Assembly (NCBI RefSeq): GCF_014779765.1
Contig: NZ_JACXZA010000002.1
Coordinates: 1,018,469 to 1,082,468 of the forward strand
Origin: Paenibacillus terricola
GTDB lineage: Bacteria > Bacillota > Bacilli > Paenibacillales > Paenibacillaceae
DNA length: 64,000 nt
Reading direction: 5' to 3'
Positions 1 through 64,000 of this stretch are shown in pieces; position 1 is the stretch's first letter; each line of letters begins with the position of its first letter. The position numbers and the translations under genes are program-made. The notes beneath the pieces were generated by a model, which saw only the letters and a list, made by a program, of their open reading frames with translations, ran no database searches and had not been told where the DNA came from.

Positions 1-622
1 CATGATCCGGTCCCGTGCCACCTTCCGAGATGAGCAGATAATAATAGCCGTTGATTTTGTAAGTATGCGGGCCTTCCGGCCATACGGCATCGCGCAGTGC
101 ACCACGCCATAACGAATGCGTCTCGCCGACGAGTTTCATCGTGTTCAAATCAAGCTCCTGGATCCATATCTCCCAGTTGCCGAAATATTGAGGACCCTCA
201 GGTGCCGGGCGTGTACCAGTGTAGTACGCTTTGCCATCCTCATCGAAGAATAAGGATGGGTCGATCCCTTCGGATTCCAGCCAGTATGGATCGGACCAAG
301 GCCCGGCAGGATCGGTAGCCGTAACGATGAAGTTACCTTTCTTGCCAACATTCGTATTAATGACATAGAATGTGCCCTCGTGGTACCGAATCGTTGGTGC
401 AAACACACCTTCGGATGGCCTCAAGCCATCTAGATCAAGCTGAGACGGCCGGTCCAGCACATGGCCGATCTGTCTCCAGTTCACGAGATCCTTACTGTGA
501 AAAATAGGAATTCCCGGGAAATATTCGAACGTCGAAGTGACCAAATAGTAATCATCGCCAACTCTGCACATGGACGGATCAGGATAAAACCCAGGTAAAA
601 TAGGATTTTTGAACGTTGTCAT
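1..622 (-). CDS. GH43 family glycosidase (beta-xylosidase/arabinofuranosidase type), N-terminal part
   Basis: The start codon is at 622 and the frame stays open to the left edge, so only about 207 N-terminal residues are present. The N-terminus carries NPILPGFYPDPS, the usual opening of GH43 enzymes acting on xylan or arabinan side chains, with the presumed catalytic base Asp in YPDPS. A second motif, GIDPSLFFDEDGK, lies near residue 125 and WPEGPH, holding the presumed acid Glu, near residue 190. No signal peptide is seen, so the enzyme is probably cytoplasmic and acts on imported oligosaccharides. Substrate specificity cannot be decided from this fragment. The family assignment is firm; xylan is inference, supported by the GH115 gene nearby. 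Confidence 0.9.
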   Translation of the reverse strand, partial: MTTFKNPILPGFYPDPSMCRVGDDYYLVTSTFEYFPGIPIFHSKDLVNWRQIGHVLDRPSQLDLDGLRPSEGVFAPTIRYHEGTFYVINTNVGKKGNFIVTATDPAGPWSDPYWLESEGIDPSLFFDEDGKAYYTGTRPAPEGPQYFGNWEIWIQELDLNTMKLVGETHSLWRGALRDAVWPEGPHTYKINGYYYLLISEGGTGPDH

Positions 623-724
623 CCTCTATCACTCTTTCTGGTTTCAATTTATCCTTCGATGATAGACTGTTCAAGCTTCACCAACAACCTGCCAAACTCT
701 AGTACATGCATGACGAATTATAGG

Positions 725-1786
725 TTATACCCTACGATCATTAGACATTGAAGGCAATAAGAGCACCTTCCCTTTCTGTCCTCGTTGTTCGGCCGCGCTT
801 ATCGCTGCGTGGTATTCGTCCAGCTCGAAACGTCCTCTTGCTTGTTGAATCTTTATCTGATTGTTCATCAGTAAGTGGAAGAGGTGTTCAAATGTGGAGT
901 GCCACTGCGCATGCGAAGCTTCTTGCATCCACCTTTTAAGCCAGTATGGTTTTACATTAATGGAAGGAAGCTGCCTATTCACATTCATCCAATCAATCGA
1001 AATACCCGACAACAGACCAATGCTCAATACGGTTCCGCCAGGACGAATGCAGTTCATCAGATCTTCGGCATCCGCCCCGCCGATACTATCAATCCCCGCC
1101 GTTGCTCCCACCCCAGACGTAATCTCCATTACGCGATCTCTTATAGAACCTTGAGATGAGTCAAGCACCTGCCAAGCTCCGAGCGAATGCAACTCTTCGG
1201 CATGTGCGCTGTTGCGCACAATTGCAATTAACTTGAATCCGATGAGACGAGCGAATTGAGCAAATAATCGGCCAATCGCAGATCCGCAAGCATTAACGAG
1301 AAGCACGTCTTCATGCGTTAGCTTAAGTTCATCCGAACAAATCACCCACGTCGTAACGGGGTTGATATACATTTGACTTGCTGTCTCGTCATCAACAGAA
1401 TCGGGAACCGGAATTGCATATTGCGCCTTAGTGGTGACATAAGCCTGCCAAGTGCCTTCACCCCGCAAGGGCAGCACCCGGCGGCCTAATAAAGAAACGT
1501 GATTTGGTGATCCAACCTCCTCGACAACCCCAACGCCCTCATATCCGGGTATTGCCGGCAGATGGATACGATGCTTGTAAGCGCCTCGTATCGGGATTAA
1601 GTCAGAGGGATTGATCGGACTGGCTAACATTCGAACCAACACCTCATCTTGATCAAGTGAAGCAGGTGCTCGATTCACAAGCTGGAGGACCTCCCGAGGA
1701 TCGCCAAAAGAATCATAGCGTAAAGAAACAAAAGGATGAATGATTGCTCTCTCCTTGCTTAACGGTTCAATTCCATACCAGCACAA
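725..1786 (-). CDS. MDR-superfamily zinc-type alcohol dehydrogenase-like oxidoreductase
   Basis: This is a medium-chain dehydrogenase/reductase of the quinone oxidoreductase / enoyl reductase branch. It has the GroES-like N-terminal domain (SPINPSDLIPIRG, then PAIPGYEGVGVVEEVG) and a Rossmann NAD(P)H-binding segment (NACGSAIGRLFAQFA). The cysteine ligands of structural-zinc alcohol dehydrogenases are absent, so it probably works without zinc and reduces an activated double bond or quinone; the substrate is unknown. The start is uncertain: the farthest start is a TTG at 1786 without a clear ribosome site, while an AAGGAG lies 7-10 bases upstream of in-frame ATC (1744) and ATT (1741) codons at the position where family members normally begin. 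It is preceded by the CWC protein gene. Confidence 0.85.
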   Translation of the reverse strand: MCWYGIEPLSKERAIIHPFVSLRYDSFGDPREVLQLVNRAPASLDQDEVLVRMLASPINPSDLIPIRGAYKHRIHLPAIPGYEGVGVVEEVGSPNHVSLLGRRVLPLRGEGTWQAYVTTKAQYAIPVPDSVDDETASQMYINPVTTWVICSDELKLTHEDVLLVNACGSAIGRLFAQFARLIGFKLIAIVRNSAHAEELHSLGAWQVLDSSQGSIRDRVMEITSGVGATAGIDSIGGADAEDLMNCIRPGGTVLSIGLLSGISIDWMNVNRQLPSINVKPYWLKRWMQEASHAQWHSTFEHLFHLLMNNQIKIQQARGRFELDEYHAAISAAEQRGQKGKVLLLPSMSNDRRV

Positions 1787-1798
1787 CCGCCGCTTCTA

Positions 1799-2002
1799 CT
1801 ATACGCTGCTTGCTTCCTTGAACTTATCAAGACACGCCTTGCATATGCAAGATACATCAATTTGATCTTTCGGTACGAGCTTGAAGATCTCCTGCGGGAA
1901 GTACTCCTTGCTGCACCAACATGCATTCGGATTACCCGTGACATTCCCGCATCGATTGTCGCTGCTGCAGATTGGGCATTTGGCCGCCGTTTGATCGTTC
2001 AT
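1799..2002 (-). CDS. Cysteine-rich CWC family protein
   Basis: A 67-residue protein with CPICSSDNRC near the N-terminus, CWC in the middle and CICKAC near the C-terminus, the cysteine pattern of the cysteine-rich CWC family, probably a small zinc-binding protein. No specific function is established for the family. The ATG start at 2002 is preceded by AGGTGTG at good spacing. The gene ends 13 bases before the annotated start of the MDR oxidoreductase and is probably co-transcribed with it. Confidence 0.85.
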   Translation of the reverse strand: MNDQTAAKCPICSSDNRCGNVTGNPNACWCSKEYFPQEIFKLVPKDQIDVSCICKACLDKFKEASSV

Positions 2003-2092
2003 GTTTCACACCTGCTTTTATCATAATCTACTAATCCTATCATACTTGTACATTCAATTTGTTTCCAGCAGGCTCCAGTAATTTGACTGAAT

Positions 2093-2419
2093 CTACCCGA
2101 GCGTCCTCCAGTCCCGCCACTCCCTGCGATCATTCACTTCATAAATTTCATTCTCGCGATTGACGAATCGGTGAATATACAGCTCTCTGCGAATCGTCGC
2201 GAAGTCTTCATTCAGCGGCTTAATGAACGCATTGATCTCCTTCTCTGTATAGATCTTATCGGCATCCAGTTGGTTCGTCAGATGCTCCAGTACGATCAAC
2301 TTCTTCTTCAGCTGTGCCGGAAGATGTTTAATGCAGCACTGCTCGGTTATAAAACTTCGGAGCACCGAGCGCTGCAGCTTCTCGTTTGCGGTTATCCCAT
2401 TAGCGGCTTGTTCTGTCAT
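2093..2419 (-). CDS. DUF2087 domain-containing protein
   Basis: A 108-residue protein matching DUF2087. It has LPAQLKKKLIVLEHL, then YTEKEINAFI, and the family's late motif DFATIRRELYIHRFVNRE, a winged-helix-like region often fused to or found near ArsR-type regulators. A DNA-binding or regulatory role is inference. The ATG at 2419 is preceded by GGAGGT. A perfect 13-base palindrome (ATCGAAATTCGAT, 2436-2448) sits just upstream and could be an operator. Confidence 0.82.
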   Translation of the reverse strand: MTEQAANGITANEKLQRSVLRSFITEQCCIKHLPAQLKKKLIVLEHLTNQLDADKIYTEKEINAFIKPLNEDFATIRRELYIHRFVNRENEIYEVNDRREWRDWRTLG

Positions 2420-2524
2420 ATTGATACCTCCAACTATCGAAATTCGATATTCGTCTAATTAGATGATATTCAAATTAGATTCGGGTGTCAACAATTGTAT
2501 GCGTCGAGGTTTGACTTAATTGTA

Positions 2525-2553
2525 TTTACAGAATGCAAACAAGCTATTATTAT
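2525..2553 (+). promoter_or_regulatory. Sigma-A-type promoter of the gluconate operon
   Basis: A -35-like TTTACA (2525-2530) and a -10-like TATTAT (2548-2553) are separated by exactly 17 bases. The predicted start of transcription, near 2560, falls at the edge of the GntR-like operator, as in the Bacillus gnt promoter. This is a motif reading without experimental support. Confidence 0.55.
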
Positions 2554-2561
2554 AGGATTAC

Positions 2562-2586
2562 AACTTGTACACAAGTATACTTGTAG
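2562..2586 (+). promoter_or_regulatory. GntR operator upstream of gnd
   Basis: The segment contains ACTTGTACACAAGTATACTT, an overlapping pair of inverted repeats very close to the Bacillus subtilis GntR operator (ATACTTGTATACAAGTAT, established knowledge). Its position just downstream of the promoter suggests repression relieved by gluconate. The core ACAAGTATAC recurs upstream of gntP. Confidence 0.7.
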
Positions 2587-2606
2587 ACTTAATAGAGGTG
2601 AACACG

Positions 2607-3504
2607 ATGAAACTAGGCATGATAGGTCTTGGCAAAATGGGTTATAATCTCGTACAAAATATGCTCCTTCATCAGCATGAAGTCGTTGTTAACGACGTGA
2701 ATCCTGATCCCGGCAAGCAATTAGCGGAGCAAGGCGCCGAATTTGCCGCATCGATCGAAGAACTCGTTGCGAAGCTGGCCTCCCCTCGTATTGTATGGAT
2801 CATGGTCCCTGCGGGCTCAATCGTCGATCAAGTAATCGACAAGGTCATTCCGATGCTGGAGATTGGCGATATCATCATCGATGGCGGTAATTCGCACTAT
2901 AAACAATCACTCGCTCGTGCTGAGAAGCTTGCCGCACACGGCATCCATTTCTTCGATGTAGGTACGTCGGGCGGTACGAATGGCGCAGCGCATGGCGGCT
3001 GCTTCATGATTGGCGGCGACCAAGCTGCGTTCGCGACAATCGAACCTATTTTCCAAGACATAGCGGTCGAACGTGGGTATCTGTATGCAGGCAAAAGCGG
3101 CAGCGGTCACTATCTGAAGATGGTTCATAACGGCATCGAATATGGCATGATGCAATCCATCGCAGAAGGCTTCGAGCTGCTGTCGAAGAGCGAATTTGAC
3201 TTCAACTACGAGCAGGTTGCGCGTGTGGTCCAATGGCTCGGTTATTCGCAGCTGGCTGATGGAACTAACGGAGAACGCGTTCTCGAAAGATGCGAACTTG
3301 GACGGCATTCGCGGCGTCATGAAGAGCTCCGGCGAAGGCAAATGGACGGTTGAAGCCGCGCTTGATCTCGAAGTCAGCACGCCGGTCATTGCGCTGTCGC
3401 TCCTGATGAGATACCGCTCGCTTGAAGCGGATACGTTCCACGGCAAGGTTGTTGCTGCGCTTCGCAATGAGTTCGGCGGCCACGCTGTTGAGCGTGCAGA
3501 ATAA
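2607..3504 (+). pseudogene. gnd: 6-phosphogluconate dehydrogenase (decarboxylating, ~300-residue type), frameshifted
   Basis: The product would oxidise 6-phosphogluconate to ribulose 5-phosphate. The ATG at 2607 follows AGAGGTG. The first part reads GMIGLGKMGYNL (NAD(P) fold), then DGGNSHY and GTSGGTNGAAHGGCFMIGG, and KMVHNGIEYGMMQ, which carries the catalytic Lys/His/Asn region. Around 3222-3230 the frame changes: the family sequence VARVWSNGSVIRSW continues only in another frame, which explains the two overlapping open frames (the first stops at 3353, the second at 3504). Loss of one GT unit from a GTGTG run accounts for it. The rest (KDANLDGIRGVMKSSGEGKW) is intact, so this is either a recent mutation or a sequence error. 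It is the first gene of the gluconate operon. Confidence 0.88.
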
Positions 3505-3613
3505 CAAACATCCGTTCTCCTCATAGAATCGTTATGCGAATCTGTGTTAAAATCGGTAAATACATACCGTTCTTAACCGTTCGAAAATGATCGATATAGG
3601 AGAGTTGACTTAT

Positions 3614-4285
3614 ATGCGTTATCCTACTGCTTGGCTGCAAGGGTCTTCCCTGGGGGAATCCATTGCTTGTGAATTAAGACTGCAGATCATCAATGGCACG
3701 ATCAAACAAGGCGAGAAATTGTCCGAGAATCGGATTGCTGCAGATTTTAACACGAGCAGATCCCCAGTGCGGGAAGCGCTCAAGACATTGTCCAACGAAG
3801 GACTTATTCGTCTGGAACGGATGGGTGCCGTTGTACTCGGATTGAGCATACAAGATCTGCAGGAGCTTTATGATGTCCGATATCTGATTGAGAGCTTCGC
3901 CCAGCAGCGTCTGGCTAATGGAAACCATGATTCACTGCTTGCGAACCTGAAGCAAATCATTGATAAAATGGAGCTTGCCATCAAATACAATGATGCTGTC
4001 GAGTTCTCGCATCTGGATTTCCGTTTTCATGAGGCGATGGTTGTAGAGGCTCAACATACACGTATCCACCATCTATGGAGAAGCATCCGTCATATTGTGC
4101 TGACTGTCATGCTTATTACGACGGACGTTGTTTTCGCTGAAGGGGAACGTAAACTTCTTCAAGTGATCGAGAAGCATCGAGGCATTATCCAAGCATTAGA
4201 GTCAAGAGATGTGAATGTGATTCAGAAGGTTGTGCAAGACTACTTCGCAGATTCCAACATAACGCTTCATAGCAGCATATCGTAA
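3614..4285 (+). CDS. gntR: Gluconate operon repressor, GntR family (FCD-type ligand domain)
   Basis: An N-terminal winged helix (residues ~15-80; LSENRIAADFNTSRSPVREAL is the recognition region) is followed by an all-helical FCD-type effector domain with LYDVRYLIESFA and the metal/ligand histidine region HLDFRFHEAMV. About 223 residues, as usual for GntR. The ATG at 3614 follows AGGAG; an upstream ATG at 3587 has no good ribosome site. Position between gnd and gntP and two GntR-like operators in the locus support autoregulation and gluconate induction. Confidence 0.92.
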   Translation: MRYPTAWLQGSSLGESIACELRLQIINGTIKQGEKLSENRIAADFNTSRSPVREALKTLSNEGLIRLERMGAVVLGLSIQDLQELYDVRYLIESFAQQRLANGNHDSLLANLKQIIDKMELAIKYNDAVEFSHLDFRFHEAMVVEAQHTRIHHLWRSIRHIVLTVMLITTDVVFAEGERKLLQVIEKHRGIIQALESRDVNVIQKVVQDYFADSNITLHSSIS

Positions 4286-4332
4286 TCGTTGTTGGCGCGG
4301 TAAAAAAGGAAAGCGCTTGAATTAAAGCGTTC

Positions 4333-4362
4333 GTCCACGTTGTCGACAAGTATACAATATGC
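4333..4362 (+). promoter_or_regulatory. Second GntR-like operator, upstream of gntP
   Basis: TTGTCGACAAGTATACAA contains the perfect palindrome TTGTCGACAA followed by the same ACAAGTATAC core seen in the first operator. It suggests a second GntR-controlled transcription start for gntP-gntK. Confidence 0.6.
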
Positions 4363-4377
4363 GACTCATTTATTTTG

Positions 4378-4392
4378 TTGAAAGCGTTCTAT
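4378..4392 (+). promoter_or_regulatory. cre-like CcpA site upstream of gntP
   Basis: TTGAAAGCGTTCTAT matches the catabolite responsive element consensus WTGAAARCGYTTWNW at nearly every position. It lies 53 bases before the gntP start, fitting carbon catabolite repression of gluconate uptake as known in Bacillus. A weaker site, GGAAAGCGCTTGAA, lies at 4308-4321. Confidence 0.6.
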
Positions 4393-4444
4393 GATGGAAA
4401 TGCTGAAAGTGATATCGATCTGGATAATAACAGGAGGCAGCATC

Positions 4445-5806
4445 ATGAACACGATATTTGGCTTCAGTCACAATGTTACCTTGTTAATATGGGCATTGGT
4501 TTCCATCGTATTTCTGGTTGTGCTTATCGCGAAATACAAGTGGAATCCATTCGTCACTCTGCTTATCTCCTCCCTGCTGTTAGGTTTCCTTGCGGGGATG
4601 AAGCCGGATGAAGTCATCAAATCCATAACCGGCGGGTTAGGCGGCACTTTAGGAACGATCGCCATCGTCATCGGTCTTGGTACCATGCTTGGCAAAATGA
4701 TGGCGGAATCAGGCGGCGCCGAACGGATCGCGACCACAATGGTCGATCGATTCGGGGAGAAGCGCGTACACTGGGCGATGATGATCGTCGGTTTCATTGT
4801 CGGTATCCCGGTATTCTTCGAAGTCGGGGTCATTCTTCTTATCCCGATTGTATTCATCGTAGCTCGCAAGACGAGAATGTCTCTGCTGCAGATCGGCATT
4901 CCTGTTCTCGCTGGTCTTTCCACTGTACACGGGCTCGTTCCGCCCCATCCGGCACCAATGATCGCAATTGATGCGTATCAAGCGGATCTTGGCAAGACGA
5001 TTCTGTATTCGATCATCATCGGTCTCCCTACTGCTATTATCGCGGGACCTGTGTTTGGTAAATTCATTGGCCGAAGAATTCAAGTCGAGCCGCCAGCCAA
5101 CTTGGCTGAGCAATTCACGACCAAAGAAAATCGCAATCTGCCTGGCTTCGGCATTACGTTGTTCACGATTCTGCTCCCTGTTATCTTGATGCTAATTGGC
5201 TCCATTGCCAACATCATCGATCCAGATGCAACCAGCCAATTCACGGTATTCTGTGAATTTATCGGCCATGAGATTATCGCTCTGCTGATCGCTGTCGTGT
5301 TCGCCTTCTTCTCGCTTGGATTCGCAAGAGGCTTCTCGAAGGAAGATGTTTCCCGCTTCACAAGCGAATGCTTGGCTCCTACGGCGACTATCATTCTGAT
5401 CATCGGTGCAGGCGGTGCGTTCAAGCAAGTATTGATTAACAGCGGTGTCGGTGGTGCGATTGCGGATATTGCAACGCAAGCGAACGTGAACATTATCTTC
5501 TTCGCTTGGTTCGTTGCTGCGCTCATCCGTGTGGCAACAGGTTCAGCAACTGTAGCAATGACGACGGCAGCGGGCATTATTGCACCTGTACTCGGTCAGA
5601 ACCCAGACACGAACGTTGAGCTTGTAGTGCTTGCAACGGGCGCTGGCTCCCTCGTGCTCTCCCATGTCAACGACGCCGGTTTCTGGATGGTGAAAGAATT
5701 CTTCAATATGACCGTTCCGCAAACGTTGAAATCGTGGACGGTGATGGAGACGCTGCTATCGGTTGTTGGCCTAGTATTGATTCTTCTGCTTAGTACGGTA
5801 GTATAA
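4445..5806 (+). CDS. gntP: Gluconate:H+ symporter, GntP family
   Basis: A 453-residue polytopic membrane protein rich in hydrophobic helices; family members have about 450 residues. Typical segments are GGLGGTLGTIAIVIGLGTMLGKMM, HGLVPPHPAPMIA and VATGSATVAMTTAAGI. It imports gluconate across the cytoplasmic membrane with protons. The ATG at 4445 is chosen because AGGAGG lies 7 bases upstream; the open frame extends further 5-prime without such a site. It sits between gntR and gntK. Confidence 0.95.
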   Translation: MNTIFGFSHNVTLLIWALVSIVFLVVLIAKYKWNPFVTLLISSLLLGFLAGMKPDEVIKSITGGLGGTLGTIAIVIGLGTMLGKMMAESGGAERIATTMVDRFGEKRVHWAMMIVGFIVGIPVFFEVGVILLIPIVFIVARKTRMSLLQIGIPVLAGLSTVHGLVPPHPAPMIAIDAYQADLGKTILYSIIIGLPTAIIAGPVFGKFIGRRIQVEPPANLAEQFTTKENRNLPGFGITLFTILLPVILMLIGSIANIIDPDATSQFTVFCEFIGHEIIALLIAVVFAFFSLGFARGFSKEDVSRFTSECLAPTATIILIIGAGGAFKQVLINSGVGGAIADIATQANVNIIFFAWFVAALIRVATGSATVAMTTAAGIIAPVLGQNPDTNVELVVLATGAGSLVLSHVNDAGFWMVKEFFNMTVPQTLKSWTVMETLLSVVGLVLILLLSTVV

Positions 5807-5849
5807 GAAGAGGAACTGGGCAATTTTCACAGGAAAGAGGGTTCATCCA

Positions 5850-7394
5850 TTGAGTCAGCCTTACTATATGATTGGCGTTGATATCGGAACAACTAGCACC
5901 AAAGCTGTGATGTTCGAAGAAAACGGGAAGGTTGTAACCAAGGCGGACGAGGGTTATCCCTTGTTTACTCCTTCTTCTTCTGTAGCGGAGCAAGATCCGG
6001 ATCAGATCTTCGGCGCTGTCGTCCACGTATTGAAGATGGTTATGGCGCAAAGCGGCGCGAAGCCGGAACAAGTGATGTTCGTCTCCTTCAGCTCGGCGAT
6101 GCATAGCGTCATCGTCGTCGATGCGGATGGCAAACCGCTGACGAACTGCATCACTTGGGGCGATAACCGAAGTGCTGCTTGGACGGAGCGTCTGAAGCGT
6201 GAGATGAACGGGCACGAGATCTACCTGCGGACAGGGACACCGATTCACCCGATGTCCCCTCTCTCCAAGTTGATGTGGCTTCGCCACGATCAATCGGACT
6301 TATTCGAGAAGGCTTATAAATTCATTTCGATCAAAGAGTATGTATTCGCGAAGCTGTTCAACGAATACGTCATCGACCATTCCATCGCTTCCGCAACGGG
6401 GATGATGAATCTCGAGAAGCTGGATTGGGATGAAGAAGCGCTGTCGCTGGCAGGTGTTACGAGCGAGAAGTTGTCTAAGCTTGTGCCAACGACTCATACG
6501 CTAAGCGGGATGTCTGCTGTCTACGCTGAAGAAATGGGACTTGCTCCTTCCACTCCATTCGTTATAGGAGCCAGCGATGGGGTTCTTTCCAACCTCGGAG
6601 TGAATGCGATCAAGCCAGGTGTTGTCGCGGCGACGATCGGGACGAGCGGTGCCATTCGCACGGTTGTGAATAAGCCAGTTACCGATCCGAAGGGCAGATT
6701 TTTCTGTTATGCGTTAACGGAAGATCTGTGGGTCATTGGCGGTCCGGTCAACAATGGCGGCATGCTGCTCCGCTGGGCAAGAGATGAATTCGCGGCATCG
6801 GAAGTCGAGACGGCTAAGCGGCTCGGGATGGATTCTTATGATCTCATCATGCAGATCGTAGAGAAAGTAGGACCAGGAGCAGACGGTCTTCTATTCCACC
6901 CTTATCTGACCGGCGAACGTGCGCCGCTGTGGAATCCAAACGCGAGAGGGTCTTTCTTTGGTCTTAACATGCACCATAAGAAGGAGCATATGATCCGCGC
7001 TGTACTGGAAGGGGTTATTTTCAACCTGTACACGGTATTGCTTGCCATGGAGGAACAGATCGGACGCCCGACTCGAATCCATGCAACAGGCGGGTTCGCC
7101 CGCTCGTACCTGTGGCGTCAGATGATGTCGGACATTTTCGACCAAGAAGTCGTCGTGCCCGAGAGCTTCGAAAGCTCGTGCCTTGGCGCTGTTGTCCTTG
7201 GCCTCAAGGCCATCGGCCGAGCTGATTCGCTTGAGATCGTGGCTAGCATGGTCGGCTCCACTCATCAGCATCAACCGATCAAGGAGCATGCCGATATCTA
7301 CCACCAGCTTCTGCCGATCTACATTCAGATTCCTCGCAAGCTCGAAGCCGAATACGAGGCAATCGCGAAGTTTCAGGAACGGGTTGTGAAATAG
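5850..7394 (+). CDS. gntK: Gluconate kinase, FGGY family
   Basis: A 514-residue FGGY sugar kinase that phosphorylates gluconate to 6-phosphogluconate, the substrate of the upstream dehydrogenase. The N-terminal phosphate-binding loop GVDIGTTSTKAVMF is present. Also seen are WGDNRS (sugar-binding region), GASDGVLSNLG, IGTSGAIR and the C-terminal FGGY-type ATP motif ATGGFARSYLW. The start is a TTG at 5850 with AGGAAAGAGG upstream. Last gene of the gnt operon, followed by a strong terminator. Confidence 0.95.
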   Translation: MSQPYYMIGVDIGTTSTKAVMFEENGKVVTKADEGYPLFTPSSSVAEQDPDQIFGAVVHVLKMVMAQSGAKPEQVMFVSFSSAMHSVIVVDADGKPLTNCITWGDNRSAAWTERLKREMNGHEIYLRTGTPIHPMSPLSKLMWLRHDQSDLFEKAYKFISIKEYVFAKLFNEYVIDHSIASATGMMNLEKLDWDEEALSLAGVTSEKLSKLVPTTHTLSGMSAVYAEEMGLAPSTPFVIGASDGVLSNLGVNAIKPGVVAATIGTSGAIRTVVNKPVTDPKGRFFCYALTEDLWVIGGPVNNGGMLLRWARDEFAASEVETAKRLGMDSYDLIMQIVEKVGPGADGLLFHPYLTGERAPLWNPNARGSFFGLNMHHKKEHMIRAVLEGVIFNLYTVLLAMEEQIGRPTRIHATGGFARSYLWRQMMSDIFDQEVVVPESFESSCLGAVVLGLKAIGRADSLEIVASMVGSTHQHQPIKEHADIYHQLLPIYIQIPRKLEAEYEAIAKFQERVVK

Positions 7395-7409
7395 CTAGTG
7401 TGAATGCAG

Positions 7410-7445
7410 AACAGTCCACCAGTAGGAGGTGGACTGTTTTTTTTA
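7410..7445 (+). terminator. Rho-independent terminator after gntK
   Basis: AACAGTCCACC pairs with GGTGGACTGTT across a short loop and is followed by a run of T. It ends the gluconate operon. Confidence 0.9.
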
Positions 7446-7778
7446 CGTATTGACAATATGATGGTTGGTAATCTTAGGATTACGTAAGAAGTTCGTTCGC
7501 ATGCCTACTCTTCTCAGATCCTTTGCTTTCGATCCCAAGCAGCTGCAGTTGACTGCCTAGCATTGTTCTGATGCCATTCGATTTATCTAATAAAGTTAAA
7601 TAAAGTAACAAAAAATTTGCATTGTTGAGCGTTTCCAACGTTTTAGCGACCATCTTGATTATTAGCCCCTTGTAGATGTTATTGTTTGTTGTTGCGGTTT
7701 GTTTCAACAGCTTCATTATCGCAGCTAATTTTAAACTCAGTTAAAACCATTCACGACCATCCTCAATTACACGGCAAA
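7446..7778. other. Intergenic stretch without a convincing gene
   Basis: About 330 bases between two terminators. A 78-codon minus-strand open frame (7480-7716, beginning MKLLKQT) lies here, but it has no ribosome binding site and no recognisable family. It is AT-rich and could be a gene remnant. No RNA gene or repeat was recognised. Confidence 0.4.
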
Positions 7779-7808
7779 GAGCAGTCCACATCGAATGTGG
7801 ACTGCTCT
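7779..7808 (-). terminator. Terminator-like hairpin after the SLH/Cthe_2159 gene
   Basis: GAGCAGTCCACATTC pairs with its complement to make a 12-base stem with a small loop. On the minus strand it is followed by CTCTTTG, so the T tract is short. It lies 34 bases past the stop of the gene ending at 7842. Confidence 0.7.
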
Positions 7809-7841
7809 GCAGTTTACGGTTGTTCCTCAATAACCGTTTAC

Positions 7842-10085
7842 CTATTTAACCAGAGATGCAAGAATGACTGCCAATTCTTTTCTCGTTAGCGCATGAGCTT
7901 CGCTCTCATTGCTTGCACTGCTATAAGTAATGCCTGTGAATGCAGCATATCGAGTCAGAATCAAATCCATTTGTTTCGATGTAATGCTCGAATTCGGCAG
8001 GAAATGTCCGGCCCCATCACCCAACACAATCGCGTTCGTAGACGCCCATCCGACGTATCCGCTGTACCAGCTGCCCTGCTTCACATCCTGGAATGTTGAA
8101 GTATCTGCTTGATCAACACCGAGCAAGCGTCCAAGGGCTGTAACGGCTGCTGCACGTGTAACGCTTGCTGAAGGGGAAAAAGTCGTACTGCTCGTGCCAG
8201 TCAGAATACCTTTGTCATACAACGTCTTCACGGCCGCATAGGCACTGTCAGTTGGATTGATATCCGTGAACGGCAATCCGCCAATCGTAAAGGAATATTG
8301 CGATGTACCTGTATATTCCGCATTATCAGACACGACTGCAACCGTAAGCTGGTACGTACCATCTTCCGTTGGGAGCGTCAACGCATCAATGCCTTCCGAT
8401 AAGCGAATCGAAGACGAGAAGCTCTCCGATGGAACATCCGTAATGGTAAGCTGAATATCTTCGGATGGAACATCGGCACTAGCTGTTATTTTATTCAGCA
8501 CAAGCTTCCCGTCTGATGCAACATTCTTAACGCCGCTCCCATCATTCACGCTGAAGGTAACGCGTTTCTTACCGGAAGCTTCAGTAGAAGCCGAAATTCC
8601 TGAGAAGCTGTGGACCGTATTCGTAATCGTGAACGCTGTAGAGCCTTCTGCGTTAGCTTGATCTCCTGTTGATGGTTGCGGATTGAAGCCGCCTGTGCCA
8701 TTCGATGAGCCATCGCCTGTCGGAGGTGTTTCGCCCGTTGGCAGCGTTCCGTTGTTTGTACGATCCGGAGGTGTGAAATTACCGTCCCCCGGAGCAGCGA
8801 CATCTCCTCTGCCGCCAGGTCCCATACCGCCGAAACCGCCGCCTCCCATCATGCCGAAGCTGTTTCCTGTATATTGCTGTTCAACACCATCGATAAACAC
8901 ATGGTATTCCTTATTCTTGGCAAGTTCAGATGATGAGAAGGTAACACTTTGGAACGCTTTCTCTGCCGTGTGGTTTAGCAGCTCGTTGCCTTCGGCATTC
9001 TTCAGCGTGATCACGCTGCCGGCTTTCTGCGTGGAAGCGAATGCGAGCTCAATAAAGGTCTGCTTCGAATTCGTACCTGTAGCATCGTTGCGAGTACCAA
9101 GGGCAACGACGGTCCCGCCATTAATCGCGATGTCACTATCGGCATCGATGCCCCCGTCTGGACTGCGATCGTTCGCCATTGTGACGATGGAGCCGCCGTT
9201 GATCGTCAAGTAACCATTAGAATCGATGCCATCGCCTTCTGCACCTAAACCGGCATTCACATGAAGATAACCGCCGTTGATCGTCGTAACCGAGATTCCG
9301 TCTTCGTTCGTATTAATACCATCATCCTGTGACTCAATGTAGATCTGGCCGCCATTGATGGTCAGATGCAGTTCAGAGTCTAGACCTTCATTCTCACCTG
9401 TAATATGCAGCTCGCCTGTCCCTTTCGTCTGACCGGAAATATTCATCGACATGCGGGAGTAGAACGCGCCATCGTACTTATGAAGCTTCTTAGTCGTACC
9501 TTCCTTATAGATACGAGCGACATAAGAGCCATTCACTTCATTCACGGAGCCATCGGCAAGCACAACCTGTGCTCCTGCATTCGTCAGATCGGTAATACCT
9601 TTCGTATCTTGATCATCGCTGTATGGATCATACACATTGTAGAAAATAACCGCAGGAGCGACAGTTGACGTAATATCAACGCCATCCATAATTAGCGTTA
9701 CTTTCGCTGTAGGATCAGTCTCTGCTTCTTTACCTAGGTCGACAGCGATTTGTCCAGCAGACAGCGTACCGGATAGACGATATGTACCTGGCTCCGTTAT
9801 CGTAACAACCGTATGCTTGTCCGCTTCACTGCTCTCATGTGCGTCAGCCGCGGTTCCTTCCCCATAAGATGAGTCATGTCCAGCTTCATAATAAACAATA
9901 TCTGCACCGGTATAGACGGCAGCTGTAGAGGACGTCGAAGCAGCCTGACCATCTACTGTTACCCCATTATCGGATAATGATATGCTCGTTACGTCACCAG
10001 TAGCATCAGCTGCTGCAGCTATATAAGCCGTGGATGAGAGTGTGAGCGCTAGCGCAAGTGTGGTTGAAGTTAATTGCTTAATCAT
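7842..10085 (-). CDS. Secreted Cthe_2159-type carbohydrate-binding beta-helix protein with SLH domains
   Basis: 747 residues. A signal peptide (residues 1-26, ending in YIAAAADA) is followed by a Cthe_2159-like domain (about 60-400) built of short repeats such as DDGINTNEDGIS and INGGYLHVNAG. The Clostridium thermocellum founder of the family binds pectic polysaccharide (family knowledge). Next come a Gly/Pro-rich linker (about 405-480), an uncharacterised domain (485-600) and two S-layer homology repeats (FTDINPTDSAYAAVKTLYDKGI; FQDVKQGSWYSGYVGWA). It should therefore be exported and held on the cell wall. Some family members have CotH or polyphosphate genes nearby; none is seen here. A related lipoprotein lies at 13477-14718 with the same upstream motif. 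Confidence 0.88.
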   Translation of the reverse strand: MIKQLTSTTLALALTLSSTAYIAAAADATGDVTSISLSDNGVTVDGQAASTSSTAAVYTGADIVYYEAGHDSSYGEGTAADAHESSEADKHTVVTITEPGTYRLSGTLSAGQIAVDLGKEAETDPTAKVTLIMDGVDITSTVAPAVIFYNVYDPYSDDQDTKGITDLTNAGAQVVLADGSVNEVNGSYVARIYKEGTTKKLHKYDGAFYSRMSMNISGQTKGTGELHITGENEGLDSELHLTINGGQIYIESQDDGINTNEDGISVTTINGGYLHVNAGLGAEGDGIDSNGYLTINGGSIVTMANDRSPDGGIDADSDIAINGGTVVALGTRNDATGTNSKQTFIELAFASTQKAGSVITLKNAEGNELLNHTAEKAFQSVTFSSSELAKNKEYHVFIDGVEQQYTGNSFGMMGGGGFGGMGPGGRGDVAAPGDGNFTPPDRTNNGTLPTGETPPTGDGSSNGTGGFNPQPSTGDQANAEGSTAFTITNTVHSFSGISASTEASGKKRVTFSVNDGSGVKNVASDGKLVLNKITASADVPSEDIQLTITDVPSESFSSSIRLSEGIDALTLPTEDGTYQLTVAVVSDNAEYTGTSQYSFTIGGLPFTDINPTDSAYAAVKTLYDKGILTGTSSTTFSPSASVTRAAAVTALGRLLGVDQADTSTFQDVKQGSWYSGYVGWASTNAIVLGDGAGHFLPNSSITSKQMDLILTRYAAFTGITYSSASNESEAHALTRKELAVILASLVK

Positions 10086-10136
10086 AAACTTAGGACACTT
10101 CCTTTCGGATTTGATGTCCCAAGTGTAAATGCGTTT

Positions 10137-10160
10137 ACTTAAACGAAACTTAAATATTTG
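10137..10160 (-). promoter_or_regulatory. Direct-repeat motif upstream of Cthe_2159 gene 1
   Basis: On the minus strand the site reads ATTTAAGTTTCGTTTAAGT: two TTTAAG half-sites spaced exactly 11 bases, a spacing typical of OmpR/PhoB-type regulators. It is about 55-75 bases upstream of the start codon. Nearly the same sequence occurs before the second Cthe_2159 gene at 14811. The regulator is unknown. Confidence 0.5.
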
Positions 10161-10188
10161 TAAAGACCGCTATTCGGCGTAAAATACG

Positions 10189-10236
10189 AAAGACTCCTAA
10201 CATCCATGTCATTCAACATGAGGAGTAGGAGTCTTT
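10189..10236 (-). terminator. Terminator-like hairpin after the GH115 gene
   Basis: AAAGACTCCTA and TAGGAGTCTTT form an 11-base stem around a 26-base loop region. It lies between the GH115 stop and the next gene's promoter and probably ends GH115 transcription. The T tract is weak. Confidence 0.65.
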
Positions 10237-10346
10237 ATCACATAGGTGTTTATTAACGACAATCCACTGCGAATTCGATTACTAGCTTTCTGTAATATAG
10301 CTCTGGTCTGAATTAGTGTCAGTATGGCTACACGGCATATCAGTCA

Positions 10347-13244
10347 TTAACTTTTCCCGACATAATACGATTCCGTTGGTCCCAAGTAGCTCGCAGCAGG
10401 CTTCTTGCCTACCGGATAGATTACAAGCTTCTCGAGTACGAAGCCAGGACTTACCGCATAAATCCGAAGCTGATTTCGTCCTTCCTGGCAGACGATCTGG
10501 CTTATGTGGCGTCGAATATTGTCCAGCACGCCAGTAGCCCAATCCCGATTGTATTCGCTCACCTGTTGTCCCCTGACAATCGTGTTCCACACTTGAATTT
10601 CGCCTTCGTTCGCTTGAATGCCATAGTGCAGCGTATTGTCTGTCGTTACCGGATTCGAAGGCTGCATATACAACTTGACCTCATAATCGCCAGCTTCTTG
10701 CACAACGAATTGGTATTCCAGATAAGGGGCATCTTCGCCCGCTGTGAAATATCGCGTAGTCGGGAACACCTTCATCGCGGATAATGTTCTGCCATACTCC
10801 TCGATGAGCTGGAAGCCGGCCGAGTCTTCCTCATACTGTCCCGCATCTTGCTTGATGCAATAGTGCTCAGCCTCGATAGATATATATCCTTCTGTATCGA
10901 CGAAAATTCCATCCGGTAAGCCGCTCAGATCTGGCAGTTGGGCATCCACGATAATCGTGCAGACGCCGCTAGGAAGCTTTACCTCGATCTCCGCTGCCGA
11001 TTCGTCATTCATGGCATTCCGGTCGAGCCGAACCGTTATCGTCTCCGATGTTGTATGGATGCCGTCTAATTTTCCCGCATAACTTGAGCATGTCACCCAT
11101 GACGATTCACAAGTAATTTCGTATGAAGCATCCTGATCGCTGAGACTATAGATCGTGAAGGTTGCCTCCGTTGCATCCGGGCGCTTGAAATCTCTCATAT
11201 AAAGCTTGTTCAGATGCCAGCCGCTGCCCTCGGATTGCAAGGTACTGCCGTCCAAGGACACACTTAATCTTGGCTTTCGGGCAGGAATGACCTGCATCAG
11301 AATCGGATAACGGCATTCGTCTTCATTCCACTTGGTGAAGCCAATATGCTCGGACAAGCCCATGCCATACCACCGCGCTCCATCAATTGCATGGAATTCA
11401 TCCACGAGTTCCTCATCCCTCTGCATGCAAGCACGGATTTGCTCAGCCAATTGGTTCGCTTCCATCCGATTCAGCCTAGCCGCGTAATGATTCTTACCTG
11501 CCAACAGATGCATTCGCTGCAAATTCAAATTTCCCATCGCCGGATAATAGACTAAGGAGAAGAAAGCTGGCATTGCCTCTTCGTTCATCTTCGCATGCAG
11601 CGCATTGGCTTCAGCCATAAGCTTATCAATCTCAGACAACAATCTGTCTGTCTCCTGATAATGGACCGGATGGTAGACGTCCGCGTTCATCGCCTCGGCT
11701 TTGCGATTATGCGTAATCCGCGTATACCCGTCAATAATTCGATGAATGGCCTTCAGTTCTTCTAAATCGCAGAATGCACCGAATTGCTGCTCGATCCACA
11801 CACGGGTATAGTCATGAGTCTTATTGATTGCATCCGTTCCCCAACGGTCAAAGTCGTACGCCAGATCCAGGAAATACGCGAGCGGAAACTCTTGCGTGGC
11901 GATATCGCCTACATTGACGACCCACAGCTCGCGGACGCCAAAATCATAGGCCATGCTCATCTGCTCCCACACCTTCGGCAGATAGCTGCTATTGATCCAT
12001 TCATAGGAGATCGGGCCGCCATGGTAATCGAAATGATAATACATGCCATATCCGCCGGGATGTGAGCGCATAGCTTCCGTCGGCAGCGTTCGAAGATTGC
12101 CGAAGTTGTCATCGCAGAGCATCAGGATAACATCCTCCAGCTCTTTCGATCCGATCAGGCCCGGCGTCTGCTCATCTCCATAGAAGAACGGCTCTACCTC
12201 TTTGTACAGCGCCAGCATTCGCGGCACTTGATCCAGGTTCGGGTTCACATGCTCTTTGATCAAATGATTCTGGGTCCGCAGCACGTCTCGCAGCAGTTCG
12301 ATATTATCGGCAAAAGTAGCTTCCTTCCCCATGATCGCAGTATCGGCTTCGCCACGCATCCCGACTGTAATGACGTTATCGAACTTACCGCTCCGCTTCA
12401 GACCGTCTGCCCAGAACCTGGTGATCCCTTCTTCATTCGTTCTGAAGTTCCACGCATCGCCATAGATCGAATCCTTGCCTCTTACATATTTATACTCTTC
12501 GCCTTGGCGCAAGCACGGCTCATGATGGGAAGCCCCAACCACTACACCGTACTCGTCCGCTAGCTCCGCATTGGCAAGACCCGGTCCGTCATCGTAAAAT
12601 CGTGCCGACCACATGGCTGGCCAAATATAGTTGCCCTTCAGGCGCAGCAGCAATTCGAACACATGATCATACGCCTCCGCATTAAACCCGCCGAAACGCT
12701 TATGTACCCAAGTGCCGAATGCCGGCCATTCATCATTAATGAAGAATCCTCTATAGCGCACCGACGGCTCTTTGGAAACATATTTGTATCCATTGTCCAG
12801 CGACCATTCTTCTAGACGCTTAGGCGGCACATTACTCCAATTCACATAGGGTGATACGCCAAGCATTTCAGACAGACGGAATAAGCCATATATCGTCCCC
12901 CGCTTATCACTGCCAGCAATGACGAGCGCACGATCCACTCCATTACCCGGAGCTTCTACAACTTGTAATAAATAAACCTCATTCTTCCCGCGAAGTTCGT
13001 GGATATCAATCTTGCCACTTTCGGACAGGCTGTCCAAGATTGGGCTTTTGTCGATTGTTCCATAGATGACCGCACAGGAAGCTAATTGACTCCATTCGTC
13101 TGTTGATGTAGGTCGAACGCCAAAGACCAGATCTATATCTTTCTTGATCTTCTCTGCAATGCTGCGAACACCAGCGTACGCTTCCTTTTCCTCAAAAATG
13201 AATATGCTTTCATTAATTACATTCTGATTTATTGTAAAATTCAT
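10347..13244 (-). CDS. GH115 family glycosidase (xylan alpha-1,2-glucuronidase type)
   Basis: 965 residues without a signal peptide. The sequence shows the GH115 hallmarks: an N-terminal nucleotide-free alpha/beta domain with IAGSDKRGTIYGLFRLSEMLGVSP, then RYRGFFINDEWPAFGTW, LKGNYIWPAMWSARF, GASHHEPC and GMRGEADTAI. GH115 enzymes remove 4-O-methylglucuronic acid from xylan. The C-terminal region (about 700-965) has beta-sandwich character. The ATG at 13244 follows AAGGAG. It lies between two Cthe_2159 genes and 10 kb from a GH43 gene, so the area has a xylan/pectin theme. Cytoplasmic location suggests action on imported oligosaccharides. Confidence 0.94.
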   Translation of the reverse strand: MNFTINQNVINESIFIFEEKEAYAGVRSIAEKIKKDIDLVFGVRPTSTDEWSQLASCAVIYGTIDKSPILDSLSESGKIDIHELRGKNEVYLLQVVEAPGNGVDRALVIAGSDKRGTIYGLFRLSEMLGVSPYVNWSNVPPKRLEEWSLDNGYKYVSKEPSVRYRGFFINDEWPAFGTWVHKRFGGFNAEAYDHVFELLLRLKGNYIWPAMWSARFYDDGPGLANAELADEYGVVVGASHHEPCLRQGEEYKYVRGKDSIYGDAWNFRTNEEGITRFWADGLKRSGKFDNVITVGMRGEADTAIMGKEATFADNIELLRDVLRTQNHLIKEHVNPNLDQVPRMLALYKEVEPFFYGDEQTPGLIGSKELEDVILMLCDDNFGNLRTLPTEAMRSHPGGYGMYYHFDYHGGPISYEWINSSYLPKVWEQMSMAYDFGVRELWVVNVGDIATQEFPLAYFLDLAYDFDRWGTDAINKTHDYTRVWIEQQFGAFCDLEELKAIHRIIDGYTRITHNRKAEAMNADVYHPVHYQETDRLLSEIDKLMAEANALHAKMNEEAMPAFFSLVYYPAMGNLNLQRMHLLAGKNHYAARLNRMEANQLAEQIRACMQRDEELVDEFHAIDGARWYGMGLSEHIGFTKWNEDECRYPILMQVIPARKPRLSVSLDGSTLQSEGSGWHLNKLYMRDFKRPDATEATFTIYSLSDQDASYEITCESSWVTCSSYAGKLDGIHTTSETITVRLDRNAMNDESAAEIEVKLPSGVCTIIVDAQLPDLSGLPDGIFVDTEGYISIEAEHYCIKQDAGQYEEDSAGFQLIEEYGRTLSAMKVFPTTRYFTAGEDAPYLEYQFVVQEAGDYEVKLYMQPSNPVTTDNTLHYGIQANEGEIQVWNTIVRGQQVSEYNRDWATGVLDNIRRHISQIVCQEGRNQLRIYAVSPGFVLEKLVIYPVGKKPAASYLGPTESYYVGKS

Positions 13245-13387
13245 TATTGTTCTCCTTGTATTCAGTTGGGCGGTTTATTCCGCGTATTTATTCCTAATTA
13301 TACAATCAATTGCGTCATTTTCATTTGTGATAATTAAACATTTATATCGATAAATTAAAGAAGATTGATTTGGATTTATTGGTCGGC

Positions 13388-13429
13388 AATTGGAAATAAC
13401 AAGATTATCTTTATTGGAAATAACAAAAC
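13388..13429. repeat. Short direct repeat
   Basis: ATTGGAAATAACAA occurs twice, 26 bases apart, in the gap between the GH115 gene and the Cthe_2159 lipoprotein gene. No function can be assigned. Confidence 0.5.
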
Positions 13430-13456
13430 GGCTGCCCTGCTTAAGGAAGGGCAACC
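13430..13456 (-). terminator. Terminator after Cthe_2159 lipoprotein gene
   Basis: On the minus strand GGTTGCCCT and AGGGCAGCC pair around a short loop and are followed by GTTTTG. It is 20 bases past the stop codon at 13477. Confidence 0.75.
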
Positions 13457-13476
13457 GCTTCTATTATTTACGACTG

Positions 13477-14718
13477 TTATCGCATGCCTCTGCCGCCACC
13501 GGCACCACCGCGTCCTCCGCCGCCTCCGCGCGACACGGTAATTTCCGTGATTTTCTCGCCATTGACCGTAACGTCGCCGCCATTAAGCTGCGCAGTACCA
13601 TCCGCATCGAAGGCCGAAGCTCCCTGCACCGTAATGGTGCCTCCATTAATATAGATATCGCCGTTGGCATCGAATGCATCCGTATCGCCGCTTGCCATGT
13701 TCACATCAATCGTACCGCCATTGACTTCAATCACGACATTGGAATCCACCTTCTGCGAGGCATTAATGCCATCATCCTGTGCGTTTATCGTAATCTTGCC
13801 ATCATTGATCTTGATATAGTTGCCTTCGATGCCTTCTTGGCATGTCTCGATGTTAATGGTGCCTCCATCAATTTGAACGATGCTGTTGCCGCGAATGCCA
13901 TCATCGGCAGCGTTAATATTCAATGATCCGCCATCCATATAGATATACCCGAGGGAAGCATCTTCTTCGTTCTCGCTATGCAGCGCATCCTTGCCGGAAT
14001 CGATTGTGATCGTTCCATCGTGAATACGAATGGAGTCGTTGGCTTCCAATGAATCTGCAGCGGACTGGATGCTGTATTCCCCTCCAGTGATTATGAGATC
14101 ATCCTTCGACGAAATCCCGTTTCCTTGACTAGACACGATGTCCAAGCTTCCGGTTCCGTTCATGGTCAGATCGGCTCTTGAGAAAATTACCGCATCCAGA
14201 TTGGTCTCACCATCTGCCGTGTAAGTACCGGTTACCTGCATATCGTTCTCGCTGTCTGTAGAGGTCACGAACACTTTATCCGCTTCCTTCACATAGATGG
14301 CAGGCGAATCATCATTCATAATGCTTACGCCATCTAGAACGATTTGAACCTTCGCATCCTCAGGTGCATCAACCACTACCGTTGCATTCTGCGCCTCGCC
14401 GCTTAAGACGTAGACACCCTCTTGATCCAACGTGATATCTTGACCGCTTGTTAGCTTAATCTGCTTAGCAGCTGTTAAATCCGCCGTCTGCTCCAGATCA
14501 CGATCGCTGAACATATCCGTTGTATCAAGAGCAGAAGTTTCCGTTGGTGCTGCTGTTGTTGCCGGCGTTTCGCTGGTTGATGCAGCAGATTGTGTTGTTG
14601 CAACAGAAGTTGTCTCACCGCCGCTGTTAACTTCTGTCTTCGAGCACCCCGCAACAGCTACCGCAACCAAAGCGGCCAATGTAAGCGCGCTTAGTTTTAT
14701 TATCTTATTGGATTTCAT
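13477..14718 (-). CDS. Cthe_2159-type beta-helix lipoprotein
   Basis: About 413 residues. A lipoprotein signal (hydrophobic stretch ending VAVAGC) is followed by a Ser/Thr-rich linker. A Cthe_2159-like repeat domain (about 75-395) then shows units such as DDGIRGN, CQEGIEGN, DDGINAS and NGGTIDVN. It is presumably anchored to the outer face of the membrane, with polysaccharide binding inferred from family knowledge. The C-terminus is an unusual Gly/Arg tail (RGGGGGRGGAGGGRGMR). The ATG at 14718 is preceded by AAGGAG. It shares family and upstream motif with the gene at 7842-10085. Confidence 0.87.
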   Translation of the reverse strand: MKSNKIIKLSALTLAALVAVAVAGCSKTEVNSGGETTSVATTQSAASTSETPATTAAPTETSALDTTDMFSDRDLEQTADLTAAKQIKLTSGQDITLDQEGVYVLSGEAQNATVVVDAPEDAKVQIVLDGVSIMNDDSPAIYVKEADKVFVTSTDSENDMQVTGTYTADGETNLDAVIFSRADLTMNGTGSLDIVSSQGNGISSKDDLIITGGEYSIQSAADSLEANDSIRIHDGTITIDSGKDALHSENEEDASLGYIYMDGGSLNINAADDGIRGNSIVQIDGGTINIETCQEGIEGNYIKINDGKITINAQDDGINASQKVDSNVVIEVNGGTIDVNMASGDTDAFDANGDIYINGGTITVQGASAFDADGTAQLNGGDVTVNGEKITEITVSRGGGGGRGGAGGGRGMR

Positions 14719-14807
14719 CAATCAACACTCCTTGTATATTCTTAGTGATTCATATGATCTTTACTGGGCTATCGCTTTGATGACTTGCTTCAATCCTAAT
14801 AGAGCTC

Positions 14808-14831
14808 ACTTAAATCAAACTTAAATGAAAA
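14808..14831 (-). promoter_or_regulatory. Direct-repeat motif upstream of Cthe_2159 gene 2
   Basis: On the minus strand ATTTAAGTTTGATTTAAGT, with two TTTAAG half-sites 11 bases apart. It differs from the copy before the first Cthe_2159 gene at two central positions only. It lies about 95 bases upstream of the start. Shared control by one response regulator is inferred. Confidence 0.5.
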
Positions 14832-14869
14832 GAGGAAAGATTCTATTGTGGAGTAAAATAAGCCAAAGC

Positions 14870-14898
14870 AAAAAAACCTCAGACCTGTTGTCTGAGGG
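14870..14898 (-). terminator. Terminator after WYL regulator gene
   Basis: CCTCAGAC pairs with GTCTGAGG across a short loop and on the minus strand is followed by seven T residues. Confidence 0.88.
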
Positions 14899-14989
14899 AA
14901 ACACAATTCATTTTTCAAAATATATGTTTTTAGACTTTGAGTGCTACCTGAATAAAAACACTATAGTCGAAACGATACATTAATCTCTG

Positions 14990-15919
14990 TTACTCTTCCT
15001 TCAATCTGTATAGTCGTGTCATCTCCTTAATTCTTGTACAAAGTTCCGTCCTGATCGCAGTCGGCTCCTGCACTTCAACCAGCGGGCCATAGCTCAATAT
15101 ATTCTGAATCGCTTTCTCTTCCGATGAAAAATACGCTTCGAGCGTCAAGGTACCGTCCGGATTGTTGATCGCTTGCTGGAAGCCGAATTCGTCTAAAACT
15201 CGGCTTCGGGCAGCCGGTTGAAACAGCAGCATAGCCCTTACCTTGGAGAAATCCGCCCGCCCCATGAACTCGCGTTCGATATCGTGCAGCGTATAGTCCC
15301 TACGCTCGAATAATTCCTCAAGCTCCGTCATCCGAAGAATTCGGCTCAGACGGAATACGCGGAAAGCTCCTCTTGTTCGGCAATATCCGTAGAGATACCA
15401 CGTATATGCCTTGAGGAAGAGACCCATCGGTTCAATCGTTCGATCCGATTCATTCCCCTTGTTATCTAAGTAACACATATGAATCAAATGCCTATCTTTG
15501 ATCACCCGTCGCAGCGGCCCAATCTTTGCCTTATCATTCGGATTGGGCTGAAAATCAAGATTGACATGATTATCTGGAACGCTGCTCGGTCGCTCGGGCA
15601 TCATCGCTCCTATTCGTTCGAGAAGACCATCAAGATCCGAGCCGTCTGTAGCAGAACGTGCCCCGCGCAAAGCCGTCACGATGGCCGCGAAGTCGTCCAA
15701 AGATAGCAGTTGCTTATCGATTCGGTAGCCGGACATAATCTCGTAACCTCCATCAGAACCAGCGAAGGACACAATGGGGATGCCCGCGAGATTGATCGCT
15801 TCCATATCGCGATATATCGTACGGAGGGAAACCTCGAACCGCTGAGACAGCTCCGTTGCGCTGACACGTGTTTGATTGAGCAAAGCCATCGTTATCGCGA
15901 GCAAGCGGTCCAGTTTCAT
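14990..15919 (-). CDS. HTH/WYL-domain transcriptional regulator (YafY/DeoR-like)
   Basis: 309 residues. An N-terminal helix-turn-helix (residues ~8-55; ATELSQRFEVSLRTIYRDMEAI) is followed by a linker and a WYL domain (about 140-225, with IHMCYLDNKGNE and LFLKAYTWYLYGYCR) and a C-terminal WCX-like extension. Such proteins are usually local regulators that sense a small molecule or nucleic acid. It is adjacent to and in the same orientation as an epoxide hydrolase gene and may control it; this is inferred from position only. Confidence 0.88.
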   Translation of the reverse strand: MKLDRLLAITMALLNQTRVSATELSQRFEVSLRTIYRDMEAINLAGIPIVSFAGSDGGYEIMSGYRIDKQLLSLDDFAAIVTALRGARSATDGSDLDGLLERIGAMMPERPSSVPDNHVNLDFQPNPNDKAKIGPLRRVIKDRHLIHMCYLDNKGNESDRTIEPMGLFLKAYTWYLYGYCRTRGAFRVFRLSRILRMTELEELFERRDYTLHDIEREFMGRADFSKVRAMLLFQPAARSRVLDEFGFQQAINNPDGTLTLEAYFSSEEKAIQNILSYGPLVEVQEPTAIRTELCTRIKEMTRLYRLKEE

Positions 15920-16000
15920 TCCGGGGTCCCCCCTTAATTCATCCCTATCTTTCGATTCGACCAGTTTTTATCTTTCGCCGTACGTCCCCATAAACCCTTC

Positions 16001-17167
16001 TTAGCGGAAACGACGGAAAAACGATCGGATATCCGAAGTAAGCGTCTCAGGCTCATCGATTGCTGCAAAATGAGTCCCGCGCTCATGTTCCGTCCAGAAC
16101 ACGATGTTCGTATTGTCTCTTTCTGCAAAACGACGGATCGTTCGGAAGTCATTACCGAAGACGGAGATGCCTGTCAGAGCGGCATTCTTCTCCCCTGCTA
16201 ATGGATTCGTTACATGGGCGTTCTCATAATAGAGACGGGACGACGACTCTGCTGTATTCGTCAGCCAGTAAATCATGACGTTCGTAAGCAGCGCATCTTG
16301 GTCTATAAAACCTTCATGATCGCCGAAACCATCGAACATATCGAGAATCCATGATAGCTGACCCACAGGCGAGTCGGACAACGCATATGCTAATGTCTGA
16401 GGACGCGTGGATTGAATGACGTTAAAGCCGGCTCGATCTTGAAAAGCTCCAAGAAATTGTAGTCGCGCCCAATCGTCTTGCGACAAACCTTCCATCTCTG
16501 CCGGATCGCCGGACGGGAAAGAAAACAGCTGCAGAACATGGATGCCTAGCAGCCCTTCCGTACGCTGAACGCCCAGTTCCCGCGAGACTAATGTACCAAC
16601 GTCACTGCCATGTGATCCATATTCCATGTAACCGAGCCGCTTCATTAACGTATCCCAAGCTTTGGCTATTCGTGGTATATCCCAACCTTCACCTAGATCA
16701 GAGCCGGAGAAACCGAAACCCGGAACCGATGGAATGACTAAGTGGAAAGCATCCTTCGGATTACCGCCATAAGCACTCGGGTTGGAAAGCGGACCAATAA
16801 CATCAAGGAACTCCGCGATCGAACTTGGCCAAGCATGCGTTAACAGTAACGGAATGGCATCCGGTTCTGGCGATACGATATGCATGAAGTGGATGTTCGC
16901 GCCATCGATCGTCGTTGTGAACTGCGGCCAGCTATTCAATCTCGATTCGTGTTTGCGCCAATCGTATTGTTGATTCCAATAAGCAATCAGCTCTTGTACA
17001 CGCGACAGCTTCGATCCGTATTTCCAGTCTGCAGATTTCGATGCATGCGGCAGACGGCTTAGCGATAAGCGTTGACGTAGATCATCGAGGTCGCTTTGCG
17101 GTACGGCGATGTGGAACGGACGAATTTCGGAATCAACCGTTTGCGTCATTTGATTTACATTTGTCAT
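16001..17167 (-). CDS. Epoxide hydrolase-like alpha/beta hydrolase (EHN domain)
   Basis: About 388 residues. An N-terminal epoxide-hydrolase N domain (PFHIAVPQSDLDDLRQRLSLSRLP; W at DWKYG) precedes an alpha/beta-hydrolase core. HAWPSS is the oxyanion-hole region, usually HGWPGS, and GSHGSDVGTLVS holds the predicted nucleophile Asp. SVPGFGFS and a late ERGTHFAA with the catalytic His are also present. It would hydrolyse an epoxide to a diol in the cytoplasm; the natural substrate is unknown. The start at 17167 is chosen because AAGGAGG lies 9 bases upstream; an ATG at 17176 overlaps that site. Confidence 0.87.
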   Translation of the reverse strand: MTNVNQMTQTVDSEIRPFHIAVPQSDLDDLRQRLSLSRLPHASKSADWKYGSKLSRVQELIAYWNQQYDWRKHESRLNSWPQFTTTIDGANIHFMHIVSPEPDAIPLLLTHAWPSSIAEFLDVIGPLSNPSAYGGNPKDAFHLVIPSVPGFGFSGSDLGEGWDIPRIAKAWDTLMKRLGYMEYGSHGSDVGTLVSRELGVQRTEGLLGIHVLQLFSFPSGDPAEMEGLSQDDWARLQFLGAFQDRAGFNVIQSTRPQTLAYALSDSPVGQLSWILDMFDGFGDHEGFIDQDALLTNVMIYWLTNTAESSSRLYYENAHVTNPLAGEKNAALTGISVFGNDFRTIRRFAERDNTNIVFWTEHERGTHFAAIDEPETLTSDIRSFFRRFR

Positions 17168-17386
17168 TTTGAACATCCTCCTTATTTTGAGAAGCGTCGT
17201 ATTTGTTCTCTACTCTTCTCACTATAAAGCTGCGACCCTGACAACATAGTGTCAGGGTGGTTGGAGGAAATTAAGTTTTTTACAGACTTTGGGACAATCT
17301 TTGCAGGATTGACTGGATTGCCTGCAACTATCTGTTATCGATTGAGCGTCATTGTATACAAAGACAGGCTGAAAGGAGATGGTCAA

Positions 17387-18217
17387 ATGGACTCCCTAAA
17401 ACCAGTGAGAAGAAGTTCGCTCCGTGTTTATTTAGGCAAAAAGTATTATCGATTGAGACGTTATTGGGATTGGCACTTCAGCAGTAAATCCTATGCATCC
17501 CAGCAAAAGGATTCAATCTTACCGTATCTTATCTTTACACACCAGACTCCTCTGCTTCGGCAGCTCAAAGACGTGGATATGTGGTTGCAGCACAATAAGG
17601 TAAAGAACCTTACAATCGCTTCCAATAGGATCAACGGGGTCGTCATTAAACCGGGCGAAACGTTCTCCTACTGGCGTTCAATCGGAAACACAACCAAGCG
17701 TAAAGGGTATGTGGATGGTATGATCCTATTTTATGGGAAGGTCACGACAGGTGTAGGCGGAGGATTGTGTCAATTATCAAACCTGATATATTGGATGACA
17801 TTACACTCGCCACTAACGGTGACTGAACGATACCGGCATAGCTATGATGTGTTCCCTGATTCCAAGCGAAGTCAGCCATTCGGCAGCGGTGCGACATGCG
17901 CTTATAATTATCTCGATCTTCAGATCCAGAACGAAACCAATCAGAACTACCAGCTTATCGTTTATTTGACGGACACCCACCTAATTGGCGAATGGAGAGC
18001 CGTCCATCCACCAACAGCTAGGTATGAGGTTTATGAACAGGAACACTGGATTACCCGAGCTCATTGGGGCGGTTATGTACGGCATAATACCATTTACAGA
18101 AAAATGTACAATTTGGACAACCAGCTTATTGCCGACGAATTCATCACTGACAATCATGCAATTATGATGTATGAACCTCTGCTGCCAGAACATACGACTA
18201 AAGCTGAGAATCTGTGA
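17387..18217 (+). CDS. VanW family protein
   Basis: 276 residues with a typical VanW domain: KPGETFSYWRSIGNTTKRKGY, then GVGGGLCQLSNLIYWM, and GATCAYNYLDLQIQNET. VanW occurs in some vancomycin resistance clusters, but its biochemical role is not known, and many soil Bacillota carry it without resistance genes. No vanH/A/X-like gene is nearby. The ATG at 17387 is preceded by AAAGGAG; the frame is open further upstream without a ribosome site. Confidence 0.88.
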   Translation: MDSLKPVRRSSLRVYLGKKYYRLRRYWDWHFSSKSYASQQKDSILPYLIFTHQTPLLRQLKDVDMWLQHNKVKNLTIASNRINGVVIKPGETFSYWRSIGNTTKRKGYVDGMILFYGKVTTGVGGGLCQLSNLIYWMTLHSPLTVTERYRHSYDVFPDSKRSQPFGSGATCAYNYLDLQIQNETNQNYQLIVYLTDTHLIGEWRAVHPPTARYEVYEQEHWITRAHWGGYVRHNTIYRKMYNLDNQLIADEFITDNHAIMMYEPLLPEHTTKAENL

Positions 18218-18309
18218 CTCATTGGTCATTAATGATTATCAAACCATTTATGAGGCTGAGTTGATTAAATAGGATAAGACTGATGGCCTCTACCATTGCC
18301 GCAAGCTGC

Positions 18310-18762
18310 TTATTTATTTCCGAGTTGTTCCGCCAAACCGATTAGAAGCCCTTCAGTTCCACGAATGTAGCAGAGCTTATACGAGTTCTCGTACTGAACC
18401 ACTTCGCCAACGATCTGGGCACCATGCTTCGTGAGTCTGGATACCAATTCGTCAATGTCTTCAACGGTGAACATGACGCGTAGATAACCAAGGGCATTAA
18501 CAGGAGCAGTTCGGTGATCGGATATAGTAGGCGGGTCGATAAATCGCGAAAGCTCAAGTCGGCTGTGGCCATCTGGGGTGATCATCATAGCAATCTCTAC
18601 TTTCTGTGAACCTAGCCCAGTTACGCGACCAGCCCATTCACCTTCGACGGTAGCTCGCCCTTCAAGCTTCAATCCAATTTCCTCGAAGAAAGATATTGCG
18701 TGATCAAGGGATTCTACAACAATTCCAACATTATCCATCCTTAGTAATTTGTTTTGTGTCAT
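18310..18762 (-). CDS. VOC (glyoxalase/bleomycin resistance) superfamily protein
   Basis: 150 residues with two beta-alpha-beta-beta-beta units: MDNVGIVVESLDHAISFFEEIGL and, in the second half, YLRVMFTVEDIDELVSRLTKHGA. VOC proteins bind a divalent metal and act as lyases, isomerases, dioxygenases or binding proteins; nothing here identifies the substrate. The ATG follows AAGGAG. Confidence 0.85.
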   Translation of the reverse strand: MTQNKLLRMDNVGIVVESLDHAISFFEEIGLKLEGRATVEGEWAGRVTGLGSQKVEIAMMITPDGHSRLELSRFIDPPTISDHRTAPVNALGYLRVMFTVEDIDELVSRLTKHGAQIVGEVVQYENSYKLCYIRGTEGLLIGLAEQLGNK

Positions 18763-18791
18763 CGATTTATCTCCTTATGTAGACGATTATT

Positions 18792-18826
18792 GAACCGGCC
18801 CGACTATAAACAAGTCGGGCCAGTTC
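18792..18826 (-). terminator. Terminator after serine hydrolase gene
   Basis: GGCCCGACT and AGTCGGGCC form a strong stem 17 bases past the stop codon at 18843; on the minus strand a GGTTCAAT tail follows, so the T tract is poor. Confidence 0.7.
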
Positions 18827-18842
18827 TTCTAAAGACATAAAT

Positions 18843-20006
18843 TTATAACTCAGCGATTCTTAGTTTCTCACGAATTAGATCAGATACAAGCCGATCAGGG
18901 GATCGCTTCCCCCTTCCGCCCTTCATTCGATTACACAGTACCGCAACGGCAAGGCCATTCGATGCATCGGCATATCCAATCATGCCGCCCAAACCGGCGT
19001 AACCGAAAGCTGTCGGGCTACCACCCATGGTATCGCCATCTTGACTAAGGCTATAGCCTAGCCCCAATTTAATGGGAGCGAGCGCAACTTCGTCGACGCC
19101 TTCAAAATGCAGTGACGTCGCCTCCATTACGGAGGCTGGCTCGAGCAGACGTCTGCCACTATCCACACCGTGGCCAATCAATGATGCATACATGCACGCT
19201 AACGCCTGAGCCGTAGCAACGACATTCACGGCAGGTACTGCCGCTGCATGGAACCACGGCGAATTCCATTCAGGATTTGCAACTGGGACCAGGGCTGGAG
19301 GCAGAACTCGTTTGAAAAGCATATCGTCCGGCATGGAAGCAATCGGAACGGCGTCACCGCTAATCTCGGCGATACGGGATTCTGCCTCCGAGGAAGCGCC
19401 TAAGTACATACCCTTTTCAATACCTAATGGCTTGCATATCTCGTCGTGAACAATTTGAGCAAAAGTCCGCCCATCTGCTCGGGATGCGGTCTCCCCCAAA
19501 ATCCAACCAAAAGTCAGACCATGGTAACCAGACTTGCTGCCAGGTTCCCAGATGGGCTCCAGCTTCTCCATTTCACTGACCATCGCTCTCCAGTCCGTGA
19601 TGAGCCGCATATCCGCGTACGTGGGCATCAAGGGAACTCCTGCCGTATGGGTAAGCACTTGACGGAGAGTAATCTTGTCCTTGCCATTCGCTCCGAATTC
19701 AGGCCAGTAACGGGAAATCCGTTCATCATAATCCAATTTGCCCTGTTGGACGAGAATATGAATGGCAGTTGAAACAATGCCTTTGGAACAAGATTGCACA
19801 ATGAATAAGGTATCGGAGTCAACGGATCGTAGTCCTGCGGAATCCGCACTGCCTGAACAAGCATTCAGAACCAACTCTCCATGCCAATAGGCTGCTGCTT
19901 GAAATCCTGCGCCGATATCGTTGTCCGCAAGATCATCTAATAATTGCTGCACATCATTCTGAAGATCTACGAGATTTTGACGTTTTCTATTAAATCGATT
20001 GGTCAA
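18843..20006 (-). CDS. Beta-lactamase-related serine hydrolase (class C / family VIII esterase type)
   Basis: About 387 residues. The nucleophile motif SCSKG (SxxK) follows LFIVQ; the second motif is YHGLTFGWILGE, with Tyr as presumed base; a late GLGGMIGYAD replaces the KTG motif of true beta-lactamases. No signal peptide is seen, which favours a cytoplasmic esterase or peptidase over a secreted beta-lactamase. The open frame extends to 20069, but the TTG at 20006 has AAGGGAG at 9 bases and is the better start. Confidence 0.86.
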   Translation of the reverse strand: MTNRFNRKRQNLVDLQNDVQQLLDDLADNDIGAGFQAAAYWHGELVLNACSGSADSAGLRSVDSDTLFIVQSCSKGIVSTAIHILVQQGKLDYDERISRYWPEFGANGKDKITLRQVLTHTAGVPLMPTYADMRLITDWRAMVSEMEKLEPIWEPGSKSGYHGLTFGWILGETASRADGRTFAQIVHDEICKPLGIEKGMYLGASSEAESRIAEISGDAVPIASMPDDMLFKRVLPPALVPVANPEWNSPWFHAAAVPAVNVVATAQALACMYASLIGHGVDSGRRLLEPASVMEATSLHFEGVDEVALAPIKLGLGYSLSQDGDTMGGSPTAFGYAGLGGMIGYADASNGLAVAVLCNRMKGGRGKRSPDRLVSDLIREKLRIAEL

Positions 20007-20099
20007 TGCACTCAACTCCCTTATATGGATTGAACAATAAGGTGCAGAGCCTACCCTTAGAAACGTCATGCTGGCGAACTAAAGATGCATATGTCCGCC

Positions 20100-20135
20100 C
20101 ATGCAAAGGCTCGCCCTAAGAATAGGCTTTGCATG
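20100..20135. repeat. Inverted repeat upstream of the serine hydrolase gene
   Basis: CATGCAAAG and CTTTGCATG are inverted copies separated by about 18 bases, forming a possible hairpin without a T tract. It may be a regulatory site. The rest of 20070-20357 shows no convincing gene; a 61-codon minus-strand frame (20186-20371) has no ribosome site. Confidence 0.4.
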
Positions 20136-20357
20136 AGCCGCGCAGCATGCTGGCAAAGTGATTTGCCATCAAATACGACCACCCTTCATTGGGAATTTAT
20201 GTTATTGTAATCTTTCCTTTTGTAAAATTCAAATGTTTGGTGCCCATTTTCAATAACATCAACGTAAGAATCGCTATTAGTCCAGCCTCTTAAGACGATT
20301 GATGATGATCCATTCCGAAATCGTGAAATTGATAACCAGCCTGCCCAAATATTGACT

Positions 20358-20745
20358 TCAAACATGATCAAGTATCACCGGAACACCTTGGAACGGCTCG
20401 TTCCGATGCCCTGCGATATACACCAAAATGCAGATCGGCGTCACAAGTCGTGTGGTAGCTGCGACCAGAGTCAGGGCATAATTACGGATCATCCACGCGC
20501 CGTGTGTACCGAATTGCCTACGCCGGGCGGCCGAATATCCTCTCCATCCGGTAAATAGCCACAGCGCCACCAAGGTCAAAAAGGTCATTTGACGAACATA
20601 GCTTTCCGTGTACATGCCGAAGACGAGCCCGGAAACGCTGCCGACGGCCACGAAGCCAAGATAGAACCGTCCGACCATGCGGTGTATGTGCGGCCGTATG
20701 GACCGTAGGCCGGGAATTGTCGAATGCGGACTACAATTATAGCAT
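20358..20745 (-). pseudogene. DUF2306-like membrane protein, N-terminally truncated
   Basis: A hydrophobic reading frame with RPHIHRMVGRFYLG followed by GSVSGLVFGMY and VALWLFTGW matches the middle and C-terminal part of DUF2306 family membrane proteins. The expected first helices are missing: upstream of about 20745 the frame hits stop codons and the terminator of the ankyrin gene. No ribosome site precedes the internal ATG at 20678. I read it as a decayed gene; a short functional form cannot be excluded. Confidence 0.6.
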
Positions 20746-20753
20746 TATTACAA

Positions 20754-20789
20754 ATAAGCCTCAGAGACGATGCTCTGAGGCTTATTTGT
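20754..20789 (-). terminator. Terminator after ankyrin-repeat gene
   Basis: AATAAGCCTCAGAG and CTCTGAGGCTTATT form a perfect 14-base stem followed on the minus strand by TTGTAAT. Confidence 0.85.
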
Positions 20790-20817
20790 CAATTAATTAG
20801 GTCAACACGTTTGAGTA

Positions 20818-21339
20818 TTACATAGTTGCCCCTAATTGTCGAAGAAGCTCCACCACTCTATTATTGCCTTGCTGAACTGCCAATGCCAATGCTGAATCTC
20901 CACCTTCAACTTTAGCGTTAACGTCGGCGCCATGGTCAACTAACAAACGAATGATGTCTAGGTTATCGTCATGAAATGCAGCGGTGTGTACACAGGTATG
21001 ACCGTTGCTATCGAATATATTCGTCTGCGCCTGATGAGCCAGGAACAGCTTGATCACATCTATATTACGTGCCCCTGCTAATGAAGAATGCAATGCCGTA
21101 TTCGATGGAATGAATGATAGTTTCGAATGAGACACTGCATTTACATCGGCATTATGATTGATCAGAATCTGTACAGCGTCTATATTGCCATAATGCGCCG
21201 CGAATCCCAGAGGCGTAAGTCCATCTTTACTCTCAGCGTTCGCAAGACTAGCATTCGTTTCTATCAGTTGCTGCAGCGTTGAAATTGTGCCTGTCTGAAT
21301 GGCATCGAAAACATCGTCAATCTTTGGATTATACTCCAC
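20818..21339 (-). CDS. Ankyrin-repeat protein
   Basis: 173 residues with at least four ankyrin repeats, e.g. KDGLTPLGFAAHYGNIDAVQILINH, NTALHSSLAGARNIDVIKLFLAH and GHTCVHTAAFHDDNLDIIRLLVDHGADVNAK. No signal peptide or catalytic domain, so it is probably a cytoplasmic protein-protein interaction module of unknown partner. The start is GTG at 21339 with GGAGGT at 7 bases. Confidence 0.92.
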   Translation of the reverse strand: MEYNPKIDDVFDAIQTGTISTLQQLIETNASLANAESKDGLTPLGFAAHYGNIDAVQILINHNADVNAVSHSKLSFIPSNTALHSSLAGARNIDVIKLFLAHQAQTNIFDSNGHTCVHTAAFHDDNLDIIRLLVDHGADVNAKVEGGDSALALAVQQGNNRVVELLRQLGATM

Positions 21340-21456
21340 TTCGTTTACCTCCGATAAATTCGATATTCTTTCTTCATTTGTTACAGGTTAACTTGAAGTT
21401 CAAGTGTACCAAAATATCCCTGAAAACGTCCATCTTTCGTATTGTTTAAACAAAAT

Positions 21457-21498
21457 GAAGGACGAAGAACCCCGATATTTCGGGGGATCTTCGTCCTC
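21457..21498 (-). terminator. Terminator of the ABC-transporter/beta-helix locus
   Basis: AAGGACGAAGA pairs with TCTTCGTCCT and CCCCGA with TCGGGG, making one long interrupted stem 8 bases past the stop codon at 21506. Confidence 0.88.
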
Positions 21499-21505
21499 CT
21501 TCCAC

Positions 21506-24500
21506 TTATTTGTTCGATTGGTCGTGTGGAACAGTCACGTTAACGGACGCTGTGGCCGCATTGCCGGCCAAATCCTTCGCCGTATAGGTGATGGTATAAA
21601 CACGGCCGTCTCCATCGCCCGAACGATCCGCACGCACCTCGAATGAATCGGAAGAATCAATCAGCGGAACATTGTAGTTTGCTTTTTGAATATCCGTTGG
21701 CTGAAGCTTTTCATTGCTCGTAATCGAAGTTAATACGACGGATTCCAGACCGGATACGGAATCCGACGATGCTACGGCGACATGGATCGGAACCATCTTT
21801 TTGTTGGCCGGCCATATCATCGTTTGGTCCAATGAAATTGCTAATTGTGGTGCAGTACGGTCAATATTCACTTCGAAGGTTTTGAACGGCTCTACGTTGC
21901 CTGAATGGTCTACGCTGCGGTAGTCGATTTGATAACGTCCATCGGCCGACAGTGTGAACGGCGCTTGATAAGAAATCCATTCTCCGTTATTCATTCGGTA
22001 TTCCGTTCCGGAAACACCGGAACCGTTCGCATTATCCTCGGCATGCAGTGATATCGTCACGTCCTTGTTATACCACCCGTTCGTTCCGCTAGGCGTCTCG
22101 GGGTCGATCGTATACGTAGTTGTCGGAGGCGCTTGATCCCCGCCCGTATCACTCGGGATATCCTGTACCAGTAGAGCGGTTCCAAGATTGGAGCTGTTCT
22201 GCCACTGTTGGCCGGTGACATCGCACCACACCGCTACGCTGTCGCGCATTCCTTTATCGTTATCCGAGTTGTTGACGGAAACATCAAATCCGACCAATGT
22301 GCCGATTTGCGGGGCAATCCGATCCAGCTTAATTCTAGCAAAGACGTTATATCCCGCAGTCTGACCGCCTGCGTCGGAGACTGTGCTCGTGACGGTGTCG
22401 AAGGTCGATCCGCTTGAACGATGGTCAACGGTTTGCTCGTTTGCGAAGTTGATGCGATACTGGCCGTCGTCACTCTCGATATTGCTTGTTCGCTTATGAT
22501 CCTGATCCACGAAAATTTCAATGGAATCTTGCTCCCAGGGGTTGCGTGAATCTTTTCGCAAGATCGGATCATGGATTTCAGCGCGAACATATAAATATTG
22601 ATCGTCCCACATCGTCTTCGCCGTGCCGGTTGCTCCGCTCGTTCCTTGAACGAATTGATCCATGACGATCTGATCGGCATTGTTCCACTGCGGATCGTCG
22701 AAGCCTGTCGGCGTACCATGGATAACATAGGTTAATCGGAGCGGTCCGCCCCATGTTAGTGCAGCGAAGTGACTGAGGTCGGTATCCGCATTGTCCGGAT
22801 CGTTCCAAGCAACGGGTCCTGCTGCATGCCCGTCGGTAACGCGAAGGTCAAACTTCGAATTCTGGCCGCCTGAAGCATGATCCAATGGAACGGCCGCTTC
22901 CAGACGATAACCTCCGCTTGTCTCTGCGATCTTATAGTTGGTCCCTTGAACGGTGCTGTTGTCGCGAGACAACGTATAAGGATTCGTTCCGTTGATATAA
23001 ACCTGTACTTTGTCCGCTGCATCCTTGGTTGTGTCGTGGACATTGGCGAATAGATAGAGATAGGAATCGTCATAGGTTGTACGGAAGTCTGCTATTGCCG
23101 TATCATTGGCGTCTTTGATTTCATTCGCCGCGACGGCCTTCAAGATCGCATCCATGGATCCATCGACGGACAAGGATGTTTTCCCGACAGTTAACGGCTT
23201 CGAGACCACTTGACCGGTTCCATGCAAGGCGTATCTTACCACCGATTGCGATGGAGCAGAGGGATTGCCCTGTGCGTTTACAACATAGAGATGATAGGTC
23301 CCGGCAGTCTGTGGAACCGCTATAGAAGCAGCATCTCCATTAGCCTTCGTCATGCTCGGACCTTCGATGAAATTCGTTGTGCCCACAGGCGCAAGCCATA
23401 CGGTATTGGCGGCATCTCCCGCAGGCTGTATAGGGATCGAAACTGTCGGCGGATTGATATAAACACTCGCTGGGAGCGCAGCATCTTGTACTGGAGTATG
23501 GGATGGCGACGCCAGATGCCGATACGGACCTTCCAGACCAGCATTCAATGCGATGTTATAGCCTGCCAACGGCCATACGCTGTCCTGATAATATAGGATG
23601 TCTTCAACGACGCTGCTCGGCAGATTTTTATTGGATATTTTGTTGACGTTGCTATAGGTTTGAGTGATGCTCAGATCATGCTTTCTTCCCCAGTCGTCGG
23701 AATTGATCGTATACATGATATTCGGGTCGATATCCAATACGTTATTGCTAAAGTTGATATAAGCCGAACCTTCGTCAGGATGCAGCCCGTATTTATGGCC
23801 TGCCGGAACGCCTTTCAAGTAGTTATTGCTAATCATGGTTGTCGGCTGGTTGCCTAACGTATAGATCGGCGCGCCGTCGTCCAATTTCTGCATGGTGTCA
23901 ATAATTTGGTTGTAGCTGATATCGTTGTTTTGGGCTGTAGTGGTAGGTACTCCCGGCACGATGGATCCTGACGAACCATCGAAGTTCCACCATCCCCAAC
24001 CGAGCGAGATGCCGACATATGGCGTTTTCTCGATCCGATTATGCTGTATCGATAGGGAGTCGACAAAAAAAGCTTGGATAGCGGCGGAACCGTTGAACAG
24101 CACTCCGCTGTCATAGAGATAGTTATTCTTGATCTCAATGTTCTTGCAAACGCCCTCTCGGTCCACTGCATATTTCTCATGATTCGTAGACGTATAATCG
24201 CCGATATACACGTGCTGAGGATGTCCGATCGAAATAGCGGCTCCACCGATATCGTTCGCAGCGTTTCCTATCAGCTTCGAGTTCGAAACGTCGTTCACCA
24301 TGCTGATGCCGTCTGCTCCGGTATGCTCCACCTTACTATTAAGAAGCATGATTCCATCGGCATTCTCAATATCAATGGCACTAGGCTCCGTATCGACATT
24401 GCGATAATTGTAAGCGTGAAAGTTTTGTTTCGCATAAGCGATTGCGCTGAGATTGCCTTGCTGCACTTGTTTGAATACCGAACCGTCTATTTCGGATAGG

Positions 24501-25540
24501 TTCCAATCGGAATGCTCCACCGTGATCCCATCGAAAGTCAGATTGCGCACGTGATCGCTTGTTGAGGCGCCTGCCACTTTAAGAATCGTTGCTACATTGT
24601 TCGGAGCGTAGACTTGCGCCGCGGTCATATCCTCGTTATCGGCCTTGTAGTAATATACGGTTTTATTCGTTCTATCGTAATAAAATTCGCCCGGCGCATC
24701 CAGAAATTCATAAGCGTTCATGATTTTGTGGCTGCCTCCGATCTGGAAGTTGCCATTGAAGGAGCCTTGAGCGATAGCCGCTCCCGGCTCTTGGAACAAG
24801 GCCACGCGATTAGCTCCGTCAGGGGTAGTCGTCACTTGGCGAACCCCTACGATCGCCGTGTTCCAGGTCGTCCTCGTTTCGATTTCGACATCGGCTTGAT
24901 TCGATTGGATGTTAGGAAAATCCGTCAGGTTGTATTTGGCTCCATCACATTGAGAGCCTGATTCCCATGCCCAATCGGCTTGACCGGCCGTTATGGCATA
25001 CGTGCCGTAGCAGCCTAACGAATTAATCGTCTTCGAGGCCATGAGCGCCCTCTTGTCATTCACATATAGCGCGCGAAGTTTATTGCTTCGATCCAACGGC
25101 GCCTTCCATATATTCCCCGCATGCTGAGTCCAACCGGTAACTTGGACGCCTCCATTCAGCACCGGAGTCTCATTCGGGTAAGCTTGATAAATAATATGAT
25201 AGCCATTAGTGCCAGAATCGCTTGGCGTAAATTCGATCGTGCTCGATACTTGATAGTTTCCGCCACGTAGATACACATAGATATCCCCCGTCATGCTTGC
25301 ATTGACGGAACGAACAATATCCCTTGCATGCTGGATGGTTCTGAAAGGTTCGTCGATCGTTCCCGGATTGGCATCATTCCCGCTGGGCGATACGAAATAT
25401 TGTGCCTGCACTGCCGGCGTCTCCGCAGCCGAAGCAGCCTGGGGAACTGTAAAATTGGCCATGACAAGAACGACGATCAAGACCATCATAAGGATAGACC
25501 GCCATTCCCTTTTGAACGAAATGCTTAACATCATATGCAT
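21506..25540 (-). CDS. Large secreted beta-helix enzyme with two CBM9-like domains
   Basis: 1344 residues. A signal peptide (1-39, ending PQAASAAE) is followed by a right-handed beta-helix region (about 45-700). It opens with YFVSPSGNDANPGTIDEPF, a motif shared by several beta-helix glycosidases and lyases (GH141-like and GH120-like families), and has repeated DGITVEHS, NADGIMLLNSK and NNYLYDSG turns. Two CBM9-like domains follow (about 790-920 with YDDSYLYLFANVHD; about 940-1120 with WDDQYLYVRAEIHD and WEQDSIEIFVDQD). Next comes an OmpL47-like Ig segment (GWYNKDVTISLHAEDN) and a final Ig-like domain. The family and substrate cannot be fixed by eye; a plant cell-wall polysaccharide is likely. 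It is the last gene of a regulated transport locus whose binding protein is at 27363-28712. Confidence 0.83.
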   Translation of the reverse strand: MHMMLSISFKREWRSILMMVLIVVLVMANFTVPQAASAAETPAVQAQYFVSPSGNDANPGTIDEPFRTIQHARDIVRSVNASMTGDIYVYLRGGNYQVSSTIEFTPSDSGTNGYHIIYQAYPNETPVLNGGVQVTGWTQHAGNIWKAPLDRSNKLRALYVNDKRALMASKTINSLGCYGTYAITAGQADWAWESGSQCDGAKYNLTDFPNIQSNQADVEIETRTTWNTAIVGVRQVTTTPDGANRVALFQEPGAAIAQGSFNGNFQIGGSHKIMNAYEFLDAPGEFYYDRTNKTVYYYKADNEDMTAAQVYAPNNVATILKVAGASTSDHVRNLTFDGITVEHSDWNLSEIDGSVFKQVQQGNLSAIAYAKQNFHAYNYRNVDTEPSAIDIENADGIMLLNSKVEHTGADGISMVNDVSNSKLIGNAANDIGGAAISIGHPQHVYIGDYTSTNHEKYAVDREGVCKNIEIKNNYLYDSGVLFNGSAAIQAFFVDSLSIQHNRIEKTPYVGISLGWGWWNFDGSSGSIVPGVPTTTAQNNDISYNQIIDTMQKLDDGAPIYTLGNQPTTMISNNYLKGVPAGHKYGLHPDEGSAYINFSNNVLDIDPNIMYTINSDDWGRKHDLSITQTYSNVNKISNKNLPSSVVEDILYYQDSVWPLAGYNIALNAGLEGPYRHLASPSHTPVQDAALPASVYINPPTVSIPIQPAGDAANTVWLAPVGTTNFIEGPSMTKANGDAASIAVPQTAGTYHLYVVNAQGNPSAPSQSVVRYALHGTGQVVSKPLTVGKTSLSVDGSMDAILKAVAANEIKDANDTAIADFRTTYDDSYLYLFANVHDTTKDAADKVQVYINGTNPYTLSRDNSTVQGTNYKIAETSGGYRLEAAVPLDHASGGQNSKFDLRVTDGHAAGPVAWNDPDNADTDLSHFAALTWGGPLRLTYVIHGTPTGFDDPQWNNADQIVMDQFVQGTSGATGTAKTMWDDQYLYVRAEIHDPILRKDSRNPWEQDSIEIFVDQDHKRTSNIESDDGQYRINFANEQTVDHRSSGSTFDTVTSTVSDAGGQTAGYNVFARIKLDRIAPQIGTLVGFDVSVNNSDNDKGMRDSVAVWCDVTGQQWQNSSNLGTALLVQDIPSDTGGDQAPPTTTYTIDPETPSGTNGWYNKDVTISLHAEDNANGSGVSGTEYRMNNGEWISYQAPFTLSADGRYQIDYRSVDHSGNVEPFKTFEVNIDRTAPQLAISLDQTMIWPANKKMVPIHVAVASSDSVSGLESVVLTSITSNEKLQPTDIQKANYNVPLIDSSDSFEVRADRSGDGDGRVYTITYTAKDLAGNAATASVNVTVPHDQSNK

Positions 25541-25553
25541 CCCCTTTCATTCA

Positions 25554-26375
25554 TCACTTCAAAATAGCCCCTGCCGTCAATGCGTCTTCAATCTTCTCGT
25601 TGCCGATCATATAGACGATAATCGTAGGTAAACTAGAGAGAATCATAGATGCGCCGATAAGTCCCCAGTCCGAAACGCCGACGCTTACGAAGAAGCTGAA
25701 CAAGCCGACGGTGAGCGGACGGAATTGGTCTTTGGAGGCAATAATGAAGGAAAGCGGAAACTCGTTCCAAATTCGCATGAATATCAAGACGCATTGGGTC
25801 ACCAGCGCAGGCATGACGATCGGAAATATTATTGAAAAAAAAGTCTGGTAGACGTTGGCCCCGTCAATGCAAGAGGCTTCTTCCAATTCCTTGGGCAGCG
25901 TGCGGAGAAAGGCGTACAGCATCAGTACACAGGAAGCGATAGAAAATCCGGAATAAGGAAGAATGAGAGCAAAGTAGCTGTCCTTAAGATGCAGTAGCTT
26001 GACCAATTGAAAAAGCGGAATCACGACGACTTCAATAGGTACAATCAGACCCAAGGACACATAAAACAACGTTACTCCGCTGAATTTCCAATTCATGCGG
26101 CTTAAACAGTAAGCGAGCATGCTCCCAGCGATGAGCGTAATGACAATCGTGCCTACGGTATAAATTAGGCTGTTCTCGAAGTAGGTAAAGAAATGATACT
26201 TGGACAGCGATTCGCGGAAGTTCAGCCAGTCCCAAGCATGCGGGATGCCGAACGGATTGTTATACGCTTCGCTTTTAGATTTCAATGAAATCGTTATCAT
26301 CCAATACAAGGGAAACAGAAATGTGCAGCTGACGACCAGCCAAAAGACGCGGCTCAATACTTTCAAGTTAACCAC
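25554..26375 (-). CDS. Carbohydrate ABC transporter permease (MalG type)
   Basis: 273 residues, six predicted transmembrane helices, with the cytoplasmic EAA loop EEASCIDGANVYQTFFSIIFPIVMPA near residue 185 that docks the ATPase. It belongs to the CUT1 sugar importer group. It overlaps nothing but lies 3 bases from the other permease gene, so the two are translationally close. No ATPase gene is nearby; a shared MsmX-type ATPase elsewhere is likely, as known in Bacillus. Confidence 0.93.
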   Translation of the reverse strand: MVNLKVLSRVFWLVVSCTFLFPLYWMITISLKSKSEAYNNPFGIPHAWDWLNFRESLSKYHFFTYFENSLIYTVGTIVITLIAGSMLAYCLSRMNWKFSGVTLFYVSLGLIVPIEVVVIPLFQLVKLLHLKDSYFALILPYSGFSIASCVLMLYAFLRTLPKELEEASCIDGANVYQTFFSIIFPIVMPALVTQCVLIFMRIWNEFPLSFIIASKDQFRPLTVGLFSFFVSVGVSDWGLIGASMILSSLPTIIVYMIGNEKIEDALTAGAILK

Positions 26376-26378
26376 CTC

Positions 26379-27263
26379 CTAGAACTCTATCTTTTCTCTT
26401 GCGACGAACCGCTGAATGAGAAAGGAAATCAAGAGACATTCTAGGATAAAGATAACCGCAATGGCCGTTCCTTTGCCGAATTCAGACGTGTCGAATGCCG
26501 TGTAATACATTTGGTAGACGACCGTTCTGGACAAATCGCCGGGGCCGCCGGATGTCATCACGCGGACTTGCGCATAAAAGGCCATCGAACCAAGCGTGGA
26601 AAGGATCAATACGTATTTGACGATATCTTGCAATAAGGGAATCGTGATCCGCAAGCTGACTTGTACAAAGTTGGCGCCGTCAATCAACGCCGCTTCGTAA
26701 TAATTTCTAGGAATCGACTTGATGCCCGCATAGAAGAGCATGCCATTCAGACCGATATATTGCCAGAGAAAGGCCAGCCCGATGCTAGGCATCACCGTCG
26801 CCCGTTCCGTAAGCCAAGAATGGGTCCAGGATGATAGACCGACGGATTGCAGCATGCTGTTGAACAAACCCCAGTTCGGTTCGTAGAAGGCCACCCACAT
26901 CTCCGAGACGACCGTCACGGACAAAATAGCGGGAAACATGGCCGATGTCTTGAAGAAACGACGCAGCCTCGGGGTCTGCACATCCATGAACAGCGCCAGC
27001 ATAAGGGAAAGCGGCAGCCCGATCAATACGGAAATCCCTACAATCAGATACGTGTTCTTATGCGCAGTCCAGAAAGAAGAAGAGAACAAAGCGTCCTTGT
27101 AATTATCCAGTCCAACGAAGCCCAAATTCTGAAAGCCGTTATTATTATGCAAACTCATCCATAATTCGGGCAGCAAAGGATAAACGCAGAATACGGTAAA
27201 CAGCAGCAATGCGGGTACGGCAAACACGAATAGGGACAACTTGGTGCTGTAATACTTGTTCAT
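26379..27263 (-). CDS. Carbohydrate ABC transporter permease (MalF type)
   Basis: About 294 residues with six transmembrane helices and an EAA-type loop (YEAALIDGANFVQVSLRITIPLLQ). N-terminal features (KLSLFVFAVPALLLFTVFCVYPLLPELWMSL) are those of CUT1 first permeases. The ATG at 27263 is preferred because GGAGAG lies just upstream; another ATG at 27275 overlaps that site. It pairs with the MalG-type permease and follows the binding-protein gene. Confidence 0.92.
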   Translation of the reverse strand: MNKYYSTKLSLFVFAVPALLLFTVFCVYPLLPELWMSLHNNNGFQNLGFVGLDNYKDALFSSSFWTAHKNTYLIVGISVLIGLPLSLMLALFMDVQTPRLRRFFKTSAMFPAILSVTVVSEMWVAFYEPNWGLFNSMLQSVGLSSWTHSWLTERATVMPSIGLAFLWQYIGLNGMLFYAGIKSIPRNYYEAALIDGANFVQVSLRITIPLLQDIVKYVLILSTLGSMAFYAQVRVMTSGGPGDLSRTVVYQMYYTAFDTSEFGKGTAIAVIFILECLLISFLIQRFVAREKIEF

Positions 27264-27301
27264 GGCTCTCTCCATCTTTTGGTTTATTTATTTGTCATAT
27301 C

Positions 27302-27331
27302 CCCCCGGAGATTTAGCTGTCTCCCCGGGGG
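27302..27331 (-). promoter_or_regulatory. Intercistronic hairpin between binding-protein and permease genes
   Basis: CCCCCGGAGA and TCTCCCCGGGGG form a GC-rich stem with no T tract. Hairpins here commonly stabilise the binding-protein part of the mRNA or reduce read-through, giving more binding protein than permease. That role is inferred from position. Confidence 0.65.
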
Positions 27332-27362
27332 AATATGAACTTATTCTGTTGTCAGCACTTAC

Positions 27363-28712
27363 TTACTGCTTAAACCATGTATTCTCGCTCCAAGCCTTTT
27401 GCAGCGCTGCCGCAAACTGATCGGCAGCGTATTCGCCTGTCAGCAAATTCGCTCCTTGAGTAGCCAGCTCTGCCGAGGTTTTCGCATCCAACGAGTTTAA
27501 TGCAAGAGAAGGGATTTTCGTAGGAATCGGATTATACCAATCAATGAACTTCTTCATGAGCGGAGACGGCTCCGGCAAATTCGCGCCCGTCTTCAATGAC
27601 ACTGGCGCACCATTGGATTGGAAGTATTCGGCATCCATCGTAGCCAAGAATTCGGCCAGCTTGACTGCTTCGTCCGGATGCTTTGTCTTCGCGCTAACCG
27701 CGTATCCGTTCAGAGGAGAACCCCAGAACTGTACGTATTTGGTCGGGTCGTATTTGTCGCTTGCGCTTGGGAACGGGAAGAAATCGACCGTATCGTCCTT
27801 TGCCAGATTAGGCAATTCCCACGTAAACATCATCAACATGGCCGCTTTCTTCGATGTAAACATTTCCATCGCCGGACCGTAATCCAGATTGGCGATCCCT
27901 TTCGGGAAGAAGCCTGCTTTGACCAATTGAACAATGCGGTCCACCCCTGCCTTGACCGAAGGATTGTTGAAATCCGTTTTATTGGCAACAAGGTCCTGCA
28001 TTGCTTGCGGGTCGCCGATTTGAATCATCTGTTGAAGCATGTAAAGCTGAGGCCCCCATCCATCCTTACCAGGCGTAACGGCTGGCACGATGTCCTTGCT
28101 CGTCAGCTTCTTCGTTGCATCAAGCAATTCGTCGAACGTCTTCGGAACTTGCACGCCGGCTTGCTCGAACATATCCTTATGATAGAAAATGACAGGCGTG
28201 AAATACGTATCCGATCCGGATGACAAGCTATAGATCTTGCCGTCGACATGCTTCAGCGCATCAGGGACATCGTATTTATTCAGAAATCCATCCTTGGTGA
28301 TGTATGACGTCAAATCCAGAATGCTGCCCGTGCTCTTCAAAGGAATAAAGAAACCTGCATCATCCCAGAATACGTCGGGCATATCGCCGGAAGCATTGTA
28401 CGTTTTCAATTTGTTCGCCATATCTTCGCCGCCGCCGCCCGGCTCGAACTCGATTTCTACATTAGGGAACTCTTTGGCAACGTTAGGTTTGATGTACTTT
28501 TCCATGATGTTATTGCGATTCTCGTCGGTCGTGATCGTTACCACTCTCAGTTTAATTTTCTCCCCATTGTCTTTGTTGCCTGCGGTCTGCCCCGCTGGGG
28601 AATCCGATTGGCCTGAAGACTGAGTATCGTCCTTCGAACTGCTGCAAGCCGTTACCGAAACAAGCATCGCAGAAAGAAGAAGAACGCTCAGCATCTTCGT
28701 TTTCTTACTCAT
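27363..28712 (-). CDS. Extracellular sugar-binding lipoprotein of an ABC transporter
   Basis: About 449 residues. The N-terminus MSKKTKMLSVLLLSAMLVSVTAC is a lipoprotein signal with the lipidated Cys at about residue 23, followed by a Ser/Gln/Asp linker. The body has the family-1 solute-binding pattern (VEIEFEPGGGGEDMANKL, SGDMPDVFWDD, YSLSSGSDTYFTPVIFYHKDMFEQAG, TFDELLDATKKL). It would deliver an oligosaccharide to the two downstream permeases. The start at 28712 is chosen for AGGAGGT at 6 bases. A cre-like site lies about 60 bases upstream. Confidence 0.93.
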   Translation of the reverse strand: MSKKTKMLSVLLLSAMLVSVTACSSSKDDTQSSGQSDSPAGQTAGNKDNGEKIKLRVVTITTDENRNNIMEKYIKPNVAKEFPNVEIEFEPGGGGEDMANKLKTYNASGDMPDVFWDDAGFFIPLKSTGSILDLTSYITKDGFLNKYDVPDALKHVDGKIYSLSSGSDTYFTPVIFYHKDMFEQAGVQVPKTFDELLDATKKLTSKDIVPAVTPGKDGWGPQLYMLQQMIQIGDPQAMQDLVANKTDFNNPSVKAGVDRIVQLVKAGFFPKGIANLDYGPAMEMFTSKKAAMLMMFTWELPNLAKDDTVDFFPFPSASDKYDPTKYVQFWGSPLNGYAVSAKTKHPDEAVKLAEFLATMDAEYFQSNGAPVSLKTGANLPEPSPLMKKFIDWYNPIPTKIPSLALNSLDAKTSAELATQGANLLTGEYAADQFAAALQKAWSENTWFKQ

Positions 28713-28770
28713 GTTCTGACCTCCTATTTCGTTCATCCACTTTTTTGGGGATCGCTTATTCTAGTCGGTC

Positions 28771-28786
28771 ATGTAAGCGTTATCAA
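28771..28786 (-). promoter_or_regulatory. cre-like CcpA site upstream of the binding-protein gene
   Basis: The minus strand reads TTGATAACGCTTACAT, which matches the cre consensus TGWAANCGNTNWCA with one mismatch. This suggests glucose repression of the transporter/beta-helix operon in addition to YesN-type control. Confidence 0.6.
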
Positions 28787-28866
28787 TCGATCCTGCTTTA
28801 AATTGTACGGATTTCGCCCTTTGGATGGCAGAGAATATTCTCGGGCCGATAGCAATATTGTCAGCT

Positions 28867-30477
28867 CTATTGGATGTGGTTGATGTACTTGCTGGGTGTA
28901 ATCCCTATATATTTTTTGAAACATTTGCTGAAATAATTGGCATCCGCGTAACCGACCTGACTAGCGACATATTGTACGACTTTCACGCCTTGGTCGAACA
29001 GCTCCTTCGCTTTGGCGATGCGCAGTTCGGTCAAATAATCGTTGATCGTGATCGAGGTTTCCTTTTTAAACACATAGCACAGGTGATTGTAGTTCATATG
29101 CACGCTCTTCGCCATTTCTTCGATCCTCAACTCCTCGTTGCCGTAGTGATTCAGAATATACGATTTCACCTCTTCAACGATTTTGACCGCTCTCGTTTGC
29201 TTCCCCTCATGGACATGAGCCATAACGTTTAGAATCAAGTTGCGAATCCAGCTTTCCAGCTGGCTGAAGGCATTCATCTCTTGGAAGGTTTGCAAAATGT
29301 CCGATCGAATCGCATCCTGATAGATCTGATCCGTTTGAGACATTTCATCGAGAAATTCCAAGCAAGTGGATACCATCTCTAGCCCGGAAACAAGCAACAT
29401 CTCCATGGAAGCTTTCTTGGCGAGCGCATCCTGGAAAAAGTCTGTAATCCATGTCTCCGTCTCGGATTGATTGCCAATCCGCAAACACATTAATAGGCTG
29501 CTTCTCCTCTCGATGGAAAACAAGCTGGCTTTCATCCCCGATTGCGTTAGTCTCGAATGAACGATCACTTGATTGCCGCCTCCTATAAAACGGTGTTTCA
29601 AAGCGTAAAGCGCTTCTTTGTACGAGATGGCGATCGACTCCATGCCCAAGTACCCATTGCCAACGCCGATCGTAACCGTGCAGGGCAAATTCGTCTGAAC
29701 CGATGTTCGAACCGTTTCACAAATCGTCTCCATTTGTTCGAAGGAATCCGATGCGGAACCTATAATCATCACAAAACGCCCATCCGGATCATAACAACTG
29801 GCACTGGAATAGAGGCTCGGAATCATTGGTTGGACGATATCCTGAACGGCGTGCTTGTAGACCTGCTTGTTGTTCTCTCCGGATACGAAATTAGTGATCG
29901 GATCAATGTCGATTACGATTACCCGATAACAGGGACCATACAATTCAATGCCCCAATCATGCAGTCGTTCCATGAAGGATGAGGAGTCAATGGCGGTACC
30001 ATGGCCTTGCAGCCATTCGTGCAGCAATCGATCCTTCAAAACAGGCACATTCTCTATGGCCTGCTGCTGCAAGCGAAGCAGCTCGAGTCTCTCGGCCCGT
30101 TCCTTCTCGATCAGATGCTTGATGTCAAGCAATGATCCTCTAAGCTCCTCCTCATCAATCGGTTTAAGCACGTAATTAAACACGCCGAGCTGTACGGCTT
30201 GTTTGGCATAGGCGAATTCGCTCTGCCCCGTCAGTACGATAAATCTCGTGCTCAGCCCGCTTCGATTGACATGCTGTATAAACGCCAAACCGTCCATAAT
30301 AGGCATGTTGATATCAACCAAGACGACATCCGGCGATAATTGGGTCATTAGGGCAAGCGCTTCTTCCCCGTTCTTGGCCTCGCCAGCGATCTCATAACCC
30401 AGTTCCCCCCAAGGCAGCGAGATTTTCAACGCTTGTCTGAAGTAGTATTCATCATCGACGATCATCACCTTGTACAT
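28867..30477 (-). CDS. AraC-family two-component response regulator (YesN type)
   Basis: About 536 residues. An N-terminal receiver domain (MYKVMIVDDEYYFRQ with acidic pocket; phospho-acceptor Asp in VVLVDINMPIMDG near residue 55) and a long middle region of about 250 residues precede a C-terminal AraC-type double helix-turn-helix (LRIEEMAKSVHMNYNHLCYVFK and VASQVGYADANYFSKCFKK). It should activate the adjacent transporter/beta-helix genes on signal. The ATG at 30477 with AGGAGGGATAAA upstream is chosen over a far upstream frame start; it begins 1 base after the kinase stop codon, indicating coupled translation. Confidence 0.94.
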   Translation of the reverse strand: MYKVMIVDDEYYFRQALKISLPWGELGYEIAGEAKNGEEALALMTQLSPDVVLVDINMPIMDGLAFIQHVNRSGLSTRFIVLTGQSEFAYAKQAVQLGVFNYVLKPIDEEELRGSLLDIKHLIEKERAERLELLRLQQQAIENVPVLKDRLLHEWLQGHGTAIDSSSFMERLHDWGIELYGPCYRVIVIDIDPITNFVSGENNKQVYKHAVQDIVQPMIPSLYSSASCYDPDGRFVMIIGSASDSFEQMETICETVRTSVQTNLPCTVTIGVGNGYLGMESIAISYKEALYALKHRFIGGGNQVIVHSRLTQSGMKASLFSIERRSSLLMCLRIGNQSETETWITDFFQDALAKKASMEMLLVSGLEMVSTCLEFLDEMSQTDQIYQDAIRSDILQTFQEMNAFSQLESWIRNLILNVMAHVHEGKQTRAVKIVEEVKSYILNHYGNEELRIEEMAKSVHMNYNHLCYVFKKETSITINDYLTELRIAKAKELFDQGVKVVQYVASQVGYADANYFSKCFKKYIGITPSKYINHIQ

Positions 30478-30478
30478 T

Positions 30479-32287
30479 TTATCCCTCCTGTGATGGCTTG
30501 AACGGCAAACGGATTGTAATTTGGGTATAAGTGCCGGGCTCACTCTCGACTTCCAAGCCATATCTGTCTCCGTACAGCATGCGAATGCGATTATGTACGC
30601 TTCTGGCACCAAAACTCACGTTTTCCCCAGTACCTTCGGCTTCCAATAACATGGTTGCGATTTGCGAATCGCTCATTCCCGCACCGTTATCGTAGATTTC
30701 GATGATCACATTCTCGCCGCAACGTCTTCCGGTAATCCGCAAGAAGCCCTTTTCCGTTTTCATCTTCAATCCGTGATAGATGGCGTTTTCTACGATCGGC
30801 TGCAGCGTCAATTTCGGAATCACGCATTTGTTGATTTCATCGTCGATGTGCATCGTATATTCCATATACTCCACGTATCGCAGCTGCTGGATTTCCAAGT
30901 AGCTTTCCGTCAATCGAAATTCTTCTTCTATCGATATGATATCGTTGCCTTTGCTTAACGAAATTTTATAGAAATCGGCCATATATTTCGCTGCGGCAAT
31001 GGCTTCCTTCTGCATATTCAACTTGATCAGCGAGATGATCGTTTCCACCGTGTTGTACAAGAAATGAGGCTTAACCTGGGATTGCAGCAGCTTGAATTTA
31101 ATTTCCGACTTCATTTTCTGTTCCTCTACGTTCTCAACCATAAACGCTTCTATTCGGTCCATCAAATTATTGAAGCCATCGCTTAAATAGCCGATCTCGT
31201 CCGTTGATTGGTACGAGCTTCTAACGTCCAACTTGCCGTTGCGAATCTCCCTCATCGTTTTGGAGAGTCGGAATATGGGCCTTGTGATGGAACGAGACAG
31301 CGAGAACGAGACCATTAATGCGAGCAGCAAGCAAGTAACGCCGGTGAGCATAATCAATTTATTAATTTCTTTGCGCTCCACCGTGATTTCATCCAACGGT
31401 ACAGCACTTACAATCGACCATTGCAGAGGCTCAAAACGACGAATGGATACCAGCATCCGTTCTTTCCCCACGCTTGTGACAAGGCTGGCATCGCTATTCG
31501 AAACGGGAAGCGAGATCGAGGTGACTTCGTGAAAGTCGCGATACAAGAGCGCTTTATTTTGACTGGAGATGATTTCTCCGTTGCGATCGAGAATGTAGAA
31601 CTCGCCGCCCTTGTAGTTTGGATTTTTTTCGTAGATGGAGGAGATTACCGTTTCTTTGATATATAAAGCAACCAAACCAATGACTTTGCCAGTATCTTTG
31701 TGAATGACAGTCTTAGATACGGCAAAAACGTTATCGTCGCCTGCATAGCGGAACTTAAATTTGATCAGCCCCGTCCAGACTGGCATATTAGAATGGTCTC
31801 CTTTGCTGGGATTCGTCCCAAATATGCTGGCTGCAGATTCGTTGTCTGCATATCCTACATCGACCCATTGTCGGTTGGCGGTGAGGATGCTTGCCGCTTT
31901 AATATTCGTATTAGGCTCCACAATGTTGCTGATGACTTCAGAGAGCGTCTTCTTCATCGATAGGTTATCTAGTCCCTTATCCGACCCAGATTGGGATATG
32001 GCTTTATTGACCAATAGATCATTGTACAGCTCATTCTGCAGTCGGAAATCCGTCGCCAAAATTTTCGAATAATCTTCTACCGTCGAAATTAAAGTCTGCA
32101 GATTATTATCAATGAGAATAAGCTCCCGCAACGAATCATTGACCGCCTTCTCCCTAATTACTTTCTGTGAAACAACGTTGGCGAAAAACGCAAGTATCGA
32201 AATCGAAATGATAATGATGAACACATTCGAAGTGAATATTTTATTTTTAATAGAGATCCCTCGGAGATACACTGAAAGCCTTTTCAT
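30479..32287 (-). CDS. Membrane sensor histidine kinase (YesM type)
   Basis: About 602 residues. A first transmembrane helix (IIIISISILAFFANV), an extracellular sensor of about 260 residues (dCache-like, with FYILDRNGEIISS), a second helix (LIMLTGVTCLLLALMVSFSL), then HAMP (SKTMREIRNGKLDVRS). The His_kinase box is QSQVKPHFLYNTVETI, and the ATPase domain has LTLQPIVENAIYHGL and EIYDNGAGMS. This architecture senses extracellular sugars or binding proteins and phosphorylates the partner regulator. The ATG at 32287 is preceded by GGGAGG. Partner: the regulator at 28867-30477. Confidence 0.94.
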   Translation of the reverse strand: MKRLSVYLRGISIKNKIFTSNVFIIIISISILAFFANVVSQKVIREKAVNDSLRELILIDNNLQTLISTVEDYSKILATDFRLQNELYNDLLVNKAISQSGSDKGLDNLSMKKTLSEVISNIVEPNTNIKAASILTANRQWVDVGYADNESAASIFGTNPSKGDHSNMPVWTGLIKFKFRYAGDDNVFAVSKTVIHKDTGKVIGLVALYIKETVISSIYEKNPNYKGGEFYILDRNGEIISSQNKALLYRDFHEVTSISLPVSNSDASLVTSVGKERMLVSIRRFEPLQWSIVSAVPLDEITVERKEINKLIMLTGVTCLLLALMVSFSLSRSITRPIFRLSKTMREIRNGKLDVRSSYQSTDEIGYLSDGFNNLMDRIEAFMVENVEEQKMKSEIKFKLLQSQVKPHFLYNTVETIISLIKLNMQKEAIAAAKYMADFYKISLSKGNDIISIEEEFRLTESYLEIQQLRYVEYMEYTMHIDDEINKCVIPKLTLQPIVENAIYHGLKMKTEKGFLRITGRRCGENVIIEIYDNGAGMSDSQIATMLLEAEGTGENVSFGARSVHNRIRMLYGDRYGLEVESEPGTYTQITIRLPFKPSQEG

Positions 32288-32363
32288 TTTATGAGCCTCC
32301 CAACCGATATCTATCATGGAAGAATAACGCGATAATCCAAGTCGATTAACCTCCCTTCAGCAC

Positions 32364-32399
32364 AAAGAGACTGCCGTACATATTCTCGGCAACCTCTTT
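32364..32399. terminator. Hairpin upstream of the kinase gene
   Basis: AAAGAG/CTCTTT and GCCG/CGGC pair around a loop. Together with the stronger stem at 32434-32466 it separates the sigma-factor operon from the kinase gene. Confidence 0.5.
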
Positions 32400-32433
32400 A
32401 ACTTCCTTTTGTTTAGTATAAAATGTCCGTTGA

Positions 32434-32466
32434 AAAACAGGCTGCCGTATATCGGCAGCCTGTTTT
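32434..32466 (-). terminator. Strong terminator between sigma-factor operon and kinase gene
   Basis: AAAACAGGCTGCCG and CGGCAGCCTGTTTT form a perfect 14-base stem with T residues on both sides; it should work in both directions. Confidence 0.88.
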
Positions 32467-32496
32467 CATTGCGTACTCGTTTTCCTTTGGTTCAAC

Positions 32497-32604
32497 CTAG
32501 CCATTGTGATCGTCATTTTCGTGTTCACGTTCCATTGCGATAGGCTTCCTTCTGTCGGCCTTCGCAGGTGTTAGCCGTAACCGTCGTTCTTTCTGCAGGA
32601 ACAA
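32497..32604 (-). CDS. Possible 35-residue basic peptide gene
   Basis: Downstream of the DUF3600 gene a minus-strand frame starting at TTG 32604 encodes a very basic peptide beginning MFLQKERRLRLTPAKADRR and ending in an acidic EREHENDDHNG tail. AAAGG lies about 12 bases upstream. The frame is open a little further back (VERDEIP) to a stop at about 32637. I do not recognise it; the regular charge pattern suggests it may be real. Confidence 0.3.
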   Translation of the reverse strand: MFLQKERRLRLTPAKADRRKPIAMEREHENDDHNG

Positions 32605-32644
32605 GGGTATCTCATCCCTTTCGACGAGTCCCTACTTCATTGTT

Positions 32645-33151
32645 TTACGACCTAGCGTTACCGTCTATCTTCTTGAAGTACGGGGCTAGCTTAGCGGTGA
32701 TCTGCACCCACTGCTTCTGTTCTTCGTCGGTTAGCTTCTCTTCATGACTGACCCCATTGTCATCGGTGATCTTCAGTTTCAGTTGCATCAACTGCTTGGT
32801 CAGTTCCATATACGCCTTGAATTCGTCTTCCGTTAGCTTGCCTTTTGCCGCTTGTAGTAATCCCTCAATCTCTTGATAATCTTCCTGCGTTCCCCCGTGT
32901 TGTTCGATAGTCGAGGAAGAACCGAATATCTCATCGGCTAGATTATAAGAAGAAGCAAAAACGGCGGAAGGAATAAGGATAGCTGCTGCAACAATGCCTG
33001 CGAGCATACGTTTTTTCATGCGAGATCTACCTCTCTTTTCTTTTACATAGTGTAGATAGGTCTGTCGGACGTGTCCGTACAACTCTGGTGGGCAATCCAT
33101 TGAGTCTGCCGCCTGGCGAAGCTCTTCGCGCAACTCCTTGTCAATTGACAT
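32645..33151 (-). CDS. DUF3600-like membrane protein, putative anti-sigma factor
   Basis: About 168 residues. A cytoplasmic N-terminus of about 45 residues (SIDKELREELRQAADSMDCP) is followed by one transmembrane helix (MLAGIVAAAILIPSAVFASS) and an extracytoplasmic helical domain (YNLADEIFGSSS; KLTEDEFKAYMELTKQL). Similar proteins sit next to ECF sigma factors in Bacillus and are thought to control them. The start at 33151 has GGAGGAG at 6 bases. It overlaps the sigma-factor gene by 11 bases, indicating translational coupling. Confidence 0.8.
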   Translation of the reverse strand: MSIDKELREELRQAADSMDCPPELYGHVRQTYLHYVKEKRGRSRMKKRMLAGIVAAAILIPSAVFASSYNLADEIFGSSSTIEQHGGTQEDYQEIEGLLQAAKGKLTEDEFKAYMELTKQLMQLKLKITDDNGVSHEEKLTDEEQKQWVQITAKLAPYFKKIDGNARS

Positions 33152-33704
33152 ACACATCTCCTCCCGTCATTTGGAATTGTTTGCGGAGTTCTTTCAGCGC
33201 CAGGTGATGCCTGGATTTCACTGTGCCTACGGGGATCTGCAGAATGTCTGCGATTTCTTCCAAAGCATAGTCATGGTAATAGCGAAGGATGACGACAACG
33301 CGCAGTTTGTACGACAACTGACGAACACGGTCGAACAGGTCATGCTGCATCTCGGAATGCAGGACAGCTTTGTCCGTCCAATCGAACTGTTCGCGAGTCA
33401 TCTGGCGGTTTCGTTCAAAGAGACGAATTCGCCGCCAGGCCTTTCTTTTCCAATCCTGAACCTGGCGTACGATAATACCGTGCAGCCAATACCGGAACGG
33501 CCGATGGGAGTCGTACGTGTGAAAAGAGCTCCACATGCGCAGGTAAACTTCATTCACGATATCCTCAATGTCCGGTTTGTTGTAGACGAGAAATGCAACC
33601 GTCCGATAGACGTCTTGGTGAGTCGCCTTATAGACAAGTTGAAAGGCTGATTCGTCGCCCAACGTTGCTTGTTCAAGCCATGGCAGTAACTCTTTATCAT
33701 TCAT
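33141..33704 (-). CDS. ECF-type RNA polymerase sigma factor
   Basis: 187 residues with sigma region 2 (AFQLVYKATHQDVYRTVAFLVYNKPDIEDIVNEVYLRMW) and region 4 (LSYKLRVVVILRYYHDYALEEIADILQIPVGTVKSRHHLALKEL). It would direct RNA polymerase to a small regulon, probably for envelope stress, under control of the DUF3600 protein encoded just downstream. The specific subfamily is not clear by eye. A candidate self-regulated promoter lies at 33737-33764. Confidence 0.92.
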   Translation of the reverse strand: MNDKELLPWLEQATLGDESAFQLVYKATHQDVYRTVAFLVYNKPDIEDIVNEVYLRMWSSFHTYDSHRPFRYWLHGIIVRQVQDWKRKAWRRIRLFERNRQMTREQFDWTDKAVLHSEMQHDLFDRVRQLSYKLRVVVILRYYHDYALEEIADILQIPVGTVKSRHHLALKELRKQFQMTGGDVYVN

Positions 33705-33729
33705 GGGGGGCCCCTCCCTGACGTGTTAC

Positions 33730-33773
33730 AACCCTTAATTCGCTCCCACGACAAAAAAGGTTCAGTAAGGGTT
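33730..33773 (-). promoter_or_regulatory. Candidate ECF-dependent promoter within an inverted repeat
   Basis: On the minus strand TGAACC (-35-like) and CGAATT (-10-like) are spaced 16 bases, as in many ECF promoters, and lie 33 bases upstream of the sigma gene. The pair is framed by AACCCTTA and TAAGGGTT, inverted copies 28 bases apart. Confidence 0.4.
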
Positions 33774-33940
33774 ACCAATTAATAGAGCGATCTAACCGCC
33801 AACTAGCTAGGAATCATACTGTCTTATTCAAATGAATAAAATTCGGTTGACAAACAAGCCGTAATAATTAAATAGTAACCCAATATATGTATGTAATAAA
33901 ATTCACAAAATAAAAACTAACCGAATGCTCGATGTGGATC

Positions 33941-34711
33941 TCATATTATTGAAAGTGCTGCTCTAAAACCAAGATCGTCGATTTTGAAATCAGGCATGCT
34001 TTTCCGTCTAACCGTAGAGCCGCAGTTGTTTGCGACTTCGGCCCAGCTGCCTCCCCGAAAAACCCGATAGTCCCCGTATCGCTGAGTATCGTATAGATCC
34101 CAGCACCATTCCCAAACATTTCCGATCATATCGTAAAGCCCCCATGGATTAGGAAGCAGCTGTCCGACTGATTGAGCAGATCCATTGGCGTTTTCTTGAT
34201 ACCAAGCAATCCTCTCTATGTTCGCATACCGATATCCCTTGGTGCCCGCTTTGCACGCATACTGCCATTCAGCATCAGTTAGCAGTCGGAAGCCATTGGC
34301 TTTGTTGTTATATATCGTATTAACACATTCATCAGTGATTGTGTAGCACTCCGTCCTGCCCGATAGTCTGGACAATTCGTTACAGAAGACAATTGAATCT
34401 AACCACGAAACTTCTGTAATCGGCAGGTTACTCCTAGTCGACTCTAATGCTTCTCCATGCATGACTCCATGATACAAATGCTGCGTCACCGGATATTTCA
34501 TGACATGGAGAGGTTCGATCGTTTCACTCCACGTTATAACCTTTCTATCGCTCCCTTTACCAGGGTCTGATAACGTGTAATTCGAGCTAAGCCATTTATT
34601 CTCATTAACATAATCGCGTAATTCAACGGTTCCGCCTTCAATTGGTATCATTAACTCCATTAGGCTTTCTAGAAAACGAGCCTTCTCACTTTCGTCCTTT
34701 CCGATTGTCAT
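33941..34711 (-). CDS. SUMF1/formylglycine-generating-enzyme-like protein
   Basis: 256 residues with the SUMF1 fold signature: PVTQHLYHGVMHG, PITEVSWLDSIVFCNELS, FRLLTDAEWQYACKAG, NPWGLYDMIGNVWEWCWD and YRVFRGGSW. Classical formylglycine enzymes activate sulfatases through a copper-binding cysteine pair; those cysteines are not evident near the C-terminus here (CGSTVRRKSM keeps one), so another role is possible. No sulfatase gene is nearby. It lies 19 bases from a lipoprotein gene and is probably co-transcribed with it. Confidence 0.85.
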   Translation of the reverse strand: MTIGKDESEKARFLESLMELMIPIEGGTVELRDYVNENKWLSSNYTLSDPGKGSDRKVITWSETIEPLHVMKYPVTQHLYHGVMHGEALESTRSNLPITEVSWLDSIVFCNELSRLSGRTECYTITDECVNTIYNNKANGFRLLTDAEWQYACKAGTKGYRYANIERIAWYQENANGSAQSVGQLLPNPWGLYDMIGNVWEWCWDLYDTQRYGDYRVFRGGSWAEVANNCGSTVRRKSMPDFKIDDLGFRAALSII

Positions 34712-34729
34712 TCGGACCCCCCTATATCG

Positions 34730-35875
34730 TTACGACTCATCTATTTCCGAGACTTGCACTGACGGGACAAGTAGTTCGGAGAACCTTAAAACGTCCGGCA
34801 TACGGGATGTATTGTCCTCACTAGCGTTCGCTGAATCTCGATCGCCCGCGAACACGAGAGTACCATCACTCTTCAGTCCAATTGCATATGAGGTCGAGGC
34901 ATCGATCTCCACAATATCACGCCAATTGTTTATGCTGCCTATTTCATGTAGTTTGTTGCCTGTGACGACGACGGTGCCATCACGTTTCAATCCGATCGTA
35001 TAATACCAATCTGCAGCGACTGCGATGATATCTTTCCATTCCTCGACGCGGCATTCTCCGAACTTATTTATTCCTGCAGCAACGACAGTGCCGTCCCGCT
35101 TCAAGCCAACAATATGGCTATCACTGGCGGAAATGGTCGCGATGTTCGTCCATTGTCTCGCTTCGTCCAGCGCCGCCTTCATTTCGAAAATCAAGTCGTC
35201 GCCTCCAGCGATAACTACAGTGCCATCTTCCTTCACCCCGGCGATATAGGAACGTGATTCCGCAATGGAGACGATCTTCTGCCAACTCTTGACGGCGTCT
35301 ACTTCATCGTTGGTCATGAGCGAGCTAGCTGCACGTACAGTGCCATCCTCGAACAATGCAACCGCGCTCTGCGGATAATGACCCTCGAATGTAGTCACGT
35401 GTCTCCATTCTTGTGTTTCCTTAATAGTCGGAATCATCGCCCAACACGAATTCGTCGTACAAGCTTCGAGCTCCGCAATATCGACAGGATTGGTCGTGAC
35501 AACAGTACCGAACTCATCAATGCCAGTCAAATATCCATCAGACGCAGAGAGAGACCTAATGGAACGCCAATCGTTCGTCCCTGTCGCATTTTCCATCGCA
35601 TCGATTTCCATGATCGTACCGTCACTCTTGATCGCTGCAATATTAGAATCGGCCGCTATCGTTTTCCCGTTCATAATATCGTACAACTGCGACCTAATGC
35701 TGACGCTATCTCTATAATTCCCGAGTTCGGATAATACGCCGACAGCTTGTGGGTAACTATGCTTCTCGATCAAGGCCAGCGCATCGCGATAAGCTTTCTC
35801 TTCCTTGTCTACTCCTCCACATCCAGCTATTATGACGAGTGTCATAAAGATGCCGATTCGCATGCTTCTAATCAC
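34730..35875 (-). CDS. Lipoprotein with RCC1-like beta-propeller repeats
   Basis: About 381 residues. The hydrophobic N-terminus ends in VIIAGC, a lipobox. A TPR-like segment follows (AYRDALALIEKHSYPQAVGVLSELGNYRDS), then at least six units of the form DGTVV..G..N..W..I..I.AS...I.GLK, an RCC1-like beta-propeller on the cell surface. The function is unknown. The start is GTG at 35875 with GGAG at 8 bases. It shares a transcription unit with the SUMF1-like gene. Confidence 0.8.
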   Translation of the reverse strand: MIRSMRIGIFMTLVIIAGCGGVDKEEKAYRDALALIEKHSYPQAVGVLSELGNYRDSVSIRSQLYDIMNGKTIAADSNIAAIKSDGTIMEIDAMENATGTNDWRSIRSLSASDGYLTGIDEFGTVVTTNPVDIAELEACTTNSCWAMIPTIKETQEWRHVTTFEGHYPQSAVALFEDGTVRAASSLMTNDEVDAVKSWQKIVSIAESRSYIAGVKEDGTVVIAGGDDLIFEMKAALDEARQWTNIATISASDSHIVGLKRDGTVVAAGINKFGECRVEEWKDIIAVAADWYYTIGLKRDGTVVVTGNKLHEIGSINNWRDIVEIDASTSYAIGLKSDGTLVFAGDRDSANASEDNTSRMPDVLRFSELLVPSVQVSEIDES

Positions 35876-36053
35876 GGGTCCATCTCCACTATTCAATTGG
35901 CATTCTATCAAAGAGTTGCCTAAAGTCAGTTTATTTCATGAGCCTTGCCTTTAATCAACAACTACCAATTCACCCTACCATTAACGCAAGAAGAACCGTA
36001 CACACATACCACTTCGGTTGGCTAATGCATACGGCAGACTATATCAACTCTCG

Positions 36054-36935
36054 TTATCTCACTACAGTTCCGAATGTGATTTTCATATTGGAAGCATAAG
36101 TTAAATATGATTCCAGATTGAAATACTCTGATAGAAATAGTTCATTCTCATACTGAATCTCTGCATCTTGAACAGTGGCTCCACGTTCAATTAATTTGTT
36201 AACGAAGCCGTCTTTATCCTCACTAGGAGCATTCGCATATCCGCTCTCAATAAAACGGGTATACAACCTATTCTGGCTGTCGACTTCCATATTCGGATGA
36301 AGGAAGTTCACTTTATCGGAAACTCTGCATTCGATATCCTTCAAACCTAATTGACTGAGATAAATCGGTATCTTCATCCCTATGTTCCCGTCCTTGCCGC
36401 TGCGAGCAGCATCTTGTTCGAAGAGATTCTGGAGGAAGCCTAAATGGGTAAACCTAGATTGGTCATGTCCATGCAAATAGAAATTGGACGTGCTTGCAAT
36501 CCAGTGAGGTTCAAAAGTAATAACTTTTCCATTATCAACAACACTATCAGTCATTTTCTTCAGTATGGTCATCGGATTCGGTACATGAAGTAAGAAGGAA
36601 TGGCATATTGCAATGTCGTATTCCCTTTCCAGAGCGACCTCCTGAATATCTCCTTGAAGAAACGCTGTCTTGTAAGGGAGTGACGCGAACAGTTCCCGCG
36701 CCTCACTAAGCATCTTATCCCCTAAGTCGACCCCAGTATAAGTTGAACCCTCGGGCAACATTGGAAGCAGCTTCAAGCCTAAATAACCGTAACCGCAACC
36801 GAAATCAATTAGATGTACAGGAGCTTCGATTTTCCAGACCCTGCCAACCAAAAATTCGATATAATCATCATTGTAAAATAAGTCTCTCGATTGGCGAAGG
36901 TATTCAATCTGAGTATCCCAATAATATTCACTCAT
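36054..36935 (-). CDS. Class I SAM-dependent methyltransferase
   Basis: 293 residues with the SAM-binding motif LIDFGCGYGYLGLKLLPMLPEG near residue 40, then YTGVDLGDKML (acidic residue for ribose) and YDIAICHSFLLHVPNP (motif IV region). The C-terminal 120 residues vary within the family. The target, small molecule or macromolecule, is not evident. ATG at 36935 follows AAGGAG. Confidence 0.9.
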   Translation of the reverse strand: MSEYYWDTQIEYLRQSRDLFYNDDYIEFLVGRVWKIEAPVHLIDFGCGYGYLGLKLLPMLPEGSTYTGVDLGDKMLSEARELFASLPYKTAFLQGDIQEVALEREYDIAICHSFLLHVPNPMTILKKMTDSVVDNGKVITFEPHWIASTSNFYLHGHDQSRFTHLGFLQNLFEQDAARSGKDGNIGMKIPIYLSQLGLKDIECRVSDKVNFLHPNMEVDSQNRLYTRFIESGYANAPSEDKDGFVNKLIERGATVQDAEIQYENELFLSEYFNLESYLTYASNMKITFGTVVR

Positions 36936-36949
36936 ATAAACGGCACTCC

Positions 36950-38176
36950 TTATTTGGAATTATCTATTCTCGTCGAACTTGGAATGTCTGAGTCAGGAAT
37001 CGAGATCGTCTCGCATCCATTGAACTTCGCAAACTTTTTGAGACAATCGTCAAGGGCTGTCTGCAGTTTCTTTGATTGCTTCACACCGTGTTCATACCAG
37101 ATGTTTTTAACGACAAGCATCCCGGTTTTTCGCTCAGCGATTACCTCGACACGTCCGATGAAGCTGTCTCCATATAATAAAGGGAGAACATAATATCCGA
37201 ATTTCCGTTTAGTAACGGGTGTGTAAATCTCCCAGGTGTAATCAAAGCCGAACAATTGGTTAATAAGCTTCCTGTCCCATAACATATTATCCAATGGTGC
37301 GACCAACTCGCAGCGATATTTTAGCTCTGGATTCGAAAGGACGGCTTCAATAAGCGGCAAGTCTTCCGTGCAGCAATATAGCATTTCCTTCAAATGTTCA
37401 ACGGAAACCGCTGCAATTTTATCTTCAATCAATAATTGCTGGAATACCTCTTTACGTTCTTCTGATTTCAGTCCCCAAATGTTCAACCAAGCATCGGATG
37501 CACGATTCCACAAAAGTCCGACAGCGCCAATCCGACGCAATACCCGCCATTTTTGATGTTCGAGTTCGCTAACTAGTGGATCTGGGGTATTCAGCAAATT
37601 TGCCTCAATATGCTTCTCGGCGATATCGTAATATTTGCGTGTGCGATTCTTGTGATGGATAATCAAATCGCCTGTCGAATACATCTGTTCGAGTACGGAA
37701 CGGGTAACATTATTTCCACCGCTCCAATGGATTGCCGATCGCCAAGTGAATTCCGCATCCAATTGCAAATCATCCGAACCTATCGGACCGTGATTCAGGA
37801 TATGAGTCCGCACTTGCTCAGTCAAAGCTTGCATTTCAGGATAGTGTTCCGCATGTCGTCGAGCGGCCTGCCTATACCTCTCAAAATAAGGCCAGTCCTC
37901 GACAGGGATAATTGCCAGTTGCTTATCGGGATAATCGACTAAACGTCTTTCTACATACAGCAGCTCGTCGAGCATTCCCTTGCTAAACCCCTTGACTCTC
38001 GACTGCAACACCAATTCGGAGTTTTTACCGCATACATCGATGGGATCATATTGGACGCAGCCTGCCTGTCGAACAAAATCCAATACGCCCTGTTTTCCTA
38101 TAAATTTGTATTCTCCCAGCAGACCATGCTTCAACAACATAAATTGTCGTGCTTGACGGTTTGTTAAGTTGATCAT
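36950..38176 (-). CDS. YcaQ-like winged-helix DNA glycosylase family protein
   Basis: About 408 residues. Tandem winged-helix DNA-binding family (HTH_42) with CVQYDPIDV near residue 40, corresponding to the catalytic QxD region of the crosslink-repair glycosylases YcaQ/AlkX, and HWSGGNNVTRSVLEQM, IGAVGLLW and a late LLYGDSFIGRVEV. It probably unhooks or tolerates DNA interstrand crosslinks or alkyl adducts; specificity is inferred from the family. Start at 38176 with AAAGGTG upstream; the frame has an earlier ATG at 38197. Its neighbour encodes a UvrA paralogue. Confidence 0.85.
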   Translation of the reverse strand: MINLTNRQARQFMLLKHGLLGEYKFIGKQGVLDFVRQAGCVQYDPIDVCGKNSELVLQSRVKGFSKGMLDELLYVERRLVDYPDKQLAIIPVEDWPYFERYRQAARRHAEHYPEMQALTEQVRTHILNHGPIGSDDLQLDAEFTWRSAIHWSGGNNVTRSVLEQMYSTGDLIIHHKNRTRKYYDIAEKHIEANLLNTPDPLVSELEHQKWRVLRRIGAVGLLWNRASDAWLNIWGLKSEERKEVFQQLLIEDKIAAVSVEHLKEMLYCCTEDLPLIEAVLSNPELKYRCELVAPLDNMLWDRKLINQLFGFDYTWEIYTPVTKRKFGYYVLPLLYGDSFIGRVEVIAERKTGMLVVKNIWYEHGVKQSKKLQTALDDCLKKFAKFNGCETISIPDSDIPSSTRIDNSK

Positions 38177-38343
38177 TCGCGCACCTTTCTTCTTCAATAT
38201 AGTTATTATAGGATCGATTCTCCTTCAGCCACTTGGCTGCAAAAGGAATAGCATGTTGAAGCTCCAGCAGCTTGCTGTTAGCTTGACCGATCTTTCCTCG
38301 AATCGTTCCGGGGTAGGTTACGTTTATCCACCATCAATAAAAG

Positions 38344-38381
38344 AAGAGAACCAGCAATGCAGCAGCAAGGCTGATTCTCTT
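38344..38381 (-). terminator. Terminator after the UvrA-like gene
   Basis: AGAGAATCAGC and GCTGGTTCTCT form an imperfect stem followed by TCTTTT on the minus strand. Confidence 0.78.
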
Positions 38382-38395
38382 ATCCTTCCTCTCCT

Positions 38396-41332
38396 CTAGA
38401 CCACAGGCACCTCGCGCAGCTCGCCCCGCTCCTTCAGGTATGCCTTCAAACAAGCACCTGTATGCGATGATGGCTCCTCCATCACCTGCTCCGGCGTCCC
38501 TTGCGCAACGACTAGTCCGCCGCCGCGGCCTGCCTCAGGACCAAGATCAATGATATGATCGGCGACCTTGATGACATCGAGGTTATGTTCGATCACAAGT
38601 ACCGTATGTCCCGCATCTACAAGGCGATTCAAGCAGTCGAGAAGCTTCTGGATATCTGCGAGATGCAAGCCTGTCGTTGGCTCGTCAAGAATGTACAAGT
38701 TATGCGCGCCGCGTTTGATCTTGCCAAGCTCAGCCGCCAACTTAATCCGCTGCGCTTCCCCTCCGGACATGATCGTCGCCGATTGTCCCAGCTGCAGGTA
38801 ACCAAGACCAAGCTGATTCAGAATGTTCAACTTGTGTACGATGAGCTTCTCGTCTTGGAAGAACACCTCCGCATCTTCAATAGACATGTTCAAGATGTCG
38901 TTGATCGTCTTGTCTTTATACTTAATCTCAAGCGTATCCGCTGTATATCGTGCGCCTTTGCAAGAAGGGCACACGGTCTCAACGTCCGGCATGAACTGCA
39001 ATGCCGTCGTTATCGTACCGTAGCCTTTGCACTCCTCGCATCGGCCGCCCTTCGCATTGAAGCTGAACTGCGTTTCCGTATAGCCCCGCTCAACCGATTC
39101 CGGCAACGATGCATACAACGAACGAATGCGGTCGAACAAGCCAACATAGGTCGCAGGGTTCGACGTCGGCATACGACCGATCGGCGATTGGTCGATGCTG
39201 ATGACGTTATTGATCTGCTCGTGCCCTTCAAGTGCGTCGTGCTCACCAGGTATGATCCGCACGTCTTGGAACAAGTGAGCTAGCTTCTTGTACAACACTT
39301 GGTTGACGAGACTGCTCTTACCGGATCCCGACACACCTGTCGCACAGACGAACATCCCAAGCGGGATCTCCACATCGATGTTACGCAAGGTATTCTCCCG
39401 AGCACCAACAATCCGCAGTACACGTCCATCGCATTGCCGACGCTTAGCTGGCAGCGGAATCGTACGTCGTCCGCTCAAGTACTGCCCCGTCAGCGAATCC
39501 GGATGTTTCCTAAGATCCTTGATCGTTCCTTGCGCGACGATATTGCCGCCATGAATACCAGGTCCTGGCCCGATTTCAATCACATGGTCAGCCTCTGCTA
39601 TCGTCTCGACATCGTGCTCAACGACGATGACCGTGTTGCCCGTATCTCGCAGCTTCTTCAATGTCTCAATGACACGTCGTCCATCTCGCGGATGGAGTCC
39701 GATGCTCGGCTCATCCAGTACGTACAACATGCCCATCAGGCCAGAACCAATCTGCGTAGACAATCGTATCCGCTGTGCTTCTCCACCCGATATCGAATCC
39801 GACCGACGGTTCAAGCTGAGATAGCCAATGCCGATATCGATCAGCAGCTTGATTCGACTCGTCAGCTCGTGCAGAATCGGTACTCCTACGGATTGCAGCC
39901 GTTCTGGAACAACAAGATGGCCCAACCGAGGCAGCAGCTCGTCAATCGGCATCGTACAAGCCTCATGTACGGTCAAACCACCGATTGTTACAAGAAGCCG
40001 CTCAGACTTCAGCCTTGTACCTCTGCATTCCGGACAAGTATGCTCAACCATAACCTTCTTGAACATACTCTCTTCGTAGCCTTTCACATCCTGCTTCTTC
40101 CGCGAGTTCCGGTACCAGCGATCGATCTCGCCGACGATTCCATCGAACGTGAACATCTTGCCGACATGCTGCTGTATCCATGGTGCCTGATCATTCGTTT
40201 CCGTACCAAGGAACGGGAAACGCGCTCCCTTCGTGCCATAGAACAGCAGATCATAATCCCGCTTCGGCATACCGCGCAGCGGAACATCAAGATCAATGCC
40301 GAAGTGCTGTGCCATGCTATAGATGACCATGTTGCGCCATGCCTTCGGATTGTTCATTTTATAGATTCGCTCATTGAGTGCGCCCTTGCGAATGCTTCGA
40401 TCCGGGTTATCGATCATCAGCTCCGGCTTCGCGTACTTGTATACACCAAGTCCAAGGCAAGTACGGCATGCGCTGTCAGCATCATTGAAGGAGAAGTAAT
40501 GCGGCAGCAGCTCACCAACGACCAATTGATGCTCCACACATCCGAATCCACGGTAGAACGGTGCCATCACATGAACGTGAGCGTCACTCTCCGTCTCAAC
40601 CCCAGCCGAGTCGCCCGCTATTGCAATGTGCAGAAACCCTTCTCCCAGCTTTAGTCCATCCTCCACCGATCGAACAAGCGACTTGTACACTTCGCGGCTG
40701 ACCAAGAACTTGTCGACCAGCACCTTCATATCATACGGCGTATGCTCGTCAAGCTCGATGTTCTCACTCGCATCATGCATAACACCGTCAATTCGATACA
40801 TCCGATAGCCCTTCTCACGAATCTCATCGAACAGCACCGAATAATCTTCGCCGTACAGCTTCTTCACTGGCGCATAGATTTCAACCCTTTGCCCTTCCAG
40901 CTTCGTAACGATATGTTCAGCAATCTGGGCGGGCGTCTTCACGGTCAACTCATCCCGACAGTGCGGGCAATGGGGTGTGCCAACTGTCGCAAACAGTAAG
41001 CGAACGTAGTCATAGATATCCGACATTGTGCCAACCGTCGAACGCGGATTGGGAACGCCGGTCTTCTGCTCAATCGAGACAACAGGCGATAAGCCGGTTA
41101 TGTAGTCAATATCAGGTTTCTTCAATTGCGGGATATAGCGCTTCGCATAACTTGATGACAGCGATTCCAAGAATCTACGCTGCCCCTCACCATAGATGAC
41201 ATCAAATGCCAGCGTTGATTTGCCAGAGCCGCTGACGCCGGTAATAACCGTAATCTGATCACGCGGGATATCGACAGAGATGTTGTTCAGGTTGTTCTGC
41301 CGCGCACCTTTAATCGAGATCGATTTGTGCAT
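38396..41332 (-). CDS. UvrA-family ABC ATPase (paralogue with a degenerate first zinc finger)
   Basis: 978 residues with two ABC ATPase modules. Module 1 has Walker A GVSGSGKSTLAFD and signature LNRRSDSISGGEAQRIRL; module 2 has GVSGSGKSSLVNQ, SATIMSGGEAQRIKLA and ILDEPTTGLHLADI. A UvrB-binding-like domain is present (about 130-245). The second zinc finger is intact (CEECKG ... CPSCKG), but the first keeps only CRTCLG; the preceding CxxC is replaced by GCVEHQ. It may be a damage-recognition paralogue or an antibiotic-protection UvrA-like protein rather than the housekeeping uvrA. It lies 8 bases downstream of a nucleotidyltransferase gene and probably shares its transcript. Confidence 0.88.
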   Translation of the reverse strand: MHKSISIKGARQNNLNNISVDIPRDQITVITGVSGSGKSTLAFDVIYGEGQRRFLESLSSSYAKRYIPQLKKPDIDYITGLSPVVSIEQKTGVPNPRSTVGTMSDIYDYVRLLFATVGTPHCPHCRDELTVKTPAQIAEHIVTKLEGQRVEIYAPVKKLYGEDYSVLFDEIREKGYRMYRIDGVMHDASENIELDEHTPYDMKVLVDKFLVSREVYKSLVRSVEDGLKLGEGFLHIAIAGDSAGVETESDAHVHVMAPFYRGFGCVEHQLVVGELLPHYFSFNDADSACRTCLGLGVYKYAKPELMIDNPDRSIRKGALNERIYKMNNPKAWRNMVIYSMAQHFGIDLDVPLRGMPKRDYDLLFYGTKGARFPFLGTETNDQAPWIQQHVGKMFTFDGIVGEIDRWYRNSRKKQDVKGYEESMFKKVMVEHTCPECRGTRLKSERLLVTIGGLTVHEACTMPIDELLPRLGHLVVPERLQSVGVPILHELTSRIKLLIDIGIGYLSLNRRSDSISGGEAQRIRLSTQIGSGLMGMLYVLDEPSIGLHPRDGRRVIETLKKLRDTGNTVIVVEHDVETIAEADHVIEIGPGPGIHGGNIVAQGTIKDLRKHPDSLTGQYLSGRRTIPLPAKRRQCDGRVLRIVGARENTLRNIDVEIPLGMFVCATGVSGSGKSSLVNQVLYKKLAHLFQDVRIIPGEHDALEGHEQINNVISIDQSPIGRMPTSNPATYVGLFDRIRSLYASLPESVERGYTETQFSFNAKGGRCEECKGYGTITTALQFMPDVETVCPSCKGARYTADTLEIKYKDKTINDILNMSIEDAEVFFQDEKLIVHKLNILNQLGLGYLQLGQSATIMSGGEAQRIKLAAELGKIKRGAHNLYILDEPTTGLHLADIQKLLDCLNRLVDAGHTVLVIEHNLDVIKVADHIIDLGPEAGRGGGLVVAQGTPEQVMEEPSSHTGACLKAYLKERGELREVPVV

Positions 41333-41340
41333 CGTATCGT

Positions 41341-42267
41341 CTACATCCTTTCATCCAACATGAAATAGGCAAGCTCGTCCACTTCAATACGGCTCTTCGG
41401 CGTTAGCTTGATTGGCGAGGAAGCTTTGTCGATCAAACCTTTCTCAGCCAGCCACTCCGTCCCGTGTACGATCAGAGCGTCCTCCATACGATGCTTCTGT
41501 TTCATATATTGCATGATTTCAGAGAAAGGCCGCACATCCTGTTCCTCTTTCAAGTACTGGAACAATAGGCGGAACAGCTCGTCCTTGTGCCGCAGCAAAT
41601 AACCGTCCGCGCGCCGGACAGCTTCCATTAACGTCGCTTCATCTTTGGGACCGTGAATCAGATCGTTGTACATCCAGTTGAAGAAGTCAGGATTATAACG
41701 AAGCGCTTGATGAATGACCTCTCGGGTCGGAATGTCGCGATTCAATAATACTTCGATCTGCGCCAATGAATCTACGATTCGTATGAGATACACGAACGAA
41801 TAGGTCGGATCCTTCTTCACCGTCGCCCATTTCTCTGCTTTCTCTAAGAAGAGGATCGTCTGAGACGCGATCATCAGCAGTTGGATTTCACGGTCGCGAT
41901 CACCGACCTTGCTCATCCGCTCGTGGATATCTCGCACTGCTTCGTCTTTACAATAGACAAGCGTGCTTTTGAACAGAAAGGAATGAATGAAACTTCCTTG
42001 AACGACCCGCTCTTGCTGCTTCCGGAACTCGGTACGCGATAACAGATTCACACTGAATACGATGCCATTCTCTACGAGATGAAACGGCGCATAGGCTCGC
42101 TTCTCATCATCGCTTACAAGATAAACATCAATATCCGACTTCTCCCATACCTCATCATAGGAGAGGCTTCCTCCAATGAAGATGGCTAGGATATGGCTGT
42201 CCTGTCGGACCCGCTCGACGAACGTCTCCATCGCCGTACGGTACTTCAGTTGTAGTGCATCGTTCAT
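41341..42267 (-). CDS. Nucleotidyltransferase-domain protein
   Basis: 308 residues. The N-terminal third has the polymerase-beta fold signature FIGGSLSYDEVWEKSDIDVYLV (GS followed by DxD metal ligands), and the rest is helical with a C-terminal winged-helix-like part. Such proteins may transfer a nucleotide to an antibiotic or protein (aminoglycoside adenylyltransferase-like); the substrate is unknown. ATG at 42267 has AAGGGAG upstream. Confidence 0.82.
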   Translation of the reverse strand: MNDALQLKYRTAMETFVERVRQDSHILAIFIGGSLSYDEVWEKSDIDVYLVSDDEKRAYAPFHLVENGIVFSVNLLSRTEFRKQQERVVQGSFIHSFLFKSTLVYCKDEAVRDIHERMSKVGDRDREIQLLMIASQTILFLEKAEKWATVKKDPTYSFVYLIRIVDSLAQIEVLLNRDIPTREVIHQALRYNPDFFNWMYNDLIHGPKDEATLMEAVRRADGYLLRHKDELFRLLFQYLKEEQDVRPFSEIMQYMKQKHRMEDALIVHGTEWLAEKGLIDKASSPIKLTPKSRIEVDELAYFMLDERM

Positions 42268-42371
42268 GAATGTCCTTCACTCCCTTAGGTTCAATTCCAT
42301 TCAGTCGAATGTTTGTTCTCACATTCTACCAGAGAACCCCTTAAAAAAGGAAGTGTTGATTTGGAACAATT

Positions 42372-43310
42372 TTACGTTAATCGGAAACCGCTTCCTTGCA
42401 GCATATAGTCCAAATACGCCTCGCGCAAACCATCATCGAAATGAACCGTTGGCCGCCAGAATAACTCCGATGACGCCTTCTCATTATCAAGACAGCTGTG
42501 CAACGTATCACCTGCACGCGGTGACTCGGTATGCACAATAGGATGAGGCGCTCCATGAATTGCAATAAGACGGCTAGCAAGTTCGTTTACTGATATGCTT
42601 GCCCCTGTGCTCACATGGTACGTGCCATTTCGACCGAGCAACGTCGCGGACAGCAGCGCTTTCACCACATCACCGACGTTAACGAAATCTCTTGTCTGAT
42701 TGCCATCCCCGTGGATCGTAATTGGCTGTCCTTTGCGCAGTTGATTCATAAACAGCGGAATGACATTACCTTCCCCTTGCGGCTGCTGCCTCGGTCCATA
42801 CACATTGGAGAACCGCAGAATGGTGTAGGACAATTGATGTACCTCCGAGAATAACCGGATATATTGCTCGGAGAAACATTTGGACAATGCGTAGAAAGAT
42901 ACGGGTTGAATAGGGTCACTCTCCAGCAGTCGATCCCGAACCGTTGAACCATAAACAGCAGCAGTTGATGCGAAAATAAACTTGGAAACAGAAGCTCGCA
43001 TACACGCGGTCAGCAGCTTAAGCGTCCCCAATACATTAACTTTCACGTCTGCTACCGGATCTGTCATTGATTTCAGTACATTCGCCTGCCCCGCCAAATG
43101 AAAGACGATGTCCGGACGCTCTCGCATAACCAATTCATAAGCTTGATCCGAACCAATATCCATCTGATGCAATACTGCACCTTCAGGGACATTACTCAGT
43201 CGACCAGTACTAAGGTCATCAATTATCTGGACATATGCACCTCTGGACAATAATGTTTCGACTAGATGCGAACCGATGAATCCAGCGCCGCCTGTAACGA
43301 TCGCCCTCAA
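42372..43310 (-). CDS. NAD-dependent epimerase/dehydratase (GalE-like)
   Basis: 312 residues, extended SDR. The N-terminal VTGGAGFIGSHLVE binds NAD; DDLSTGR, FHLAGQANV, the catalytic Ser in FASTAAVYG and YALSK (Tyr/Lys) follow; SNVYGPRQ is near the sugar-binding region. Likely a UDP-glucose 4-epimerase or related nucleotide-sugar epimerase for surface polysaccharide; exact substrate not decided. TTG start at 43310 with AGGTGAG upstream. Confidence 0.9.
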   Translation of the reverse strand: MRAIVTGGAGFIGSHLVETLLSRGAYVQIIDDLSTGRLSNVPEGAVLHQMDIGSDQAYELVMRERPDIVFHLAGQANVLKSMTDPVADVKVNVLGTLKLLTACMRASVSKFIFASTAAVYGSTVRDRLLESDPIQPVSFYALSKCFSEQYIRLFSEVHQLSYTILRFSNVYGPRQQPQGEGNVIPLFMNQLRKGQPITIHGDGNQTRDFVNVGDVVKALLSATLLGRNGTYHVSTGASISVNELASRLIAIHGAPHPIVHTESPRAGDTLHSCLDNEKASSELFWRPTVHFDDGLREAYLDYMLQGSGFRLT

Positions 43311-43498
43311 TAGGTCTCACCTCTCTCGCGAATGATACTCTTCCTCTATTCTATGGTTCATAGATAGATGTTGGCTCAATGTTTGTCCCCCGTAATTCGT
43401 ATATTCTGACCCTCAGCCCGATGCTTGCAGGTATAGAGATGTAACCTTTATCAATATTTCGCGTCTACTAGATATCTGCAACTAAAGGGGAATGTGGT

Positions 43499-43981
43499 AT
43501 GAAATTAAAGTTATTGATTGGCTTCCTCGCAATAATTGTCATTCTTTCTGGATGTTCCAATGGAGATGAGAGTGGAGAGAAAGCTAGTAGCAGGGTTAAG
43601 CTGGAGGACGTAACACAAGCGCTCGAAACCGGAGGATTAAAGCTGCTGCAAATTCACCCCAAGGGCGGCACATCGCCATTCGCTCAGATTAATGATGTGG
43701 GTGAGACATTTGCCATTGATACATATCGAATGGGCGATGTCACGGATGAGATCAGCTCGTCGATTACATCGTATGTGAATCTATACATTTATGTTTTCGA
43801 CTCCGATAAAGCTCGGATTGAGGGACGAAGCGCTCTAAATGATAAATTAGCAAGAGTCAATATGGTAGCTCCGCCTAGTGTGTTTGAGAATAAGAATATC
43901 CTTCTCATTCATTTCAATGGCAATGACGAGAAGGATAAACAATATGACCAAATGATTCAATCGGTCATTAGTGGGCTGTAA
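43499..43981 (+). CDS. Hypothetical lipoprotein
   Basis: 160 residues. MKLKLLIGFLAIIVILSGC is a lipoprotein signal with Cys at about residue 19. The mature part (LEDVTQALETGGLKLLQIHPKG, VNLYIYVFDSDKARIEG, NILLIHFNGN) has no family I recognise. ATG follows AAAGGGG. Plus-strand gene between minus-strand genes, with its own terminator. Confidence 0.85.
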   Translation: MKLKLLIGFLAIIVILSGCSNGDESGEKASSRVKLEDVTQALETGGLKLLQIHPKGGTSPFAQINDVGETFAIDTYRMGDVTDEISSSITSYVNLYIYVFDSDKARIEGRSALNDKLARVNMVAPPSVFENKNILLIHFNGNDEKDKQYDQMIQSVISGL

Positions 43982-44034
43982 TAGTTGATGATCTCGGATG
44001 AGTTCCGTTCGAGGGACAACCTGTATAGACTGCA

Positions 44035-44058
44035 AAGGACAGCCAGGCGGCTGTCCTT
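44035..44058. terminator. Bidirectional terminator between convergent genes
   Basis: AAGGACAGCC pairs with GGCTGTCCTT and is followed by CTATATTTT on the plus strand, between the lipoprotein gene and the convergent DinB-like gene. Confidence 0.85.
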
Positions 44059-44074
44059 CTATATTTTACAACAA

Positions 44075-44542
44075 TTAATGATTTAGAAACGCTTGAAGCT
44101 GCTTGATATGATGCTCATCATGCGCAATAAAGTCCGGCACATAATGATCGATCGCGAATGGATGCCCATCCCCATCTTGGCGTACCTCGATCCATTCCTC
44201 ATCTGATAGTTGCCGTATATGCTCAATAATCTCCTTACGATAACGAACCGCTAAATCAATGATCTCGGCCCGCTCTTTCGTCTTCGCATATTCCACGGCG
44301 TTACGGTTGAATTCATCGAAGTCCATATGCCTCACAGTAAGCGGCTGACGAACAGCAACCTTAGCAATCGCGCCTTCCAGGAAGTACTTGTCCCACAGCA
44401 TCATATGAGCGATAACGTCACGGGTTGTCCATTTGCCTCGTGCGATGGGCATTGCCCACGTCTCTTCATCCAACTGCCTTAAACCTTCAACGAAAGGGAT
44501 GAAACGCGCAAACTCCTCGATTAGCTGATCTTTACTGTTCAT
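44075..44542 (-). CDS. DinB-like helical-bundle protein
   Basis: About 155 residues with the four-helix DinB_2 pattern and the expected metal histidines (WTTRDVIAHMMLWDKYF; HDEHHIKQLQAF). Such proteins may be thiol-dependent transferases (bacillithiol-related in Bacillota) or stress proteins; the role here is unknown. The start at 44542 overlaps the end of the GNAT gene (44532), suggesting co-translation. Confidence 0.85.
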   Translation of the reverse strand: MNSKDQLIEEFARFIPFVEGLRQLDEETWAMPIARGKWTTRDVIAHMMLWDKYFLEGAIAKVAVRQPLTVRHMDFDEFNRNAVEYAKTKERAEIIDLAVRYRKEIIEHIRQLSDEEWIEVRQDGDGHPFAIDHYVPDFIAHDEHHIKQLQAFLNH

Positions 44543-45053
44543 GTACAAGCTTCCCATCTGCATGTTTAATGCGATTTGTTAAATGCTGTACCGGTCCTTT
44601 ATCATCAGCACGTCTTGTCTCGACAATAGGCTCGCTCGAATACTCCTGTATAACTCGCCGCCAGAACTGCTGCGCAGGCACATTCCAATCAAACTGACTG
44701 ACACGCCATTGTCCGATATAGCGGTCAAATGCCATAACAGCAGCTTTCCTGCCAACGCCCTGTCTACGATATTTCCGCAGGATGAAGAAGTGATTCAAGT
44801 AATAGCTGCTTTCCTCGACTAAATATTTAATGACGACGAACCCTGCCAATGCGTCGTCAGCTCGAATAAAGTACAAGTCGTGATTCGGATCTTCATACCA
44901 ACTTTGTATATCTAAATGGGTCACATAGAGGCCGTTCTCGTTGATGTTCGCGCCGCTTAGCTCAGACAAATCATAAGCGACCAGCTCGAGTAGACGCGAT
45001 AATGCAGCTAAGCCATCTTCTGTTACGTGCTCTAACGAAACGGAAACAGTCAC
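44532..45053 (-). CDS. GNAT family N-acetyltransferase
   Basis: 173 residues with the acetyl-CoA-binding signature FILRKYRRQGVGRKAAVMAFDR (R/Q-x-x-G-x-G) near residue 95 and a preceding strand HNHDLYFIRADDALAGFVVIKY-like segment. Substrate unknown. GTG start at 45053 with GGAAGTGG upstream. The DinB-like gene overlaps its 3-prime end by 11 bases. Confidence 0.87.
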   Translation of the reverse strand: MTVSVSLEHVTEDGLAALSRLLELVAYDLSELSGANINENGLYVTHLDIQSWYEDPNHDLYFIRADDALAGFVVIKYLVEESSYYLNHFFILRKYRRQGVGRKAAVMAFDRYIGQWRVSQFDWNVPAQQFWRRVIQEYSSEPIVETRRADDKGPVQHLTNRIKHADGKLVHEQ

Positions 45054-45137
45054 GCAGCCACTTCCTTCACGGTTCGGTTAGTATGAAGGTGCTCCGACTA
45101 ACTACCGGAACGCTTCACCTCTTTGACCTTCTATCTT

Positions 45138-45695
45138 CTATGTTCGGAAATACCCATTCGCCGCTGGCGTAACATCCTTGTGAAGCCCTGCACCCTCGGG
45201 ATTCCGTACAGCAACATCAAGCAGCCACTGTGTAAAACCGGCAACCTGCATCGATTTCAGCTCCTCCAACGTGAAGAAACCCGCTGCATCCACCTCTACC
45301 CCATCTGGAATTGGTTCTCCTCCGATATATTCCATCTCGTACGCAATGTATACGTTATGAACCGCGGCACGAGGCAAATCCCGCAGCGCCACGATGCTGA
45401 CAACGCGCGCCTCGACACCTGTCTCCTCCTGCACCTCGCGAACGACCGTCTCCTCGATTGGCTCCAATTGCTCAATGTATCCGCCTGGATTCGTCCAGTT
45501 GCCCTTGCCCGGCTCCTGCGCTCTGCGAACGAGCAGCACACGGTCATCCCGCATCACTAATGCGCCAACACCGATGCTGTAACTTCCCCAATGGACATAA
45601 TTGCAAGCTTCAGACGAGCATGCCCGCCGCTCCACACCATCCATCACGCGTGTCTCCATCGGATGGCCGCATTCCACACAATAATTGATCGCCAT
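45138..45695 (-). CDS. Nudix hydrolase with N-terminal zinc ribbon
   Basis: About 185 residues. A zinc-ribbon-like start (YCVECGHPM ... CSSEACNYVHW) is followed by a Nudix domain with the full box GGYIEQLEPIEETVVREVQEETGV. It probably hydrolyses a nucleoside diphosphate derivative; the zinc-ribbon type resembles NudC-like and ADP-ribose pyrophosphatase subfamilies. Start at 45695 follows AGGGGTGG. Confidence 0.88.
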   Translation of the reverse strand: MAINYCVECGHPMETRVMDGVERRACSSEACNYVHWGSYSIGVGALVMRDDRVLLVRRAQEPGKGNWTNPGGYIEQLEPIEETVVREVQEETGVEARVVSIVALRDLPRAAVHNVYIAYEMEYIGGEPIPDGVEVDAAGFFTLEELKSMQVAGFTQWLLDVAVRNPEGAGLHKDVTPAANGYFRT

Positions 45696-45790
45696 CAGTT
45701 CATCCACCCCTATCAAGTTCGCTTGCAATCTAGTTGTTTTGTATTTTCCTATGATAGCTTGTCTGAGACGATCCTGCTACCCTTCCCGAG

Positions 45791-45814
45791 AAAAATAAGG
45801 CCGCTTGCGCGGCC
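45791..45814 (-). terminator. Terminator of the mmg/prp operon
   Basis: GGCCGC and GCGGCC flank a 4-base loop, followed on the minus strand by TTATTTTT. It lies 16 bases past the prpD stop. Confidence 0.9.
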
Positions 45815-45829
45815 CCGCCCTACTAACAA

Positions 45830-47284
45830 TTACGTTGTGCTAACCCATAAGTCGACGAACTGCGGAACCGGCATCGCCTCGAGTGCCTCCGGCTCTTCGA
45901 ACAGCTCCAGAATCGGCTTCGCCTGCTCCTCCGCCAGCCGGCAGCGCAGATTTGCTTCGAACTTCCGCTTCAGCAGCGGTGTTCCTTCCGCACGCCTGCG
46001 ACGATGACCTGGCGGATACTCGACTTCGATCCTCTCCGTCGCCGTACCGTCCGTGAACCAGATCTGCACCGCGTTTGCGATCGAACGTTTCGCCGCATCC
46101 ATATAATCTGCAGAGTAACGCGGTTCCTCGGTTACTGACATCCGATCGCGGAGGAGATCGATCCGCGGATCACGCGATGCTTGTTCCTCATAGTGATCCG
46201 CAGTCAGGTCGCCATGCAGCAGACCAACCGCAACCATATATTGCAGACAATGATCGCGGTCAGCAGGGTTGTGAAGCGGGCCCTTCTTATCGATAATGCG
46301 AATAGCAGACTCGTGAGTCGTCAGTTCGATATGATCGATTTCATGGATGCGATCCTTCACTTGCGGATGAAGGGTGATCGCTGCTTCCACCGCCGTCTGC
46401 GCGTGGAACTCGGCTGGGTAGCAGATTTTGAACAGCACATGCTCCATTACATAACTGCCGAGCTCGCGGCTGAGCGACAAAGAACGTCCCTTGAACAATA
46501 CGTCCTGGAACCCCCACAACGGAGCACTAAGCGCCGACGGATATCCCATCTCACCTTGTAAAGTCATCATCGCCAGCCGCACGGCGCGGCTTGTCGCATC
46601 GCCGGCTGCCCACGATTTGCGCGAGCCGGTATTCGGCGCGTGGCGATAGGTTCTCAGCGAATGCCCATCGATCCAAGCCTGCGAGAGAGCAGCAATAATA
46701 GCTTCGCGATTGCCGCCGAGCAGCCGCGTTACGACGGCGGTTGATGCGATTTTGACCAGGAGAACATGATCAAGCCCAACCCGGTTGAAGCTGTTGTCGA
46801 GCGCTAGCACCCCTTGAATTTCATGTGCTTGAATCATTGCGGTCAGCACATCGCGCATCGTATAAGGTGCAAGGCCACTCGCCTCCCGCACTCGGCTGAC
46901 ATAGTCCGCAACCGCAAGTATGCCGCCGAGATTGTCAGAAGGATGCCCCCATTCCGCAGCCAACCACGTATCGTTGTAATCCAGCCAGCGGATCATGCAG
47001 CCGATGTTGAAAGCAGCAGTCACAGGATCAAGCACATAAGGAGTGCCGGGGACACGCGCGCCGTTCGGTACGACAGTGCCAGGAACGACTGGACCAAGCA
47101 GCTTCGTGCAGGCCGGGTAATTCAGCGCCAGCAGGCCGCAGCCGAGCGTATCCATAAGACAATGCCGCGCCGTCTCGTACGCCTCGCTGCTTAAATGGCT
47201 GTCCCCCGCATCGCTGGCATACTCGGCGAGCTGCGCGAGAAGCGAGTCTGGCTCCTGCCGCCCTTGAACGTAGGACGATGTCAT
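45830..47284 (-). CDS. prpD: 2-methylcitrate dehydratase, MmgE/PrpD family
   Basis: 484 residues, the usual family length. Typical segments: [62 protein letters not shown], and [11 protein letters not shown]. It dehydrates 2-methylcitrate to 2-methylaconitate in the methylcitrate cycle that oxidises propionyl-CoA; B. subtilis MmgE is the counterpart. Last gene of the operon, 33 bases after the citrate synthase gene. Confidence 0.94.
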
Positions 47285-47316
47285 CGCGTCACCACTCCCA
47301 TCCTACAGCTCGACCC

Positions 47317-48435
47317 TTACACCCGCTCATGCAAAGGGACCCATGACCGGCGCTCCGGACCGGTATATTCAGCGTTCGGACGAATGAGTCGATTCGAAGC
47401 GCGCTGCTCGATAATATGCGCCGACCAGCCGCTCAGGCGGGAGACGACGAACAACGGCGTGAACAGATTCGTCGGAATGCCAAGCATACGGTAGGCGGAT
47501 GCGCTGTAGAAGTCGAGATTGGGGAACAGTTTCTTTTTGCGCATCATAACCGATTCAACCCGTTCCGAAATTTCGTATAGCAGCCAATCATCCTCATGCT
47601 CAGCCAATCGGGCAGAAACCGCCTTGATAATATCCGAACGCGGATCCGAGACGGTGTAGACGCGATGGCCGAATCCCATGATGAGGCGCTTCTGGAGCAG
47701 CATCTGCTGAACGCCGGCTTCCGCTTCGTCTGGACTGGAGAATGCCTCAATAAGCTCCATCGCCGCTTCATTCGCACCGCCGTGCAGATTGCCCCGCAGC
47801 GTTCCGATCCCCGTCGTTACCGCCGAATAGAAATCAGACATCGTCGAAGTCGTCACGCGCGCCGCGAATGTCGATGCGTTGAACTCATGCTCCGCATAGA
47901 GCGTAAGGGACACATCAAGCGCTTTGGTGTGTATCGGATCAGGCTTACGACCATGCAGAAGCATGAGAAAATGCTCCGCAATCCCATCCTCTGTCCGTGT
48001 ATCAATCCGAATGCCGCTGCGATGGTAATGATGCCAATACATCAGAATGGAAGAGCTGCACGCAAGTAACCGCTCAGCTATTGCAGTACCGCCTCGATCA
48101 AAGCCTTCCGGTTCGAAGGAGGCTAGCGCTGACACGCCTGTTCGAAGCACATCCATCGGATGCGCATCCGATGGCAGCTGCTCAAGGATGGTGCAGAGAG
48201 CCGCGGGCAGCCTTCGGTACTCGATCAATCTGCTGCAGTAGTCCGTCAATTCAACTTCCGTCGGAAGCTTGCCATGAAGCAGCAGAAACGACGTTTCCTC
48301 GAAGGAGCACAGCCGGGCCAGTTCATGAATCGAGTATCCCCGATACGTTAGATCCCGTCCCTTCTTCCCGACGGTGGAGATTGCTGTTTGACCGGCGATG
48401 ACGTCGACTAAGCCACCTACTCTTTTGTCAGCCAT
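47317..48435 (-). CDS. mmgD: 2-methylcitrate synthase / citrate synthase
   Basis: About 372 residues. Citrate synthase family with [44 protein letters not shown] and [12 protein letters not shown] (active-site His), [15 protein letters not shown] and the later Asp/Arg region. The operon context indicates condensation of propionyl-CoA with oxaloacetate. The ATG at 48435 follows AAAGGAG and overlaps the 3-prime end of prpB by 8 bases. Confidence 0.93.
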
Positions 48436-49324
48436 TATTAGGCTCGCTCCTTTCAGTACCGAACAATCGATCCAGACGCTGCTCATAGTCCAGATAATTC
48501 AAGAACTCATACAACTCCGCCCTCGTCTGCATCCGATCAACGACCTGCTGCTGGGTCCCGTCCTGCCGAATGGTGCGGAACACCTGTAACGCCGCTGCGC
48601 TCATCGCGCGAAAAGCCGACAAAGGATAGAGCGCTAACCCGACACCAGCAGTCCGCAACTCCTCAAGTGTAAACAGCGGCGTCTTGCCGAACTCGGTCAA
48701 ATTCGCGAGCACCGGCACTTTCACCGCTTCTGCGAATGTCCGGTATACTTCTAATCGGTCCACCGCTTCGGGAAAAATCATATCCGCACCCGCTTCGACA
48801 CAAGCTCGCGCACGCTCTATCGCCGCATCGAGGCCTTCCACCGCAATGGCATCGGTTCGGGCCATAATAACGAAATGTTCATCCTCGCGGGCGTCGACGG
48901 CTGCTTTGATGCGGTCAACCATTTCGTCTTGGCTGACGATCGCTTTGTTCGGCCGATGACCGCAACGCTTAGCGGCGACTTGGTCCTCGATATGAACGCC
49001 CGCAGCCCCTGCTCGCGTTAGTTGCTTGATCGTCCGTGCGATCTGAAAAGCACTGCCGAAGCCGGTATCCGCATCCACCAGCACGGGCAGATCAACTGCG
49101 CTCGTAATACGGCTTACATCCTCGACAACATCGTTTAACGTCGTGATGCCGAGGTCCGGCAGTCCGAACGAAGCATTCGCGACACCTGCGCCAGAGACGT
49201 ACAACGCTCGAAATCCTGCGCTCGCCGCGAGCATCGCGGAATAAGCGTTGATAACGCCTGGCAGCTGCAACGGCTGCTCCGATTGCACCGCTTCACGCAG
49301 TCGAAGTCCAGGAGATGCTCTCAT
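48428..49324 (-). CDS. prpB: Methylisocitrate lyase
   Basis: About 298 residues of the isocitrate lyase/PEP mutase superfamily: [26 protein letters not shown], the metal-site DADTGFG, and the signature KRCGHRPNK with catalytic Cys. It splits methylisocitrate into pyruvate and succinate; YqiQ is the B. subtilis counterpart. ATG at 49324 preferred over a GTG at 49330 that lies too close to AAAGGTGG. Confidence 0.94.
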
Positions 49325-49339
49325 GGACACTCACCACCT

Positions 49340-50467
49340 TTAACGTAACAGCTGATTGCCGATCACGATCCGATGAATCTCGTTAGTGCCTTCATAGATC
49401 TGCGTAACCTTCGCATCTCGGAAGAGACGCTCTGCTGTGTACGGCTTCGCGAACCCATGCTCGCCGCACCATCGCACAGCCGCCGACGCAGCCTGCACCG
49501 CCGTGTCGGATGCGAACAGCTTCGCCATCGAAGCCTCCTTCGTGCAGTTGCTCCCCTGTTGGCGAATAGACGCCGCGCGGTACACGAGCAGCCGCGCGGC
49601 TTCAACACGCGCGGACAGCTCATCGAGCGCCGCTCGCGCTGCCGGCGGTGATGCTGAGCGCTTCTTCACCGCCGCTGCCAGCAGCGCAAGCGCTGACTCC
49701 GCGATGCCAAGCGCCTGCGCGCCGATGCCGATGCGGCCGCCGTCCAGCGCGCCCATCGCAATCGCGAACCCTTCGCCTTCGCCGCCTAGCCGCTTATCCA
49801 CTGACCGTTGCACCCCATCGTACAGAAGCTCGCACGTGCTGGAGCCGTGCAGCCCCATTTTGCGCTCGCGCCGACCGATCTGGAACCCTGGTGTATCTCG
49901 GTCAACAAGGAAAGCGGTAATCCCCCGCGTGCCGCGACTTGCATCCGTCACTGCAAAAGTAAGATAAACATTGGCTGCGCCTGCATTCGTAATAAACAGC
50001 TTCGCACCGTCCAGCCGGTATCCATCTCCTTCACGAATTGCAGCTGTACGAATCGAAGCCGCGTCCGAGCCCGCCTGCGGTTCAGTCAGCGCGAACGCCC
50101 CAAGCCATTCCCCAGAAGCAAGTTTGCTCACATAGTGGTGTCGCTGTTCCTCTGTCCCATGCCGCAGAATCGGCAGCGTGCCGACCGATGTGTGCACGGA
50201 GAGGATAACGCCTACTGTTGCGCTCACTTTGGACAGCTCATGAATCGCGATAATATACGAAATGAAGTCTGCGCCTGCGCCACCCCATTCTGATGCAATC
50301 GGGATGCCCATCAACCCGAGCTCCGCCATTCGTACGATTAGTTGCGCAGGAAACGAATGCTCATCATCCTTCTCCATCTGCGGGATGGCGTCTGCCACTT
50401 CCGTCTGCGCGAAATTCCTCACTTTCGATCGAATAGCTTCCTGCTCTTCTGTCCATCGGAGGTCCAT
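49340..50467 (-). CDS. mmgC: Acyl-CoA dehydrogenase (short-chain type)
   Basis: 375 residues with FAD and acyl-CoA signatures: FALTEPQAGSDAASI, FITNAGAANVYLTFAV, GALDGGRIGIGAQALGIAESAL and the C-terminal YEGTNEIHRIVIGNQLLR. The catalytic Glu is expected in QIYEGTNEI. It introduces the double bond in acyl-CoA in the mmg pathway. Operon order matches B. subtilis mmgABC followed by methylcitrate genes. Confidence 0.93.
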   Translation of the reverse strand: MDLRWTEEQEAIRSKVRNFAQTEVADAIPQMEKDDEHSFPAQLIVRMAELGLMGIPIASEWGGAGADFISYIIAIHELSKVSATVGVILSVHTSVGTLPILRHGTEEQRHHYVSKLASGEWLGAFALTEPQAGSDAASIRTAAIREGDGYRLDGAKLFITNAGAANVYLTFAVTDASRGTRGITAFLVDRDTPGFQIGRRERKMGLHGSSTCELLYDGVQRSVDKRLGGEGEGFAIAMGALDGGRIGIGAQALGIAESALALLAAAVKKRSASPPAARAALDELSARVEAARLLVYRAASIRQQGSNCTKEASMAKLFASDTAVQAASAAVRWCGEHGFAKPYTAERLFRDAKVTQIYEGTNEIHRIVIGNQLLR

Positions 50468-50503
50468 CGCTGATTCCCTCCCGGTGCCGTGATGTCCGTC
50501 TTG

Positions 50504-51364
50504 TTAGCTTGAGTTGTAGCTATAAAACCCGCGCCCGCTCTTGCGTCCCAGCCACCCTGCTTGCACATATTGGCGAAGCAGCGGACACGGTCGGTATTTG
50601 CTGTCTCCGAATCCTTCATAGAGCGTCTCCATGATCGCCAGACACGTATCGAGTCCGATAAAATCCGCCAGTGTCAACGGGCCCATCGGATGATTCATGC
50701 CAAGCTTCAGCACCGTATCGATTGCTTCCGGTTCCGCAACGCCTTCATATACGGCATAAACAGCTTCGTTAATCATAGGCATCAGCACCCGATTGGACAC
50801 GAAGCCAGGGAAGTCTTTCACTTCTACGGCTGTTTTGCCAAGGGATTCTGCTAATGCGCGAACTGTGTCGCATGTCTCATCCGACGTAGCGAGACCTCGA
50901 ATGATTTCAACCAACGGCATAATCGGCACCGGGTTCATAAAATGCATCCCGATCACGCGGTCCGCCCGCTGCGTGACCGATGCAATTGATGTAATCGGCA
51001 ACGAAGACGTGTTCGTCGCAAGAATCGTATGGGACGGGCAGCTCGCGTCCAGCTTCTTGAAAGTCGCCTGCTTGGTCGCAATATGCTCCGGCGCCGCTTC
51101 AATGACAATGTCGCTGTCACGGACAGCTAAGGGTAAGTCTGTTGTGGTAGTGAACCGCTGCAGCGCTTCCGTCTGCGCCGTCTCGGTCAATCGTCCCTTG
51201 GCAGTCAGTCTGGCTAATCCCGCTTCGATCGCACTTCGGCCCCGTTCGAGCGGGGCGTCAGCAATATCAACCAATGCGACGTTATAGCCATATTGGAGAA
51301 GCGTCTGCGCAATGCCGCTTCCCATCTGTCCTGCCCCGATGACGACTGCGTTCTGGATTGGCAT
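50504..51364 (-). CDS. mmgB: 3-hydroxybutyryl-CoA dehydrogenase
   Basis: 286 residues. N-terminal NAD fold VVIGAGQMGSGIAQTLLQYGYNVALVDI, then ATNTSSLPITSIA, GMHFMNPVPIMPLVEIIRG (catalytic His) and FVSNRVLMPMINEAVYA, with C-terminal helical domain LKLGMNHPMGPLTLADFIGLD. Standard for the family. Lies between thiolase and acyl-CoA dehydrogenase genes. Confidence 0.95.
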   Translation of the reverse strand: MPIQNAVVIGAGQMGSGIAQTLLQYGYNVALVDIADAPLERGRSAIEAGLARLTAKGRLTETAQTEALQRFTTTTDLPLAVRDSDIVIEAAPEHIATKQATFKKLDASCPSHTILATNTSSLPITSIASVTQRADRVIGMHFMNPVPIMPLVEIIRGLATSDETCDTVRALAESLGKTAVEVKDFPGFVSNRVLMPMINEAVYAVYEGVAEPEAIDTVLKLGMNHPMGPLTLADFIGLDTCLAIMETLYEGFGDSKYRPCPLLRQYVQAGWLGRKSGRGFYSYNSS

Positions 51365-51384
51365 GGTCTAGCACCTCGCCTTGT

Positions 51385-52563
51385 TCATCCTTCAACTCGT
51401 ATCAGCATCGCGTCTCCTTGCCCGCCGCCGCTGCAAATCGCAGCGATGCCAAGTCCTCCGCCTCGCCGCTTCAGCTCATAGGCTAGCGTCAATACAATTC
51501 GAGTACCGCTCGCACCAAGCGGATGCCCGATCGCAATGGCTCCGCCGTTCACATTCACTTTGTTCTCATCCCAGCTCAGCAGCCGTCCGCATGTTAGTAC
51601 AACGGCAGCGAACGCCTCATTAACCTCAAACAAATCAATGTCAGCGAGCGAAACGCCAGTCTGCTGCAGCAGCTTGCGTATGGCGCGGGCAGGCGCTTCT
51701 GCCAATTCATGCGGCGCCATGCTGACGGACGCGTGCCCCAGGATTGTTGCAAGCGTGATATGACTGCCGTTATGTGCAGCCTTCTCCGACATGACCAATA
51801 CCGCGGCTGCGCCGTCGTTCACACCTGGCGCATTGCCTGCCGTTATCGTCCCGACGCCATTGCTCGGACCCGCGAGAGGACGAAGGTTAGCCAGCTTCGC
51901 AGCGCTAGTATCCGTTCGAGGACATTCGTCTGTATCGACTGGGCCTGAATCCGTTGGGACGGGGACGATTTCATCCGCGAGGCGCCCTTTCCATATCGCG
52001 GATACAGCGAGCGAATGGCTGCGAAGCGCCCACTCGTCCTGTTCCTCGCGGGTAATGCCGTAGATAGACGCCGTGCGATTGCCATGCATCGCCATCGGGA
52101 CCCCATCGAATGCGCAAAGAAGCCCATCGTGCATCATAAGGTCTGTCATCTCCGAATTGCCCATTCGGATGCCCCATCTAGCGGAATGTACGGCAAAAGG
52201 CGCATTCGTCATGCTCTCCATTCCGCCTGCCACAATTATGTCTCCATCGCTTGCACGGATGCACTGATCGGCGAGTGCAATCGCGCGCATGCCAGAAGCA
52301 CACACTTTATTAATCGTTTCGGAGGGCACACTACCGGGCAGCCCCGCTGCGATCGCCGCTTGCCGGGACGGGATTTGACCCGTGCCGGCTTGGATTGCCA
52401 TTCCCATAATGACCTGCTCCACTTGCGAAGGTGCAATGCCGCTCCGTTCAACCGCCCCGCGCAATGCGGCTGCGCCGAGGTCTGTTGCTTTTACATTACG
52501 ATACATACCGCCGAATTTGCCGAATGCCGTCCGTGCCCCACTAACAATGACCGCTCCGCGCAG
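51385..52563 (-). CDS. mmgA: Acetyl-CoA acetyltransferase (thiolase) with probable CTG start
   Basis: The conserved thiolase N-terminus ([16 protein letters not shown]) is encoded upstream of the first ATG (52506), which therefore cannot be the real start. The only plausible start between the upstream in-frame TGA and this motif is CTG at 52563, placed 6 bases after GAGGAGGG. From there the protein has 392 residues, the usual length. Catalytic Cys in [10 protein letters not shown], His in [10 protein letters not shown] and Cys in ICSGGGQGD are all present. It performs the thiolytic or condensing step of the mmg pathway. Confidence 0.9.
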
Positions 52564-52623
52564 TTGGCTCCCTCCTCACGTCATTTGCTATTGGATGTGT
52601 ATCTCTGCAATGCTCGCTTCCGC

Positions 52624-53700
52624 TCAACGCTTGGAGAGTCCTCCGACTCCAACCGCCGTCTCAAGTGTCATCGCATCGCGGAGCATCCGCTCTACCTGAT
52701 ACTCTTCGATGTAGCCGTAGCCGCCGTGAATCTGCACCGCTTCTCGGGCGACCATCGTAGCAGTTCGAACTGCGTAGGTATGCGCTAACTTCACTTGCTT
52801 TGATGCCGCTGCTGAGTTTATGTGTTCATCGAGCTGCCATGCCGCTTGACGAACAAGCAGTCTTGAGGCCTCCGTTGCAATCGACATGTCGGACAGCTTG
52901 AACAGAATGCCCTGTTGTCTGCCAATTGGCGTTCCGAACTGCTTACGCGTCTTCGCATAACTTGCGGCAGCTTCAAGGGCGCCTTGTGCGATGCCAACTG
53001 ATTGCGCAGCCGCGCTAAGTGCGAGCATTGTGCGGATTTCCCGAGCCATTCCGCTCACTCGTCTGCCTTGAACGATAATGTTTTTTTTCAGATTAGCTGC
53101 ATTTGGGACTAGTGTTAGCTCCCCTGTTGGGAATGAGCGCAGTCCGAGCTTACTAATTAAGTTGGTGGTTACTTCGACGGTTGGATCGGGCTGCGTCCAA
53201 ACAACGGCAGGCTTTTGTATCCCCTCGCCCCACTGCTCCTCCGTGAATAACAAATAGCCATCCGCCACCCCGGCGTTCAGCACGAATGAATGTGTCCCCA
53301 ACAATGATGTCGCTTTACGCCCTGTCACACCGGTTCCAGCAAGTTTGGCACCAGAAGCAAGCGGGACGAGCAGCTCCTCTCGTACCGCTTCGTCTCCATA
53401 ATGAAACAGTGGCCATACGACACCGGCTGTATGCGCAGCCAGTACGGATGCCGAAGACGCACATACCTTCGCGAGTTCCTCCATTACGACCACATAGGTG
53501 AGCCAACCGACACCTGCACCACCGTACATTTCAGGGACGGGGATACCTGTTAGTCCAAGCTCCGCCATTTGATTAAATACAGATCGATCAAACCGCCCGT
53601 TGGCATCCCGTTCTACCGCACCTGAAGCTAACTCAGATTGCGCAAAATCACTTACGACCGACCGCAGCATCTCTAACTCCTCCGGCAGTTCGAAACGCAT
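52624..53700 (-). CDS. Second acyl-CoA dehydrogenase of the mmg operon
   Basis: About 358 residues from ATG 53700, which follows GGGAGGG; the open frame reaches 53817 but the extra 39 residues (MSDKLQLIYMGIHGY...) are not typical of the family. It has GAGVGWLTYVVVMEEL, ALSAAAQSVGIAQGALEAA, SYAKTRKQFGTPIGRQQGI and the C-terminal QIHGGYGYIEEYQVERMLRDA, where one of the Glu residues should be catalytic. Sequence through the FAD region (TGRKATSLLGTHSF) diverges from the usual TEP.AGSD motif, so activity may be altered. First gene of the operon. Confidence 0.87.
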   Translation of the reverse strand: MRFELPEELEMLRSVVSDFAQSELASGAVERDANGRFDRSVFNQMAELGLTGIPVPEMYGGAGVGWLTYVVVMEELAKVCASSASVLAAHTAGVVWPLFHYGDEAVREELLVPLASGAKLAGTGVTGRKATSLLGTHSFVLNAGVADGYLLFTEEQWGEGIQKPAVVWTQPDPTVEVTTNLISKLGLRSFPTGELTLVPNAANLKKNIIVQGRRVSGMAREIRTMLALSAAAQSVGIAQGALEAAASYAKTRKQFGTPIGRQQGILFKLSDMSIATEASRLLVRQAAWQLDEHINSAAASKQVKLAHTYAVRTATMVAREAVQIHGGYGYIEEYQVERMLRDAMTLETAVGVGGLSKR

Positions 53701-53786
53701 GCCCCTCCCTCCCCGACGAGGCTCTCGCAGCACCTGCCAGCCCTCTCCTCGCACAACGGACAAGACCGGACGGTATCCGTGGATAC

Positions 53787-53815
53787 CCATGTATATGAGC
53801 TGCAATTTGTCCGAC
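53787..53815 (-). promoter_or_regulatory. Possible sigma-E-like promoter of the mmg operon
   Basis: On the minus strand CATATACA at 53790-53797 resembles the -10 element of mother-cell sigma-E promoters (CATACANT), with a poor ATG-containing -35 about 17 bases upstream. The mmg operon of B. subtilis is sigma-E dependent (established knowledge). The match is weak. Transcription from here would place the N-terminal extension of the acyl-CoA dehydrogenase frame in the leader, agreeing with the start at 53700. Confidence 0.28.
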
Positions 53816-53840
53816 ATACATTAGCGTCGTACGGTACTGA

Positions 53841-53870
53841 CAAACAAAAAGAGCCCACGAATGGGCTCTT
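53841..53870 (-). terminator. Terminator at the left edge of the cassette array
   Basis: AAGAGCCCA and TGGGCTCTT form a stem followed on the minus strand by TTTGTTTG. It stops transcription entering the mmg operon from the cassette genes. Confidence 0.88.
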
Positions 53871-53919
53871 GCTTAAGAGGCGCTAGATTATCTGATTAAC
53901 GCACCTGGCTTTCTGAAAT

Positions 53920-54310
53920 TTATAAATATCCTATACTTACTCTTTTTAATATTTCATTAACTTGATTCTTTATTTCAATATTACTTTTTGAGCTAAATGT
54001 GAATAATGGGTTTTGCCAATTCTCTATCTGTGTATCCTCATCCTCATTCATCTCAATTAGAACCAATAATTTACCTTCTGGTTATCCTGAGGGATACCAA
54101 CCTAAGTCAAGCAATCTCCGTCTTGATTCGTTAATGAAATAAAAGATATCCATATGGGAATGAATCATCAACGAATTCATTTGTATTTATTTCGTAAAAA
54201 TGGTTCCATTTCACTGTCCAGTCTTCAGGTATATCAAGAGGAACTAATTTAATCTCCATTTTTTCATCCTTATAATTTTCTATAAAAGTCGGTCTGAAGT
54301 TCTGTGTCAT
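53920..54310 (-). pseudogene. Decayed hypothetical gene at the end of the cassette array
   Basis: Reading from ATG 54310 gives MTQNFRPTFIENYKDEKMEI ... WTVKWNHFYEI ... and then, after a frame change near 54145, DIFYFINESRRRLLDLGWYPSG, and after another near 54085, PEGKLLVLIEMNEDEDTQIENWQNPLFTF. The three segments read as one protein broken by two frameshifts. The segments recall small polymorphic-toxin immunity-type proteins, but I cannot name a family. Its start overlaps the VanZ-like stop (ATGA), so both once shared a cassette. Confidence 0.65.
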
Positions 54311-54768
54311 ATCATATTTGTAAATAATAGTTTATTCAGTAGCCGGATCTTCAATATTGCACGAGTCATTATATAAGCAAAAGTAGCTCCAAAACTATTC
54401 AATATCACATCATCAATATCTGCACTTCCAAGATAAAGATAGTACTGGGCGATCTCGATTAACAAATTGATTGTTATAAGTACTACTATGAAATTCCATA
54501 ACTTTCTAAAGGTATTAAACAGGATCGGCATTAACACTCCAAGAGGAATGAGCATCACTAAATTACCCATTAAATTCATAAACCATGTATTATAATTATA
54601 ATGTTCTCTATTATTTATATATTGTTTGATAGAACTAAAAGGGACCAGATTATAGGAACGATAATAATGTCCTCCGAAGTGCATTCTATCTAAAACTAAG
54701 TATTTAACTAAAACAAGAATGTAAATAATAAATAGAATCCATAAACTTGATCTAACTACTAATTTCAT
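54307..54768 (-). CDS. VanZ-like membrane protein (cassette gene)
   Basis: About 153 residues with four or five transmembrane helices. YNLVPFSSIKQYI, then NLMGNLVMLIPLGVLMPIL and a late DIDDVILNSFGATFAY are the VanZ family signature. VanZ gives low-level teicoplanin resistance in some enterococci, but most homologues are uncharacterised. Start ATG 54768 follows AAAGGAG at 13 bases; the open frame extends to 54837 into a repeat remnant. AT-rich compared with the host genes to the left. Confidence 0.82.
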   Translation of the reverse strand: MKLVVRSSLWILFIIYILVLVKYLVLDRMHFGGHYYRSYNLVPFSSIKQYINNREHYNYNTWFMNLMGNLVMLIPLGVLMPILFNTFRKLWNFIVVLITINLLIEIAQYYLYLGSADIDDVILNSFGATFAYIMTRAILKIRLLNKLLFTNMI

Positions 54769-54810
54769 TGTAATGATGTAACTCCTTTGGCTCTTTCTTT
54801 GATTTAAACC

Positions 54811-54864
54811 AAGGGCCGAATGGGCCATCCGGGGCAAATGGCTCGATACGTGAATATAGTGTTA
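54811..54864 (-). repeat. attC-like repeat remnant
   Basis: Only one end of the repeat is kept: GGGCCGAATGGGCC hairpin-like part, CGATACGTGAATATAGTGTTA. The other two thirds are deleted. It is the leftmost recognisable copy. Confidence 0.6.
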
Positions 54865-54927
54865 GGTGAAGTACTTACCTTCCCGAAACCACTATTTCTT
54901 CATTGAACTCTTCTTTATTAATTTCTT

Positions 54928-55334
54928 CTATTCGAATTGTGAATATGAAAATGGCAATAAATCACTTATCTCTACCTTATTCATTTTTTGTTCATCGTTA
55001 TTTAAAATGACTTTGATACCGGGGCTATATTCTAATAACATTTGACGGCAATTTCCACACGGAGACAATAGATGATTCGGGGCATCTTTACAAACAGCTA
55101 CTATGGTTTCAAACTCTCTTTCTCCTGCTGCTCTTGCCACTCCCATAGTGATAAACTAAGCACATGATCCATGAATTCCATAACAATTAATCCCGACATA
55201 GATTTTCCCGTTTTTACAACGGATCGCGGAGCCTACTGTATGCGTATATGACTTATTGTCGAAGTTCTTTTAATTACTTCTTTCGCTCTTTCAATTAGTT
55301 CATAATCTTCATCTGTCAGCTCATAAAATCTCAT
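54928..55334 (-). pseudogene. Cytidine deaminase, inactivated (cassette gene)
   Basis: Starting at ATG 55334 (MRFYELTDEDYELIERAKEVI) the frame reads to a stop after HIRIQ; a shift restores HTVGSAIRCKNGKIYVGINCYGIHGSCA. A TAG then occupies the position of the catalytic Glu of the CxE motif (GSCA-stop-FITMG where GSCAE is expected). The rest is intact with the zinc motif SPCGNCRQMLLEY. One frameshift and one GAG-to-TAG change therefore disable a small homotetrameric-type deaminase of about 135 residues. No repeat separates it from the membrane-protein gene to the right. Confidence 0.8.
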
Positions 55335-55351
55335 CAAGGTTACCTCGATTT

Positions 55352-55678
55352 CTAATTATTTAGTACGGTGGGTATTAATATCAGCCCTAAAGCTGTAATT
55401 ATTGAAATTCTTGTTGCAAATCTATTGAGTTTTCTGTTTTCTTCGGATTTATACCATCCCTTGAACTGAAAATAATTTCGATATAGCACAAAAAATAGAA
55501 CGAAATTTCCTACTGACATAAACCAATTATACAAAGGTTCTCCATAAATCAACGAATAAAGATATCGTTCAACTCCACCAAACACGAGCATTATCAACAT
55601 AAGTAAAATAAGTATTCTCAATATTTCAAAGAAAGCCGAAAACGCTTTAGACATAAAATCATTCCATCCCTTCAACAT
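55352..55678 (-). CDS. Small membrane protein (cassette gene)
   Basis: 108 residues with three predicted transmembrane helices (ILRILILLMLIMLVFGG; WFMSVGNFVLFFVLY; ISIITALGLILIPTVL). No family recognised. Start uncertain: ATG 55678 or the in-frame ATG 24 bases later, which has GAAGGGATGG upstream. It follows a repeat remnant. Confidence 0.6.
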   Translation of the reverse strand: MLKGWNDFMSKAFSAFFEILRILILLMLIMLVFGGVERYLYSLIYGEPLYNWFMSVGNFVLFFVLYRNYFQFKGWYKSEENRKLNRFATRISIITALGLILIPTVLNN

Positions 55679-55694
55679 ACTGCATGGATTTCCA

Positions 55695-55740
55695 CTAACG
55701 TTTTTGTCTCCCTAACCCTCACTAGCTTTTGCGAGTAAGC
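55695..55740 (-). repeat. attC-like repeat remnant
   Basis: CTAACGTTTTTGT then AACCCTCACTAGCTTTTGC match the left end and first arm of the repeat with several changes; the rest is gone. Confidence 0.55.
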
Positions 55741-55758
55741 AAACGTTTTACTGTTCAT

Positions 55759-56046
55759 CTACTGATCTCTTTTTCGTTTCAGTTTCCATAAACTATACCG
55801 AATCAAATAATAAATTATAGAAATAATCAAAAATATTAATATGTATTCTAACCAACCAAAAGGTTCTTTCCACCAAACAAACGAAACTTGATTAGATACT
55901 TCAGCTGTTTCAAGATAATAGTTAAAAACCTTTGTATTATTATCCTTAATCGTCAAGTAACCCTGAAGAAAAAACAATTCAAATGAGATTAATAAAATTA
56001 AAGGTACAAAAATTGATTCAATAAAAATCTTACTTTCTTTCTTCAT
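55759..56046 (-). CDS. Small two-helix membrane protein (cassette gene)
   Basis: 95 residues with two transmembrane helices (FVPLILLISFELFFLQGY and WLEYILIFLIISIIYYLI) separated by about 30 residues that probably lie outside the cell, and a basic C-terminus KLKRKRDQ. No family recognised. ATG follows AAGGTG at 5 bases. AT-rich. Confidence 0.65.
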   Translation of the reverse strand: MKKESKIFIESIFVPLILLISFELFFLQGYLTIKDNNTKVFNYYLETAEVSNQVSFVWWKEPFGWLEYILIFLIISIIYYLIRYSLWKLKRKRDQ

Positions 56047-56103
56047 AGAAACACCTTCTTATAGGCTTTGGCTTTGTTAAATATATCTTTTAGACGGTTT
56101 CAG

Positions 56104-56261
56104 ATAACGTCTTTGAATTCACGAACCCTCACTGGCTTAAGGGCGCCAGCCCGGGTACGACGGACTCAGCCAGTGCAGGGTTGTCCGGCTGTCTTCACTT
56201 CCTCGAAATTCCTCGATCCGGACCGAGGGCCGTATGGCCCGATGCGTGAATATGATGTTAT
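56104..56261 (-). repeat. attC-like repeat 1
   Basis: Complete copy, 158 bases: ATAAC...ATTCACG at the left, GCGTGAAT...GTTAT at the right, with the three internal stems. First-arm tip GGGC/GCCC. Left border follows the small membrane-protein gene. Confidence 0.78.
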
Positions 56262-56315
56262 ATGAAGGAACCGCCCGCATCATCGAATAACAAGCAAGAT
56301 GACTTTTCTCTTCTC

Positions 56316-56607
56316 CTATTCTGTTATTAATTCAAATGTTTTTGCCTCTATTTTTATTATGTCTCCTGATATCATTTCAATTTCATATGTATTTGTTTTT
56401 TCATTCGTTTTATACATATGACTTGCACCGTTTATGTATAATGATTCTCCCCAAGGTGCGCTGTGTGGTACTACAAACAGTTTGTCTGTAAGGTTTATCT
56501 GGACCTTCGATAAAAACATTCAATCTAAGAACCAAGGTATGTAAATTCCACAAGTAATTTATTTCTTTAAGCTCTGAATCATGAAAATAGATTGAATTAA
56601 AATCCAT
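56316..56607 (-). pseudogene. Frameshifted hypothetical cassette gene
   Basis: ATG 56607 with AGGTG upstream starts MDFNSIYFHDSELKEINYLWNL and reads to VFIEGPDK. The frame then changes near 56515 and the sequence continues as KVQINLTDKLFVVPHSAPWGES ... GDIIKIEAKTFELITE. The two parts fit one protein of about 96 residues of a beta-rich uncharacterised type that begins FHDSELKEI. The cassette ends match almost perfectly (TTATATGAAGGAACC against the complement of GGTTCTTTCATATAA), so the cassette itself is intact. Confidence 0.6.
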
Positions 56608-56662
56608 AATAATCACCTGCTTTGATCTTCAAATTCATTTCATTGATCTTCGGTTCTTTCAT

Positions 56663-56678
56663 ATAACGTTGTTGTGTT
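56663..56678 (-). repeat. attC-like repeat remnant (terminal boxes only)
   Basis: ATAACGTTGTTGTGTT retains the outer box of a repeat whose remaining ~140 bases are deleted; it follows a well-matched cassette end. Confidence 0.55.
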
Positions 56679-56689
56679 CCTACTTTGAA

Positions 56690-57298
56690 TTACTTACTTA
56701 CACTTATTCTCTTATTCAACTTCTTAAAAGCAGTGGATTCGTTATTAGATCTTATAAAGTTTAATATCTCATTGGCACACTCACTCGATCTCATTATTTC
56801 AGTATTGAGTTCAAGATCATATTCATTAAAGCAGTATACTCTATCGTATTGTGCACTTGCTAAGCCAACCATCCTGTCTCCCCTAAGCATTTCTCTTCTA
56901 GCAAGTTCTTCCCTTGTGCATTTAACTGATACGAAAATGACAGGGTGATCAGATAATAATTCAAGGCAAGTATTGTACCATTGGTCGTTATCTATAACAG
57001 TATCTACAACTACATTATTACCCATCGCTGAAAATAGCTTTATTGTCGAATAGTACAATGAAATCAACGGATTTGTAAGAATTTGATTTGCTAATTGTCC
57101 ATCGTCTGCACCATTTGTTTCAATATTCGGATATGTAGTGTTAATGAAATCAATGTAACTATGAAATATCCCATTACAAAAATTATCAATTGATAAATGT
57201 TGAAATGGGATTTCAATTTGAGTCAATAGTTCATTCGATATGCTTGTCTTTCCAGAACTTGAAGTGCCATTAAGAAGAACTATAATCCCTTGCTTCAA
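56690..57298 (-). CDS. P-loop kinase, chloramphenicol phosphotransferase-like (cassette gene)
   Basis: About 202 residues. Walker A LLNGTSSSGKTSISNELL at the N-terminus and VIDNDQWYNTCLELL, VSVKCTREELARREMLRGDRMVGLAS (lid-like Arg region) further on follow the pattern of chloramphenicol 3-O-phosphotransferase-like proteins. Substrate unknown; an antibiotic is possible but not shown. TTG start at 57298 with AAAGGCGG at 6 bases is preferred over a GTG at 57340 that lies inside the cassette end. Confidence 0.75.
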   Translation of the reverse strand: MKQGIIVLLNGTSSSGKTSISNELLTQIEIPFQHLSIDNFCNGIFHSYIDFINTTYPNIETNGADDGQLANQILTNPLISLYYSTIKLFSAMGNNVVVDTVIDNDQWYNTCLELLSDHPVIFVSVKCTREELARREMLRGDRMVGLASAQYDRVYCFNEYDLELNTEIMRSSECANEILNFIRSNNESTAFKKLNKRISVSK

Positions 57299-57340
57299 TA
57301 GAATCCGCCTTTCAAAATATAATTTTTGCGTATCTTTCAC

Positions 57341-57497
57341 CTAACGTCTTTGTATTCACGAACCCTCACTGGCTTAAGCACGTAAGCGCGGGTCCGATGG
57401 ACTTAGCCAGTGCAGGGTTGTCCGGCTGCTCCCTCTTCCCCGAAATTCCCCTGTAGGACCGCGGGCCGGATGGCCCGATGCGTGAATATAGTGTTAT
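57341..57497 (-). repeat. attC-like repeat 2
   Basis: Complete, 157 bases. The tip of the first arm reads CACGTAAGCGCG, one of the divergent versions. Confidence 0.78.
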
Positions 57498-57523
57498 CGG
57501 ATGTTCTTGACCTTCTGAAATAC

Positions 57524-57982
57524 TCACACATTCTCTTCTATTAGTTTTTTTAGTTTATTATTTCGATATTCTAAAAAGCTCTTTATATATTTCTTCAATA
57601 TGAGTTGCTCTATGATCTTGCCTACTATTCCTAATGGAGCTTCAAATCTTAATATATCAATCATCAATGTTTTCTCATCTTGTTCAATAAATTCATGTCG
57701 ATGTCTTAAGCTCTTAAATATTCCTCTTTGCATTACATCAGTGAATAACTCAGGTTCTTGATATTCTATTATTTTCGAAGTTAGTCGTTGTCTTACAAAT
57801 AGATGTTTTGCTTCAAATGTGACCGAATCTCCAGGTCCTATTCGTCCTTCCCTAACACCATCAACAGCTAATTCTCTCGTATGCGGCCAAACAGTTTTTG
57901 TATGTACTTCAATATCTCTGGCATAATCAAAACAAATCTGAATCGGCGCATTAATAATGATTTCGGTCCTAAGAGTAATCAA
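57524..57982 (-). CDS. SRPBCC (START-like) family protein (cassette gene)
   Basis: About 152 residues with the SRPBCC opening TEIIINAPIQICFDYARDIEVH and strands VTFEAKHLFVRQRLTSKI and FKSLRHRHEFIEQD, then a C-terminal helix (IIEQLILKKYIKSFLEYRNNKLKKLI). These proteins bind hydrophobic ligands. TTG start at 57982 preceded by GGCGG. Cassette ends TTATCGGA/TCCGATAA are complementary. Confidence 0.8.
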   Translation of the reverse strand: MITLRTEIIINAPIQICFDYARDIEVHTKTVWPHTRELAVDGVREGRIGPGDSVTFEAKHLFVRQRLTSKIIEYQEPELFTDVMQRGIFKSLRHRHEFIEQDEKTLMIDILRFEAPLGIVGKIIEQLILKKYIKSFLEYRNNKLKKLIEENV

Positions 57983-58021
57983 AGAACTACCGCCTTTCCT
58001 ATAGCTCTTCACGAATTTCCG

Positions 58022-58169
58022 ATAACGCCTTTGTATTCACGAACCCTAACTGGCTTAAGGGAGCCAGCCCGGGTCCGACGGACTTTGCCAGCGCAGGGTT
58101 GTCAGCTGCGCTAACTTCCTGACTGCCGGACCGAGGGGGGGATGGCCCGACGCGTGATTATGGTGTTAT
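58022..58169 (-). repeat. attC-like repeat 3
   Basis: 148 bases, complete but divergent: second arm shortened (GTCAGCTGCGC) and last hairpin altered (GAGGGGGGGATGGCCC). Confidence 0.72.
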
Positions 58170-58205
58170 CAGAAATTTGTGCCTTCTCTGTAAATACTAA
58201 TAAGA

Positions 58206-58727
58206 TTAGTCATGAAACATTATTGTAATCCTAAAATGAGATGGATCTTCTCTATAAGCTATGTTCTCCATCACCTCTAAAAAACTTTTACTAGTCTCTC
58301 GATAATCCACTACTTCTATTACTGGTTTATCATCCCAGGTATAGTCCGTATACTCAATTATTTGATCCCAGTTATAATTAAAAATTTCATCCAATGTATA
58401 CCAAGTACAAGTATGATACTCACCACATTCATATTCTTGCCTGATCTCTTCTGACACATTATTGGGCAAACCTCTTGGTACACTTATATATGGTATGTTT
58501 TCAGAGTTCCGTTGGTTTGCTAGAATGGCTTGTAGGTCATACAATTTACCGTGAAAAACCAAATCGTTCCACTCCACATGCCAGAGCGCATTCTTCTTCT
58601 CTGGATACAACAATGCATAATCGCTCTTCTTCCATTTATCTAAAGATACCCAAATTCCATTTTGTTTTTCTACATCATCTCTTCTAAAGAATTTTCTTTC
58701 AGTGAAGCAAAGCATTATTGTTCCCAT
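58206..58727 (-). CDS. Hypothetical cassette protein with RGLP motif
   Basis: 173 residues. YALLYPEKKN, DLQAILANQRNS, ISVPRGLPNNVSEEIRQEY and HTCTWYTLDEIFNYNWDQ form a pattern I have seen in uncharacterised proteins of phage and mobile DNA (PRGLPxxVS...HS.SWLTLxEL), but no function is known to me. ATG follows AAAGGAG. Both cassette ends agree over 13 bases (TTATCAGAAATTT and its complement), the best match in the array. Confidence 0.7.
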   Translation of the reverse strand: MGTIMLCFTERKFFRRDDVEKQNGIWVSLDKWKKSDYALLYPEKKNALWHVEWNDLVFHGKLYDLQAILANQRNSENIPYISVPRGLPNNVSEEIRQEYECGEYHTCTWYTLDEIFNYNWDQIIEYTDYTWDDKPVIEVVDYRETSKSFLEVMENIAYREDPSHFRITIMFHD

Positions 58728-58759
58728 TTTTTCTCCTTTTGTTTATACATAAATTTCTG

Positions 58760-58916
58760 ATAACGTCTTTGTATTCACTAACCATCACTGGCTTAAGGGG
58801 GCTGGCCCTGGTCCGACGGACTTAGCCAATGCAGGGTTGTCCGGCTGCTCCCACTCCCCCGATATGCCTCTGCCGGACCGAGGGCCGGATGGCCCGATGC
58901 GTTTATATGGTGTTAT
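58760..58916 (-). repeat. attC-like repeat 4
   Basis: 157 bases, complete. First-arm tip is GGGGGCTGGCCCTGG; inner left box is ATTCACT rather than ATTCACG and right box CGTTTAT rather than CGTGAAT. Confidence 0.75.
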
Positions 58917-58969
58917 ATGAAGTTATTTACTTCCTTCATTCTCCTTACAGAATCATTCTCCTTACAGAA

Positions 58970-59302
58970 TTATTCTTCTTGATAATATCTATTTAATACG
59001 TCCTTCAGTTCAGTCTTTTGGGGTACCAAAATAAATCTAGAAAAAACTTCTGTACCTGATTCTATTGTTTCATCTATGATTTCATAGACATCAACAACCT
59101 TAATAAATTTCCATTTAACTTCTTCACTACATAGATTTTTATAGGCTATTTCAGCTTCTTTACCCTTCTTTTCTGCAATTAATACTGCAACGTCTTTTGT
59201 TTCCGCTTTGATTAATATAATAGATTCTTCGTATGTATCCGTATCTTCATTTTCTTCTAATTCTTTGAACGATTTAAACAGCATTTGAACAGTAAACCAC
59301 AT
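58970..59302 (-). CDS. DUF4288 domain-containing protein (cassette gene)
   Basis: 110 residues: WFTVQMLFKS, EESIILIKAETKDVAVLIAEKKGKEAEIAYKNLCSEEVKWKFIKVVDVYEI and GTEVFSRFI match DUF4288, a family of unknown function common in mobile regions. ATG 59302 has GGGAGG at 9 bases. Confidence 0.83.
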   Translation of the reverse strand: MWFTVQMLFKSFKELEENEDTDTYEESIILIKAETKDVAVLIAEKKGKEAEIAYKNLCSEEVKWKFIKVVDVYEIIDETIESGTEVFSRFILVPQKTELKDVLNRYYQEE

Positions 59303-59368
59303 TTTTTTATACCTCCCATATATAGATTGGGATGATCTTCAGGTTTAAACTTGTTGCAATAATTTCAT

Positions 59369-59527
59369 CTAACGTCTTTGTATTCACGAATTCTCACTGG
59401 TTTAAGGGGCGCATGACCCGGGTCCGACGAACTTAGCCAGTGCAGGGTTGTTCTGTTGCTCACGTGTCCCCGAAATCCTTCTGTCGGTCCGAGGGCCGAA
59501 TGGCCCGATGCGTGAATATGGTGTTAT
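59369..59527 (-). repeat. attC-like repeat 5
   Basis: 159 bases, complete; first-arm tip GGGGCGCATGACCC. Minus-strand end reads GTTAGAT, an exact match to the integron R-prime consensus GTTRRRY. Confidence 0.78.
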
Positions 59528-59997
59528 GCGAAGTCCTTGTCTTCATCGAGTTCCTCTAGATTCAAAGGTCTTGTAGCTTTTTCTAACTCCCCTTGAGAAT
59601 CTAAATATCTTAATGTCTGTTCGACATCATCTTTCTCTAAAGTTTTCATAATAATCAATTTGTCCATGAATAGTCCTAGTGGATGTGTCATTGGATTTTT
59701 AAAATGTTCAACAAGCTTTTCTGGTGTCGTCATATTACACCAACGACTAGACCCATCATTAAAAACTATTGTTACCTCTATGATATTCCAACTCAATATA
59801 TCATCATCAAATTTCCAATCCATCATCTGTAATACGAACACTTCCCCCAAATCAAAATACGCTTGGTTTATCCATACTCGTTTACCATGATCTCCTTTTA
59901 TTCGATACTTTGCATTCTCTTGATTGATTACTTTGTATTTATTCCCTCTTGTAAGTGCATGCTCATACACGCCAATACTAGTACAAGTTACTATCAT
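59524..59997 (-). CDS. Hypothetical cassette protein
   Basis: About 157 residues. The frame is open into the repeat, but ATG 59997 (MIVTCTSIGVYEHAL) or TTG 60006 with AAGGTGAT upstream are realistic starts. The first 50 residues (LTRGNKYKVINQENAKYRIKGDHGKRVWI) resemble a small SH3-like module common in Bacillus hypothetical proteins; the acidic C-terminus is NLEELDEDKDFA. No family assigned. Cassette ends TTATGCGAA/TTCGCATAA match. Confidence 0.65.
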   Translation of the reverse strand: MIVTCTSIGVYEHALTRGNKYKVINQENAKYRIKGDHGKRVWINQAYFDLGEVFVLQMMDWKFDDDILSWNIIEVTIVFNDGSSRWCNMTTPEKLVEHFKNPMTHPLGLFMDKLIIMKTLEKDDVEQTLRYLDSQGELEKATRPLNLEELDEDKDFA

Positions 59998-60049
59998 TTC
60001 TTCCAAGTAATCACCTTCATTGATGTTTATATTAATACAGGGGTTTCGC

Positions 60050-60208
60050 ATAACGTCTTTGTATTCACGCACCCTCGCTGGCTTAAGGCGCGAATGCGCT
60101 GGGTCCGACGGACTTAGCCAGTGCAGGGTTGTCCGGTTGCTTCCACTTCCCCGAAATCCCTCTGCCGGACCGAGGGCCGTATGGCCCGAGGCGTGAATAT
60201 CGTCTTAG
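60050..60208 (-). repeat. attC-like repeat 6
   Basis: 159 bases. First-arm tip is GCGCGAATGCGC, a compensated version of the usual GGGC/GCCC stem. The right end reads CTTA instead of GTTA. Confidence 0.76.
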
Positions 60209-60235
60209 GTGAAGTCCTCACTTCTTAGATTCCGC

Positions 60236-60613
60236 TTAATCTCTATGATCTTCTCTATATAATTTTCGAATTTTTTCTAGTATCAGATTTAGTTTCTTAT
60301 TAAAAGACTCTTTATATTCATCTCTAATATCATCATGATTGAATCCATACCAACTATAAGATTCAATGATTTACTCTCTAACTTCTTCAATCTTCTTATC
60401 TATAATTAGTCCCAGGATATTAGCCGTTAAGGTATCATGTTCATCTTTTGGAGCTCCACTCGCAATCAATCCTGTTGGATCTAGCTCATTCACAATGTCT
60501 CTTATCTTTAAGAATTGCTCAAAATGATTCTTCCTCAATTCATTTCTTTCTTCTTTACTTAATCGTTTTGTAATATGCTTTCCTCCTTTATTATCTTTCA
60601 TCTGTGATTCCAT
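60236..60613 (-). pseudogene. DUF1871-like cassette gene with in-frame stop
   Basis: The first 80 codons (start 60613; good ribosome site TTTCCTCC complement GGAGG near it) end at TAA 60371-60373: FLKIRDIVNELDPTGLIASGAPKDEHD resembles DUF1871. The same frame continues for 44 more codons (IIESYSWYGFNHDDIRDEYKESF ... EDHRD) to a stop at 60236 just before the repeat. So a single nonsense codon splits one protein of about 125 residues, or a truncated 80-residue form is made. Cassette ends TTAGGTGAA/TTCACCTAA match. Confidence 0.65.
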
Positions 60614-60655
60614 CTTTGTTTACATCATTTGTTCATTCCATCTTGAAGATTTCAC

Positions 60656-60796
60656 CTAACGTCTTTGTATTCACGAGCCCTCACTGGCTTAAGGGCGCCA
60701 GCCCGGGTCGTCAGATTTAGCCAGTGCAGGGTTGTCCGAGCTGCTCCCGCTTCCCCGAAATGCCCCTGCCGGACCGATGCGTGAATATGGTGTTAG
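60656..60796 (-). repeat. attC-like repeat 7 (short form)
   Basis: 141 bases. It lacks exactly the third hairpin (GAGGGCC...GGCCC), going straight from CCGGACC to GATGCGTGAATATGGTGTTA; the other arms are present. Confidence 0.76.
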
Positions 60797-60840
60797 ACGA
60801 TGCCTCGACTTCCTGTATATGCTACCAATGTATTCATTTA

Positions 60841-61260
60841 TTAACTTCTTCCTTCGTAATCAAAAAACTTCAATCCGTGATTTCGCGAACCGCTTTTAAT
60901 CTCATCTATCGTCCATAAATGATCACTTAACTCATCGAGTGCAAATCCATTAAACCTAGATAAAATATTAATTACGACATAAGATACTTCTTTGTTTCCT
61001 AAATGTCTCCCCGAAATATCAATCTGAAGTATATGGTGTGATTCAATAATCTTATTTAACTTAATGTTGTTATCATTAACCTCTATTTCCTTTAAGAGAG
61101 ATCTCTCAAGATCGAACTCGATATATAGTACAGGATCTCCTCCCTCAAGATAAATCCATTGTTTTTCTTCAACATTGTTATAAATCAGTTCTAGTGAATT
61201 GAGAGCTTTGACTAGAGGAGCTCTATCGTACAAATCAATTAGAACAAAAACAGATCTAAT
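60841..61260 (-). CDS. Hypothetical cassette protein
   Basis: About 139 residues if translation starts at ATT 61260 (preceded by GGGTGAT), giving SVFVLIDLYDRAPLVKALNSLELIYNN; the first conventional start is TTG 61233, without a ribosome site. IYLEGGDPVLYIEFDLERSLLKEI and LQIDISGRHLGNKEVSYVVINILSRF suggest an alpha/beta protein. No family recognised. Confidence 0.6.
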   Translation of the reverse strand: MRSVFVLIDLYDRAPLVKALNSLELIYNNVEEKQWIYLEGGDPVLYIEFDLERSLLKEIEVNDNNIKLNKIIESHHILQIDISGRHLGNKEVSYVVINILSRFNGFALDELSDHLWTIDEIKSGSRNHGLKFFDYEGRS

Positions 61261-61328
61261 AAGGAATCACCCATTCGCTTTAGACTTTGTATTTGGCTAA
61301 TATATTGTTCATATTCTCGGGGTTTCGT

Positions 61329-61486
61329 CTAACGTCTTTGTATTCACGAACCCTCACTGGCTTAAGGGCGCCAGCCCGGGTCCGACGGACTTACCCATTG
61401 CAGGGTTGTCCGGCTGCCGCCTACTTCTCCGAAATCCCGCTGCCGGACCGAGGGCCGAATGGCTCGATGCGTGAATATGGTGTTAT
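61329..61486 (-). repeat. attC-like repeat 8
   Basis: 158 bases, complete; minus-strand end GTTAGAC fits GTTRRRY. First-arm tip GGGC/GCCC. Confidence 0.78.
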
Positions 61487-61512
61487 CCGAAGGAACCGAC
61501 TTCTACGAAATA

Positions 61513-62163
61513 CTAACAAACTGTTCTTAGTTCATTTCCTATTTTATTAATTATTTCACTTATTGGAGTTTTGTTCATTCTGACCTGTTGTAAGATGTCT
61601 AATTCAAACCATCTTCGACCTATCACGACTGCTTCAGGGTAATCTATGCTGTAATTAAATAAGAATCGTTCTATCTGATCTTTAGTCAAGGTTCTCAATA
61701 CGTGATCAGTCCTTAAAACACGTTGAATTTCGCCTAAATATTTCTCTTCTTTCTTGATATTAATTTTCCTTGACTTAATAAATGTGTTTTCGGAACTGTT
61801 AAGAGAGGTACCTCCAGCCACCGGATCAGTTGCAGCATATCTTACCGTTCTAACTCCAGACATAACTATTGCTCCGAAACAAAGAATACATGGTTCAGTT
61901 GTTGTATAAAGAATACAATCTTTTAGAATGTCAGAATCTACAGAATTCATTTGCATTAATACATTTATTTCTGCGTGGGCAAGTCTATTTGAGCAAATTT
62001 GTTTCTCTGGTGCAGTTATCTCATGTATTCTATTTCTCCCTCGACTAATTATTTCTCCCCTTTGATCAACCAGTACTGCACCAATTGGAATGGAACCATT
62101 ACAATATGCCTCCCATGCTTCTTCGAAACAAGCCTTCCAAGGTTCTGTGAGATATTCCCACAT
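61513..62163 (-). CDS. Nucleoside/deoxycytidylate deaminase family protein (cassette gene)
   Basis: 216 residues. Zinc motifs AHAEINVLM (HAE) and TTEPCILCFGAIVMSGVRTVRYA (PCxxC) are complete, so catalysis is expected: deamination of a purine or pyrimidine base. GSIPIGAVLVDQRGEIISRGRN is the usual N-terminal strand pair. The C-terminal 70 residues are an extra domain not seen in TadA. ATG follows GGTGGTG. Confidence 0.87.
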   Translation of the reverse strand: MWEYLTEPWKACFEEAWEAYCNGSIPIGAVLVDQRGEIISRGRNRIHEITAPEKQICSNRLAHAEINVLMQMNSVDSDILKDCILYTTTEPCILCFGAIVMSGVRTVRYAATDPVAGGTSLNSSENTFIKSRKINIKKEEKYLGEIQRVLRTDHVLRTLTKDQIERFLFNYSIDYPEAVVIGRRWFELDILQQVRMNKTPISEIINKIGNELRTVC

Positions 62164-62203
62164 ATTTTACACCACCAAGATATATATTTTTGGGTTCTTT
62201 CAG

Positions 62204-62362
62204 ATAACGTCTTTGTATTCACGAACCCTCACTGGCTTAAGGGGCGCATGCCCCGGGTACGATGGACTTAGCCAGTGCAGGGTTGTCCGGCTGCCACCAC
62301 TCCCCCGAAATTCCCCTGCCGGACCGAGGGCCGGATGGCCCGATGCGTGAATATGGTGTTAT
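62204..62362 (-). repeat. attC-like repeat 9
   Basis: 159 bases, complete; first-arm tip GGGGCGCATGCCCC. Confidence 0.78.
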
Positions 62363-62404
62363 ATGATGTCAGCGTCTTCTTTGAACAGCATACAATAATT
62401 GGTT

Positions 62405-63154
62405 CTAATCCTTGATTATTATTGTAACCTTATGTTCCTCAAGCACTTGAAGGATAGTCTTAATAGACTTTGGTTTGTTAGCATATCCGCTAATCTCTAT
62501 GGTAAAAGGGGGTAGTGCGCCAAACCCACCACAAAAACAATCCAATAAACTATCAATACACCCTCCATAGTAGCCACCTGGTCCGTTAATAGCCTCGCCT
62601 AGTGCAAAATAAAAAGAAACCTCATCTGTTATATGTCGACCATCAAGACAATACGATTGACAAGCTAGATTATGGCTCTCTGCAAACTTATGGTAAATTC
62701 TTATTATCTCCAACCATATATCGCGCTGTTTCTTTGTAAGGTGTAACCAAATACCATATTCTCTGTGAGTAGGATTCCTTAAAAGATCCCAAAGCTCAAG
62801 GGTTTCCATTGAAAGACCAGTTGGCAGGTGACCCTCAAGAGTAAAATCTCGACCATCTATTAAATCAGAAGATGAAAGTACTTTCGGAGAACTCAAGGCA
62901 AAATAATAACTCCCGATAGTGCAACCATCATTATCTAATATATTTATATATAAATTACTGATAGACTGTTTTCGGCCTAAACAACTCTGTCTAAAACCAT
63001 CACTGAAATGAAAATTAATATATCCGAGTTGAAAGTAATCTTCAGTATGTTCTTCTGCAATATATGTATGTGAATTTGATATCTCAATATACTCGAAATG
63101 TCCGAGTATTATATTGTTACTTTCATCTTCTAAACTATACTTATAAAACATCAT
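62405..63154 (-). CDS. Barstar-family protein with an N-terminal extra domain (cassette gene)
   Basis: 249 residues. The last 85 residues carry CLDGRHITDEVSFYFALGEAINGPGGYYGGCIDSLLDCF, the barstar ribonuclease-inhibitor motif (helix with YYG..xDsLxDC), ending in VTIIIKD. The first 160 residues (YKYSLEDESNNIILGHFEYIEI; WLEIIRIYHKFAE) are an unrecognised domain. Barstar-like proteins neutralise RNase toxins, so this may be an immunity protein or antitoxin; no toxin gene is next to it. Confidence 0.78.
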   Translation of the reverse strand: MMFYKYSLEDESNNIILGHFEYIEISNSHTYIAEEHTEDYFQLGYINFHFSDGFRQSCLGRKQSISNLYINILDNDGCTIGSYYFALSSPKVLSSSDLIDGRDFTLEGHLPTGLSMETLELWDLLRNPTHREYGIWLHLTKKQRDIWLEIIRIYHKFAESHNLACQSYCLDGRHITDEVSFYFALGEAINGPGGYYGGCIDSLLDCFCGGFGALPPFTIEISGYANKPKSIKTILQVLEEHKVTIIIKD

Positions 63155-63205
63155 GACCTCCTTAATTAAGTTATTAATTCTTCAAACTCATTACGCCGAT
63201 TTCTT

Positions 63206-63364
63206 ATAACGTCTTTGTATTCACGAACCCTCACTGGCTTAAGGGGCGCATGCCCCGGGTCCGACGGACTTAGCCAGTGCAGGGTTGTCCGGCTGCTTCC
63301 TCTTCCCCGAAATGCCTCTGCCGGACCGAGGGCCGTTAGGCCTGAAGCGTGAATACGTTGTTAT
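63206..63364 (-). repeat. attC-like repeat 10
   Basis: 159 bases, complete; third hairpin is GGGCCGTTAGGCCT with a swapped loop, right end ACGTTGTTAT. Confidence 0.76.
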
Positions 63365-63408
63365 ATGAAGTCTGTGTCGCCTTGAGTTTACTTTCACATA
63401 TGCTTTTC

Positions 63409-63831
63409 CTATGTTTTTCTTCTTTGAGGCATCCTTCGCATAAAACGTTCTGAATCTTTCTCATAACCATATTGTTCATATAATCCATGGGCATCTAGTG
63501 TCCCTAATATTCCTGTCATCCATTCATATTCTTCTGACTTAGTAATGATTTCAATCAGTTTCTTTCCTATGCCTTGCCCCTGATACTCTTTTATTACAAA
63601 CACATCACACAAGTAATATACTGTTGCTTCATCTGTGACCAGCCGTGCAAATCCTATCTGCTTATCATTATGGTAAACTCCATAGCAATGGGAATTTTCA
63701 ATGGATTTTAATATACGCTCTGGTGGTCTCCTGTTAGCCCAGTAACTTTGGGCCAAGTAGTCCAGAACTACTTGCCTATTTATTCTCTCTTTGTCATCCG
63801 TTATTAGATATTCTTTGTACAAGACCTCCAC
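63409..63831 (-). CDS. GNAT family N-acetyltransferase (cassette gene)
   Basis: About 140 residues with the acetyl-CoA signature FVIKEYQGQGIGKKLIEIITK and preceding YLCDV strand; GFARLVTDEATVYYL before it and EQYGYEKDSERFMRR at the end are typical GNAT core. GTG start at 63831 with AGGGGG at 6 bases. Cassette ends TTATATGAAGTC/GATTTCATATAA match. GNAT genes are common in integron cassettes. Confidence 0.86.
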   Translation of the reverse strand: MEVLYKEYLITDDKERINRQVVLDYLAQSYWANRRPPERILKSIENSHCYGVYHNDKQIGFARLVTDEATVYYLCDVFVIKEYQGQGIGKKLIEIITKSEEYEWMTGILGTLDAHGLYEQYGYEKDSERFMRRMPQRRKT

Positions 63832-63878
63832 GTAAATCCCCCTGAACAATTGTTTTAAAACTCTTACACAGATTTCAT

Positions 63879-64000
63879 ATAACGTCTTTGTATTCACGAA
63901 CCCTCACTGGCTTAAGGGCGTTAGCCCGGGTCGTCAGACTTAGCCAGTGCAGGGTTGTCCGGCTGCTCCCGCTTCCTCGAAATCCCTCTGTCGGACCGAG
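63879..64000 (-). repeat. attC-like repeat 11, cut by window end
   Basis: The left 122 bases of a copy; first-arm tip GGGCGTTAGCCC. The rest lies outside the window. Confidence 0.75.

What the first reader, a model, noticed from the sequence alone, without database searches (positions are those of the whole stretch)
54811..64000. Integron-like gene-cassette array in a Paenibacillus-type chromosome, with long multi-armed attC-like sites
Ten complete and one cut GC-rich repeats of 141-159 bases separate small, unrelated, same-strand, AT-rich genes. Repeats are bounded by TAAC and GTTA boxes (minus-strand ends such as GTTAGAT, GTTAGAC and GTTAGGT fit the R-prime consensus GTTRRRY). An inner ATTCACG/CGTGAAT pair, five and eight bases from the ends, resembles L boxes. 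Integrons are rarely reported in Bacillota, and attC sites of this size with three internal hairpins are unusual, so this may be a new integron lineage or a related cassette system.
Basis: partly seen in the sequence, partly recalled or inferred. Interest (0 to 1): 0.95.

Follow-up and report, generated by a model that had tools for sequence, protein, structure and literature searches.

The report
Second kind of bacterial integron
Genomes of the Paenibacillus family carry rows of small gene cassettes, shared between genera in different orders and often lying just behind a recombinase gene that lacks the extra domain marking known integron integrases, so they are likely a second, overlooked kind of integron that captures and reshuffles genes.

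Summary
In detail: ten complete and two partial GC-rich sites separate small AT-rich genes, and the array runs off the contig end and continues on a second contig. A dedicated tyrosine recombinase sits at a third contig's end; in a sister genome the same gene, an attI-like site and a first cassette share one contig, and in 19 relatives site arrays follow it. Each cassette begins at G^TTA, and its first ~16 bases are complementary to the 5' arm of its own downstream site (198 of 244 cassettes, against 131 of 4820 shuffles), as expected if circular cassettes cross over at G^TT, as in integrons. A fixed mismatch at position 10 interrupts this arm. Homologous cassettes in different genomes share no neighbours (0 of 46). 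The recombinase lacks the IntI insert and groups outside the IntI clade. It or its remains occur in 98 of 295 family genomes, 96 of which hold the sites; canonical IntI is over cut-off in 2 of 396 Bacillota genomes. Related arrays follow patchless recombinases in other Bacillota and in Bacteroidota. Conclusion: a cassette system that works like an integron but is not an IntI integron. Recombination itself is inferred.

The parts
63880..64000 (-). attC-like site cut by the contig end (R' side present)
63363..63882 (-). cassette body with GNAT acetyltransferase-like gene (ORF 63409-63897)
   Evidence: own-end complementarity 10 of 10 variable positions
63207..63363 (-). attC-like site, 157 nt
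62361..63209 (-). cassette body, 249-aa protein with Barstar-like C-terminus (ORF 62405-63154); its end plus the following site recur at 98.7% over 316 bp at the start of contig C6, followed there by another cassette
62205..62361 (-). attC-like site, 157 nt
61485..62207 (-). cassette body, deaminase-like gene (ORF 61513-62163)
61330..61485 (-). attC-like site, 156 nt
60795..61332 (-). cassette body, ORF 60841-61233 without Pfam match
60657..60795 (-). attC-like site, 139 nt
60207..60659 (-). cassette body, ORF 60371-60613
60051..60207 (-). attC-like site, 157 nt
59526..60053 (-). cassette body, ORF 59524-60072 without Pfam match
59370..59526 (-). attC-like site, 157 nt
58915..59372 (-). cassette body, DUF4288 gene (ORF 58970-59302)
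58761..58915 (-). attC-like site, 155 nt
58168..58763 (-). cassette body, ORF 58206-58727 without Pfam match
58023..58168 (-). attC-like site, 146 nt
57496..58025 (-). cassette body, SRPBCC-type protein, Pfam match just below cut-off (ORF 57524-58012)
57342..57496 (-). attC-like site, 155 nt
56664..57344 (-). cassette with CPT-like (PF07931) gene (ORF 56690-57340), ending in a remnant site of which only the R' part (56664) was recognised
   Evidence: sequence
56260..56666 (-). cassette body, short ORF 56316-56519
56105..56260 (-). attC-like site, 156 nt
54864..56107 (-). probably fused or decayed cassettes (ORFs 55759-56046, 55352-55678, 54928-55146); the ends do not pair
   Evidence: the pair that fails; score 2 of 10
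54811..54864 (-). remnant R''/L'' half of a site at the far end of the array

Best explanation
This is a chromosomal array of gene cassettes, each ending in an attC-like site, which is likely captured, excised and reordered by a dedicated tyrosine recombinase acting at an attI-like site just 3' of its own gene, in the manner of an integron but without the integron-integrase insert. Shown: the array; a recombinase with the catalytic residues of its family; an attI-like site with direct repeats beside it in 12 loci; cassette-specific complementary ends that place the crossover at G^TTA; homologous cassettes in different genera and contexts; and co-occurrence of recombinase and sites. Inferred: a free cassette is a circle whose site folds as a single strand, with a 16-17 bp R stem made of the cassette's own two ends, a 5/8-nt unpaired spacer, a 7-bp L stem and a branched head. 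The recombinase would join this folded strand to double-stranded attI, cutting between G and TTA. Strand choice may rest on position 10 of the R stem, an A.C mismatch on the top strand and a G.T wobble on the bottom strand. The recombinase gene is read toward attI and the cassettes, so read-through from its promoter could express the first cassettes.
For: Own-end pairing of at least 8 of 10 variable positions: 198 of 244 cassettes, against 14 of 237 for the two halves of the same physical site and 131 of 4820 within-locus shuffles. In other Bacillota (at least 7 of 9): 26 of 39 against 19 of 693. Linkage: in G001:C13 the recombinase, attI-like site, one short cassette and the start of a site are contiguous. 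Of 20 loci fetched, the 19 with more than 180 bases beyond the gene hold 1 to 25 paired sites behind it on its strand, the only strand scanned. Co-occurrence: 96 of 98 recombinase-positive genomes hold sites, against 95 of 197 negative ones. Mobility: 32 between-genome homologous cassette pairs, 0 of 46 comparable neighbours shared; in a cassette shared by three genera homology starts exactly at ACG^TTA. attI-like sites: 12 aligned; the best upstream direct repeat lies 34-37 nt away in 10 and 71 nt away in 2 (no shuffled control). R231, K256, H321, R324 and H347 are invariant in 18 rows, and Y356 is lost only in a truncated row (their catalytic roles are recalled). Bottom strand more stable than top in 185 of 214 folds.
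Against: No recombination event was observed. In the window's own genome the recombinase contig, C6 and the window contig are not joined. In 10 of the 20 fetched loci the scan found no attI-like site near the gene, and three of the 12 aligned ones were placed by hand. Homologous recombination between repeats could also delete or duplicate cassettes, and one site swap that would fit it is seen (L117). In nine homologous pairs the downstream site was more alike than the upstream one in 7, in several by little. 29 of 222 cassette ORFs of at least 60 aa point the other way and 22 of 244 cassettes have none. 95 recombinase-negative genomes hold sites; of the 15 richest, 6 carry broken recombinase pieces and 9 show only other recombinase hits. 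The strand-choice role of position 10 is inference only. A first, stricter site scan (71 sites) gave a weaker own-end signal, which I put down to missed sites mispairing cassettes.
Confidence: 0.85

Rival explanations
1. An ordinary IntI integron, or a cluster of attC sites without integrase (CALIN), acquired from another phylum.
For: Same general parts: R/L boxes, cassettes, G^TT junction. The best sequence match of the recombinase among solved structures is the integron integrase IntI4, 2a3v.
Against: The insert of IntI is absent: 15 residues of the query face 57 of 2a3v; the TIGR02249 profile matches this protein only outside about 185-234 and stays under cut-off. IntI rows form a separate clade, 100/100. 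R stem of 16-17 bp against 7-9 bp in four cassettes of one canonical IntI array, read by eye. GTTRRRY in 67 of 244.
Confidence: 0.05
2. The sites are recombined by the host Xer system, as in dif-like modules, and the dedicated recombinase is a bystander.
For: The host has its own XerD-like, XerS and a third Xer-like recombinase, and nine of 15 site-rich genomes without the recombinase show only other recombinase hits.
Against: 96 of 98 recombinase-positive genomes have sites against 95 of 197 (species are related, so the P value is only indicative). The attI-like TTA lies 89-299 nt 3' of that gene in 11 of 12 aligned loci and 928 nt in the twelfth, L118. The folded, branched site is unlike a short double-stranded dif (recalled, not tested).
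Confidence: 0.05
3. Static repeats (terminator-like or REP-like) between horizontally acquired genes, shuffled only by homologous recombination.
For: Sites within a genome are alike, and a cassette in G035 has a different site from R'' on than its homologues.
Against: Cassette-specific pairing between two ends hundreds of bases apart has no role in that model; 27 of 86 sites with a variant L'' box still pair 7 of 7; a recombinase and attI-like site lie at the array head in several loci.
Confidence: 0.05

Closest known systems
Sedentary chromosomal IntI integrons (superintegrons)
   Same: Dedicated tyrosine recombinase, attI-like site, long array of mostly same-direction small genes, attC-like sites with R/L boxes, unpaired spacer and branched head, junction at G^TT, complementarity between a cassette's start and its own R'' box (the last seen in a canonical array).
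   Different: No IntI insert and outside the IntI clade. R stem 16-17 bp with a fixed mismatch at position 10. R' is mostly TTANNNGAAA rather than GTTRRRY. Spacer 5/8 nt. No LexA box found. About 105-residue N-terminal extension, with a sub-threshold HARP match.
Treponema chromosomal integrons
   Different: That paper treats the Treponema enzyme as IntI; here the recombinase is patchless.
XerA/XerCD recombinases
   Same: Catalytic and SAM-like domains, no insert; NF040815 (XerA type) is the best NCBIfam profile, 204.4 bits, under its cut-off of 220.
   Different: Own attI-like site and cassette array; N-terminal extension.
CALIN (clusters of attC lacking integron integrase)
   Same: Site-bearing genomes without an intact recombinase, such as G003.
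   Different: The sites belong to the patchless system; 6 of 15 such genomes checked keep broken recombinase pieces.

Membership tests
IntI integron | Dedicated tyrosine recombinase with R-K-H-R-H-Y active site | tested here: met
   R231, K256, H321, R324, H347 invariant in 18 rows; Y356 in all but truncated L119
IntI integron | IntI-specific insert (patch, I2 domain) | tested here: not met
   Absent against 2a3v and TIGR02249; +43/44 residues in five IntI rows and +32 in a sixth, +5 or less in the array-bearing patchless rows listed
IntI integron | Integrase falls in the IntI clade | tested here: not met
   8 IntI rows one clade 100/100; 12 Paenibacillaceae rows another, 96/93; backbone between them unresolved
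IntI integron | NCBIfam integron integrase TIGR02249 over curated cut-off | tested here: not met
   199.3 bits against 265
IntI integron | attI site beside the integrase | tested here: met
   12 loci aligned, TTA 89-299 nt from the stop in 11 and 928 in L118; not found by the scan in 10 of 20 fetched loci
IntI integron | attC fold: R and L stems, unpaired central spacer, variable head | tested here: met
   (predictions)
IntI integron | R' box GTTRRRY | tested here: not met
   67 of 244
IntI integron | Extrahelical bases in the L stem | tested here: inconclusive
   L boxes pair ungapped, 7 of 7 in 134 and 6 of 7 in 67 of 218 sites; the inner L stem was not examined for bulges
IntI integron | Cassette junction between G and TT | tested here: met
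   Left boundary of a cassette shared by three genera at ACG^TTA; own-end pairing
IntI integron | Cassette order varies; cassettes mobile between genomes | tested here: met
   0 of 46 neighbours shared for 32 homologous pairs; indirect
IntI integron | SOS (LexA) control of the integrase | tested here: inconclusive
   No GAACNNNNGTTC in the upstream stretches of 22 genes, L119 having only 22 bases; two 2-mismatch matches to the longer box; consensus recalled, no positive control run
IntI integron | Recombination attI x attC, bottom strand | not testable with these tools
   needs an assay
IntI integron | Cassette promoter Pc | not tested
   no transcript data
XerCD/dif | Acts on a short double-stranded dif site for dimer resolution | not tested
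   the host keeps separate XerD-like and XerS genes

The most novel reading that the evidence does not exclude
Integrons exist in a second, IntI-independent form, spread over Bacillota and Bacteroidota, in which Xer-like recombinases without the I2 insert recombine folded cassette sites. Each cassette carries a self-complementary barcode of about 16 bp at its two ends, and a fixed G.T/A.C position in that stem marks the strand. The form would be either an ancestral state of integrons or a parallel invention of them, so hairpin recombination would not require the I2 domain.
Probability: 0.6. Interest if true: 0.95.

Novelty: new variant of a known kind. Interest (0 to 1): 0.9.

Why it matters
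A large survey of complete genomes reported only one complete integron in Firmicutes (Limnochorda pilosa) and called integrons very rare there (PMC9024848, passages). Here a cassette system whose recombinase, whole or broken, is found in 98 of 295 and whose sites are found in 191 of 295 sampled Paenibacillaceae genomes seems to have been missed, presumably because search tools look for IntI and for canonical attC. It widens the reach of gene-cassette exchange to Gram-positive bacteria. It also bears on an open question: how integrases could gain a hairpin-specific domain before hairpin sites existed, called a chicken-egg paradox in PMC4792948 (passages). A recombinase without the insert working on folded cassette sites would make that question directly testable. 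The complementary cassette ends offer a simple detector for such arrays in other genomes.

Tried and rejected
Canonical IntI in this genome: the PF00589 search gave four recombinases; none is over the TIGR02249 cut-off. Rfam: nothing in the window at gathering threshold. tRNAs: none. LexA control: no core box found. A stricter motif scan (71 sites) was replaced by an iterated weight-matrix scan (239 sites) because it missed sites. Hand-written motifs for six distant loci found no sites in L141 and L245 and only a weak signal in L249 (5.29 against 4.42 shuffled). A looser scan of 11 Bacteroidota loci is noisy (6 of 42 against 4 of 958). A second canonical control (G600, L272) gave own-end matches of about 9, 4, 4 and 2 bp by eye, possibly with missed sites. 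Defence link: of ten cassette proteins scanned against PADLOC only the deaminase matched, over a small part of a dCTPase model and weakly one other.

Literature: ten searches listed no report of integrons in Paenibacillaceae; the library holds open-licence papers only and no bioRxiv. Seven papers were seen as passages; all others as listings.
Full report
WHAT IS IN THE WINDOW. The window is G000:C10:1018469-1082468 and ends at the end of that contig. Its last 9 kb hold ten complete attC-like sites, one site cut by the contig end, a half-site remnant at 54811-54864 and an R'-only remnant at 56664, all on the minus strand. Between them lie small genes, one per cassette except at the decayed end. 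Ten proteins were scanned against Pfam: matches include a GNAT acetyltransferase, a Barstar-like protein, a deaminase, DUF4288 and a CPT-like protein, plus VanZ in a gene just beyond the array end; three have no match. A search of the same genome with one site gave 22 matches: 11 at the end of C10, 9 at the start of C6 and 2 short ones near C10:82 and 87 kb. C6 starts inside a second copy of the cassette at window 62361-63209 (98.7% over 316 bp) and continues with a different neighbour. Its sites fade over about 8 kb, and the 27.8-kb contig ends in what reads by eye like the start of a 16S rRNA gene. Cassette bodies average 34.5% GC and sites 54.8% over all loci studied.

THE RECOMBINASE. The genome has four proteins over the phage-integrase cut-off. 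One is XerD-like, one is XerS, one is Xer-like, and the fourth is a 392-residue protein at G000:C11:421-1599, minus strand. C11 breaks off 420 bases 3' of it. Its orthologue in sister genome G001 (78% identical) also lies about 416 bases from a contig end. There the sequence runs: recombinase, an attI-like stretch, TTATCGGACAGACTCGC, a short cassette, GCGAGACCGTCCGATAACACCG, contig end. The two quoted ends are complementary with two mismatches, one at position 10. Recombinase, attI-like site and first cassette are therefore physically linked in G001. The link in the window's own genome is inferred. R231, K256, H321, R324, H347 and (but for one truncated row) Y356 are conserved in 18 relatives.

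RELATIVES. At E<=1e-40 the recombinase, whole or in part, is in 98 of 295 Paenibacillaceae genomes; at most six candidates per genome were scored, and several copies carry stops. I took stretches downstream of it from 20 genomes. L122 ends 180 bases past the gene; each of the other 19 holds 1 (L118) to 25 (L105) paired sites behind it on its strand, the only strand scanned. The scan of these and six genus stretches found 239 paired sites and 244 cassettes.

THE KEY TEST. If cassettes are circles formed by crossover between G and TTA, a cassette's start should match the 5' arm of its own downstream site, not the other half of the site where it now sits. That is what is found. Over ten variable positions, own ends match at 8 or more in 198 of 244 cassettes. 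The two halves of one physical site do so in 14 of 237, and within-locus shuffles in 131 of 4820. In the window and C6 it is 12 of 15. Pairing is 89% or more at positions 4-8, 77-92% at positions 11-16 and falls to 52% at 17. Position 10 is a fixed mismatch, A facing C on the top strand in 224 of 244, hence G.T on the bottom strand. Position 9 is most often A facing A (116 of 244). Positions 12-15 vary in letter yet are 83-89% paired, which points to a pairing constraint. In a canonical IntI array (L204, Calditrichia) the four own-end matches, read by eye, stop at 7-9 bases.

SITE ANATOMY. Consensus R''-side TAACAccATATTCACGC; R'-side TCGTGAATAC, a short gap, ACGTTANNNGAAA. The R''-L'' spacer is 5 nt in 218 of 218 sites and the L'-R' spacer 8 nt in 168 of 218; 27 of 86 sites with a variant L'' box still pair 7 of 7 (21 of 239 sites had no recognisable L box). 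Predicted folds show an R stem of up to 18 bp, the open spacer, an L stem and a branched head. Bottom strand beats top strand in 185 of 214, and the circular form beats the linear form in 198 of 214 with 9 ties (the last follows partly from the pairing itself; 30 of 244 cassettes were not folded). attI-like sites were aligned in 12 loci, nine found by the scan within 260 nt of the stop and three placed by hand (G000, G001, L118). The best upstream copy of their 14-nt core is 34-37 nt away in 10 and 71 nt away in 2, and the TTA of the first cassette follows (no shuffled control). In 10 of the 20 fetched loci the scan found no such site near the gene.

MOBILITY. Among the 244 cassettes, 32 pairs from different genomes are homologous over at least 60% of the query. 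Of 46 comparable neighbours none is shared. One cassette body (767 bp compared) is 93-96% identical in three genera (G001, G035, G114). Identity starts at ACG^TTA. The downstream site travels with it in two of the three (87%), while in G035 the site differs. Over nine homologous pairs the downstream site is more alike than the upstream one in 7, in several by little. Exact or near-exact duplicates occur within genomes.

CO-OCCURRENCE. The site pattern occurs in 191 of 295 family genomes, with 2 control hits in all: 96 of 98 recombinase-positive genomes and 95 of 197 negative ones (species are not independent). Of the 15 negative genomes with most sites, 6 hold broken pieces of the recombinase and 9 only other recombinase hits, not checked further, as CALINs might.

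IS IT AN INTEGRON? It has the logic of one. By the usual definition of the integrase it is not: the additional domain or patch used to recognise intI genes (PMC2426708, passages) is missing. In a tree of 64 proteins (65 given, L249 left out) the eight IntI rows form one clade (100/100) and the twelve Paenibacillaceae rows another (96/93). The order between them is unresolved, and the three Xer rows are long and not one clade. Canonical IntI is over cut-off in 2 of 396 Bacillota genomes. The patchless family reaches 1e-60 in 39 of 398, three of them Paenibacillaceae and several of the rest forms without the N-terminal extension (four candidates per genome scored). Of 100 loci given to a repeat search (80 named, 20), 37 printed rows show any dispersed direct repeat, fewer a regular array. 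Repeated sites bounded by TAAC and GTTA were seen in Flavobacterium enshiense, Rufibacter, Arundinibacter and two other Bacillota genomes (L157, L141, L131, L249, L253). Own-end pairing with the same position-10 mismatch is clear over other Bacillota (26 of 39 against 19 of 693, from 24 loci) and in F. enshiense and Arundinibacter (8 and 4 pairs). It is weak in L249 and under a loose motif over 11 Bacteroidota loci (6 of 42 against 4 of 958). An integrase read toward attI is also known from Treponema (PMC3607928, passages).

PRIOR ART. Ten full-text searches found no description of integrons in Paenibacillaceae. The nearest statements are that Firmicutes integrons are very rare, with one complete case and a few CALIN (PMC9024848), and that Firmicutes are among the phyla with integrons (PMC8618304). 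Preprints and most subscription papers were not searchable.

MECHANISM, WITH ITS STATUS. Shown: array, recombinase, attI-like site, paired cassette ends, junction position, cassettes in different contexts. Inferred: capture at attI, single-strand folding, strand choice by the position-10 wobble and the 5/8 spacer, replicative resolution as in IntI systems (recalled), and expression by read-through from the recombinase side.

Noticed in passing
L023:5489-5938 (G000:C6): A gene in the decayed part of the array matches PF14526, Cass2, 'integron-associated effector binding protein', and PF06445.
   Followed up: no
L117:10248-10450 oriented (G035): A cassette shared by three genera has a different site from R'' onward in this genome, as if attC sites were swapped or converted within a genome.
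   Followed up: partly
L115 (G094), L111 (G085), L105 (G016): Runs of nearly identical short cassettes (389, 165 and 231 bp compared cores), and 22 of 244 cassettes without an ORF of 60 aa or more.
   Followed up: partly
L142, L168, L151, L152, L171: Dispersed repeats near other patchless recombinases (Clostridia, a Firmicutes MAG, Bacteroidota); not shown to be attC-like site by site.
   Followed up: partly
L128 (Undinarchaeales MAG), L129, L130 (Spirochaetota): Recombinases that group near the Bacillota patchless clade in the tree; no regular array in the stretch held.
   Followed up: no
G600:C1:940000-954000 (L272): A canonical IntI with a short array in Bacillota, one of two genomes over the IntI cut-off among 396 searched.
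   Followed up: partly
G000:C10:87331-87371 (L024:9350): A lone site remnant about 1 Mb from the array.
   Followed up: partly
window:54928-55146: Reading frame that by eye looks like the C-terminal part of a cytidine deaminase, in the decayed end of the array.
   Followed up: no
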